Shown here piece by piece: positions 1 to 43,453 of a stretch of DNA of 43,453 nt; within the stretch, counting starts at the first letter, position 1; each line of letters starts with the position of its first letter. The stretch comes from Acidobacteriota bacterium (GTDB taxonomy: Bacteria > Acidobacteriota > UBA6911 > RPQK01 > JAJDTT01). A model generated the notes under the pieces. The model had not been told where the DNA came from, did no database searches, and saw only the letters and a list, made by a program, of their open reading frames with translations. The position numbers and the translations under genes were made by a program. The stretch is from the NCBI GenBank assembly GCA_028874215.1, contig JAPPLF010000009.1:1-43453 (forward strand), written 5' to 3'.

Positions 1-63
1 AGGCAGAGATACTAAGGTCTGTTTCGCCCCGTATGAGGACTTACTCAGACCTTCCTCAGTACC

Positions 64-315
64 TCACGCGGCGGTGCCTCCAGTGCAGAAAAAGAACTCC
101 CGGATTTCATCGAGCCTGCCCTCGATTCGTCCCGGGCGGTCTCGGAGTCACACGAACTGCGACTCCATCCGGTCCATCCGGGACCACAACCGAGATTCCA
201 TCTGAGTCGTGTCGCGACGCAACTGCGCCATGTCCTGACGCAAATATCGGTGGATGTAGAGAAGAACCGCCACGATGACGGCGGGAGTAACCCACTGGGC
301 AAGTTCAGATGACAT
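64..315 (-). pseudogene. Small single-pass membrane protein interrupted by an in-frame UGA
   Basis: The start is the ATG at 313-315, preceded by a good Shine-Dalgarno (GAGAGG). The first 55 residues contain a membrane segment (about residues 6-20, TPAVIVAVLLYIHR) and then a charged, heptad-like coiled coil (RQDMAQLRRD ... MDRMESQF). A UGA at 148-150 stops the frame. Reading through it, the same frame continues for 27 codons with the same coiled-coil character (LRDRPGRIEGRLDEIREFFF) to a UGA at 64-66. Small proteins with this layout, one helix followed by a coiled coil, are common in bacteria and have no known role. I infer a nonsense mutation, so the cell either makes a 55-aa truncated form or none. 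Readthrough or a sequencing error are alternatives. The region 316-544 upstream shows no gene. Confidence 0.6.
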
Positions 316-544
316 TAATTTTCCTCTCTTCCAGTCTACCTCTCGAATCGCGAACGTGGACGAAACCCTCCCGGCACTCAATGATCTCCAACACGGTGGC
401 GGTCTAGGTGTTTCCCCGACGGAGCGTGATCTCGAAGGAGCACCCGACTAAGATCGTCGGGGAGCTTGCCAGTGTCGCTCATACAGACGCGGAGAATCTT
501 CACCCTTAGTGCGTACCGCAAGATGATTTATAGCCTGCGGCTTA

Positions 545-1132
545 TTAGCCCACAACCCGCCAAGCGAAGATCAGAGCGACGATTGCTACCAGGACAAACG
601 AGGTCAAGCGCCAGCGATTGACCTTTTTTGTAAGGCCGCTAATGCATGCAGCGTTCTCGGCGGTCTTGATGCTGACGCCCCGAATATAGTCGTCAACGTG
701 TAGGGCTTGGACGATGGGTGATCCCGTTACATCGCGTGGCGCAAGTATTCGGAAGACTAGGTCGCCCCGTCTTCTCACCGGAAAAGCGATCTTGTCCCAG
801 ACACGGAGCGCATCTGTTCGGAGATTGAGGGACGTCATCAACCTCCGCCCGGCGTCTATCGATCCCTTCTGCCACTCCGCAAGCGTTGGTTTATGACCTA
901 CATGCTTCAGCGAATCGCGAATGGCACCAACTTCATCATAGAAATCTCTCTCGATTTCGGGGAACGATGTGGGCACCCCGTAGTCAGAAAGTAGTTCTTG
1001 CCCAATAACGGTTGTGCCGGGCCACCACGTTTCGCGAAACGGCCAAGGGGTGTCTGCAATCCGTGCCCCGTCATCCTCAAGTTTGGACCGAACGTCAGTA
1101 ACGATCTGCTCGAATGTCACCTCTGTGCGCAT
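545..1132 (-). CDS. Unrecognised tail-anchored membrane protein
   Basis: A 195-aa protein starting at the ATG 1130-1132, which has AGGGG about nine bases upstream. A GTG at 1247-1249 in the same frame would add 39 basic, low-complexity residues and overlap the end of the preceding gene by 10 bases, so translational coupling from that start is possible. The body is soluble and mixed helical. The only clear feature is a C-terminal membrane helix at about residues 173-193 (LTSFVLVAIVALIFAWRVV), so the N-terminal domain should face the cytoplasm. I recognise no family. It is last in a minus-strand run J-domain protein, LPD38-like protein, this gene, with overlap or single-digit spacing, so it is probably co-transcribed with them. 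Confidence 0.6.
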   Translation of the reverse strand: MRTEVTFEQIVTDVRSKLEDDGARIADTPWPFRETWWPGTTVIGQELLSDYGVPTSFPEIERDFYDEVGAIRDSLKHVGHKPTLAEWQKGSIDAGRRLMTSLNLRTDALRVWDKIAFPVRRRGDLVFRILAPRDVTGSPIVQALHVDDYIRGVSIKTAENAACISGLTKKVNRWRLTSFVLVAIVALIFAWRVVG

Positions 1133-1239
1133 TTGTCTGGTCCCCTGTTCTGGTGCAATGATCGCACTCCATTCGTGTCTACTCGAAGCCGTCTGCTTCT
1201 TCGGTGCAGTCGAGCCAGAAGCCGACCTCCGACGGATGT

Positions 1240-3567
1240 TCAACGCCACTTCTTGTAATGTTGGCGCATTCGCGGAAGTGCTCGACGGAATCTTTCGTCA
1301 ATCCGGCCGTAAAGTTCAATCAAGCGCTTTTCCTTCTCCTCACGGCTCATCTTCTTCGAGATCCGGATGCGATCTCCCGTGCGGCGGGTTCTCGAAGCCA
1401 CCCGCCGGACACGATCCATGTAGTTTCTGACACTTCGGACCCGAGGACGAGTCCTCGCGAAGGCGCGGAACCAATCCGAGATCTCGTAAAATTCGTTGCT
1501 GTACCGCGTGTATGTTCTGAACCTTGGCGGCTCCAGGCTGGCGAAGCCAGTGATCAGACCAGCGAACCGGGGAAACGGTTTCGGCCCTTTCTGGTTTGCA
1601 CTCCACATTAATTCGTCAATGCCTGTCACCACCACGTTTCCAAGATGGCCGGTCCACCCGCGGGCGAACGTTTGTACGTGCAGCGGTGACACGCCGAGAC
1701 TTTGGCCAACCACCCGGTACAGCTCGGGTGTCGACCGTGGGAAGTATTGTTCTTCGGGCAGCCAATCCTGCATGTAAGCCGGGATGATCTCGCCACCGAA
1801 GAAGTTGCGGTTGGTTCGGATCTCGACGACCGGTTGCGCGATTGCGGGAATCCACCCAATCGCCAGATTGCCGTGAATCAGCGCCCAGATGAACCGGGGA
1901 CCTGCCAGCGTGTCGGTGCCGGCGGCGAGGTCAAGTGCCACTTCCGGCACTTTCATGAATGTGGCGCCGATCTGGAACGGCGTCGGGAGGCGAATGTCGC
2001 GGTCGCCAGCCACATCGTACAACGTTACCCAAGACGCCTTCTCGTATTCAGTCTCCGCCTGGTACGCGGCAAGGCGCGCTTCATCCGATGTGTTGTAGTA
2101 CCAGACGCCCCCGGTCATCAACGCAAGGCAGAGCCCGGCGGCCAGCACCTTTCGAATATGTCGCGTCTGCTCGCGGCTCCGCAACGGGTCGCCACGGTGA
2201 GCCCGCGCCCGACGTCGACCGATCTGATAGAGCTGATCGAGGCCTTGGATCGCAGCGTTCAGGAAAGGCACGGTGTGTACGTACATCCGCCAAGTCCGCG
2301 AGGCCCCGATGTTGGCGAAATCGGCGGAAATCATACGGGCCGCTCGAGCGGCCGCGTATTTCGTTGCGCCATGCTCAAGAGCCTTCCTAAACTGGCTGAC
2401 CCGCGTGCCTGCCTCCGTAATCCACGCCGGTCGCGTGAGCAGGTAGACAATGCGGGAAACCCGGCGCGTGAGCTTCGTCAGGGTGGCCGAGCCCACCCGC
2501 TGGTCAGCAAAGTGCGTTTCGGATTCGACCAAGGCCGAGAAGAATCCACCTTGAAGCAGATACTCGCGCATCACTTCGGATCGGCCGGTCGCGAGGTCGT
2601 GGATGGCATGAGCGCTTCCCGTGAGCGTGGAAAAGAACGGGACCTGCCAGTAACGCCCGGCCACGAAGCCCGACAACGTATCGCGAAAGAAATTCTTGAC
2701 GATAAACATCGGCATCGTGGTGATCATCGCGGACACGGCGGACTTGAAGGCTGCGAGCCAGCGGATAATAGAAGGCATCGGGTCTTCGTAGAGGCTCTGG
2801 AGCATTACTGTCACGGCCTCGTCGTGGATCGTGAACCGTGTCCGACGGCCCTGGATTAATGCACTCGTGGTGTAGCGTCGCTCGCCCCTCGTCGCCTTGC
2901 GGGCAATAGAACTCCCCTGTGGATGCCGGACGAGCGTTTCGAATAGCTCGGCCTTCGCGCGAGCGACCAGGGCATTGTAGATGTTGCGTTCGAAGGCACT
3001 GCGAAGAGCGGCAGTCAAATCCTCCGGGATTTTGCCTGCTTCTTCGGCCGGCCCCCATTCGGCATCTGGGTCGCCGCCGACGAGTGGAGATAACAACGGG
3101 ATCGAGTGGGTTCTCCAGTACTCGGCTTCGGCCGGTGTGAACAACCGCATCTGGACGTAATACCGAAGCATCCCTCGGTGTAAGGCGACGATACGATTCG
3201 CGAAGACCTGGATATCGGGGTGCTGTTCGGCGTACCGCTGAAGCTCATGGTACTGTGGTTGTTCCGAGATATACGCGTATCGGATCGCGTTGAGCAAATG
3301 CGGGCGGCCTTTGGCGGCGACGGGTGCGATGACATCCCGCAGACTGTATGTAACGCTGCCGCGTCGCGTTTCCCTGCCGGATCCGTCGACGGATTCCTCG
3401 AAGAGGCCGTAGCGCCAGATATATTCTGCCAACGACTTGGCGTGGTTGATGTGCTTGAAGTGCTCGCCAACGCCATCGTTGCCGAACCGTTCACCGATCG
3501 TCTGCGCCGCGTGCCAACGGTGAACGAATTTCGTTCGTGCAATCCGCAGTTGTTCTCGGCTGAGCAT
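1240..3567 (-). CDS. LPD38-like protein, related to C-terminal part of giant phage polyvalent proteins
   Basis: A 775-aa protein, mostly helical and basic. Its middle (about residues 250-500) resembles the LPD38 (large polyvalent protein-associated domain 38) region known from the C-terminal ends of multi-thousand-residue phage and prophage proteins: a membrane-active stretch SAMITTMPMFIVKNFFRDTL, then ADFANIGASRTWRMY and a second hydrophobic helix (VLAAGLCLALMTGGVWYY, about residue 470). A Pro/Arg-rich tail follows (IPAIAQPVVEIRTNRNFFGG). In phages such proteins are thought to be virion-internal or injected. Here the module stands alone: its ATG (3565-3567) lies seven bases after the stop of the J-domain gene, with its own Shine-Dalgarno overlapping that stop, so the gene is not simply cut off. 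The family call rests on recognition by eye of the sequence pattern. Function in this cell is unknown. Confidence 0.6.
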   Translation of the reverse strand: MLSREQLRIARTKFVHRWHAAQTIGERFGNDGVGEHFKHINHAKSLAEYIWRYGLFEESVDGSGRETRRGSVTYSLRDVIAPVAAKGRPHLLNAIRYAYISEQPQYHELQRYAEQHPDIQVFANRIVALHRGMLRYYVQMRLFTPAEAEYWRTHSIPLLSPLVGGDPDAEWGPAEEAGKIPEDLTAALRSAFERNIYNALVARAKAELFETLVRHPQGSSIARKATRGERRYTTSALIQGRRTRFTIHDEAVTVMLQSLYEDPMPSIIRWLAAFKSAVSAMITTMPMFIVKNFFRDTLSGFVAGRYWQVPFFSTLTGSAHAIHDLATGRSEVMREYLLQGGFFSALVESETHFADQRVGSATLTKLTRRVSRIVYLLTRPAWITEAGTRVSQFRKALEHGATKYAAARAARMISADFANIGASRTWRMYVHTVPFLNAAIQGLDQLYQIGRRRARAHRGDPLRSREQTRHIRKVLAAGLCLALMTGGVWYYNTSDEARLAAYQAETEYEKASWVTLYDVAGDRDIRLPTPFQIGATFMKVPEVALDLAAGTDTLAGPRFIWALIHGNLAIGWIPAIAQPVVEIRTNRNFFGGEIIPAYMQDWLPEEQYFPRSTPELYRVVGQSLGVSPLHVQTFARGWTGHLGNVVVTGIDELMWSANQKGPKPFPRFAGLITGFASLEPPRFRTYTRYSNEFYEISDWFRAFARTRPRVRSVRNYMDRVRRVASRTRRTGDRIRISKKMSREEKEKRLIELYGRIDERFRRALPRMRQHYKKWR

Positions 3568-3574
3568 CTCACCC

Positions 3575-4327
3575 CTAGGAGACGCGGCCGCACGACGGGC
3601 ACACCTTCGGTTTATCCTCCGCCTTTATTGCCATTCTGAGCACCAGCAAATACCCCAGCACAAACGCCAGCACTCCAACCATGTCACCTCGTGGTTCTAT
3701 GGCCGACGGCGATGGCGGCGGCCGCCCCACAAGCAGCGACGCCAATACCAGCATCAACCACACTCCCGACCAGAGCAATAATAGAGCTACCATCACCATA
3801 ATTGAGAACATGAATCCCAAGAAAACCACGGCCACCGTCCACTTCGTCCACGCCCAGCTAAGCTGGACGATTAGAGGCAGCTTGGTCCACCGGCGAACCA
3901 CACTTTCACAGTCGTCACAGACGGGTTCGGTTCCGTCCTCTCCGCGAGCGGCGTGCTCGGCACGCGCCCATTCCGAGCGGCGACGCGCATCCTCGGCCTG
4001 TTGGCGCTCCCACTGCTCGTACTCTTCTCTTTCAGCCTCTTCAGCCTGTTGCTGGCGTTGGCGGGCACGCTCGGCCTGCCTCCGCACATTGTTCTCCTGT
4101 GCGGTTGACGGGCGCTCTTGTTCCCCCGACCGCATATCATTGGCGACACGGAGAGTCTCATACGCCCTCTGAATCTCTCTGAAGATCCATTCTGATGCTT
4201 TGTCTCCCGGATTCTTGTCCGGATGATATTTCTTGGCTAAACGCAGGTAAGCTGTTCTTACGTCATCTGTCGTCGCACTGCTGTCCAGGCCCAACACCTC
4301 GTACGGATTGGTGACTCTGCGTGGCAT
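3575..4327 (-). CDS. J-domain protein with C-terminal membrane helices and two CxxC pairs (paralogue 1)
   Basis: A 250-aa protein. Residues 8-60 are a J domain with the HPD tripeptide at 35-37 ([16 protein letters not shown]), which in this family stimulates the ATPase of an Hsp70 partner. Residues 70-130 are a highly charged Gln/Arg/Glu coiled coil. Hydrophobic segments lie at about 164-200 and 215-234. One CxxC precedes the membrane segments (C137/C140) and another closes the protein (C243/C246), so the two pairs could together hold a zinc ion. No DnaJ zinc-finger repeat or substrate-binding domain is present, so this is a class C co-chaperone, not DnaJ itself. The LPD38-like gene follows after seven bases. 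A paralogue lies at 5371-6015. Base composition is lower in GC than in the rest of the window, which suggests transfer. Confidence 0.85.
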   Translation of the reverse strand: MPRRVTNPYEVLGLDSSATTDDVRTAYLRLAKKYHPDKNPGDKASEWIFREIQRAYETLRVANDMRSGEQERPSTAQENNVRRQAERARQRQQQAEEAEREEYEQWERQQAEDARRRSEWARAEHAARGEDGTEPVCDDCESVVRRWTKLPLIVQLSWAWTKWTVAVVFLGFMFSIMVMVALLLLWSGVWLMLVLASLLVGRPPPSPSAIEPRGDMVGVLAFVLGYLLVLRMAIKAEDKPKVCPSCGRVS

Positions 4328-4742
4328 TCGCAGCTACCGTGAGCACAGTGCCGGTATCGGCCTGATGGCGGGATTGTAGGTCATTGGCGATCGACCGCAC
4401 GGGCTGAACTCGCGAGAAAGGCATCGGCTGATGGACGACGAAAAAACCTGCGAACCGCAGAGGCCGATGTTGTCACTAGAACAACCGGGGGGCACCAACT
4501 ACGACGGCTCCAAACTCGGCGACGGTGGGCATGCTATGGAGGTGGCGCTTGTGCCGAACACCGGCACCGGACGATTCAGGAGCGTCCCTTCCAGCAGGCG
4601 TTGTCGGCTGTCAGCCCCGCCATTGGGGGCCACACGAGCGCACTCACCGGGTCAAGCGATTCGAAGCACCTCCTCCACGCGCGACGGCCGGCGGCGAAGG
4701 TCGAGGCCGATAGCAACCGCGCCGGCCGAGTCCTTGACCAAC
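4328..4742. other. 415-bp intergenic stretch without a supported gene
   Basis: This gap separates the HEPN-like gene from J-domain gene 1 on the minus strand. Open frames on both strands are short, lack ribosome binding sites and have no recognisable composition. I see no strong inverted repeat or tRNA. It would hold the promoter for the 4327-545 gene run if that run is transcribed separately. Confidence 0.5.
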
Positions 4743-5330
4743 TCACCGATACTGCGCATCCCGGGCTTGGTGGTACTCGACACAAGCAAATACGATGCCG
4801 TACAAGTCCATTATCGCTTCGTCGATGCTCACGCGCGCGCCTTCCTCCGTCAGATTCCTCTCTCCATCAACAACGTATCTCCAGCGCTCGAAGTCATCCT
4901 GATGCACTTTTATGACTTGATCGATTGTTCTCACTTTGCCCGTGATATCAAGGGCATCTCGTCGTCGCATCGCTTCGTTTCTCCACGCCGGGCTCTCCAC
5001 TCGTTTTCGTATTCCCATTTGTTCTACTGCGTCCAGATCCGTCCACAGTGACTGGAGGTTGTGAGTCCAGAGAAACTCTCGCATTCCTTGCGACTTTATT
5101 CCCTTCAAGCACAACTCAACAGCGAACGGCAGCATTGGAATCAGTATGTACCGTGTTCCTCCATCGCACAGATCCCTGTCCAATCCTCCGTGCGTCACCA
5201 TCGAGTCTACGTATGCCCTCCCCGTTTCTGCATACCGTAACCCCAACAGCAGGTTGGCAGTCGTGGCAATTGCCATTGCCGCACCAATCTGCTTTCTCTG
5301 TTCTTCTGTTGTCCAGCGACTCCTTTTCAT
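4743..5330 (-). CDS. HEPN-like protein
   Basis: A 195-aa helical protein starting at the ATG 5328-5330, with a strong Shine-Dalgarno (AGGAG) seven to eight bases upstream. The pattern LPFAVELCLKGIKSQG followed by HNLQSLWTDL matches the core of HEPN domains (the ELxLK helix and the H-N/D-L turn), and FERWRYVVDGE further on matches a conserved helix of the same proteins. An R-x5-H sequence (REFLWTH) fits the RX4-6H pattern of HEPN ribonucleases, although its place near the middle is not the classical one. HEPN proteins act as RNases in toxin-antitoxin and phage-defence systems or as structural partners. No nucleotidyltransferase partner is adjacent. Instead it sits between two paralogous J-domain genes, 40 bases after the second. 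The family call is by pattern only. Confidence 0.6.
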   Translation of the reverse strand: MKRSRWTTEEQRKQIGAAMAIATTANLLLGLRYAETGRAYVDSMVTHGGLDRDLCDGGTRYILIPMLPFAVELCLKGIKSQGMREFLWTHNLQSLWTDLDAVEQMGIRKRVESPAWRNEAMRRRDALDITGKVRTIDQVIKVHQDDFERWRYVVDGERNLTEEGARVSIDEAIMDLYGIVFACVEYHQARDAQYR

Positions 5331-5370
5331 TGACTCCTGCTCCGACGCTTCAGTAGTCTCTGCCGGGTGC

Positions 5371-6015
5371 CTACCGAGAAGGATCCGGCGGTTTCCGAGC
5401 CTCGCGTCGGAACTGCTCGACCTCGTCCTTGATCGCGCCCTTTAGGAAGACGTTCCACGCCAACGTAAACGCGCCCAGCGCCATCCACAGAAAGACCAGC
5501 ACTCCGACCCGATCGGGCAGCCATTCCAGCAGCCCCGCCATCGCCGACGGCCAAAGGAGTGCGTTCGAGCAGTAGATGTTCCACTTGGCCCACCGCAAGG
5601 TCCGCCGGATGGTGGAATCGGCGCGGCCACGCTCATGACTCGTGGGTCTTGTTCGCGCACGTGCCGAGTGTTTACGCGCAGCTTGGCGCTGCTGCCTCCA
5701 GCGCCGATGCTCCTCTCGATCAGGCCGTTCCCGTCGATGGTCATACTCGGTTCCATCGCGTTGGTCACGTTCCGCTCGATCGGGCTGCGAAGACGGCGGT
5801 CCCTGTTGTCCGACCGGGCGGACTCCCGTATCTCCACGCAGGGTCTCGTAGGCGCTCTGAACCTCTTTGAAGATCCATTCTGACGCTTTGTCGCCCGGGT
5901 TCTTGTCGGGATGGTGCTTCTTGGCCAGACGCAAATACGCCGCCCTGACGTCAGCCTCCGTCGCACCATGGTCCAAGCCCAACACTTCGTACGGATCGGA
6001 GTCTTTACGTGGCAC
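5371..6015 (-). CDS. J-domain protein with C-terminal membrane helices (paralogue 2)
   Basis: A 214-aa protein. The J domain at residues 8-60 contains HPD ([16 protein letters not shown]) and is nearly identical to that of the protein at 3575-4327. I chose the GTG at 6013-6015 because the following codons (PRK...PYEVLGLD) then align with the ATG start of the paralogue; a TTG nine bases upstream is the alternative. A long Arg/Asp/Glu/His-rich linker (about 65-130) is followed by hydrophobic segments at about 145-165 and 167-190 and a charged tail. The CxxC pairs of paralogue 1 are missing, so the two copies have diverged outside the J domain. It is the first gene of the minus-strand run and precedes the HEPN-like gene. 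The likely role is recruiting Hsp70 to the membrane. Confidence 0.85.
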
Positions 6016-6383
6016 CCATAACAACTGTTACCATGGCACCAGTTCTCAGGCAATGGCCGAACCGCTCCATCAGGCCGGCAGCGCATGTTTTTACGCCTGT
6101 GCGATGCAATGTCCTGCTCAATAGAAGGAAGGATTCACCATCGCTGCATCCGAGTACCCATCCCATGGCAGACCGAAAGCCCTAACATACTTCAATGGCC
6201 ATTGCCACGCAGCATGGAGGGTCGGAACGGGATAGGAGATCATGTGCAGCACGGAATTGTCTCCAGGCCCGGGAAAGGGATCAAATCGGGTGCGCCAGAC
6301 CACCGCTACCACGCGGGCCACGAGGAGAACTGCGAAGGGCCATTTCATATGGTGTTCATTCTGCCTTCCCGCCAGGGATTAAT

Positions 6384-6483
6384 GGGACGGGAGCGACCCT
6401 CCCAGGGGGTGTTGCGCAAATGTGAATGGCGCAACACCCCCGCGCCCGCACCGGGCAGCAAAAAGGGGGGGTCGCTCCCGTCC
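6384..6483. repeat. Nested double inverted repeat
   Basis: The outer arms (6385-6399, GGACGGGAGCGACCC, and 6469-6483) are perfectly complementary over 15 bases. Inside them a second perfect 13-base pair of arms (6405-6417, GGGGGTGTTGCGC, and 6429-6441) encloses an 11-base loop. The whole could fold as a long stem with an internal asymmetric loop. It is not next to a clear gene 3' end, so a terminator role is not obvious. A REP/MITE-like element is most likely. Confidence 0.75.
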
Positions 6484-6487
6484 ACCT

Positions 6488-6525
6488 CCATTTTCCCCGT
6501 GCGGCCACCCGGTGGCCGGAAATGG
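6488..6525. repeat. GC-rich palindrome flanked by CCATTTT/AAATGG
   Basis: The arms CGGCCAC (6502-6508) and GTGGCCG (6512-6518) are a perfect hairpin with a three-base loop, and CCATTTT (6488-6494) pairs largely with AAATGG (6520-6525). It directly follows the double hairpin and is probably part of the same repeat-rich block. Confidence 0.5.
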
Positions 6526-7331
6526 GGCCGCAACTGACTGAAAGGAAACAAGATCGGGGAGAGTGCATTTGTGAATCACCGGGACCGCTTTTTGTGAATC
6601 CACCCCCTTTGTCCCATTCACATCCCGGATCGGGCGCGAGACCCTCTTTTCGCACTGCCGAAACGAGCCTCCATTGGCCCTTGCGACTGCCAAGTGCGTT
6701 CACCGTCAATCACGATCTGGAAGGAGCGGCCTTCCGCCGCTGGTTGTCTCTCGACCGCCCGCTTCAGTGCGGCCGTCACCCCGCCACAAGAGACGAATCA
6801 GCGGCAACCAGGGCTTTTTCGGCGTTACCGATCGGCACGGCGGTTTTACGCCCAACTGTCAAAACATTGGACGCGTAGGATGGCCCCTGTTGACCTGAAA
6901 CAGGCGGACGAAGGGTCTGGCACCTTTGATTCGGAGGCGTGAGAAGGAACCCTGCGCACAATGGCGGCGCGGCGTATTTCGTGGTAGCGTCCAACCCATG
7001 ATTCTGGCCCTTGCGCTTCTCCTCGCCGTCGCCGCCGGGGTCTGCTACGCCGTCGCCCGCGCCCTGGACGCGAGTCTTGAAAAGGCGGACCTCCAGGCGG
7101 CTGCGGTGTTGGCAAACGATCGTCGAATCGCATTCACGATGTCTTCGAGCATCGAGAACATGAGGGAAGGGAAAAGAGCGTGTCGGCTTTCAGGAGCAAA
7201 TTCTACTGCCTGTTTGTTGCCTGTTCAGCACGCCAGACATGGGGAGTCAACCACTTTACCGATTCGGCGAAGAACCCGGTAATCCATTGAAAACGTTAAT
7301 GTTTAGTAGTTATTGACTGAGGGACGGTTGG

Positions 7332-7375
7332 GATTGGAAATCGCCCCTCCTGGAGCGGCGGTTTCCTAATCGCCG
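7332..7375 (-). repeat. REP-like hairpin pair (classes B and A)
   Basis: Read on the minus strand this is CGGCGATTAGGAAACCGCCG followed by CTCC, one base, then GGAGGGGCGATTTCCAATC. The two halves match the class A hairpin (GGCGGTTAGGAAACCGCC plus GCTCC) and the class B hairpin (GGAGGGGCGATTTCCAATCGCC) found at 18721-18884 and elsewhere in the window. It lies 55 bases upstream of the first sulfatase, in its presumed leader or promoter region. Confidence 0.75.
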
Positions 7376-7429
7376 GACTCCCCCGCAACAGGGTAATTTG
7401 ATGAATCGCGAATCTTCCCGGAGACAAAC

Positions 7430-8974
7430 ATGCAACGCTGGATCCTAACTCTCCTGGCCGCGGCCCTTCTCCATGGTTCTCCCGGCGCCGAGGCTGAAAA
7501 AAAACCGCCGAACCTGATCGTATTCCTCACCGACCAGCAGCGGGTCGACACGCTGGGCGTCTACGGCAACAAGCAGATCCGGACGCCCCACCTGGATCGG
7601 CTGGCCCGGCGAAGCTTCGTCTTCGACTCCTTCTACGTGTCCAACCCGGTCTGCACTCCCTCCCGGGCCAGCCTGCTCACCGGGCTCTACCCCCACAAGC
7701 ACGGCTCGTGGAAAAACAGCATCCCCCTGGATCCCAAGGTGCCGATCCTGGTGGAAATGCTGCACGACCCCGAGTACGCCTCCGCCTACTACGGCAAGTG
7801 GCACCTGGGAAACGAGATCTTCAGGCAGCGGGGCTTCACCGACTTCGACAGCACCGAGATCTATCAGAGGTGGTGGTCCGAGGATCAGGATCATTCCCGG
7901 CGCTCCGGCTACTACCACTTCCTGAAGGAGAAGGGGATCGAGGCGGATACCCCCTACGGCCATTCCCGCGACCTGGCCAACCGCCTGCCCAAGGAACTCT
8001 CCAAGCCGGTCTACCTGGCCCGGCGGGGGATCCGGTTCCTGGAGCAGCACAAGGACCGGCCCTTCGTCCTCTATCTGAGCTTCCTGGCGCCCCACGCCTT
8101 CGCCGATCACAAGCAGGGGCCGCCCTTCACCAACGTCTACGGGGACCTTTACGACCCGGCCGACATGCCGATCCCCGATTCCTTTTTCCAACCGATGGAC
8201 CCCACCGTATCCTTCGCCAAGCGGCAGATGCGGCTGGCGTTGATCCGGGGCGAGCTTCCCATCGCCTATCCCCAGACCGTCGAGGAGCTGAGGGACGCCA
8301 TGGCCCGCTACTGGGGCCTGGTCACCCTGGTGGACGAAATGGTGGGCCGCGTGCTGGACCGGCTTCGGGAATTGGGGCTGGAGGAGAACACCATCGTCGT
8401 CTTCACCAGCGAGCACGGCGAGATGCTGGGCGACCACCGCCTCATGTCCAAGATGAACAGCTACGAGGAGGCGGCGAAGGTACCGTTCCTGCTTTCGATC
8501 CCGGGATTGTGGGACCGCTCACGGCGCGTCGGGAAGCCCGTGAGCCAGGTGGATGTGACACCGACCCTGCTGGACCTGATGGGGCAGCCGCTGCCCGAGC
8601 ACCTGCAGGGAGAGAGCTGGGCCGCTGACCTGCGCTCGGGACGGGAGTTCCCCGACCGGGACATCCTGGTCGTCAGCGACGAACAGGGTTTCAGCCATCC
8701 CTGGAACCGGCGGCACGTCTACCAGCACCGGACCCTGGTCACGCCCGAGGGTTGGAAGCTCACGGTGAGCTCCGCCGGCGACGGGGAGCTCTACCACCTG
8801 GGCCGCGACCCCAAGGAGATGCGGAACCTCTATTTTCTTCCGGACTACCAGGACCAGGTTCGGGAAATGTGGGCCCGGCTTCGGGTTCGCCAGAAGGAAG
8901 TGGAGGATCCCGTGGCAATGGATCTGAACCAGCCCTGGCCCCAGCGGAGGGGCGGACAGCCGAAGTTTCCGTGA
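7430..8974 (+). CDS. Secreted sulfatase 1 (formylglycine-dependent)
   Basis: A 514-aa type I sulfatase. The ATG at 7430 is preceded by GGAG, and residues 1-22 form a signal peptide (LLAAALLHGSPGAEA), so the enzyme acts in the periplasm or outside the cell. The metal-binding start NLIVFLTDQQRVDTLG (D35) is followed by CTPSR at 75-79, the CxPxR motif whose Cys is converted to formylglycine by a separate maturase not present here. GKWHLG and, later, SEHGEMLGDH supply further active-site residues. Length is normal for the family. It hydrolyses sulfate esters, most likely on a sulfated glycan; the exact substrate cannot be read from the sequence. Its stop overlaps the start of the next sulfatase (GTGA), so the two are translated together. 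Confidence 0.93.
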   Translation: MQRWILTLLAAALLHGSPGAEAEKKPPNLIVFLTDQQRVDTLGVYGNKQIRTPHLDRLARRSFVFDSFYVSNPVCTPSRASLLTGLYPHKHGSWKNSIPLDPKVPILVEMLHDPEYASAYYGKWHLGNEIFRQRGFTDFDSTEIYQRWWSEDQDHSRRSGYYHFLKEKGIEADTPYGHSRDLANRLPKELSKPVYLARRGIRFLEQHKDRPFVLYLSFLAPHAFADHKQGPPFTNVYGDLYDPADMPIPDSFFQPMDPTVSFAKRQMRLALIRGELPIAYPQTVEELRDAMARYWGLVTLVDEMVGRVLDRLRELGLEENTIVVFTSEHGEMLGDHRLMSKMNSYEEAAKVPFLLSIPGLWDRSRRVGKPVSQVDVTPTLLDLMGQPLPEHLQGESWAADLRSGREFPDRDILVVSDEQGFSHPWNRRHVYQHRTLVTPEGWKLTVSSAGDGELYHLGRDPKEMRNLYFLPDYQDQVREMWARLRVRQKEVEDPVAMDLNQPWPQRRGGQPKFP

Positions 8975-10491
8975 CCCGATACGGCCTCTCCGTTTATCTC
9001 CTTCTGCTCGCCGGAAGTGGAACCGCCGCCGCGGCCTCAACCTCCCCGCCCAGCGTCCTCTGGATCATGCTGGACGACGGGCGGGCGGATACGCTGAGCT
9101 GCTACGGCCGGCCCTGGGCCGATACGCCGCACATGGACCGTATCGCCCGCGAGGGGGTCCGCTTCGAGACGGCCATCGTCCAGAATCCGGTCTGCGTCCC
9201 ATCGCGGACCTCGATGAAGACCGGTCTCTACGCGCACCAGACCGGCGTCATGGCCATGGGAATGCCGGCTTCGAATCCGGGACGCTACCGCACCCGGTCA
9301 CTGAACGAAACCCCAAACCTGCTCAAGGCGTGGAACGAGGCCGGCATCACTCCCGAGAACGTGGGCAAGGCCCACGCCTTCCGGGAGGATTGGCGTCTCT
9401 TGGGCGACGCTCCCCGGTATCTCGACAACCGGGGACGGCCCACCTCGCACCTGCCCTCCGAGTGGCGCCGCCGCCTCCTGTCGGTGGTTCGAACCCAGAC
9501 CCATCAATGGATGATCGGGGGCCTGCTCGACATTCCTCCCGGCCAGATCCGCACGGCCCGGCTGGGGAACCTGGCGCTCGGCCGCCTGCGGGAACTGGTT
9601 CGATCGCCGGAGCCCTTCTTCCTGCGCGTCTCCTTCCACGCGCCGCACGTCGCCTGCTCCACCACGCCCTCCTGGTTCGTCGATCCCAGCCGCATCGATC
9701 TGCCTTTCCCGACACCCGGGGAGACCCGGGGAAAGCCCCGTTACGAGCGGGAGAACATCCATGTCTACAGCGGCGCTCCCCACCTGAGCCGGGAAGAGAT
9801 CGGGCTCGCCCGGGGAACTTACTACGGCATGATCCGGGCCGTGGACCGGGAGGTCGGAAGGTTGCTTTCGGTCCTGGAACAGGCCGGACGCCTGGCTGAA
9901 ACCATCATCGTCGTCAACTCCGATCAGGGTTTCCAACTGGGAGAGCACCGCAACTGGAAGAAACGGGATTTCTACGACTCCAACGTCAAGGTCCCGTTCA
10001 TCCTTCGGGCTCCAGGGCTGCTGCCTCAGGGCAAGGTGGTGACGGAGCCGGTGGAGATGGTGGACTTCCTGCCGACGCTGCTGGAGTTGTCCGGTTTCGA
10101 CCCGCCCTCCGGGATTCGGGGCCGGAGCCTGCTGCCTTTGATCCGGGGCGAGGTCCGGGAGTGGCGCCGGGCCTGTTTCTCGGAGCACGATCACAGCGAA
10201 GATGCCTACGAGGAACTTCGCCGCGGCGGGGGACGGCGGGTCATGGTCCGGACCCGGGAATGGAAGCTGGTCTTCTTCATGGACGAGCGGGTGCCCGACG
10301 AGGACGGGTCCCTCTACCATCTCCTGAACGACCCCTGGGAGCAGCGCAACCTGTACGGCAACCCCGGCTACGGCGGCGTGGTGGCGGAACTGAAGCGCAT
10401 GGCCCGGGAGTGGGACCGTGGAGAGGGACTGGGGGTTTTCAACCGCCGAACTTCAATTGGAGGATTGGCGCAAAGGGGACGGGCGGACTAA
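8971..10491 (+). CDS. Secreted sulfatase 2 (formylglycine-dependent)
   Basis: A 506-aa sulfatase starting at GTG 8971-8973, which overlaps the stop of sulfatase 1. The start is supported by the signal peptide that follows it (YGLSVYLLLLAGSGTAAAA). Metal ligands D35/D36 (IMLDDGRADTLS) and CVPSR at 75-79 mark an active formylglycine enzyme. VVNSDQGFQLGEHRNWKK and KVPFILRAPG are the usual C-terminal core motifs of iduronate-2-sulfatase-like members, which remains a guess for substrate. The last roughly 20 residues are encoded by repeat-like sequence: the stop TAA lies in the loop of a class C hairpin at 10484-10500, and the region just upstream resembles a decayed class A repeat, so the tail is probably not native. 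Confidence 0.92.
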   Translation: MTRYGLSVYLLLLAGSGTAAAASTSPPSVLWIMLDDGRADTLSCYGRPWADTPHMDRIAREGVRFETAIVQNPVCVPSRTSMKTGLYAHQTGVMAMGMPASNPGRYRTRSLNETPNLLKAWNEAGITPENVGKAHAFREDWRLLGDAPRYLDNRGRPTSHLPSEWRRRLLSVVRTQTHQWMIGGLLDIPPGQIRTARLGNLALGRLRELVRSPEPFFLRVSFHAPHVACSTTPSWFVDPSRIDLPFPTPGETRGKPRYERENIHVYSGAPHLSREEIGLARGTYYGMIRAVDREVGRLLSVLEQAGRLAETIIVVNSDQGFQLGEHRNWKKRDFYDSNVKVPFILRAPGLLPQGKVVTEPVEMVDFLPTLLELSGFDPPSGIRGRSLLPLIRGEVREWRRACFSEHDHSEDAYEELRRGGGRRVMVRTREWKLVFFMDERVPDEDGSLYHLLNDPWEQRNLYGNPGYGGVVAELKRMAREWDRGEGLGVFNRRTSIGGLAQRGRAD

Positions 10492-10500
10492 CAGTCCCCC
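10484..10500. repeat. Class C REP-like hairpin overlapping sulfatase 2 stop
   Basis: GGACTAACAGTCCCCC matches, on the minus strand, the class C hairpin GGGGGACTGTTAGTCCCCC seen at 37291-37313. The in-frame TAA of sulfatase 2 is formed inside it. The arms are shorter than in the 37291 copy, suggesting decay. Confidence 0.6.
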
Positions 10501-10573
10501 GCCCAGGTGGAAGGAAGTCGCGGTGGCGGGATATAATCGTGCAACGCTTTTCCGACAGGAGTGTTTCGTACGA

Positions 10574-12580
10574 ATGAAACGGAAACTTCTTCCAGCTTGC
10601 GCCGTTCTCTGCTTTGCCTTGTGGAGCCCTCAAGGCGTCCACGCCAATGACAAGCCCCAGCCCCGGGACCCTGAGATGCGTTCGCACCATCCAATCGGCG
10701 GGCTCATCGGATCTCCGTTCAAAATCCAGGTGCGCGGGAAACGCCTGCAGGGGACTCACGCCGTCTGGTTTGAGTGTGACGACGTGCGCGCCCGTCTCCT
10801 TACCGTGACCGAGGTCACGGAGAACGAGGCAAAGGACGAGGACGAATACTACAGGAGGAGGGCGTTGAAACTCCTGGGCCAGGATGCGAAGGAACCGGAG
10901 TTTCTGGCCGTGCTCGAAGTGGCGACTTCGTCCGAAACTCGTCCCGGACTTCACCACTTCCGGCTCGTGAGTCCCACCGGCGTCTCCAACTCCCTGAGCC
11001 TCCACCTGGTGAATCAGAAACTCCAGGATGAAGCCGAATCGCCTCACCATCGACCTTCCCAAGCTCAGGAAATCAGCCTCCCGGCCGTCGTCAACGGCAC
11101 CATCGAAAAGAAGGGAGAACTGGATTACTACTCCTTCGAGGTGGAAGCAGGCGAGACGCTGGCCTTCCAGGTGTTGTCCGGCTTCGAGCTGGGCGTCAGT
11201 TATTGGGCCCAGACCGAGATCCGGCTCTACGAACCTCATCAGAGCTGGTTCGGGACCGATCGGGCTCGTCCTCTGGTCCTGAAAGGCCCTCGGCTTTCCT
11301 GGGAACCGATCCGGGTTCGGAGCACCTCGTTCGACCGGCGTGACTTCGTGGCCCAGTTCGTCCTCTACCCTCTGTTGGAGCATCGTTTCGAGAAGGCTGG
11401 ACGTTATCTGCTTTCCGTGGGCACGTTTCTGGGCCGGAGTTGGGACAACAGTTATCAGTTGCGGGTCGGACCGGCCCGGAACGAGACTGTCTCGCGCCGT
11501 GTGATCGGGGCCTTCGGCCAGCCGGCCCACGCCGACCCGGCCGACTGGCTGGAAAGGGACTCCACGACCCTGCGTCAGTTCGGAAGCTTTTACCGGAGAC
11601 TCGGGGACGATCGGTTGGCCGAATTGAAAACCCGTTCGGTGACCGCCTCCTCGTCCGGAAGCGATGCCTCCCCCACCATGGCCTCCACTCGGGACCAAGA
11701 ACCCAACGACTCGGCGGAGGCCGCCCAGGAGCTGCCCCTTCCCAGCTTCGCCGAAGGGCGCATTGACTTTCCCGGCGACGTGGACCGTTTCCGATTCCGG
11801 GTCGGCGCGGGTCAATCCGTGGCAATAGAGGTCGAGACGCCCCGGCTCGCTCCCCCCCACTTCAGCCCCTGGCTCAAGGTGCTGGACGCCAAGGGGGAGG
11901 TGGTGACCCACAACATCTACCGGGAATACGGGGGCAACGGCATCGACCCCAACAAGACCATCGAGCGGAAGACCCTGCACACCTTTGACAAGGAAGGGGA
12001 TTACTGGCTGCTGGTCCGGGACGTGACCGACCATGCCTGGGGAGACGAATACCAATACCGGGTTCTGATCCGGCCGCAGGTTCCTCATCTGGGTCGAATG
12101 GAGGTGTCGCTAGGCGTCTTCTCGGTGTCCTCCCAGCTTATCGAAATGACGGACCGCCTCAACCTGAAGCCGGGGGAATCCAGGCGCCTGACACTGGTGG
12201 CCGACCTGGAGGAAGGATTCGACGGAGAGGTCCTGGTGGAAGTCGACGGCCTTCCCGCCGGTATGCGGGTCCAGGCCTCCACTCCCGCCAGTTGGAGTGG
12301 GCTGTTGGTTCAGGGAATCCAATACCGGCCGCCGGGCGAACACATCGTCGACCCCAAGAGCCATCGACCCAAGCGGAAGGCGGTCACGTTGGTTTTGCAA
12401 GCAGGCCCCCAGGTTCAACCGACTCCCCTGCCCCGGTTCCTGAGGATTCGGGCCCGGCCCATGTCGGCGAACCGGACCGGCCCCCCGCTCATGGCGGGCA
12501 GGATTCCCCTTTTGATCCTGGATTCTCCTGAGATCGCGGAAACCGGCACCGGCCAGCAGGAGGTGGCATTGGCGCCATGA
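10574..12580 (+). CDS. Secreted PPC-domain protein
   Basis: A 668-aa protein. The ATG 10574 begins a signal peptide (KRKLLPACAVLCFALWS, cut near VHA-ND). Residues 38-150 look like an IPT/TIG-type beta domain, and two bacterial pre-peptidase C-terminal (PPC) domains lie at about 172-295 (KKGELDYYSFEVEAGETLAF) and 394-502 (FPGDVDRFRFRVGAGQSVAI). The rest is beta-rich. No catalytic motif is visible. Such PPC proteins regularly precede DUF1549/DUF1553 and DUF1501 genes in planctomycetes and some Acidobacteriota, and here the downstream gene overlaps by four bases (ATGA). I infer an extracytoplasmic binding or scaffold component of that three-gene set. The Shine-Dalgarno (AGGAG) is rather far, about 14 bases, from the ATG. 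Confidence 0.85.
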   Translation: MKRKLLPACAVLCFALWSPQGVHANDKPQPRDPEMRSHHPIGGLIGSPFKIQVRGKRLQGTHAVWFECDDVRARLLTVTEVTENEAKDEDEYYRRRALKLLGQDAKEPEFLAVLEVATSSETRPGLHHFRLVSPTGVSNSLSLHLVNQKLQDEAESPHHRPSQAQEISLPAVVNGTIEKKGELDYYSFEVEAGETLAFQVLSGFELGVSYWAQTEIRLYEPHQSWFGTDRARPLVLKGPRLSWEPIRVRSTSFDRRDFVAQFVLYPLLEHRFEKAGRYLLSVGTFLGRSWDNSYQLRVGPARNETVSRRVIGAFGQPAHADPADWLERDSTTLRQFGSFYRRLGDDRLAELKTRSVTASSSGSDASPTMASTRDQEPNDSAEAAQELPLPSFAEGRIDFPGDVDRFRFRVGAGQSVAIEVETPRLAPPHFSPWLKVLDAKGEVVTHNIYREYGGNGIDPNKTIERKTLHTFDKEGDYWLLVRDVTDHAWGDEYQYRVLIRPQVPHLGRMEVSLGVFSVSSQLIEMTDRLNLKPGESRRLTLVADLEEGFDGEVLVEVDGLPAGMRVQASTPASWSGLLVQGIQYRPPGEHIVDPKSHRPKRKAVTLVLQAGPQVQPTPLPRFLRIRARPMSANRTGPPLMAGRIPLLILDSPEIAETGTGQQEVALAP

Positions 12581-15114
12581 AATCTCCGAGCGTGGTCCGA
12601 ATTCTGTGCTCCTGCGTGACGGCGGCCGTTCTCCTCGGCGCTTGGACGCCGGCGGCGGCCGGCTCATCGACCGTCCTGTCGCTGCGTCTGTTGCCGGAAG
12701 AGGTGGTTCTCTCAGGTCCCGGAGCGACTCAACGCGTCCTGGTCCTGGGACGGGGAGCCGACGGACTGGAGCGGGACGTCACCTCCCAGAGCCGATTCTT
12801 CCTGGCTTCACGCGGAATTGCCCAGGTGGACCCGGCGGGACGAGTGACTTCCCTGACGGATGGAGAGACGACCCTGAGGGCTCGCCTGGGCGGCCTGACT
12901 GCCCAGGTTCCCGTTCGTGTCTCCAATGACGGGGTGGAAAGACCCTTCAGCTTCTCCCGGGACATCGGAACCATCCTCACCAAACGAGGATGCAATGCCA
13001 GCGACTGCCACGGCGGAGTCAAGGGCCGAGCCGGATTCAAGCTCTCCATCGATGCCCTTCATCCCCGCGAGGACTACCGGTGGATCGTCCAGGGCGGAGA
13101 CTATCAGGTCATGAGCATGGAGGCGGGCGGCGCCATTGAGCCCCGCGTGGACATGAGCGCCCCGGACCGGAGCCTCCTGTTGCAGAAACCGTCGCTCCAG
13201 GTCCCCCACGGCGGCGGGGAACGCATGACCGCGGACTCCCCGGACTACCGGACGCTGCTGGACTGGATCCGGCAGGGCGCCCGCTACGGCGACGAAACGG
13301 CCGAGGCGGCGCGGAAGATCCGTCGATTGGAGGTCCTCCCTTCGGAAGTGGTCCTGGAATCCGGAGGCCGCCACGGGTTGCTGGTGTTGGCGGATCTTCC
13401 GGACGGCACCCGTGAAGACGTGACGGACCAGGTCCGCTATGAATCCTCGAACCTGGAGACCGTGAAGGTGGATTCCGAAGGAACGGTTCGGGCCGTCAAC
13501 GCGGGGGAAACCACTATCCTGGTGCGGGCTCCGGGTCACGTGGTGAGTGCCCGGATCGGCGTCATCGCCGATGCCGTGACCGACTCCGCCTCCTACGTCC
13601 CGCGCAACTACATCGACGACTACATCCTGGCCAAACTGCGGAAGTTCCACCTCCGGCCGGCGCGCCGCTCCACCGACTCCGAGTTTCTCCGGCGCATTTG
13701 CCTGGATCTGACCGGAACCTTGCCCCCTCCCCATCGGGTCCGGGAGTTTCTGACCAGCCGGGACCCGGACAAGCGGGAGAAGTTGGTGGACGTCCTTTTG
13801 GAGTCGTTGGAGTTCACCGACTATTGGACCTTCCGGCTGGCCGACCTGTTCCGAGTCGGTCACATCTCCACCGGAATGGCCGAGCACGGCCACGTCTACT
13901 GGCAATGGGTCCGGGACTCGGTGGCGGCCAACAAGCCCTATGACCGAATGGCCCGGGAACGGATCACGGCTCAGGGCTACGACGGCGCCTCGCGCCATTT
14001 CCTGCAAAACGGTGTCATCTCCCGGGCCGAGAACTCCATGGCCGAACAGTTCCGGGTCTTCCTGGGACGGCGCCTGGACTGCGCCCAGTGCCACAACCAT
14101 CCCTACGAGTCGTGGAGTCAGGACGAATTCTGGGGTTTGGCCGCCTTCTTCAAGCGGGTCACGCGGTCCGAGTGGGCTGGCTTCGGCACCGCCCTGATCT
14201 ACGACGACCCGGAAGGGCCCGATCCGGATTTCGGCGCCGGTCCCGACAGCAAGAAGACCATCCATCCACGGACGGGCCGGGAAGCGGATCCGGCCTTGCC
14301 CGACGGTTCACCGGTGCCGGCTCACACCCACACCAGCCCCCGCCAGACCTTCGCCCGCTGGGTGACCAATCACCCCTGGTTCGCCGAGGCCGCGGTCAAC
14401 CGGTTCTGGGGCCAACTCTTCGGGCGAGGACTGGTGGAACCGGTGGACGACTTCCGATCGTCCAACCCTCCGACGCATCCGCGCCTCCTGAAGGCGTTGG
14501 CCCGTGATTTCCGGGAGCAGGGATACGACCTGAAGCAACTGCTCCGGCGAATGGTCCTGTCGGAGACCTACCAGCTCTCCTCCACGCCCCATCCCGGCTC
14601 GGAAGGGGACCGAATCAACTACTCCCACTCCCTGCCCCGGCCGCTGGACGCCGAGGTCCTCCTGGACGCCATGACCTCGGTGACGGCGGTGGCCCAGACC
14701 TTCGAGACCACCGACAAGGGACTGGCGCCCCCGGGCACCCGGGCCATCGAGCTGACCATGCCGGACCTCTACCCGTCGGCCTTTCTGGACATGTACGGTA
14801 GAACCAATCGCCAGCAGGTCCCGGAGCGGACCGTCGAGCCCAGTCTCAACCAGGCGCTCCACCTCCTGGTGGGATCGACCTACACGGAGCGGTTGGCCGG
14901 TGAGGGCAGCCGCCTGGCGCGCCTGCTGGATGCGGGCGCGTCCGACGGGGAAATCATCGAGGAACTCTATCTCGCGGGCCTGTCCCGCTATCCGCGTCCG
15001 GAAGAGCGGGACGGGTTGGCGCAACTGGTCCAGCGGAGCTCCTCCCGCAGCGAGGGCCTGAAGAACCTGGTCTGGGCGCTCCTGGCCTCGCGGGAATTCG
15101 CCCACAACCACTGA
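12577..15114 (+). CDS. DUF1549/DUF1553 cytochrome-like protein with Ig-like (BIG2) domains
   Basis: An 845-aa exported protein overlapping the preceding gene by ATGA. A signal peptide (VTAAVLLGAWTPAAA) precedes a BIG2-like domain (about 30-115), a heme-binding-like region with C-x4-CH (CNASDCHGG, about residue 138), a second BIG2-like domain (about 248-331), DUF1549 (about 338-528) with a classical CxxCH (CAQCHNHPYESW, about residue 500), and DUF1553 (about 586-830, FARWVTNHPWFAEAAVNRFW). This is the standard planctomycete PSD-type arrangement. The two Cys-His motifs suggest covalent heme, the first with four rather than two residues between cysteines. The partner is the DUF1501 protein 23 bases downstream. 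Biochemical function is unknown; a redox role in glycan or sugar-derivative use is inferred from genome contexts. Confidence 0.93.
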   Translation: MKSPSVVRILCSCVTAAVLLGAWTPAAAGSSTVLSLRLLPEEVVLSGPGATQRVLVLGRGADGLERDVTSQSRFFLASRGIAQVDPAGRVTSLTDGETTLRARLGGLTAQVPVRVSNDGVERPFSFSRDIGTILTKRGCNASDCHGGVKGRAGFKLSIDALHPREDYRWIVQGGDYQVMSMEAGGAIEPRVDMSAPDRSLLLQKPSLQVPHGGGERMTADSPDYRTLLDWIRQGARYGDETAEAARKIRRLEVLPSEVVLESGGRHGLLVLADLPDGTREDVTDQVRYESSNLETVKVDSEGTVRAVNAGETTILVRAPGHVVSARIGVIADAVTDSASYVPRNYIDDYILAKLRKFHLRPARRSTDSEFLRRICLDLTGTLPPPHRVREFLTSRDPDKREKLVDVLLESLEFTDYWTFRLADLFRVGHISTGMAEHGHVYWQWVRDSVAANKPYDRMARERITAQGYDGASRHFLQNGVISRAENSMAEQFRVFLGRRLDCAQCHNHPYESWSQDEFWGLAAFFKRVTRSEWAGFGTALIYDDPEGPDPDFGAGPDSKKTIHPRTGREADPALPDGSPVPAHTHTSPRQTFARWVTNHPWFAEAAVNRFWGQLFGRGLVEPVDDFRSSNPPTHPRLLKALARDFREQGYDLKQLLRRMVLSETYQLSSTPHPGSEGDRINYSHSLPRPLDAEVLLDAMTSVTAVAQTFETTDKGLAPPGTRAIELTMPDLYPSAFLDMYGRTNRQQVPERTVEPSLNQALHLLVGSTYTERLAGEGSRLARLLDAGASDGEIIEELYLAGLSRYPRPEERDGLAQLVQRSSSRSEGLKNLVWALLASREFAHNH

Positions 15115-15137
15115 GAGAACGGACTGAGGGAAGCGAC

Positions 15138-16472
15138 ATGAAATACACCGGGTGCCTGTTGCCGACTCCGGAGGTCCTGGCGAGGCGATCCTTCCTCAAA
15201 GTGGGTTCGCTGAGCCTCCTGGGGATGTCCCTGAACCGTTACCTGGAAGCCGCCCACCTCATGGCCAAGGCGGGAAAGGACGTCGACTCGGCCAAGGCGA
15301 GTTCGTGCATCCTCATCTGGCTGGAGGGGGGACCTGCCCAGATGGATACCTGGGACCCCAAGCCCAACAGCAGCTTCCGGTCCATATCCACCAACGTGCC
15401 CGGCATCCGGATCTCGGAACTGCTTCCCAACCTGGCCCGGCACATGGACAAGGTCTCCATCATCCGCTCCATGCAGTCCCTGGAGCCCAACCACGAAAAG
15501 GCGGTCTACTACGGCCTCACCGGCCACCGGCCCACGCCGGCCATGGACTTTCCCGGCGTCGGGTCCATCGTCTGCCGTGAGCTGGGACGGATCAACCACG
15601 TGCCGCCCAACGTCGTGGTCCCGGCCAAAGCGGGCAAACAGCACTACCTCTACCAGAAGGGGCAGTACCTGGGACCCGAATTCGATCCCATGCTGGTGGG
15701 GAACCCCAATGGGAAGGACTTCCAGGTCCCCGACCTCAGCCTTCCCAAGACCCTCACCCGGGAACACCTGGAGGAACGGCAGACCTTTCTGAACCTGGTG
15801 GACAGCTACTATCGGAAGAAGGTCCGGACCGCCGAGCACGCCAAGATGGACCGTTTCAGCCAACAGGCCCTGGAGATGATCACGGCGCCGGAGGTGCGGC
15901 AAGCCTTCGATCTGAGCCAGGAATCGGAAAAGACCCGGGACGCCTACGGACGGACCAGCTTCGGACAGAGCCTGCTTCTGGCCCGGCGCCTGGTGGAGTC
16001 GGGAAGCCGGTTCATCACCGCCGCCGGCCACGATCTCAACGGCTGGGACACCCACTCGAACAACGACAGCCGCAACATCAAGCAGACCGCAAAGTTGGAC
16101 GAATCCCTGCCGGTCCTGCTGGAGGACCTCCACCAGCGCGGCCTGTTGGAGTCCACCATCGTCGTCGTCATGGGCGAGTTCGGACGCAGCCCCCACCACA
16201 ACTCCAAGGCGGGACGGGACCACTGGCCCCACTGCTGGTCCTTGCTGCTGGGAGGCGGCGGAATCGAAGGGGGCAAGGTGGTGGGCGCCAGCGACGACCG
16301 GGGAGCCTACGTGGCGGAGCGAAGGGTCACCATCGGAGACCTGTTCGCGACCCTCTACAAGGCCTTCGGCATCGACTGGCACAAGGAATACATGAGCCCC
16401 ATCGGGCGCCCCGTGAAGATCGCCAACTCCATCGACGACGAGACCGGGCAGCCGGTGACAGAATTAATTTGA
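15138..16472 (+). CDS. DUF1501 protein (sulfatase/alkaline-phosphatase-like fold), Tat-exported
   Basis: A 444-aa protein with a twin-arginine leader (RRSFLKVGSLSLLG, arginines at 16-17). The core motifs CILIWLEGGPAQMDTWDPKP, SIIRSM, GQSLLLARRLVESG, GWDTHSNN and VVVMGEFGRSPHHN are those of DUF1501, a family with an alkaline-phosphatase-like fold but without the CxPxR sulfatase motif. Length is normal. It is the third gene of the PPC, DUF1549/1553, DUF1501 set, 23 bases after the second. DUF1501 and DUF1553 proteins are found together in nearly every genome that has them, and I infer that they work as a pair outside the cytoplasm. No reaction has been established. Confidence 0.94.
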   Translation: MKYTGCLLPTPEVLARRSFLKVGSLSLLGMSLNRYLEAAHLMAKAGKDVDSAKASSCILIWLEGGPAQMDTWDPKPNSSFRSISTNVPGIRISELLPNLARHMDKVSIIRSMQSLEPNHEKAVYYGLTGHRPTPAMDFPGVGSIVCRELGRINHVPPNVVVPAKAGKQHYLYQKGQYLGPEFDPMLVGNPNGKDFQVPDLSLPKTLTREHLEERQTFLNLVDSYYRKKVRTAEHAKMDRFSQQALEMITAPEVRQAFDLSQESEKTRDAYGRTSFGQSLLLARRLVESGSRFITAAGHDLNGWDTHSNNDSRNIKQTAKLDESLPVLLEDLHQRGLLESTIVVVMGEFGRSPHHNSKAGRDHWPHCWSLLLGGGGIEGGKVVGASDDRGAYVAERRVTIGDLFATLYKAFGIDWHKEYMSPIGRPVKIANSIDDETGQPVTELI

Positions 16473-16510
16473 AAATCTGCGCTCTCAACCGTATCGGTCG
16501 CCGTTGAGAA

Positions 16511-16906
16511 TCAACATAAGCGCTCAATCCCGGGGCAGGAGTCGAAACCGCGATCGAAGCTGAGGATGCGGCTGGCGCCAGCCTGACGCATCACTGCAAC
16601 GTGCAACGCATCCCGCGATGAGACCCTTGGAACAAGGCTGATCAGCCGTCGGGCGGCCCTCACCTCGGCCAGGCCGAAACTGAGAACCTCGTCGGCAATA
16701 GCGTCCAATGTCCGGAAGGCAGCGTCAATAGCATCGTGTCTATTGATCGCCGTGTATCGGTGAAGAATCTCCTGATAGACCTCCACGTCCGTAATCAGGT
16801 GCTCCCTCTCACGGACGAGCCTGGTCACGATCTCGATTGCGCGTTCCCGGTTTGGATGCGAAGCGCCGACCAGATACATGGGCACATTCGAGTCGATGAA
16901 GATCAC
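16511..16906 (-). CDS. vapC: VapC-like PIN-domain toxin
   Basis: A 131-aa PIN-domain protein. The conserved acidic residues are visible: D5 in FIDSNVPMYL, E44/E46 in the ITDVEVYQEIL helix, the SSRDALHVAVM helix (Asp) and SFDRGFD near the end. These form the metal-dependent ribonuclease site of VapC toxins. The gene overlaps the antitoxin gene by four bases (ATGA), the usual antitoxin-first order. It should cut RNA when the antitoxin is degraded. All four acidic positions are present, so it is probably active. Confidence 0.9.
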   Translation of the reverse strand: MIFIDSNVPMYLVGASHPNRERAIEIVTRLVREREHLITDVEVYQEILHRYTAINRHDAIDAAFRTLDAIADEVLSFGLAEVRAARRLISLVPRVSSRDALHVAVMRQAGASRILSFDRGFDSCPGIERLC

Positions 16907-17148
16907 TCAAGACCTCGCCCGGCGTCGATCTCTTCAAGCATGACATCGATGTCGGCAGTGGGATGCTCGTATCGCGCTGCTTCGGCGATGGCTCTTAACT
17001 TGAGGTCAACGTCACGGGCTTGATCGTACCGTGCTTTCCGAAGCGACTGCCGGACCCACTCGGCGACAGTCATTCGTTGCCGTTGGGCCGCAGCCTGAAT
17101 CTCTTCATACTCATCATCGGCGAACAACACCTGCATCCTTTTGGTCAT
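16903..17148 (-). CDS. vapB: Ribbon-helix-helix antitoxin (VapB-like)
   Basis: An 81-aa protein opening with a ribbon-helix-helix pattern (MTKRMQVLFADDEYEEIQAA, then TVAEWVRQSLRKA), the DNA-binding fold of CopG/Arc-type antitoxins. The C-terminal half, charged and probably disordered, would wrap the PIN toxin encoded next. The start ATG 17146-17148 lies only nine bases after a consensus-like promoter -10, so the message may be leaderless. It is expected to bind the palindrome at 17165-17185 and repress its own operon. Confidence 0.85.
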   Translation of the reverse strand: MTKRMQVLFADDEYEEIQAAAQRQRMTVAEWVRQSLRKARYDQARDVDLKLRAIAEAARYEHPTADIDVMLEEIDAGRGLE

Positions 17149-17156
17149 ATCCTATT

Positions 17157-17186
17157 AGTATATGTGACTCATAATATATGAGTCAA
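17157..17186 (-). promoter_or_regulatory. vapBC promoter and operator palindrome
   Basis: On the minus strand a -35 TTGACT (17181-17186) and a -10 TATACT (17157-17162) are separated by 18 bases, close to the sigma-70 consensus. A perfect palindrome, TGACTCAT (17165-17172), five bases AATAT, ATGAGTCA (17178-17185), fills the spacer and overlaps the -35, the expected place for an autorepressor site. Transcription would start within a few bases of the antitoxin ATG. Confidence 0.75.
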
Positions 17187-17260
17187 AGAAATGCCAAGAC
17201 CTATGCCTGACATCAAGGTCGACAAGCCATTGGGAATGAAGCCGCTGGAGCGGGTCGGTC

Positions 17261-18694
<1,434 letters not shown>

Positions 18695-18720
18695 GAGTCT
18701 GGTTTCCCTTCTACGAAAAA

Positions 18721-18884
18721 GGAGGGGCGATATCCAACCGCCCATTCCTCCAAGCTCCACGGGGATCCGGCGGTTGGAAACCGCCGCTCCATTCCTTGAA
18801 AAAGGAGGGGCGATTTCCAATCGCCCTTTCCTCCATACTCCACACGATCGCTCCACGGTTCGGCGGTTAGGAAACCGCCGCTCC
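18721..18884. repeat. Cluster of four REP-like hairpins (classes B, A, B, A)
   Basis: Two alternating hairpin types fill the 339-bp gap between the adenosylhomocysteinase and DUF1801 genes. Class B copies (18721-18751 and 18804-18834) read GGAGGGGCGATTTCCAATCGCC with small changes and end in TTTCCTCC or ATTCCTCC, which can pair with the opening GGAGG. Class A copies (18768-18790 and 18861-18884) read CGGCGGTTAGGAAACCGCCG followed by CTCC. The cluster lies upstream of the adenosylhomocysteinase start, within its probable leader. The remainder of 18695-19033 holds no gene. Confidence 0.85.
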
Positions 18885-19033
18885 TGGCCGGAAGCCCGGG
18901 AGGAAACGTCCCAAACGAAATTGAAACAGGTCTCCAGAGTGCGACGACCCATCCCCAAGGGTTGTTAGGATAGCAGAAAGTCGGCCGAACGGAGCCGTCC
19001 GGCATTCAGAGGCAGAATCACAGGGGCGTCCTT

Positions 19034-19480
19034 CTACCGCTTGCGGGACGCCTCGTAGAACTTGATGTAGTCCTCCACCGAGGTGCCGGCGACGGTCTCG
19101 GCGATGAGATCCAGCGGCAGGTCTTCCACCCTCCGGAAGCGGACGCACGACTTTCCCATGTCGAGCTTCTTCCCGCTCGCCTTGAAGCGCTCCACAAACC
19201 GGGTCCTGGATTCGGCGTGGCTGTAGACGCACATCAGGTAGACAGCCATGTGCCGCTTTTGGGAGGCCAGCGCCGCGTACATGAGGGGTTGGCTGTTGTA
19301 GGTCTTGGGATAGCGCTCCAAGGGGATCTCATAAGTGATCATCCCCCAATTCATGGTCTCGACGTAACCCGGCGGCAGGTTGTCCAGGAACACCTGTCTC
19401 ACGGCCTGAATGCCCTCCCTGCGGTCCGGGGAGAGCTCCAGCAGATAATCCTCAACGGTGGCGGCAGCGCTTCTGACCAT
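19034..19480 (-). CDS. DUF1801 (YdhG-like) protein
   Basis: A 148-aa cytoplasmic protein of the DUF1801/YdhG family, related in fold to frataxin-like iron chaperones. Recognisable motifs are VEDYLLELSPDRREGIQAVR, the ETMNWGMITYEIP core, MAVYLMCV and the C-terminal GKSCVRFRRVEDLPLDLI. Some members have been called intracellular iron chaperones, but a function here is not supported beyond family. The start ATG 19478-19480 is the first of the frame. It is convergent with nothing and sits alone between the repeat cluster and the divergent dehydrogenase gene. Confidence 0.85.
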   Translation of the reverse strand: MVRSAAATVEDYLLELSPDRREGIQAVRQVFLDNLPPGYVETMNWGMITYEIPLERYPKTYNSQPLMYAALASQKRHMAVYLMCVYSHAESRTRFVERFKASGKKLDMGKSCVRFRRVEDLPLDLIAETVAGTSVEDYIKFYEASRKR

Positions 19481-19578
19481 GGGGTCAGCCTATCAGAATC
19501 GAATTGCGGGCATCCCAGGAATCTCGTGACGGCCCGTCTGTTGCCGAAGCCGACTCCCACGGGAGAAAATCAGCGCCC

Positions 19579-22500
19579 ATGCGATGGCACCGTCTCCTGC
19601 CCGGCCTGTTGCTGCTCTCCGGCTGCGGCGAGCGCGCTGACACCGGTCCGCTCTCGCCGGAGGAGTCCCTGGCCAGTTTTCAGCACCCCGGAGACGTGCG
19701 GGTCGAGATCTTCGCCGCCGAACCGTACGTGCGGGACCCGGTCGACCTGGTTTTCGACGAGGAAGGGCGGGCCTTCGTCGCCGAGATGCTGGACTACCCC
19801 TACGATCCGCCGCCGGGCGAACCGCCCAGGAGCCGGATCCGGGTCCTGGAGGACCGGGACGGCGACGGGAGAGTGGACCACTCGTTGGTCTTCGCCGACG
19901 GAATTCTCCAGCTCAAGGGGTTGGCCTTGTGGGACGGAGGCGTGATCGCCTCGGCGGCGCCGGACCTCCTCTTCTTCAAGGACACGGACGGCGACCTCCG
20001 AGCGGATGAACGGCGAGTCCTGTTTACCGGTTTCGAGGTGGGTCAGCCTCAGGGCCGGGTCAGCAACCTCCGCTACTCCCTGGACAACTGGATCTACGTC
20101 TCCAACGACGGACACCCGGGAATCGTCCGGTCGCCGGAACGGCCGGGGGCCGGCCCGGTCTCGGTCCTGGGAACCGATTTCCGGTTTCGCCCCGGCCGGG
20201 GCATCTTCGAAGCGGCTTCGGGAGCGGCCCGCTTCGGACAGACCTTCGACGACTGGGGCCATCGCTTCGTCACCCGCACCGGGACCCACGTCCTGCACGT
20301 GCTCCTGCCCCGCCGCTACCTGGAGAGAAATCCCTATCTGGCGGCGCCCAGGGACATCATCCGGGACGTCTCGGACCACGACGGACGCATCTATTCCCGG
20401 ACGGCCCCCGAGAAGTGGCGCGAACTCCGTACCCGGGTGAGACAGGAGCGTTCCGACGAGATGGGCCTGGGGCGCACCCGCCGGGTGCAAGGTTTCTTCA
20501 CCGGAGCCACCGGAGGCACCGTCTACGCGGGCGACCGGCTTCCTCCGCCGTACCGGGGGAATCTCTTCACCGGAGGAGTCGCCGGGAATCTGGTTCACCG
20601 GGATCTGCTGGCGCCGAGCGGCATCAGTTTCGTGGCCAGCCGGGCGCCGGAGGAGCAGCAGCGGGAGTTCCTGGCCTCCACCGATCCCTGGTTCCGGCCG
20701 GTTCAGTTCACCACCGGCTGGGACGGAAATCTCTACATCGTGGACATCTACCGCAAGCTGGTGGAGGACCCCGAGTCGATTCCGGAACCCATCAAGCGGG
20801 ATCTGGATTTCTATGCGGGAACGGACCGGGGCCGAATCTATCGGGTCGTCCCCGCAAGAGCGTCGGGTCCGGCACCCCGGAAACCCGCTCTGGAGGGAAC
20901 GGACCCCCAAAGCCTGGTTCGGCTTCTCTCCCATCCCAACCGCTGGTGGCGACTCACGGCTCAGCGCCTTCTGGTCCAACGGCAGGAGATCTCGGTGGTC
21001 GCCGGGCTCAAGGACGTCGTCCGCCGGGGGGAGTCGGCCAAAGGCCGCCTGCACGCGCTGAACACGTTGGAAGGGCTCTCCGCCGTCGATTCCGAGATCC
21101 TGGCCCCAGCCCTGCGGGACTCGAGTCCCGGGGTCCGGGAACATGCCGTCCGAATGGCCGAGGAGTTTCCCGAGCTGCTTCCGCGACTCGTAGACATGGC
21201 GGCGGGAGAGGAGCCGCGGGTCGGATTCCAACTGGCCTTGAGTCTCGGCCGGTTCCAGGGCGAGGCCGTCACCCGGGCCCTGTCACATCTGGCTCTCCAC
21301 CAGAGCCTGACGCCCGGTCTTCGTGCGGCCATCCTGAGCTCGGAGGCCGGTTCCTCGCCGGATCTTCTGGAGCATCTCCTGAGATCGGACTTCTTCGGAG
21401 CAGAGAATCGGAAACAGAGGAGAGATTTCCTGGAGGAACTCGCGGCCGTGGCCGGCGCCCGTCGACGGCCGGCGGAAATCAGGCGAATCCTGGAAATGGT
21501 TTTCCGATCATCCGGTCTGGAGAACGAGGCCTGGCAGCGAGCCGGACTCGACGGATTGGCTCGAGGTCTGGAAATGGGAAAGGCCGCCGGTCTGGATCCG
21601 GCAGGCATCCGAGCCATGTTCCGCAAACTCCTGGCAAGTGATTCTGAACGTCTCCGAACGGCGGCGGTCCGCGTGGCCCGGTACTTCCGGATGCCGAGGC
21701 TGACGGCACGGGCGCGCCGTCGAGCCCTGGACCCCGGCCTCCCGCACCAACATCGGATGGGGGCGGTCCGCACCCTGGCAACTGTCCGATTTCGGGACGC
21801 GCGTCCCATTTTCGGACACTTTCTGGATTCCGTTTCCGATTCCGCCCTGCGTTCCGAAGTTCTCAAGGTCGTGGGAGGATACGACGACGTGGAGGCCGCC
21901 GGCCTGATCCTTCCCCGTTGGAGCACCCTCTCTCCCCGGGAGCGGAGACCCGCCCTTCACTCCCTGATCGCCCACCGCGGTCGTGCGTCCCGTCTGCTGG
22001 ACGCGCTGGAACGGGGGACCGTGGAGACGGCAGCCCTGGAGCAGGACCACCGGGTCCTGCTCACCCAGCATCCGGATGAAACGATTCGGAAACGGGCTCT
22101 GAACTTGTACCGGCCCGACACGCCGGACGAGAGGGACCGCGTGGTGCGGCACTACCAAAAGGTTCTGGACCTGGCTGCCGACTCATCGCGGGGGGAGCAG
22201 GTCTTCGAACGGGAGTGCGCCCGTTGCCACCAACCCCAGGAAGGGGACGCGGTGGGCCCGGATCTACGCGTCGGGGTGCAGGGACACACCCGGGAGGAGT
22301 TGCTCCAGGCCATTCTGAACCCCAATGCCCAGATTCTGGGCCTGTTCCAGAACTACATCGTGACCACTCGCGAGGGTCTGGTCTACGGCGGCGTCCTGGC
22401 GGCGGAGGGTCCCGGCAGCCTGACCCTGCGCAGCGGTCCCGGGGAGGAGGAGACGATTCTCAGGGCCCGCATCGCCGAAATCCGGGCGTCCCAGGTTTCC

Positions 22501-22593
22501 CTCATGCCTGAGGGCCTGGAAGAGAACATCGGCCTGCAGGAGATGGCGGACCTCATCGCCTACATCCAGGCCGGAGACATGCTGGAGGACTGA
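19579..22593 (+). CDS. PVC-type membrane-bound dehydrogenase with HEAT repeats and C-terminal cytochrome c domain, lipoprotein
   Basis: A 1004-aa protein. The ATG 19579 starts a lipoprotein signal with lipobox LLLLSGC, so it is anchored by lipid outside the cytoplasm. Residues about 40-430 form a soluble-glucose-dehydrogenase-like beta-propeller (VDLVFDEEGRAFVAEM, GLALWDGGVIASAAPDLLF, FTTGWDGNLYIVDIYRKL). About 440-850 are HEAT-like helical repeats. About 866-1000 are the heme-binding domain with CARCH (about residue 879) and the axial-ligand region near LMPEGL. The order matches the TIGR02604/TIGR02603 dehydrogenases expanded in planctomycetes and their relatives. It probably oxidises a sugar or alcohol and passes electrons to its heme; the substrate is unknown. 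Confidence 0.93.
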   Translation: MRWHRLLPGLLLLSGCGERADTGPLSPEESLASFQHPGDVRVEIFAAEPYVRDPVDLVFDEEGRAFVAEMLDYPYDPPPGEPPRSRIRVLEDRDGDGRVDHSLVFADGILQLKGLALWDGGVIASAAPDLLFFKDTDGDLRADERRVLFTGFEVGQPQGRVSNLRYSLDNWIYVSNDGHPGIVRSPERPGAGPVSVLGTDFRFRPGRGIFEAASGAARFGQTFDDWGHRFVTRTGTHVLHVLLPRRYLERNPYLAAPRDIIRDVSDHDGRIYSRTAPEKWRELRTRVRQERSDEMGLGRTRRVQGFFTGATGGTVYAGDRLPPPYRGNLFTGGVAGNLVHRDLLAPSGISFVASRAPEEQQREFLASTDPWFRPVQFTTGWDGNLYIVDIYRKLVEDPESIPEPIKRDLDFYAGTDRGRIYRVVPARASGPAPRKPALEGTDPQSLVRLLSHPNRWWRLTAQRLLVQRQEISVVAGLKDVVRRGESAKGRLHALNTLEGLSAVDSEILAPALRDSSPGVREHAVRMAEEFPELLPRLVDMAAGEEPRVGFQLALSLGRFQGEAVTRALSHLALHQSLTPGLRAAILSSEAGSSPDLLEHLLRSDFFGAENRKQRRDFLEELAAVAGARRRPAEIRRILEMVFRSSGLENEAWQRAGLDGLARGLEMGKAAGLDPAGIRAMFRKLLASDSERLRTAAVRVARYFRMPRLTARARRRALDPGLPHQHRMGAVRTLATVRFRDARPIFGHFLDSVSDSALRSEVLKVVGGYDDVEAAGLILPRWSTLSPRERRPALHSLIAHRGRASRLLDALERGTVETAALEQDHRVLLTQHPDETIRKRALNLYRPDTPDERDRVVRHYQKVLDLAADSSRGEQVFERECARCHQPQEGDAVGPDLRVGVQGHTREELLQAILNPNAQILGLFQNYIVTTREGLVYGGVLAAEGPGSLTLRSGPGEEETILRARIAEIRASQVSLMPEGLEENIGLQEMADLIAYIQAGDMLED

Positions 22594-22630
22594 CCGATGC
22601 CCCCTGCCGCCCGGGACTCGGGCTCCGGCG

Positions 22631-24175
22631 TCAGTCGTGGAAGCGGATGGAGTAGAGGTCCGCGTCCTTCATCACGAAACGGAGCCGAACGGCGGTCCCC
22701 GCAAGACGGGCCACGTCCCCGCCACTCTCCCAGGACACGTCCCGGGCGATCTCATCTCCGATGATCTCGCGACACTCCGCAAGTGAAAATCCGGGTATCG
22801 GCTTCCCCTCGGCGTCTTGAATCTCCACCCTCAATCCGCCGACGGCCGAAGTGGAGTAGTTGATCTCCAGACGGCTCCCCGAAAACTTCAGGGGCTTCGT
22901 GATCATCTCGCCGCCGGCGTAGGGCGCGTTGACGGAGGCGAATCCGTCCAGGCGCAGGGTCAACCGCTGGATGTGCCACGTGGGATGCCCATAGTGCCGG
23001 CCCACGTAGATGGACATCTCGGCCGGCCCCGTCCGGACCACGCCCTGAAGCGGATAGTTGGTGCGGGACACCCAGTTGAGGGTGTCCGGACCCGGACGGA
23101 CGAAGACCCCCATGAAGGTGCGGTCGTAGAGCGTGCCCCCCCGGGAGGTCATGAAAGCGGCGTCCGCGCAATCCTGGGTCAGCCAGTTCGGATTGTTCGG
23201 TTGGGTGGCGTCCGAGACGATGCCGGCGGCCTCGCCCTGTTCCCTGGTGAGCGCGGAGCGGCCATACATGAACCGCGGCGGGAAGGCGACGTAGATATGG
23301 GGAGCGCGGAAATACTGGACCGTCTGGTGCTCATAGAGATGTTCGGGCGGGACGATGCCTCCCGTAGTGTACTCCATGGGGACGGGATCGGTCCAACTCA
23401 GAAGATCCGGGGATGTGCTCCGGGCCACGGAGCGTTTTCGGGGGCCTTTGTTGGAGGTCATGAATCGGAAGTAGAGAACATACTTCCCCTCGGATTCGGA
23501 CCAGAAGATGGATTGAATGCCGTCGAAGCCGTTGGGGAGCGTGGTGATGAAGACCGGATCTTCCTGCACCTTGCGGAAATCCAACCCGTCGGAGGACTCG
23601 TAGAGGAACAGGTCCACGTACCTCCTTCCGTCCAGGGGATGCTCGTTCTTCCAATCGGGCCGGTCCCGGTAATGGGAGCTGGTGGCCTTGATGCGCCGGT
23701 TGGCCGGCACGCCCGGCCGGTTGTCCACGAAGGGGACCAGCCGTCCCAGCATGACCACGTTGTTCTCCCGGCTGCCGTCCACCTCCACCAGTCCCAGGTT
23801 CGGCTTCTCCCAGTGGATACCGTCCCGGCTCCGGGCGTAGCTGATGGCGCGGCGGAACCTCTGCTCCGCCGGCAGTGTGGTCCGGGCCAGGTAGAAGAGG
23901 TGGTAGACCCCGCCCTCCTGAAAGACCTTGTACCCGTAGTTGAACTCGTTTTCCCAGGGACGGTCGATGCGGATCACCTGCTCCGCGGGTCGCGGCTCCT
24001 GCAGTTGCAGCCGGACCCCCCGCAGCCGGTCGATCAGATAGTGGTCGACGAAGAGCTCCCGGCGGGAGCCGATCTCACGGGTATCGGAATCGTGGCTCGA
24101 CCCCGCCCAGGCCGGACCCGGCGCCGGCAGAATGAGCAACAACAGGATGAATCCCAGGAAACGACTTGATCTCAT
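22631..24175 (-). CDS. Secreted beta-propeller (glycosidase-like) protein, paralogue 1
   Basis: A 514-aa exported protein. ATG 24173-24175 follows a strong GGAGGA Shine-Dalgarno and a signal peptide (RFLGFILLLLILPAPGPAWA). The start of the mature part, IGSRRELFVDHYLIDRLRG, and the phrase SYARSRDGIHWEKPNLGLVE mark a family common in planctomycetes and Acidobacteriota that looks like the five-bladed propellers of GH32/GH43/GH62-type glycosidases. The C-terminal beta-sandwich (GLRVEIQDAEGKPIPGFSLA, KDADLYSIRFHD) may bind carbohydrate. Conserved Asp/Glu are present, but I cannot name a catalytic pair or substrate. It is clearly diverged from the two copies upstream. Each of the three has its own ribosome binding site and lies 170-400 bases from the next. 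Confidence 0.85.
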   Translation of the reverse strand: MRSSRFLGFILLLLILPAPGPAWAGSSHDSDTREIGSRRELFVDHYLIDRLRGVRLQLQEPRPAEQVIRIDRPWENEFNYGYKVFQEGGVYHLFYLARTTLPAEQRFRRAISYARSRDGIHWEKPNLGLVEVDGSRENNVVMLGRLVPFVDNRPGVPANRRIKATSSHYRDRPDWKNEHPLDGRRYVDLFLYESSDGLDFRKVQEDPVFITTLPNGFDGIQSIFWSESEGKYVLYFRFMTSNKGPRKRSVARSTSPDLLSWTDPVPMEYTTGGIVPPEHLYEHQTVQYFRAPHIYVAFPPRFMYGRSALTREQGEAAGIVSDATQPNNPNWLTQDCADAAFMTSRGGTLYDRTFMGVFVRPGPDTLNWVSRTNYPLQGVVRTGPAEMSIYVGRHYGHPTWHIQRLTLRLDGFASVNAPYAGGEMITKPLKFSGSRLEINYSTSAVGGLRVEIQDAEGKPIPGFSLAECREIIGDEIARDVSWESGGDVARLAGTAVRLRFVMKDADLYSIRFHD

Positions 24176-24301
24176 TCGAATGTCCTCCCACAGGCAGGAT
24201 GCATGCCGTCGAGACTCTTGGCAAGTCACCCCGCAGGACAAGCTGGGGTCGTCTGTTTGTCAGTTTCGTGGATCATTCGTACGCGCCGTTCCTCTGGAGT
24301 T

Positions 24302-24325
24302 CGGCGGTTAGGAAACCGCCGCTCC
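24302..24325. repeat. Class A REP-like hairpin
   Basis: A perfect copy of CGGCGGTTAGGAAACCGCCG followed by CTCC, identical to 18861-18884. It sits 18 bases downstream of the stop of propeller paralogue 2 (minus strand), between it and paralogue 1. Confidence 0.85.
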
Positions 24326-24343
24326 TGGAGGCCGAATCGTTGC

Positions 24344-25864
24344 TTAGTCTGTGGCGAATCGGAAAGCGTACAGGTCCGCGTCCTTGAGGACGAAACGAAT
24401 CCGGACCGGCTTGCCGGCCAGTGAGCTGACGTCCCGGTTCCCCTTCCAGGTCACCACGCCCTCAATCTGGTCTCCGAAGACTTCATCCGCATCCGCCTGG
24501 CGGAAACCCGCCAGCGGATTGCCGTCCGCGTCCTGGAGCTCGACCCAGATCCCGCCGCTGCCCGAGGTGGAATAGTTGAGGCGCAGCCGATTGCCGTCAA
24601 AGCGAAGAGGACGGGTCACCATCTCTCCGCCCGCGAGTGGCGCCTGCACGGAGACGAAACCGTCCATTCGCAGGGAGTAGCGGCGCACGTTCAGGCTCCG
24701 GCCCATCCAGTATCCTTCCACCACGTAGATGGAAAGTTCTTCCGGAGAACCGGCGCGGTCGGAGCGGGTCTGGACGATTCCCCAGGCGATGCTGTTGTCT
24801 CCGTAGACCCAACTGTCGATTCGGGCAGGACCGGGCCGAAGGAAGGCCTCTGCCCAGCGTTTGAAGTGGAGCCGGTCGCGGCCCGTCATCAAAAGCGAGT
24901 CGGTCACGGCCGTGCCGTAGCGCTGGGATACCTTCGACCTGTTCTCCCGGGCTTCCCGGCCCGGCAGGCGCCAGGTCGCTTCGGTGGAGCCCCGGTCCTT
25001 GTAGCGCATGGGGAAACCGATCAGGATGTGGGGCGCCCGGTAGTAGGGCCGCAACTGGTTGGTGTAGAGATGCTCCCGGGGCGCCGCCGGATACTCGCAC
25101 CAGACCGGGTCCGTCCAGTTCAGGAAATCGGGAGAGGTGGCCGTCAGGATGTCCCTGACCTTGTTCTGGAACCCACGGAAGTAAGCCCGGTACTCCCGCT
25201 GCGCCGGGTCCCAGAAAGCCAGGTTCTGTGAATCGAAGGCCCCTTCGGAGATCACCACCCGGTCCGACATGGGGGTGAACCGGAGTCCGTCCGGCGACTT
25301 GAGCGCCAACAGGCCCTTCTCGCCCCTGGACCGGATGATCATCTTGTAGCGGGCGTCTTCGGGGCAGTCGGGATTGTCGTCCTTGAAGATGGCGGCGTGG
25401 CCGGGGTCCGCCTCGACTGAGCTCAGCGTCGTCTGGGAGAGGATGATGTTGTTGTCCGTGCTGCCTTGGAACTCCACCAGTCCCAGCTTCGGTTTCTGGA
25501 AGTGGATGCCGTCGCTGCTCTCGGCGTAACAGAGGTACGGGCGGTGAGGATAGGTCTGGCCCGTCTCCGTCACCTCGTACTGATAGGCGCCGTAGTACAT
25601 CCGGTAGCGCATCCGGTGGCCGCTTCCGTCCTGGAACACCGAGCGGTAATGGCAGGCGTTCCCTTCCCAGGCCGCATCGGTCACCAGAGCCACGTTCCGC
25701 CGGACCGGATGGTGGAGCTGCAGCCGGGCTCCTCCCGACATGCGGTCGATGAGATGTTCATCCACCATGAGCTCAAGACGCGAACCCACGTCGGCGACCC
25801 CGTCGGAGGCGCCCATGACGGCGGTTCCGGTGACGAGTACGAGCAAGATCACGAATAGCGGCAT
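24344..25864 (-). CDS. Secreted beta-propeller (glycosidase-like) protein, paralogue 2
   Basis: A 506-aa exported protein with a good ribosome binding site (GGAGG) before ATG 25862-25864 and a signal peptide (MPLFVILLVLVTGTAVMGA). VGSRLELMVDEHLIDRMSGG, YAESSDGIHFQKPKLGLVEF and FDSQNLAFWDPAQREYRAYF are propeller motifs of the same family as its neighbours. It is very similar to paralogue 3 (26262-27806) along its whole length, by eye well over three quarters identical, but differs at the signal peptide. The last residues are KDADLYAFRFATD. The region upstream holds a degraded copy of the 3' end of the Gfo/Idh gene, so this gene appears to come from duplication of a Gfo/Idh-propeller unit. Substrate is unknown. 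Confidence 0.85.
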   Translation of the reverse strand: MPLFVILLVLVTGTAVMGASDGVADVGSRLELMVDEHLIDRMSGGARLQLHHPVRRNVALVTDAAWEGNACHYRSVFQDGSGHRMRYRMYYGAYQYEVTETGQTYPHRPYLCYAESSDGIHFQKPKLGLVEFQGSTDNNIILSQTTLSSVEADPGHAAIFKDDNPDCPEDARYKMIIRSRGEKGLLALKSPDGLRFTPMSDRVVISEGAFDSQNLAFWDPAQREYRAYFRGFQNKVRDILTATSPDFLNWTDPVWCEYPAAPREHLYTNQLRPYYRAPHILIGFPMRYKDRGSTEATWRLPGREARENRSKVSQRYGTAVTDSLLMTGRDRLHFKRWAEAFLRPGPARIDSWVYGDNSIAWGIVQTRSDRAGSPEELSIYVVEGYWMGRSLNVRRYSLRMDGFVSVQAPLAGGEMVTRPLRFDGNRLRLNYSTSGSGGIWVELQDADGNPLAGFRQADADEVFGDQIEGVVTWKGNRDVSSLAGKPVRIRFVLKDADLYAFRFATD

Positions 25865-25926
25865 TTTTCGGATTCCTCCCTGAATTCCTTGGTTCTAATG
25901 CCGGCATTCCCACAGGAGAATGCACA

Positions 25927-26016
25927 TCAACTCTCGATAGCCCCCGAGTGGCAAGCCCTCCGCACTGCGTCCATCGCGGCCAGGTTCTCTAATCACGTCT
26001 CGATCCCGGTGTCCGC
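25927..26016 (-). pseudogene. Remnant of Gfo/Idh C-terminus
   Basis: These 30 codons read ADTGIET, stop, LENLAAMDAVRRACHSGAIES, stop, and align residue for residue with the end of the intact Gfo/Idh protein at 27815-28807 (ADDRIEAGVENMAVLDAVRK, then ACQSGAVES). The internal stop replaces a glycine codon (GGx to TGA). Nucleotide similarity is also high. It stands directly before propeller paralogue 2, as the intact gene stands before paralogue 3. Confidence 0.8.
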
Positions 26017-26169
26017 AGGAAAATCTAGCGCCTCCCAAGCCTCGACCGACGTTACTGGAACATCCAGCCGGTCGCCTTCAGGAGTGCCGCGCTTGGCAGT
26101 CATCAGGCCTTCAATCGCCTTGAGTGTGCGGCGATAGCCTTGGTCGTTCATGATCGGCTCGTTCTCCAT
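25993..26169 (-). pseudogene. Truncated HigA-like antitoxin (N-terminal fragment)
   Basis: A 58-codon frame from ATG 26167-26169, preceded by GAGGGA, reads MENEPIMNDQGYRRTLKAIE then GLMTAKRGTPEGDRLDVPVT. This is the N-terminal helical part of COG5499/HigA-type antitoxins, which normally continues into a helix-turn-helix DNA-binding domain. Here the match ends at about EAWEALDFP, and the frame runs into the Gfo/Idh remnant (ADTGIET, stop). The helix-turn-helix and the toxin are absent, so it is a broken gene fused to a broken gene. A short peptide might still be made. Confidence 0.65.
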
Positions 26170-26239
26170 GGCTCGTCCCTCTAATCGATTGTGCATCAAC
26201 TGCAGTGGAAGGACTACCGTCTCCCCTACTCCCCCCACA

Positions 26240-26263
26240 GGGCGACTGAAAGTCGCCCCTCCT
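26240..26263. repeat. Class B REP-like hairpin touching the stop of propeller paralogue 3
   Basis: GGGCGACTGAAAGTCGCCC is a perfect hairpin; on the minus strand it reads GGAGGGGCGACTTTCAGTCG and then CCC. The minus-strand stop codon TAG of paralogue 3 (26262-26264) shares its last two bases with the repeat, giving TAGGAGGGGCGACT. The same TAG-GAGGGG junction occurs at the stop of the Gfo/Idh gene ending at 37291. Confidence 0.75.
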
Positions 26264-27806
26264 AGTCGGCGGCAAAGTGAAAAGCGTACAGGTCGGCGTC
26301 CTTGAGAACGAACCGGATCCGGACCGGTTGGCCGGCGAGCGACCTGACGTCACGGTTCCCCTTCCAGGTCACGACGCCTTCGATCTGGTCTCCGAAGACC
26401 TCATCCGCATCCGCCTGGCTGAAACCCTCCAGGGGCCTGCCGTCCGCATCCTGGAGTTCGACCCAGATTCCGCCGCTGCCGGAGGTGGAATAGTTGAGGC
26501 GTAGCCGATTGCCGTCGAAGCGGAGAGGACGGGTCACGATCTCCCCACCGGCCAACGGCGCCCGCACGGATACGAATCCGTCCATCCGGAGGGAGTAACG
26601 CCGAACGTTGATGCCTCGCCCCACCCAGTACCCTTCCACCACGTAGATGGAGAGTTCGTCGGGAGAACCGACACGATCCGATCGGGTCTGGACGATTCCC
26701 CAGGCGATCATGTTGTCTCCATAGACCCAACTGTCGGTCCGGGCGGGCCCGGGTCGAATGAAGGCCTCTCCCCAACGTTTGAAGTCATGCCGGTCCCGGC
26801 CGGTCATCAGGAGGGCGTCGGACACGGCTGTTCCGTAGCGTTGGTTGACGGAGGATCTGTGCTCCCGGGCTTCACGCCCCGGCAACCGCCAAGTCGCTTC
26901 GGTGGGTCCCCGGTCCTTGTAGCGCATGGGAAAACCCACCAGGATGTGGGGCGCCCGGTAGTAGGGCCGCAACTGGTTGGTGTAGAGATGTTCCGACGGA
27001 GCCCCCGGATACTCGCACCAGACCGGTTTCGTCCAGTTCAGGAGATCGGCCGAGGTGGCGGTCAGAATGTCCCTGATCCCCTCCCGGAATCCTCGAAAAT
27101 AGGCCCGGTACTCTCGCCGCACGGGGTCCCAGAAGGCCAGGTTCTGGGAATCGAAGGCCCCTTCCGAAATCACGACGCGGTCCGACATGGGGGTGAAGCG
27201 GAATCCGTCCGGCGACTTGAGCGCCAAGAGGCCCTTTTCGCCCCGGGACCGGATGATCATCTTGTAGCGGGCGTCTTCGGGACAGTCGGGATTGTCGTCA
27301 ATGAAGACGGCGGCGTGGCCGGGGTCGGCTTCGACCGAGCTCAGCGTGGTTTCGGAGAGGACGATGTTGTTGTCCGTGCTGCCCCGGAACTCCACCAGCC
27401 CCAGCTTCGGCTTCCGGAAGTGGATGCCGTCGCTGCTCTCCGCATAGCAGAGGTACGGACGGTGGGGGTAGGTCATTCCCGTCTCCGTCGTCTCGTAGTG
27501 CCAAGCGCCGTAGTACATCCGGTAGACGCTTCCGTCCTGGAACACCGTCCGGTAGAAGGAGGCGTTTCCCTCCCAGGGCTCACCGGTCTCCAGGGCCACG
27601 TTCCGCCGGACCGGCCGGTGGACCTGCAGCCGGGCTCCTCCCGACATGCGGTCGATGAGATGTTCATCCACCATGAGCTCGAGACGGGAGCCCACGTCGA
27701 CGGTTTCCGCGGAAGCGCCCGGGGCGGAGGCTCCCATAGCGACGACGAGAATGATCAGGTGTTGAAGACGGAGACAAGACTGTCTCCCCACCCAGGATGC
27801 CCCCAT
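26262..27806 (-). CDS. Secreted beta-propeller (glycosidase-like) protein, paralogue 3
   Basis: A 514-aa protein starting at ATG 27804-27806, nine bases after the stop of the Gfo/Idh gene. The Shine-Dalgarno is weak, so translation may depend on coupling to that gene. The leader LRLQHLIILVVAMGASAPGA directs export. It carries the same motifs as paralogue 2 (VGSRLELMVDEHLIDRM, FRKPKLGLVEF, RPYYRAPHILVGFPMRYKDR) and the same C-terminal beta-sandwich (GGIWVELQDADGRPLEGF). Its position next to a sugar-type oxidoreductase suggests a joint role in glycan breakdown, but no catalytic residue can be assigned safely. The gene ends exactly against a REP-like hairpin. Confidence 0.85.
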   Translation of the reverse strand: MGASWVGRQSCLRLQHLIILVVAMGASAPGASAETVDVGSRLELMVDEHLIDRMSGGARLQVHRPVRRNVALETGEPWEGNASFYRTVFQDGSVYRMYYGAWHYETTETGMTYPHRPYLCYAESSDGIHFRKPKLGLVEFRGSTDNNIVLSETTLSSVEADPGHAAVFIDDNPDCPEDARYKMIIRSRGEKGLLALKSPDGFRFTPMSDRVVISEGAFDSQNLAFWDPVRREYRAYFRGFREGIRDILTATSADLLNWTKPVWCEYPGAPSEHLYTNQLRPYYRAPHILVGFPMRYKDRGPTEATWRLPGREAREHRSSVNQRYGTAVSDALLMTGRDRHDFKRWGEAFIRPGPARTDSWVYGDNMIAWGIVQTRSDRVGSPDELSIYVVEGYWVGRGINVRRYSLRMDGFVSVRAPLAGGEIVTRPLRFDGNRLRLNYSTSGSGGIWVELQDADGRPLEGFSQADADEVFGDQIEGVVTWKGNRDVRSLAGQPVRIRFVLKDADLYAFHFAAD

Positions 27807-27814
27807 CTGTTTTC

Positions 27815-28807
27815 TCAGGAGGATGCGCTGCAACTCTCGACGGCCCCCGATTGGCAAGCCTTCCGCACCGCGTCCAGCACGGCCATGTTCTCGACGCCCG
27901 CCTCGATCCTGTCGTCCGCCGTGCCGCCGCAAGCGGCGACGAAGGCGTCGACCTCGTCGGCATACTGGTTGACGCCACGGACCCGGTGCACCTCGTGTTT
28001 GCCATCCTGGTCGATGACCGTCACGTGGACCCGCTTGTGAGGCGCGGGTACGTAGCCCTGGGGCGCCTTGATGATTCCCCGGTCACCGTAGACGCTGTAC
28101 CCCTGCTCCCGGGGAAGATGGGTCCCGCAGGTAACGGTGGCCACCGGGCCGCCGTCGAACCGCAGGGTGAAGTGACAGAACTCGTCGACTCCGGTGTCGG
28201 CCCCCAACCGCCAGGTGCCGGAAACGGATCGGGGTTCGGCGCCAAGGATGTACCGGGCGCTGTTGATCCCGTAGCAACCCACGTCGTAGAGGCCTCCCCC
28301 GCCGGTCTCTCGTTTCAGGCGAATGTTGTCCGGATCTTCCATGAAGTAGTGGAAGTGGGCTTCGAAAAGGAACACGCGCCCGATGGAACCCTTCCGGATC
28401 AGCTTCTTCACCAGGGCATGCTGCGGATGGAAGCGGTACATGAACCCCTCCATCAGCACCCGGCCCGCCGCTCGGGCGGCCGCCTCCATCTCCCGCGCTT
28501 CCGCCAGGTCCATCCCCAGAGGCTTGTCGCAAAGGACATGCTTTCCGTGCGCCAACGCCTTCAGGGTCCACTCCTTGTGGAGATGGTTGGGGAGACCGAT
28601 GTAGACACCGTCGATGCCGGGATCCTCCAGAAGCTCCTGGTAGTTGGGATAGCAGCGGGCGACGCCGTGCTTGGCGGAGAGCGCTTCCGCCTTCTCCGGG
28701 GAGCTGGTCCCCAGAGCCGTCAGCTCGGCCGTCTTGGCTTGGTTGATCCCCGGGATCATGGCCTTGGTGGATATCATCCCCACGCCGATGATGGCCATCC
28801 TGTACAT
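27815..28807 (-). CDS. Gfo/Idh/MocA-family oxidoreductase, cytoplasmic
   Basis: A 330-aa NAD(P)-dependent oxidoreductase without a signal peptide. The N-terminal Rossmann motif is IIGVGMISTKAMIPGI; HVLCDKPLGMDLAEAREM holds the family Lys-Pro (DKP instead of the commoner EKP). GGGGLYDVGCYGINSARYIL carries the Asp and the region of the catalytic His/Tyr in the C-terminal substrate domain. This type resembles dihydrodiol dehydrogenase or 1,5-anhydrofructose reductase-like members and acts on sugars or inositols; the substrate is unknown. The propeller gene follows after eight bases. Upstream, a 169-bp inverted-repeat element separates it from the sialidase gene on the same strand. Confidence 0.92.
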   Translation of the reverse strand: MYRMAIIGVGMISTKAMIPGINQAKTAELTALGTSSPEKAEALSAKHGVARCYPNYQELLEDPGIDGVYIGLPNHLHKEWTLKALAHGKHVLCDKPLGMDLAEAREMEAAARAAGRVLMEGFMYRFHPQHALVKKLIRKGSIGRVFLFEAHFHYFMEDPDNIRLKRETGGGGLYDVGCYGINSARYILGAEPRSVSGTWRLGADTGVDEFCHFTLRFDGGPVATVTCGTHLPREQGYSVYGDRGIIKAPQGYVPAPHKRVHVTVIDQDGKHEVHRVRGVNQYADEVDAFVAACGGTADDRIEAGVENMAVLDAVRKACQSGAVESCSASS

Positions 28808-28830
28808 GTTACGTCTTCCTCCGCGTCATT

Positions 28831-28999
28831 CTTTAACAGTCCGTGGTGAAAGTCCCGCGAGCACCGAGACCGTTCCTGCGCCCGCCGGACAAGGCGCGAT
28901 TCGTGAGCATACCGGGAGTATGTGAGCGAATCGCAACACAGTCCGCCGGGATGCAGGGACGGTCGAATGCCGTGAGGACTTTTACCACGGGCTGTTAAG
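28831..28999. mobile_element. MITE-like element: about 169-bp imperfect inverted repeat
   Basis: Left arm 28832-28912 and right arm 28918-28999 are complementary over about 80 bases with roughly three quarters of positions paired by eye, leaving a five-base loop. The ends read TTAACAGYCCGTGGT on both sides, and the centre GCGATTCG ... CGAATCGC is strongly paired. It contains no gene. Size and structure fit a miniature inverted-repeat transposable element. It lies between a sialidase and an oxidoreductase gene, and its right end forms the last codons and stop of the sialidase. Confidence 0.75.
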
Positions 29000-30256
29000 C
29001 CATTCCAGGTTGAAACGGGCGATGCTGATCCGCTCGCACCAGCGCCGGCGATGGTCCAGGCTCGAAAAGCTGCCGTACCACTCAGCGAGCTTCGACTCGG
29101 GCCAGTCGAGGCTGTCTTCGTGAAGACAGAGAATCGTCTCGTCCTTCAGCACGGCCAAGTCGGAGTAGGCGGACGGACCGTCATCCAACAGCTTCGACAG
29201 CGGCCAGGTCCGGCCTTCGTCGTAGCTGGCCCGAACCGTGAGCCGCTGTCTTTGTCCCTTGGTCGGATTGGAGGGATCGGGACCCGCCGGATTGGAGAAG
29301 AGGAAGATGTCCTTCCCCCCGTTCTTCCCGGTGGGGTAGCGGGTCAGCCCGGCGTGACAGATGACAGTGGTGAGATCGTTGGGCTGCGTCTCCTGCGGCT
29401 CGAAACTCTCGCCTCCGTCCCGGCTCCAGGCGTGCCACCGCCATTCATTGTGATAGGGCCGGTTCTTGCGGAAATTGGCGTAAACGCCCCCGTCCGCCGT
29501 CTCCACCACGGTGACCTCGTCCGAACCCACCGGCAGGACGCCCCCCACGCGCCAGCTCGATCCATGGTCGTCGCTGTAGAGGACGCCTCCCCGGACTCCT
29601 GGGATCTGTCCCTCTTCTCCCTCCTTGTAGAGGAATCCAGGGATCACCAGCCGGCCCTTGTGCGGACCCCGGGTCAGTTGGATGCCGTGGACCGAGTTGT
29701 TGGTCCAACCGTCCCAACCGTCCGCGCTGGTCCGAGCCTTGTGGGGAGTGGGCTCAGACCAGGTCTGGCCCTGGTCGGTGCTCTTGGCCAGCCAGAAGCG
29801 CCCATCGGTCCTGGCGTAGGTGGGGAAATACCGCAAGTCGTGAGGAGCCGTCGTCGGAAGCTTCCAGAAGGCGGAGAAGATCGTCCCGCTGAACCGGTCC
29901 TCGAACAGCGGACCGACGAGGCAGAAGGTCCCCCGCTCCCGAAAGAGGACTCGCTGCTTCCCCCAAGTCCGCCCCCCGTCCGTGCTCCGCTGCACCAGGA
30001 CGTCGGTGTCGTGGCCGAAGTCGAGCATGTTGTCCCACCGCCGTTGGCAAATGGCGACCACGAAGCCTCGGCTCGTCGCCAACAGTCCGGGAAGCCGGAC
30101 TCCGAAACCCTTGCCCGGATAGAAGACGGTCGTCTTCTCGAAAAACGGTTGGCCCGATCCGGCCGGCAGCGTTCCCGGGAACAGGCGCCGGACCTTTCCC
30201 GCCGCAACCATCGCCCCCACTCCCAACGGTCTCAAGAAATCACGCCGATGCATCAT
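28982..30256 (-). CDS. Tat-exported sialidase (BNR/Asp-box, GH33-like)
   Basis: A 424-aa protein with a twin-arginine leader (MMHRRDFLRPLGVGAMVAAG). Five Asp-boxes of the S-x-D-x-G-x-x-W/F type are visible: STDGGRTW, STDQGQTW, SDDHGSSW, SRDGGESF and SYDEGRTW, giving the six-bladed propeller of sialidases. GFGVRLPGLLATSRG matches the N-terminal Arg-Ile/Leu-Pro motif whose Arg binds the sialate carboxyl group, and RLTVRASYDEG contains a later Arg of the triad. It probably removes terminal sialic or related nonulosonic acids. The last five residues (LNSPW) and stop come from the inverted-repeat element at 28831-28999, so the original C-terminus seems to have been replaced. Confidence 0.88.
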   Translation of the reverse strand: MMHRRDFLRPLGVGAMVAAGKVRRLFPGTLPAGSGQPFFEKTTVFYPGKGFGVRLPGLLATSRGFVVAICQRRWDNMLDFGHDTDVLVQRSTDGGRTWGKQRVLFRERGTFCLVGPLFEDRFSGTIFSAFWKLPTTAPHDLRYFPTYARTDGRFWLAKSTDQGQTWSEPTPHKARTSADGWDGWTNNSVHGIQLTRGPHKGRLVIPGFLYKEGEEGQIPGVRGGVLYSDDHGSSWRVGGVLPVGSDEVTVVETADGGVYANFRKNRPYHNEWRWHAWSRDGGESFEPQETQPNDLTTVICHAGLTRYPTGKNGGKDIFLFSNPAGPDPSNPTKGQRQRLTVRASYDEGRTWPLSKLLDDGPSAYSDLAVLKDETILCLHEDSLDWPESKLAEWYGSFSSLDHRRRWCERISIARFNLEWLNSPW

Positions 30257-30392
30257 GGTTTTCCGGCCTCGACTTGACGTTGCGGGCCAAGTCTACACGG
30301 AAGATGAGCGGCGAGAAACGACTCCTCACTTCCCTTCCGAAGTGGTAGTATCTCGCGAACCGATGCGGACGCCCGAGAGGACGGGGAGCAGG

Positions 30393-31547
30393 ATGATCAT
30401 CAGAGCAACAGTCTCCGTGATCGCAGTCATGATCGTCTTCGGTTGCGGAACCGGCGACGTGGTCCAGGACGCATCCCCCGATGAGGCTGTCGATCCGGGG
30501 CGAATCGACGGCGCGCGAATCTACGACTACGATCCGTCCACTGAGCTTGGCGATGACATCTTCGGGGACATCATTGCCGATCTCGAGAACGACGCTCCCG
30601 GACGCTGCACCCACGGCGGGCCCGTCTGCATGGAGTATGCCGACGGCCGGATCGTGGCCTTCCATACCAACACCACCGACCACAACGTGGACGGTTGGAC
30701 CGAATACGCCGAGAGCTCCGACGGCGGCCGGACCTGGAAGAGGTACAACAAGTTCCAATACTCCTACGACCAGTACGACGCGGAGCGGAAGCGATCCGTC
30801 TGGGTCGAGGAGGGTCTGGTCACCGAAAAGGGAAGCGCAGTCCTGTTCCTGACCCATTTCAGGTTCGGCGAGGGCAAAAGGGACAGCGGATTCATGAGGA
30901 GCCTGGATCACGGCGCCACCTGGAGCGACTACCAGCCCATCGATGGCGACTTCGTCGGGTATCCCTGTGCCGTGGCGGTGTCCGGCGAAACCAACTACGT
31001 CCTGTATGACAGCAAAGACGGCGGTCCCCACGTCCTCTACTCGAGCAGCGACGACGGACTGAGCTGGACCCGGAGGAGCACGCTGCCGCTCGACGACGAC
31101 AAGTGGTACGGGACCATGGTCGTTATGGCGGACGGGCGCCTGTTGGCCGGCGCCTACACGGAAAAGGACGAGCACCACTTCTACTACTGCATCAGCCAGG
31201 ATCAGGGGCATACCTGGGGCGAGCAGCGGAAGACCTACGTGGACAAGATGATCCGCGATCCGGAGCTGGCCTATCTGGGGGGAAAATACTACCTGCACGG
31301 ACGGTCGGGCCAGGAGGGGGAAGGCAGCCGCCGTTTCGTCCTCTACCAGTCCGACGACGGCATCGACTGGGGCGGCGGGATCATCGTCAGCGGAGATACC
31401 CGGCACCCCGACGGCTACAGCCACAATTGCATCATCAACCGGTACAACGACCAGGAGCCGCTCAAATTGATGGTGGAATACAGCATCATCTACGACGGAC
31501 GGGACACCAACGAATACGTCTTCTTCATCGAGCCCGACCCGCGCTGA
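30393..31547 (+). CDS. Sialidase-like BNR-repeat lipoprotein
   Basis: A 384-aa protein. I choose ATG 30393, preceded by GGGGAGCAGG, because it opens a lipoprotein signal (IIRATVSVIAVMIVFGC, Cys18); an in-frame ATG at 30363 would only lengthen the leader. Asp-boxes SSDGGRTW, SLDHGATW, SSDDGLSW and SQDQGHTW, plus a degenerate SDDGIDW, show a sialidase-type propeller. A convincing Arg triad is not obvious, so it could be a binding or inactive homologue. It is divergent from the Tat sialidase, with starts 137 bases apart, so a shared control region is possible. A glycosyltransferase gene follows after 40 bases. Confidence 0.82.
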   Translation: MIIRATVSVIAVMIVFGCGTGDVVQDASPDEAVDPGRIDGARIYDYDPSTELGDDIFGDIIADLENDAPGRCTHGGPVCMEYADGRIVAFHTNTTDHNVDGWTEYAESSDGGRTWKRYNKFQYSYDQYDAERKRSVWVEEGLVTEKGSAVLFLTHFRFGEGKRDSGFMRSLDHGATWSDYQPIDGDFVGYPCAVAVSGETNYVLYDSKDGGPHVLYSSSDDGLSWTRRSTLPLDDDKWYGTMVVMADGRLLAGAYTEKDEHHFYYCISQDQGHTWGEQRKTYVDKMIRDPELAYLGGKYYLHGRSGQEGEGSRRFVLYQSDDGIDWGGGIIVSGDTRHPDGYSHNCIINRYNDQEPLKLMVEYSIIYDGRDTNEYVFFIEPDPR

Positions 31548-31587
31548 GCCATCTTTTTGCCGGCCGGATCGGACTCCCGGGTTCATC

Positions 31588-32652
31588 TTGCGCGTCGCCT
31601 TCTACTATCACCAGCAGAAACGCCTTCCCGCCAACCACGAGGGGAACAACCCCTACGGGGCGCTCCTGGCGGAAGCCCTGGAGCGGCGCGGCGTGGAGAT
31701 GGTCTTCGAGACGGACTACAGTCTTGAGTACCTCCGCAGGAACCAGGGCAGGATCCAGGTCCTGCACCTCCACTGGCCCCACCACGACTACTACAACGAC
31801 GATGCGCGAATCATGCAGCGGCAGATGGAGGAAATGGCCGCCTCCCTGGAGCTGGCCCGGGAACTGGGTTACAAGGTGGTCTGGACCGCCCATAACATCT
31901 ACCCGCACAACCGGACCCACCAATACATCGATCACGAGTTCCGGCTCCACATGTGCCGGCTCTGCACCGCCATCATCGCCCATTGCGCGGCGTCCGCCGA
32001 GGGCGTGCGGGCAACTTTCGGACGTTCCCACGACATCTTCCTGGCGCCCCACGGTCATTTCATCGGGGTCTACCCGGACATCGCCACCCAGAGGGAGGCC
32101 CGCCGGGATTTGGGCATTCCGGCCAGGGACTTCGCGTATGGCTTCATCGGGGGAGTCCTGCCCTACAAGGGTCTGGAGACTCTGATCGAGACCTTCCGCA
32201 GGGTGCCGGGAGAGGATTCCTGGCTCCTGCTGGCCGGCGGGGGACGCTACAGGCCCTACCTGGACAAGATTCGAAAGCTGGCGGCCGGACACCCGCGGAT
32301 CCTGGACAAGATTGTCGAGCCGCGGGTACCGACGCCGGACATGATCCGGGTGCTGCGCGCCACCAACGCCGTCGTGCTGCCGTTTTTGGCCACCATGTCG
32401 TCGGGGACCGTCACCCTGGCCCTTTCCGAGTCCCGCCCCGTGATCGCGCCGAACATGGGCTGCCTGCCGGAGGTCATCCTTCCGGGAGGCGGTCTGCTCT
32501 ACGACCCGGCCCGGCCGGGCGCGCTCCTGGATGCCATGCAGGGAATCCGCGGCTGGGACCTGGAAGAGGCATACCGGACCGCACTGGCGAGCATCCAACG
32601 TTACGACTGGGACCGAATCGCCGAGATCACCCTGGAGGCCTATCGAAGATGA
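31588..32652 (+). CDS. GT4-like glycosyltransferase (GT-B fold)
   Basis: A 354-aa cytoplasmic enzyme, starting at TTG 31588-31590 (the following LRVAFYYHQQ is the usual first strand, and no ATG is available nearby). The N-terminal half contains LHLHWPHHDYYN and VVWTAHNIYPHN; the second half has GFIGGVLPYKGLETLIETFR, LLLAGGGRYRPYL and the E-x7-E-like LALSESRPVIAPNMGCLPE that binds the nucleotide sugar in retaining GT4 enzymes. It would add a sugar to a lipid- or glycan-linked acceptor. It overlaps the heparinase-like gene by four bases (ATGA), so the two products are probably made together. This is a synthetic enzyme next to degradative ones. Confidence 0.88.
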   Translation: MRVAFYYHQQKRLPANHEGNNPYGALLAEALERRGVEMVFETDYSLEYLRRNQGRIQVLHLHWPHHDYYNDDARIMQRQMEEMAASLELARELGYKVVWTAHNIYPHNRTHQYIDHEFRLHMCRLCTAIIAHCAASAEGVRATFGRSHDIFLAPHGHFIGVYPDIATQREARRDLGIPARDFAYGFIGGVLPYKGLETLIETFRRVPGEDSWLLLAGGGRYRPYLDKIRKLAAGHPRILDKIVEPRVPTPDMIRVLRATNAVVLPFLATMSSGTVTLALSESRPVIAPNMGCLPEVILPGGGLLYDPARPGALLDAMQGIRGWDLEEAYRTALASIQRYDWDRIAEITLEAYRR

Positions 32653-34676
32653 CTCTTCTGACACCGGAATGGAGCCGGGACCTGCGCCGGCGCGCCTCGG
32701 ACCCCTCCTTCTCCGCCGCCCGAGAGGCACTGGACCAACGACTCACCGATTACCACCGGTTCCTGCCCCAGGTCCCCACGCACCAGGCCGGCTACTACCA
32801 CGAATTTTTCTGTCCCGAGTGCGCCGCCCAATTCGTTTACGACCCACGGGAGCCGCACCGTCACCTCTGTCCCGTGTGTGGCGCCGTCTACAGCGGCGAG
32901 CCGTACGACAGCGCCTGGCGGTGGTCGGTGAACGACATGCTCAGCGACGCCGCCCTGAAGCTCGCCTTCCGGAGCCATCTCACCGGCGGACAAGGCGAAC
33001 AGGCCCAAGCCGACCGCGAACTGTCCAGCCGGATCCTGTTCACCTACGCCGAGCGCTACCGGCACATGGAGCCTCCTCCCCTGGATCACCCCAACCATCC
33101 CGGGATCGTCGCCTGGTCGGGACTGGACGAGTCGGTCTGGCTGATTCGCATGTGCTGGGCCTTCGCCCTTCTGGAGGAGGCGCTTCCGGAAGGGTCGGCC
33201 GGACAATTGTCCCAACAGATGTTTCGGCCCGGCGCCGAGCACATCCAGCGAGTTCGATGGCCCGAGATCCACAACGCCACGAATTGGAACAATGCGGCGC
33301 TGGCCACTCTGGCGCTGGTGCTGGAGGACGAGGACCTGCTCGAGGTGGCGCTGGGCGGCGACCTGGGCCTGGAGCCTCAATTGACCCAGGGAGTCTCCCA
33401 GGACGGCATCTGGTGGGAGGGCTCACTGAGCTATCACTACTACATGCTGGACGCCGTGGTCTGGACCCTCCGGGTCCTGCGTGCTTCGGGCCGTTCCTTC
33501 GACGACGGCGGAATCCTCAAGCGGATGTTCCTGGCGCCGATCCTCATCTCCTTCCCGGACCTGAAGCTTCCGGCCGTGAACGACTGCTGGTATTTCATCG
33601 GCCTGCAGCAACGGGTCGGCCACGGGATCCCGGAAGCGGACGGCTTCTACGAAACCGCCTACGGCTGGTTGCGGGACCCGGTTTTCGCCTGGGTCCTGCA
33701 GCAGAACTATGAGGACACCCCCCGAACCTGCTTCGAGGCGCTCCTGGACGGCGCCCGGGAGATCCCATCCGGAAGGGAACCGGAATGGAAGAGCCTGCAC
33801 ATGGAGGATCTGGGGTTCGCCGTGCTGCGCGGCGGGGACCGCAAGAACGGAAGCCATCTGATTTTCAAGGCGGGTCCGGACGGAGGGGTTCACGGACACC
33901 ATGACCAGCTCAGGATTCAGCTCTTCGCCCACGGGGCCCCCTGGTTGCCGGATCTGGGAACCCCCGGATACGGCATCGAGCTCAACGACACCTGGTACCA
34001 GCAGACGGCCAGCCACGCCACGGGACTGGTGGACGGCTTGTCCCAGCCGCTGGCTGAGGGAAAGATCCACTACTACTACACCGACGAACACTATTCGGTC
34101 TGCGACGCCTCCGTCTCTTGGGACGAGGGGGCCTACGCCGGGGTCGAGATGCGGAGAATCCTGCTCTGGCGGGACCACTACTTCGTGGACCTGCTCCAGG
34201 TGCAGTGTCCCACGGTTCGAGACCTGGACTGGGCCTGTCAGGTGCGCGGGGAACGGATCAGTGAACCATTGGACCTGTCTCCGGCCTCTCCATTGACCGG
34301 CGACGGCGGTTACGCCCACGTCCGGCTGGAGGGCCAGGTCCCGGAAGCGGACAACTGGAAGCTTAGCTGGCGGCATCAGGGTGGACTGCTGGATCTGTTT
34401 CCACTGGAGCCTTCCGGCCCGATGTTTCTGGGTTCGGCCCCGTCCAACCCGGCATCCGAGACGCTCTCCACCTGCATCCGGCGCCGCAGGGCCGCCGAAG
34501 CCACCTTCGTTGCGGTCTTCGCTTCCTGCGGGGCGAACAGGAAGCCAAAGGTCGAAATCGCCGCCAGCTCGCTCGAAAACGACGGGTCCCGGCTGATCGT
34601 CGTGGGGATGGATCGGGGACGTGACCTGTGGACTTTGCGGACCGAGCCGGGAGACGTGCGGTTGGCGAGACTCTAG
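32649..34676 (+). CDS. Heparinase II/III-like polysaccharide lyase, no signal peptide
   Basis: A 675-aa protein. No signal peptide is present at the ATG 32649, so it looks cytoplasmic, unlike secreted lyases. A four-cysteine cluster at C55/C58 and C74/C77 (CPEC and CPVC) looks like a small zinc ribbon, as seen in some heparinase II/III N-terminal domains. The alpha/alpha toroid includes WPEIHNATNWNNAALA and WWEGSLSYHYYMLDAVVW. The beta-sandwich starts with the hallmark GGVHGHHDQLRIQLFAHG, LPDLGTPGYG, which supplies the catalytic His region. Members cut uronic-acid polysaccharides by beta-elimination. Coupling to a glycosyltransferase by overlap suggests a role in making or trimming an acidic polysaccharide rather than feeding on one. 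Confidence 0.85.
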   Translation: MTLLTPEWSRDLRRRASDPSFSAAREALDQRLTDYHRFLPQVPTHQAGYYHEFFCPECAAQFVYDPREPHRHLCPVCGAVYSGEPYDSAWRWSVNDMLSDAALKLAFRSHLTGGQGEQAQADRELSSRILFTYAERYRHMEPPPLDHPNHPGIVAWSGLDESVWLIRMCWAFALLEEALPEGSAGQLSQQMFRPGAEHIQRVRWPEIHNATNWNNAALATLALVLEDEDLLEVALGGDLGLEPQLTQGVSQDGIWWEGSLSYHYYMLDAVVWTLRVLRASGRSFDDGGILKRMFLAPILISFPDLKLPAVNDCWYFIGLQQRVGHGIPEADGFYETAYGWLRDPVFAWVLQQNYEDTPRTCFEALLDGAREIPSGREPEWKSLHMEDLGFAVLRGGDRKNGSHLIFKAGPDGGVHGHHDQLRIQLFAHGAPWLPDLGTPGYGIELNDTWYQQTASHATGLVDGLSQPLAEGKIHYYYTDEHYSVCDASVSWDEGAYAGVEMRRILLWRDHYFVDLLQVQCPTVRDLDWACQVRGERISEPLDLSPASPLTGDGGYAHVRLEGQVPEADNWKLSWRHQGGLLDLFPLEPSGPMFLGSAPSNPASETLSTCIRRRRAAEATFVAVFASCGANRKPKVEIAASSLENDGSRLIVVGMDRGRDLWTLRTEPGDVRLARL

Positions 34677-34735
34677 CAGCCCGGGCCGCTCCCGCCATGC
34701 TAGACTGAGCCACAATCACGGGAACGGCCTGCACC

Positions 34736-35851
34736 ATGAAACGAAGAACATTCCTCAAGAAAACTGCTGGTGGAACCCTGGTTTCTTCCCTGGCCTTCTC
34801 CGCGGCGACCCGGATCGGGGCCGCCGGAGAGGGTATCCCGGTGGGCGTCATCACGCAGGAGAGAGGGCCTCACCTGGGTATCTACCTGAAAGCCCTGGCC
34901 CAGGCCCAGGGCGTCGCCTCCGTCGCCCTGTCGGACGAGAGCGGAACCACCTTCGACCGGGCCGGTGAAGTCCTGGGCGACAAGCTGACGACGTTCCGGG
35001 ACCACGGCGAGATGCTGCGGGAGGCGAAGCCGCGCGCGGTCCTCGTCAGTCTGGCCGCCCACTTGTCGCCCCCGCCGATCCGCGAGTCCCTGGAGGCGGG
35101 CGCTCACGTCCTGGCCGAAAAACCGGCCTGCGTCCGGGCCGAGGACTTCGAGCCACTGGTCCGGCTCGCCGATTCCAGGAAGCTGAACCTGATGCTGGCA
35201 TTGGGGTCGAGGCTTCACCCGGCGGTTCTCAAGGCCCGCGAGCTGATCCAGTCCGGTTTTCTGGGCGATCCCTTCGGCGCCCACCTAGTCTTCGTCGCCG
35301 ACCAGACCCGCCTGACCCGGCCCCGATACCAGGAGTCCTGGCTGGCGTTCAAGGACAAGGCCGGAGGCGGCCAGCTCATCTGGCTGGGGATCCACTATCT
35401 GGACCTGGTCCAATACCTCACCGGCGACCGCATCGAGCAGGTCTCCGCCGTCACCCGGAACGTGGGCGGCCAACCGGTGGAAATCGAGGATTCGGTGGCC
35501 CTGGCCCTCCGGTTCAAGGGGGGGATGGTGGGAACCTACCATGGCGGCTACTACCTGGACCGGGGATATCACCTGGGCGTCAAGCTCTGGGGCTCCAAGG
35601 GTTGGCTCCGGATGAACCTCCTGAAGGGTCCCATGCATTGGTATTCGACCCACCCGGACGCGCCTCGGAAAATCCAGGTTCACGACTTCGAGACCGGGCC
35701 GAGCAGCTACTACCCCCTGGTCCAATCTCTGGTGGACCTGGGACGCGGCATGGGGAATCCGCCGCTCACGGGAGAGGATTCTCTCCACGTCCTGAAAGTC
35801 GTCTTCAGCGCCTACAAGGCAGCGGAAACCGGCGTCAGCCAGCCGGTCTGA
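34736..35851 (+). CDS. Tat-exported Gfo/Idh/MocA-family oxidoreductase
   Basis: A 371-aa protein with a twin-arginine leader (MKRRTFLKKTAGGTLVSSLA). After cleavage the Rossmann part begins at IPVGVITQERG, a degenerate glycine motif, and continues with HVLAEKPACVRAEDF (EKP) and GGGQLIWLGIHYLDLVQYLT for the substrate domain. Such Tat-exported Gfo/Idh proteins carry a tightly bound cofactor into the periplasm, as known for glucose-fructose oxidoreductase. The weak first glycine motif makes the cofactor uncertain. It is 59 bases after the lyase gene and 84 bases before a second Tat-exported relative. Confidence 0.88.
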   Translation: MKRRTFLKKTAGGTLVSSLAFSAATRIGAAGEGIPVGVITQERGPHLGIYLKALAQAQGVASVALSDESGTTFDRAGEVLGDKLTTFRDHGEMLREAKPRAVLVSLAAHLSPPPIRESLEAGAHVLAEKPACVRAEDFEPLVRLADSRKLNLMLALGSRLHPAVLKARELIQSGFLGDPFGAHLVFVADQTRLTRPRYQESWLAFKDKAGGGQLIWLGIHYLDLVQYLTGDRIEQVSAVTRNVGGQPVEIEDSVALALRFKGGMVGTYHGGYYLDRGYHLGVKLWGSKGWLRMNLLKGPMHWYSTHPDAPRKIQVHDFETGPSSYYPLVQSLVDLGRGMGNPPLTGEDSLHVLKVVFSAYKAAETGVSQPV

Positions 35852-35935
35852 ACCGTTCCGCCGGGGATTATGGGGACCGTAGGGGCCCCCTCATTGCGGG
35901 TCGCCGTCTGAGCAGCGTCCGCAGGGAGAACGATC

Positions 35936-37291
35936 ATGGCAGAAGTGAAGCGTCGACAATTCCTCAAGTCCTCCACCTGGGCGGGAGCCTCCCTGATCGG
36001 AACCGCCAAGGCCTGGGCCGGCGCCAACAACCGTATCCGGGTGGCGTTGATCGGGGCCGGCGGCCGCGGCCGTCGCCTGGTGGAAGAGATCCTGGAAAAC
36101 GAGGGCGTGGATCTGGCCGTGGTCTGCGACGTGGACGAACGGCGGGCCCTGGAGAAGGCGGAACAGGCTCAGAAAATCAGCGGTAGGAGGCCCCGGATCG
36201 AGAAGGACCTGAGACGGATCATGGACGATACGTCCATCGACGCCGTCACCATCGCCACCTGCAACCACTGGCACGCCCTGGCCGGAATCTGGGCATGCCA
36301 GGCCGGCAAGCACGTCTACGTGGAAAAGCCCATCGCCCACAACGTCTGGGAAGGCCGCAAGCTGGTGGAGGCCGCCCGCAAATACGACCGCATCGTCCAG
36401 GGCGGAACCAACCGCCGCTCCAGCGGCTCCTTCCGCCGGGTGGCCCAACTGGTCCGGGACGGGCTGATCGGCCGGGTCTACTGGGCGCGCTGCGAGTTCC
36501 CCCGTCCCAGGGATCCGTTGGGCTTCAAGCCTGCGGAACCGCCTCCCTCCTGGCTGGATTGGAACCTCTGGCTGGGACCGGCGCCGGACCAGGCCTTCCA
36601 CCGGAATCTGGTGCACTACAACTGGCACTGGTTCTGGGACTTCGGCAACGGCGAGATGGGCAACAACGGGATCCACATCATCGACGTCTGCCGCTGGATC
36701 ATGGGCCAGGAGGTTCCGGTCCGGGCCCATTCGGGAGGTGGCCGTTTCGGAGCGGAGGACCAGGCCGAAACCCCCAACACGCATCGGGCCACCTTCGAGT
36801 TCCAGGACGGTTCCCTGCTCACCTGCGACCTGCGGAATCTCTACTCGGACCATGGCCGCGTCGTGCCCCGGCGCGCCATCTATCCCGAGCCCAGGTTGCA
36901 ATGGATGGCCGAATTCACCTGGGACCTCTACGGCACCGACGGCTACATCCACATGAAACACAGGATCCAGAAGCGGGGCGCCGGGTGCGACTACCAGGTC
37001 TTTCTGGGACGGAACAAGAAGGCGGAGCCGAACCCGCCGGATCTGGAGGGGTGGGGACACTACCAGAACTTCGTCAACGCCCTGCGGGCCGGAGACGGAA
37101 ACGTCCTGACGGCGGACATCGAGGTGACTCACCGGTCGGGCATCTTCTGCGAGCTGGCCAACATCTCCCACCGGGTGGGCCGGGAAGTCCGGTTCGATCC
37201 GGTCACCGAGACCATCCCGGGAGACGAGGAGGCGAGCCGGCTGTTGCGGCGCGAGTACCGGAAGCCGTTCGAGGTTCCCGAGAAGGTCTAG
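35936..37291 (+). CDS. Tat-exported Gfo/Idh/MocA-family oxidoreductase (planctomycete type)
   Basis: A 451-aa protein with Shine-Dalgarno GGGAGA and a twin-arginine leader (KRRQFLKSSTWAGASLIGTA). The NAD(P) motif VALIGAGGRGRRLVEEI is intact, followed by HVYVEKPIAHNVWEGRKL (EKP). HYNWHWFWDFGNGEMGNNGI with HIIDVCRW is the signature of the large exported subgroup abundant in planctomycetes and Acidobacteriota. Likely an oxidoreductase on sugars or cyclitols in the periplasm. Its stop TAG adjoins a class C hairpin followed by a T-rich run, a likely terminator. Confidence 0.92.
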   Translation: MAEVKRRQFLKSSTWAGASLIGTAKAWAGANNRIRVALIGAGGRGRRLVEEILENEGVDLAVVCDVDERRALEKAEQAQKISGRRPRIEKDLRRIMDDTSIDAVTIATCNHWHALAGIWACQAGKHVYVEKPIAHNVWEGRKLVEAARKYDRIVQGGTNRRSSGSFRRVAQLVRDGLIGRVYWARCEFPRPRDPLGFKPAEPPPSWLDWNLWLGPAPDQAFHRNLVHYNWHWFWDFGNGEMGNNGIHIIDVCRWIMGQEVPVRAHSGGGRFGAEDQAETPNTHRATFEFQDGSLLTCDLRNLYSDHGRVVPRRAIYPEPRLQWMAEFTWDLYGTDGYIHMKHRIQKRGAGCDYQVFLGRNKKAEPNPPDLEGWGHYQNFVNALRAGDGNVLTADIEVTHRSGIFCELANISHRVGREVRFDPVTETIPGDEEASRLLRREYRKPFEVPEKV

Positions 37292-37319
37292 GAGGGGGGA
37301 CTGTTAGTCCCCCATTTTT
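37291..37319 (+). terminator. Class C REP-like hairpin followed by T-run, likely terminator
   Basis: GGGGGACTGTTAGTCCCCC (37295-37313) is a perfect hairpin beginning within bases of the stop TAG of the Gfo/Idh gene, followed by ATTTTTCCTTTTT. It has the shape of a Rho-independent terminator and also matches the repeat copy at 10484-10500, so it may be a repeat serving as a terminator. Confidence 0.7.
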
Positions 37320-37356
37320 CCTTTTTCCGTGCGAGTCGGCGGTGGATAAGCGTAAA

Positions 37357-37376
37357 GGGGGGACTGCCGTCCCCCC
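37357..37376. repeat. Class C REP-like hairpin, second copy
   Basis: GGGGGGACTGCCGTCCCCCC is a perfect palindromic hairpin with loop variation from the copy 44 bases upstream. It lies in the convergent gap between the Gfo/Idh and aminotransferase genes. Confidence 0.75.
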
Positions 37377-37389
37377 TACCCCCCCTGGC

Positions 37390-37412
37390 CGGCGGTTAGA
37401 AACCGCCGCTCC
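37390..37412. repeat. Class A REP-like hairpin overlapping aminotransferase stop
   Basis: CGGCGGTTAGAAACCGCCGC followed by TCC differs from other class A copies by one missing G in the loop. The minus-strand stop codon TAA of the class IV aminotransferase lies in its loop (37396-37398), and the last residues, SGGF, are coded by the arm. Confidence 0.8.
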
Positions 37413-38328
37413 AAGTCGCCGCTCCTCGGAGCGCCTGGTCTGGAATGTCCATTCCCACCCGGCGGCTCCAAGCATCGATCAATTGGCGATAGACGGGTCC
37501 CGGCCGGCCCTCGCCCAGCACATTGCCGTTGTAGCGGGTCACCGGGAGCATGCAATAGGAGGTGCTGCAGAAGAAGGCCTCCTCCGCGGTGGTCACATGG
37601 TAGGGCTGGAAGTCCTCCTCCACCGCGGGAATCCCTTCCTCCCGGGCCAGTTCCAGCACCGTGGCCCGGCTGACTCCCTCCAGGCAGTTCCGGGTCGGCG
37701 GCGTCCTCAGGCACCCGTCACGGTAGATGAAGAAGTTGGCCCCCTTGTTCTCGGTCACGTTGCCGTCGATGTCCAGAAGGAGAGAGAAACCCTCCGGGTC
37801 CACCTCCTTGACCTCGAATTCAGCCAGGGTGAAGAAGATCCGGTTCCGGTGCTTGAGCTTGGCGTCCAGCGACTGGGGCGGGATATGCCGGGTCGAGGGG
37901 GTCACGGCGTGCGCCCCTTTCTCGTAGAGGTGAGCGTAATCGGCGAAGCCCAGCGGCAGTGTGGCGATGAGCAACCCGGGACGGTCGAACTCGAAACGTC
38001 CGATGGTGCTGCGCATCCGCCCGCCGGTGGCGGTCTGGGTGACCCAGACGTCACCGTCCGGGTCCAGAACGGGAAGATTCGCCTCCAGCACCTCCAGTGC
38101 GATCTCTTCCATCCGCTCGGGAGTCATGCCGGGATTGATCCGGGCCACCGACATGGAGCGGTAGAACCTGCCGATGTGCTCCTTCAGCTTGAAGGGGCGG
38201 TACCCGAAGGTCCGCGCCGAGTCGGTCACGTTGTGGCCGAAGCTGAGGCCGGAGTCGGTGTGATGTATCCGGACCTCGGAATCCGGAACCAGCCGGCCGT
38301 TGAACCAGGTCAGCAGTTCCCTGTCCAT
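37396..38328 (-). CDS. Class IV (branched-chain-type) aminotransferase
   Basis: A 310-aa PLP enzyme of fold type IV, related to branched-chain and D-amino acid aminotransferases and aminodeoxychorismate lyase. ATG 38326-38328 follows AAAGGA and fits the family start (WFNGRLVPDSEVRIHHTDSG, SFGHNVTDSARTF). The candidate PLP lysine is K157 or K159 in DAKLKHRNRIF. DIDGNVTENKGANFFIYRDG and CLEGVSRATVLELA are the phosphate-binding and substrate-side motifs. The substrate amino acid is unknown. The last residues and stop come from a REP-like repeat, which suggests a replaced C-terminus. The gene is convergent with the Gfo/Idh gene and follows the FG-GAP gene after 38 bases on the same strand. Confidence 0.92.
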   Translation of the reverse strand: MDRELLTWFNGRLVPDSEVRIHHTDSGLSFGHNVTDSARTFGYRPFKLKEHIGRFYRSMSVARINPGMTPERMEEIALEVLEANLPVLDPDGDVWVTQTATGGRMRSTIGRFEFDRPGLLIATLPLGFADYAHLYEKGAHAVTPSTRHIPPQSLDAKLKHRNRIFFTLAEFEVKEVDPEGFSLLLDIDGNVTENKGANFFIYRDGCLRTPPTRNCLEGVSRATVLELAREEGIPAVEEDFQPYHVTTAEEAFFCSTSYCMLPVTRYNGNVLGEGRPGPVYRQLIDAWSRRVGMDIPDQALRGAATWSGGF

Positions 38329-38366
38329 AAGAATGTTCCTTTCCAAGGTGTTGCGGACAACGCCGC

Positions 38367-41234
38367 CTACTCGCTCCGGTAGCTGATCTCCACCTCCTCC
38401 AATACTGGGGAGTTGACGCCACCGGGTGAAAGCAGCGTCGCCTTGTATTGGACCCAGCGGTGATTGTCCCCCAGTCCGTTCAGACGGCTGCCCGATCGAG
38501 TGTAGTGGCTTTCCAGCCCGTCGGGACCGGACCACTCGGTGGAATCCAGCCCCTCCCGCGTCTCCGAACCCCGGACCTGGAAAACAACCGAGGTCTCATG
38601 CGGCGTCCTCGCTGTCCAGCTCAGGCTCTCGACCTGGCCGTTTTCAGGCAGACGGAACGGCGACGAGAGGTAATCGTAGCGGGGAGCGCGGTCGTAGACG
38701 TTTCCCACGTCGTGATGAATCGCCCAGTGCACGCCGCGGGTCGGAACCGGGAGCCGCCTCCCGGTGGAAAATCCCGCCTCCGAGCCCCAATAGAGGAAGG
38801 AGTCGGTGCGATGATTTCCTCCCTTGGTGTGGCAGACGAAGAAGATGTCGTCGTGCCCGTCCCGGTTGTAGTCGGCCACCATCACTCCGGAGGCGGAATC
38901 GGTGGGTAAAAGGACCGGTTTCGGATCGAATCCCGACTCGGCGCCCCAGAAGACATAGGACGGGTGGTGCCGATTGACGCCGGCATGGTAGCTGGAAACC
39001 ACCAGGTCCAGGCGGCCGTCCCGGTTCAGATCGGCGATGGAGGCATCCTCGCTCCCGACCGTGTCCAGGAGCAGCATGCGATTCTCCGAGAATCCCGCTT
39101 CCCCTCCCCAGTAAACGGCGGTGCCGGCGGCGAAAGGGGCCGCTTGGGGCTCCGCGTCGATGGCGCGCTCGCCTTCATCGGTCCGGAGCTTTTCCAGGTC
39201 GTACAGATTGCAGATCACGATATCCAGGTACCCGTCCCCGTCGAGGTCCCCGATCTCGGCTCCGACGGCCATCTTGGAGGGAAGATACTGGACGTTGCGG
39301 TTGTCGAATCCGCCGGGTCCGTTCCAGAAGATGGCCACGCGGTCGCTGGTCCCGGTAAACAACAGGTCCAGATAGCCGTTCCGGTCCAGGTCCGCCGCCT
39401 TGTGGAGCCGCACGTCGGGAAACTTGAGGATGAAGCGGTTGTCCATCCGGTAGCCTGCAGGACCGCCCCAGAAGAGGCTCATCTCGTCCCGGCCGTGGGT
39501 CCACTCGCTGAGACTCAGGTCCAGGTAGCCGTCCCGGTTGAAGTCCGCCACCACCACGCTGAAGCCCCTCCGTGTGGGGAGATGGGTGGCGCCGGTCCGG
39601 GAGAGTCCTTCGGGCGTCCCCCACAAGATGTCGATCTGGCCCGCCAGCACCAGGTCGGTCCAGCCGTCCCGGTCGAGGTCGGCGATGTTGGCCGCGCTCA
39701 GGCCGGAGTAAGGCAAGGTCCAGCGGTCTTCAGGAGAATAGTCCCCTTCGGGCCGTCCCCAGTAGATATAGGCATTGGGAGCGTTGTTGGACGCATAGCC
39801 GTCCTTGCTCTGAGCAAACGCCAGATCGCCCTTGCCGTCGCCGTCCAGGTCGCCGCTTGCCACCGACAACGCGCCTCGAGTCGGCAAATCCAGCCGGCGG
39901 GAGGGATCGAATCCTCCGGGCCCGTTCCAGTAGACGGTGGAGGAAACGTCGTAGCTCTCGTCGCTCTTCTCGTTGGCGAAGACCAGGTCCGGATAGCCGT
40001 CCGCGTTGAGATCCGCAGCCGTGCTGGCGCCGGCGGCCAGCGTGGGCAGGGCCGTTCTGAGATCCGGCCGAAATCCGTCTGCCGACCCCCAGTAGATGAA
40101 GGACGCATGGCCCGCCTGGTTGGAGAGGATCAGATCGGGATGCCCATCCCGGTCGAGATCGGCGGCTTCGATGCCCCGGGCCCGCCAGCCGGGCAATTCG
40201 GTCCGCCGCTCCGGATCGAAACCCCCGGAAGCCCCCCAGTAGACGTAACTGGGAATCGGGGTGACGGCGATCCCGCCGGCATCTGCGTCGAAGCCGGGCG
40301 CCGTCTCGTTGGCCACCGCCAGGTCGGGCCAGCCGTCGCCGTTCAAGTCGGCGGCGATCAAAGCCACGCTTCCCAACCCTTCCAGCCAAAGGGAGGCATC
40401 CGCCGAGTAGCCGGATTCGGATCCCCAGTAGACCAGCACTCCGCCCGGTTCGCCCTTGTAGTCCTGAACCGCGAAGACCAGATCGGGCGCCCGGTCCCGG
40501 TTCAGATCGGCAATGGCCACGTCGCGGGCGAAGCGGGTGGGCAACTGCGTGGTTCGGCGGGGAGAATAGCCGTCCCCCGAGCCCCAGTAGATGTCTGAAA
40601 CCGGCCGCACCACGCTGAAGTCGTTCCCCTCCCGGGTGAACTGGTAGGAGAGGCCGTTGCTGGCGAAGACCACTTCCGGGTAACCGTCTCCGTTCAGATC
40701 GCCAGTGGCCACGGCCTGTGCCGAAACCGTCGGCAGATCGGTCCTCCGCTCGGCATCGAACCCGGAATCGCTTCCCCAATAGAGGGCCGACCGGTTCTCG
40801 GTGCGCGTGCCGTTGTAGCCCTTGGCCACCACCAGGTCCGGATGGCCGTCCCGATTTAGGTCCGCAATGGCCACGTCCTGGCCGCCCTCCCCCGGGAGCG
40901 CGGTCCGGCTGCCGGCGTCCAAATCGTCCCGTCCCCAGTAGATCCAGGCTTCCATGTCGAAGTTGTTGTCATGGCTTCCCGGAAGGACCAGGTCGATAAG
41001 CCCGTCCTGGTTCAGGTCCAGTTCGTTGATGAGCCGGACGCTCCCATCCGCCCCCACGTATGTGTTGGCCCCACCGTCGGTCAGGGTACCGTCGGCGAAA
41101 TCGGCGAAGCTGGACTCCCTCCAGACCTCCCGGCCTTCCTGCACAGGAATCCGGGGCGTTTCTGCGGGAGGGGCACACGCAAGCAGGAGTCCCACAAGAG
41201 CGGCGATGGCCGGGACGGGGTACGCGGAACTCAT
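38367..41234 (-). CDS. FG-GAP/VCBS repeat lipoprotein, 14 calcium-binding repeats
   Basis: A 955-aa protein with a lipobox (ALVGLLLAC, Cys20). Fourteen repeats of about 55-65 residues each carry a D-x-N/D-x-D-G-type loop, from DLNQDGLIDL to DYNRDGHDDI, alternating with YWGxxxGF and RxxLPT. These build an integrin-like beta-propeller, or two, with one calcium per loop. One loop is altered (DLNRDRAPDL, Gly to Arg) and another has Asn for Asp (DLDRNGYLDL). The C-terminal 110 residues are a separate beta-domain (LSWTARTPHETSVVFQVRGS). The likely role is surface binding or adhesion. Its start overlaps the stop of the PHP-domain gene (ATGA). Confidence 0.92.
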   Translation of the reverse strand: MSSAYPVPAIAALVGLLLACAPPAETPRIPVQEGREVWRESSFADFADGTLTDGGANTYVGADGSVRLINELDLNQDGLIDLVLPGSHDNNFDMEAWIYWGRDDLDAGSRTALPGEGGQDVAIADLNRDGHPDLVVAKGYNGTRTENRSALYWGSDSGFDAERRTDLPTVSAQAVATGDLNGDGYPEVVFASNGLSYQFTREGNDFSVVRPVSDIYWGSGDGYSPRRTTQLPTRFARDVAIADLNRDRAPDLVFAVQDYKGEPGGVLVYWGSESGYSADASLWLEGLGSVALIAADLNGDGWPDLAVANETAPGFDADAGGIAVTPIPSYVYWGASGGFDPERRTELPGWRARGIEAADLDRDGHPDLILSNQAGHASFIYWGSADGFRPDLRTALPTLAAGASTAADLNADGYPDLVFANEKSDESYDVSSTVYWNGPGGFDPSRRLDLPTRGALSVASGDLDGDGKGDLAFAQSKDGYASNNAPNAYIYWGRPEGDYSPEDRWTLPYSGLSAANIADLDRDGWTDLVLAGQIDILWGTPEGLSRTGATHLPTRRGFSVVVADFNRDGYLDLSLSEWTHGRDEMSLFWGGPAGYRMDNRFILKFPDVRLHKAADLDRNGYLDLLFTGTSDRVAIFWNGPGGFDNRNVQYLPSKMAVGAEIGDLDGDGYLDIVICNLYDLEKLRTDEGERAIDAEPQAAPFAAGTAVYWGGEAGFSENRMLLLDTVGSEDASIADLNRDGRLDLVVSSYHAGVNRHHPSYVFWGAESGFDPKPVLLPTDSASGVMVADYNRDGHDDIFFVCHTKGGNHRTDSFLYWGSEAGFSTGRRLPVPTRGVHWAIHHDVGNVYDRAPRYDYLSSPFRLPENGQVESLSWTARTPHETSVVFQVRGSETREGLDSTEWSGPDGLESHYTRSGSRLNGLGDNHRWVQYKATLLSPGGVNSPVLEEVEISYRSE

Positions 41235-42508
41235 GGTAGTCCTCCCGGAACCTGCAGTCGCCGTTCCAGGACAAGCGGCCGGTCCGCGCCGGAAAGAAGG
41301 TTGGTGACGGTGATGACGAGCCGAACCCCTGTCTCCCCCTCTTTCACGCTGACGGGAGCCACGGTCCGTCCCCGCTCCGCAATTCGCACCTCCCGGAGAC
41401 CCGCGGCCGATTCATCTCCCGCCCTGGAGACCTTCATGCGAAAGGGGAAGGAGGAGGAGTTCGCAACGGACAGGAAGTGGCGTTTCCGATTCTCCTGGAT
41501 GCTTGGAGTGACACTGAAACGGAGTGAGCTCTCGGCCAGAGCGCGGAGCCACTCTTCCCGCCCCCAGATCATCTCGCCGAAATAAGCCAGGGTGCGCCGG
41601 GCCTTGATGGCTTCCCGGATCGACGTCTCGCCCCGGCGCTCAGCCAGGACCAGGGTCATTTCCCGGCGTTCTCCCCGGCTCCGGTCGACCATCTGGTCGA
41701 TGGGCCAGTGAGCATCCGACGAGGCGATGACGGCCAGGTCGTGTTCGAGGCACCAGTCCATCACCTCGGAGAAGTACGGTTCTCCCCGGTGGTATCCAAT
41801 CCCCTTCCCCCCTTTTCGGCCGCCGTTCCTCAATTCGATCCCGTCCAGCCACCCCAACTTCAGAAGGCGGGTGGCGTCCCGGACCCATCGAGGGCCGGGA
41901 TGGGCCCAGATGATGATGGCTCCCTGGTTGCGGGCCGACCGAACCGCCGTGTCGAAGTCGTCGAAAAAGGGACTCTCGTCCTGAACGAAAGCGACGACGT
42001 GATCCGAGTCCTCATCCTTGTATGTCGGTCCCGAAAGGGTCGTCAGCTCGGCACCCCGAATCAGCATCAGACCCAGGGCCCGGGCCAGCGGAAGGGCCCG
42101 GCCGTAGGCTCGTTCCCGGTCCTGGGGCAGGGCCAGCCTCATGTACTCAGGATGATCGGTGATGGCCATCAGATCCAGACCGTCCCGCCAGGCTTCCCAG
42201 ACACGAGTTTCGGGCAGGACCTGGCCATCGGAGTAGATGGTGTGGATGTGGAGGTCCGCCTTGATCACCTGCAGGCCCCGGACCCGGGGAAAGACGATCT
42301 CCTGGCGGGAGAGCCCCTTGTGCCCCGCCACATAGGGCCAACCGTACTTTCCGGCCAGCTTCTGGGCGGTCGTCCACTCCGCCGGTTCAGTGCCCTGTTT
42401 CTCCTCGGCCGAGACGTCTGCGGCAACCAATATCTGGAGCAGGACCACTGCTACGGCTTCTCTGCTTGTAGATTTGGCGATGGGGATCAATCTCCGTTTC
42501 GAAGGCAT
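41231..42508 (-). CDS. Secreted PHP-domain phosphoesterase-like protein
   Basis: A 425-aa protein starting at ATG 42506-42508, followed by a possible signal peptide (SREAVAVVLLQILVAADVSA). The PHP metal-binding motifs are intact: DLHIHTIYSDG (H87, H89 and D94), MAITDHPEYM, IIIWAHPGPRW and IASSDAHWP. PHP domains hydrolyse phosphoesters with two or three metal ions; exported members such as this are not assigned to a substrate. The C-terminal 110 residues are beta-rich and probably a binding domain. Coupled by a four-base overlap to the FG-GAP lipoprotein, the two probably act together outside the cytoplasm. Confidence 0.9.
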   Translation of the reverse strand: MPSKRRLIPIAKSTSREAVAVVLLQILVAADVSAEEKQGTEPAEWTTAQKLAGKYGWPYVAGHKGLSRQEIVFPRVRGLQVIKADLHIHTIYSDGQVLPETRVWEAWRDGLDLMAITDHPEYMRLALPQDRERAYGRALPLARALGLMLIRGAELTTLSGPTYKDEDSDHVVAFVQDESPFFDDFDTAVRSARNQGAIIIWAHPGPRWVRDATRLLKLGWLDGIELRNGGRKGGKGIGYHRGEPYFSEVMDWCLEHDLAVIASSDAHWPIDQMVDRSRGERREMTLVLAERRGETSIREAIKARRTLAYFGEMIWGREEWLRALAESSLRFSVTPSIQENRKRHFLSVANSSSFPFRMKVSRAGDESAAGLREVRIAERGRTVAPVSVKEGETGVRLVITVTNLLSGADRPLVLERRLQVPGGLP

Positions 42509-42532
42509 GAGGTGATATAAGTATGCGCTGTC

Positions 42533-43309
42533 ATGAACGTCAAGCAGCTTCTGGATCTCACCGGCAAGGTATCGGTCGTCACCGGCGGCACCGGATTCTA
42601 CGGCAAGCCCATTTCCGAGGGACTGGCCGAGGCCGGAGCCCACGTTGTTATCGCCTCCAGAAACCGGCAGCGATGCGAGGGCTGGGCTCAGGAGTTGGAA
42701 GGGAGGGGGCTCTCGGCCAGCGGCGACGGGTTGGACCAGGGGAGCGAGTCGTCAATCTTGGAGTTCTGTGATCGGGTCTGGAAACAGTTCGGCGCCGTCG
42801 ACGTGCTGGTCAACAACTCGGTGGCCCGGACCATGCGAGCCTACACCGACCCGCTGGAAACCTGGGAGCGATCCATGGTGGTCAACTCCACCGGTTTCTT
42901 CGCCATCTCCCGGGCGTTCGTGGACCGGATGATGGAGCGGGGACAGGGCGCCGTCGTCAACATCGGCTCCATCCAGTCGGTGGTGGCGCCCAACTTCGGT
43001 AACTACGCCGGCACCGACATGACCACGCCGCCCGACTACCACTTCCACAAGCACGGCATGATCGGGCTGACCAAGTACCTGGCCGCGTGGGCGGGTCCCC
43101 AGGGAGTCCGGGTCAACGCTATCGCCCCTGGAGGCCTGGCTCTTGGGGGCGAGAAGGACCCCTTCCTCTCCCAGTATTGCAGCAACACCTTCCTGGGCCG
43201 CATGGCTCAATACGACGACATCAAGGGATCGGTGGTCTTCCTGGCTTCCGAGGCTTCCGCCTATGTCACGGGCCACACCATCCTGCTGGACGGCGGCTAC
43301 TGCGCCTGA
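42533..43309 (+). CDS. Short-chain dehydrogenase/reductase (SDR)
   Basis: A 258-aa classical-length SDR. The NAD(P) motif is TGGTGFYG, with Phe where classical SDRs have the second conserved glycine. VNNSVAR replaces the usual NNAG. The catalytic Ser is in NIGSIQS and the Tyr/Lys pair in YHFHK (Y-x3-K); GHTILLDGGY closes the fold. It reduces a carbonyl or oxidises an alcohol, probably a sugar derivative given the setting. The gene diverges from the PHP gene with only 24 bases between starts, so their promoters must overlap or lie in each other's coding sequence. From 43310 to the window end I see no gene. Confidence 0.9.
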   Translation: MNVKQLLDLTGKVSVVTGGTGFYGKPISEGLAEAGAHVVIASRNRQRCEGWAQELEGRGLSASGDGLDQGSESSILEFCDRVWKQFGAVDVLVNNSVARTMRAYTDPLETWERSMVVNSTGFFAISRAFVDRMMERGQGAVVNIGSIQSVVAPNFGNYAGTDMTTPPDYHFHKHGMIGLTKYLAAWAGPQGVRVNAIAPGGLALGGEKDPFLSQYCSNTFLGRMAQYDDIKGSVVFLASEASAYVTGHTILLDGGYCA

Positions 43310-43453
43310 GCAGAATCGCACAACCCTTTTCAGCACAAAAAAAGCGCGCCAGCCGCAAAGGCCGGGGCCCGGTAGAAATTTTACAGGAAACCCGGTGAGG
43401 TTTAGATTTTAACGCCGCCAAGCAACAGGCATACGGGGAGGGCCGACGCGAAG

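Follow-up and report, generated by a model that had tools for sequence, protein, structure and literature searches.

Can a module of phage giant proteins become a gene of the bacterial cell, and what would it do there? A contig from an Acidobacteriota bacterium raises this question with a gene for an LPD38-type protein that stands alone. The stretch analysed here, called the window, comprises 43,453 nucleotides (G000:C9:1-43453) and is the first part of a 56-kb contig in a genome (G000) of 5.7 Mb. The original prediction weighed two origins for the gene, a split-off domain that had found a cellular role and a recent phage fragment captured in frame. Judged from sequence, the solo LPD38 genes are likely a domesticated, selected and chaperone-linked cellular family with a putative role in defence.

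A complete LPD38 gene among J-protein genes

The LPD38 gene occupies 1240..3567 on the minus strand and encodes a protein (P0001) of 775 residues, with an ATG start and no internal stop in the full open reading frame. A Pfam profile search assigned residues 501-656 to LPD38 (PF18857) with an E-value of 1.6e-26 and a score of 94 bits, above the cut-off of 27; no other Pfam family matches P0001 at E <= 1. The prediction of a complete stand-alone gene therefore stands, and the similarity on which it depended is strong. Identity to ten relatives is 57-72% along almost the full length, which rules out chance as the source. The hydrophobicity peaks of the LPD38 protein are marginal (1.4-1.7).

The gene belongs to a minus-strand run of J2 (6015-5371), P0006 (5330-4743), J1 (4327-3575), LPD38 and P0003 (1249-545). 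J1 precedes LPD38 in transcription, as had been predicted, and encodes a J-domain protein of 250 residues (DnaJ, E 3.9e-18 in Pfam) with the HPD motif and two strongly hydrophobic stretches that are flanked on each side by a CxxC pair. Between its TAG stop (3575-3577) and the LPD38 ATG lie the 7 nt GGGTGAG. This order makes the purine-rich run AGGGGTGAG overlap the J1 stop, and the ribosome binding site expected to be embedded there is indeed visible as a Shine-Dalgarno-like sequence (3568..3577, minus strand). At the other end of the LPD38 gene, the GTG start of P0003 (234 residues with a C-terminal hydrophobic helix and no family match) overlaps it by 10 nt. J2, whose GTG start was set by alignment with J1, encodes a second J-domain protein that is 37-38% identical to J1. 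Both combine a J-domain bearing HPD with a hydrophobic helix, as DjlC-like membrane-anchored J-proteins do. Inspected by eye, the CxxC pairs on either side of the two hydrophobic stretches of J1 (3575-4327) could come together in the cytosol as a single zinc ribbon. The 195-residue P0006 has no significant family, and a HEPN assignment for it was dropped at E 0.093.

Upstream of LPD38, where J1, P0006 and J2 lie, no remnants of a polyvalent protein were seen by Pfam searches and, for J1, PHROGs. P0001 itself has 775 residues and one C-terminal module, not the several domains in one large polypeptide by which polyvalent proteins are recognized, and the scanned neighbours are J-proteins, unnamed and cellular genes, not phage late genes. 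PADLOC gave no match for P0001, J1 or P0003, and no BREX gene was seen in the operon.

Synteny with the congener G001 begins at 7401 and shows 88% identity over 7401-8000; left of the edge at 7400..7401, G001 carries unrelated genes and gives no match to LPD38. This edge rests on one congener, as the G003 contig ends close by and the G002 contig starts inside. The LPD38 gene was found in one of the four genomes of the family, all of one genus, and in one of the 38 of the class; together with the synteny edge, this places the operon in a variable region. At the island place, G001 has a gene of 369 residues (L232:790-1899) whose N-terminus appears J-like by eye, without HPD.

Homology to phage giant proteins, age and selection

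The homology extends well beyond the Pfam domain, with nearly all 775 residues corresponding to the C-terminal module of phage proteins. A profile of 836 positions, built from 11 solo sequences, was aligned with the giant LPD38 protein of Vibrio phage VvAW1 (3640 aa): its positions 13-795 correspond, as two colinear blocks, to the C-terminal ~870 residues of that protein. Four further phages give a similar but less complete alignment. Three PHROG families (1636-3427 positions) match the LPD38 protein near their C-termini. The sequences are distant: of the 50,697 phage records searched, 45 reach E <= 1e-3, with 28.8% identity over residues 232-667 in the top match, and among the hits listed at that threshold the solo and phage sequences share 22-29% over the part aligned by tblastn. 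The statement that LPD38 normally ends a phage protein of several thousand residues is borne out for its position and less so for the length. Among 97 phage reading frames with the module, a set in which some phages are counted twice, the end is seen in 92, and in these the match stops 2-275 residues before the C-terminus; frames closed at both sides range from 505 to 3165 residues, two of them below 1000, and 13 annotated phage LPD38 genes span 504-3640 residues. The shortest phage version seen is the LPD38 protein of HTVC010P (L105:2267-3781).

The predicted fold leads to the same kinship. AlphaFold run on 10 solo sequences only gave a pLDDT of 43.5, and that model was discarded; with 46 phage rows added (56 in total) the pLDDT reached 87.7 and the pTM 0.88. 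The resulting model matches viral proteins with a best TM of 0.79 (normalised to query length), among them named polyvalent proteins and phage C-termini. A Foldseek search against the PDB returned nothing at E <= 0.001, a PDB sequence search returned no match up to E 5, and neither PDB search detected similarity to T7 gp16. VIA-align gave middling matches (best Z 7.4), mostly over residues 685-775. Twelve residues, F288, N292, R295, D296, G340, E385, R389, F417, A438, E542, S627 and P628, are invariant in all 56 rows.

In trees of 92 of the 105 collected sequences (one fell below the coverage filter and 12 were duplicates), the 11 solos form one clade (FastTree support 1.0, UFBoot 100) with a stem of 1.15 against a depth of 0.33 within. 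On midpoint rooting, a 32-tip clade joining the solos to VvAW1-like phages, their candidate nearest relatives, receives UFBoot 100 but a FastTree support of 0.298. We infer that the module passed from phage to cell, given the wide phage diversity and these midpoint-rooted trees. All 55 solo pairs give dN/dS of 0.134-0.266; many of them are saturated (dS > 1), and the pairs with dS of 0.17-0.44 give 0.15-0.24. We found solo genes, or fragments of them, in 16 genomes, namely G000, G004 and 14 of the 395 drawn from the phylum of G009. The relatives presumably come from sponges, going by isolate names. G006, drawn within the phylum of G009, bears a doubtful label of Gammaproteobacteria. G471, G012 and G596 hold decayed or partial copies only, and G696 only an LPD38 end at a contig edge. 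Within the phylum of the window, any LPD38 at E <= 1e-5 was found in 4 of 396 genomes, and the other three lie in open frames of 1255, 2298 and 4204 residues. Near relatives of the solo clade were found neither in plasmids nor in viral contigs, the latter searched with peptide patterns that catch close relatives only, so that the absence in viral contigs is one of near relatives.

These results bear on the suggestion that the gene is a recently captured phage fragment without function. The phage homology accords with such an origin, but the long shared stem, the recurrent gene neighbours and the low dN/dS (0.13-0.27) mark the solo LPD38 as no recent fragment, and the dN/dS refutes loss of function unless the alignment is wrong; we find this explanation scarcely credible. 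The alternative of a split-off domain fared better: a single clade under purifying selection, present in distant bacteria and with no near relative in viral contigs, agrees with it, and the cellular role in that proposal stays putative.

Chaperone, regulator and BREX neighbours

Gene neighbours of the other stand-alone versions were then compared. J-proteins with hydrophobic helices recur: with J1 as query at E <= 1e-12, eight matches (J1 and J2 included) were found in 7 of 19 genomes, all within LPD38 gene runs. The J-gene lies 5' of LPD38 in the window and 3' elsewhere, so the pairing occurs in two orders. Viral contigs hold 27 loci that match P0002 over the J-domain region. At other places the LPD38 gene is followed by an Hsp70 module, which comprises cc344, Hsp70, a kinase/AAA gene, TerB and g661. 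The module follows an intact LPD38 in G011. G623 has two diverged copies, each after the C-terminal part of an LPD38 gene at a contig edge, and the Hsp70 of the second is ~54% identical to that of G011; in G006, cc344 lies ahead of the contig end. Of the 395 genomes drawn from the phylum of G009, 14 carry LPD38, and four of these 14, but no other genome, have the kinase/AAA gene at E <= 1e-80. It is present there in five copies; in four, cc344 is preceded by LPD38 or a remnant of it, and a contig end cuts the locus of the other copy (G008:C15). The related loci share descent, so none of these neighbour counts are independent. The marker cc344 is present in 5 of 16 genomes, with no match in G000. 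Several kilobases 3' of LPD38 in G009 and at G008:C165 are free of J, Hsp70-module and BREX neighbours, and G004 shows no J or Hsp70-module match before the contig ends.

G449 (L090:8270-20000) holds an intact LPD38-J pair in tandem with a degraded LPD38 that precedes cc344, Hsp70, kinase/AAA, TerB and g661. Here the terminal stretch of the J-protein is 54% identical to residues 580-658 of g661. A C-terminal domain with the pattern RWC.RED...YN.RC..FRYR.GDLE.ARREVG is common to the J-protein (L090:11645-11878) and the otherwise different g661 (L030:9087-9330). A J-like N-terminus of g661 with the motif NPFHVLGL was dropped at an hhalign probability of 7%.

The recurrence of J or Hsp70 genes beside LPD38 could also point to an abortive-infection effector held by chaperones, in which LPD38 would insert into the membrane of its own cell and depolarise it once infection titrates the J/Hsp70 machine. 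Passages of PMC7159879 describe conflict systems that are chaperone-thresholded and include HSP70 and DnaJ, and hydrophobic stretches occur in the proteins of the LPD38 locus. The LPD38 protein, however, matches no solved structure, and the fusion in G591 described below suggests DNA, not membrane, as the target, so we regard this effector as decidedly unlikely.

A BREX system adjoins one LPD38 locus, that of G591. There the LPD38 gene is a single open frame of 993 residues, 50% identical to P0001, and its C-terminus carries a ComEA-like HhH domain (PDB 2duy, E 7.3e-9). It is followed on the same strand by brxA, brxB, brxC, an AAA gene, a gene for 209 residues, pglX, pglZ and brxL, where BrxB, BrxC, PglZ and BrxL are assigned by annotated matches, BrxA by position and size, PglX by size, place and one methylase-named match, and the two genes between brxC and pglX by eye. 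Two small genes on the opposite strand lie between pglX and pglZ. LPD38 thus heads an apparently complete BREX operon (L092:5446-8424; L234:6950-18149), and this LPD38 protein has a longer stretch than its relatives between the N-terminal part and the LPD38 core. A second contact with BREX involves the module without LPD38: on the Haliscomenobacter plasmid pHALHY02, a related Hsp70 module, 39% identical in Hsp70 and kinase/AAA to the LPD38-linked one, adjoins brxL and pglZ, which lie on the opposite strand. To our knowledge, LPD38 is not a described BREX gene. PADLOC, applied only to 53 other genes at 12 LPD38 places, matched BrxA, BrxB and BrxC with one protein each, and likewise one protein for each other family among the 25 listed. 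In Pfam, the 25 of 67 families listed for these 53 neighbours are mostly repeat, metabolic and surface families. The passages of PMC7159879 and PMC11090510 on Hsp70, TerB and BREX contain no description of this operon.

A regulatory set recurs as well. At eight loci HTH117 and u311 are transcribed divergently from LPD38, with a DUF932 gene behind them at five of these; a ninth locus has u311 without HTH117. Such genes may be the regulators of an integrative element or satellite that carries LPD38, which would still act in its early invasion as an entry or establishment factor. The scattered occurrence (1 of the 38 genomes of the class), the several copies per genome (three in G008, two in G006) and the decayed copies in G471, G012 and G596 agree with mobility. 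So do integrases near LPD38: G005 encodes one of phage type 3.7 kb beyond the gene, G009 has an rve integrase core, and the 53 neighbours include two matches to phage integrase. The DUF932 protein resembles the "phage/plasmid-like protein" model TIGR03299, with 53.8 bits against a cut-off of 110.7, and passages of Iyer et al. (PMC5512222) describe several LPDs that stand alone next to T4SS genes or genes for phage structural proteins. Against this, the neighbours scanned showed no genes for phage structural proteins, portal, terminase or a T4SS among the 25 of 67 Pfam families listed, and near relatives are missing from the viral contigs and plasmids searched. The regulators also occur apart from LPD38: u311 is found in 10 of 16 genomes, and in G000 (C15) and G004 (C32) it accompanies HTH117 on contigs other than that of LPD38. 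HTH117 has one weak match in phages. On balance, an element of this kind is somewhat unlikely. At the G000 place (L124:9337-11513), the HTH regulator, the u311-type protein and a second HTH lie among polysaccharide genes.

A putative role at DNA entry and comparison with known systems

The reading that we prefer, with a probability of roughly 45%, is that the solo LPD38 protein is a domesticated phage module that became a chaperone-handled part of a defence island, probably acting at the membrane where injected DNA enters. Several passages on phages frame this proposal: polyvalent proteins are regarded as co-transferred with the invading DNA (PMC5512222), the LPD38 giant protein gp69 of JC1 (4515 aa) was detected in purified virions by mass spectrometry (PMC9144972), and T7 gp16 refolds once ejected while its C-terminal part crosses the inner membrane (PMC8954989). 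The C-terminal ~870 residues of such a virion-carried giant protein would have become a bacterial gene in a variable island. The predicted protein is helical and may have marginally hydrophobic, membrane-seeking helices. A cellular copy could need chaperones for solubility and membrane placement, which fits the membrane-anchored J-proteins; these would recruit Hsp70, which would keep LPD38 soluble and place or release it at the inner membrane. There LPD38 may encounter phage DNA as it enters, or the corresponding part of the injected giant protein, and then jam or report entry, with partners (kinase/AAA-Hsp70-TerB or BREX) acting on the signal. The two contacts with BREX loci and the DNA-binding fusion would favour defence at DNA entry. 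In its most specific form the idea is one of decoy-type immunity at the injection step, derived from a phage entry protein, in which chaperone-loaded LPD38 would work at the membrane to intercept what the phage delivers there, DNA or injected protein, through interchangeable partners, whether membrane-anchored J-proteins, Hsp70-kinase/AAA-TerB or BREX with the fused HhH; we put this forward as a tentative possibility.

A phage-unrelated function is also conceivable, in which J1, J2 and LPD38 would form a membrane-proteostasis operon for envelope quality control. The hydrophobic helices of J1 and J2 suit it, and passages of PMC8215388 describe DjlB and DjlC as tail-anchored J-proteins thought to serve HscC as partners at the membrane. 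The phage kinship of LPD38, the island location and the BREX operon of G591 speak against it and make it highly unlikely. Defence at the point of DNA entry, our preferred reading, would imply that bacteria may have taken over a phage weapon, the solo LPD38, as a part of their defence. LPD38 recurs in phage giant proteins, and the solo form offers access to the module: at 775 residues and with a confident model, it is a tractable protein for learning what the module does. The chaperone linkage and the single BREX linkage allow a direct test of whether a phage entry module was made into defence. Passages of PMC5512222, PMC9144972 and PMC12779148 contain no description of a cellular solo LPD38 family; the last, on Edwardsiella, names an "LPD38 domain-containing protein" as mutated and says nothing further about it.

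Compared with known systems, the operon resembles the E. coli DjlB/DjlC - HscC locus in having membrane-anchored J-proteins within a chaperone locus and differs from it by the LPD38 partner, the absence of an Hsp70 and the two hydrophobic stretches with CxxC pairs in J1. The Hsp70 - kinase/AAA - TerB module of pHALHY02 comprises the same five families as stand behind LPD38 in G011, G449 and G623, but LPD38 is missing there and its cc344 family was not found in the genome of the window. BREX (brxA-brxB-brxC-pglX-pglZ-brxL) follows LPD38 as an apparently complete set in G591, whereas no BREX gene was seen in the window. Pelagibacter phage HTVC010P gp20 (504 aa) is likewise a short protein bearing the LPD38 core, covering model positions 302-674 of 836, but its gene neighbours in the phage encode tail and virion proteins, and it falls on another tree branch. 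From the polyvalent (DarB-like) giant proteins of the VvAW1/JC1 type, finally, the solo protein differs as a separate cellular gene with chaperone neighbours and without the methylase, helicase or transglycosylase part, yet it is colinear with their C-terminal ~870 residues and shares their predicted fold.
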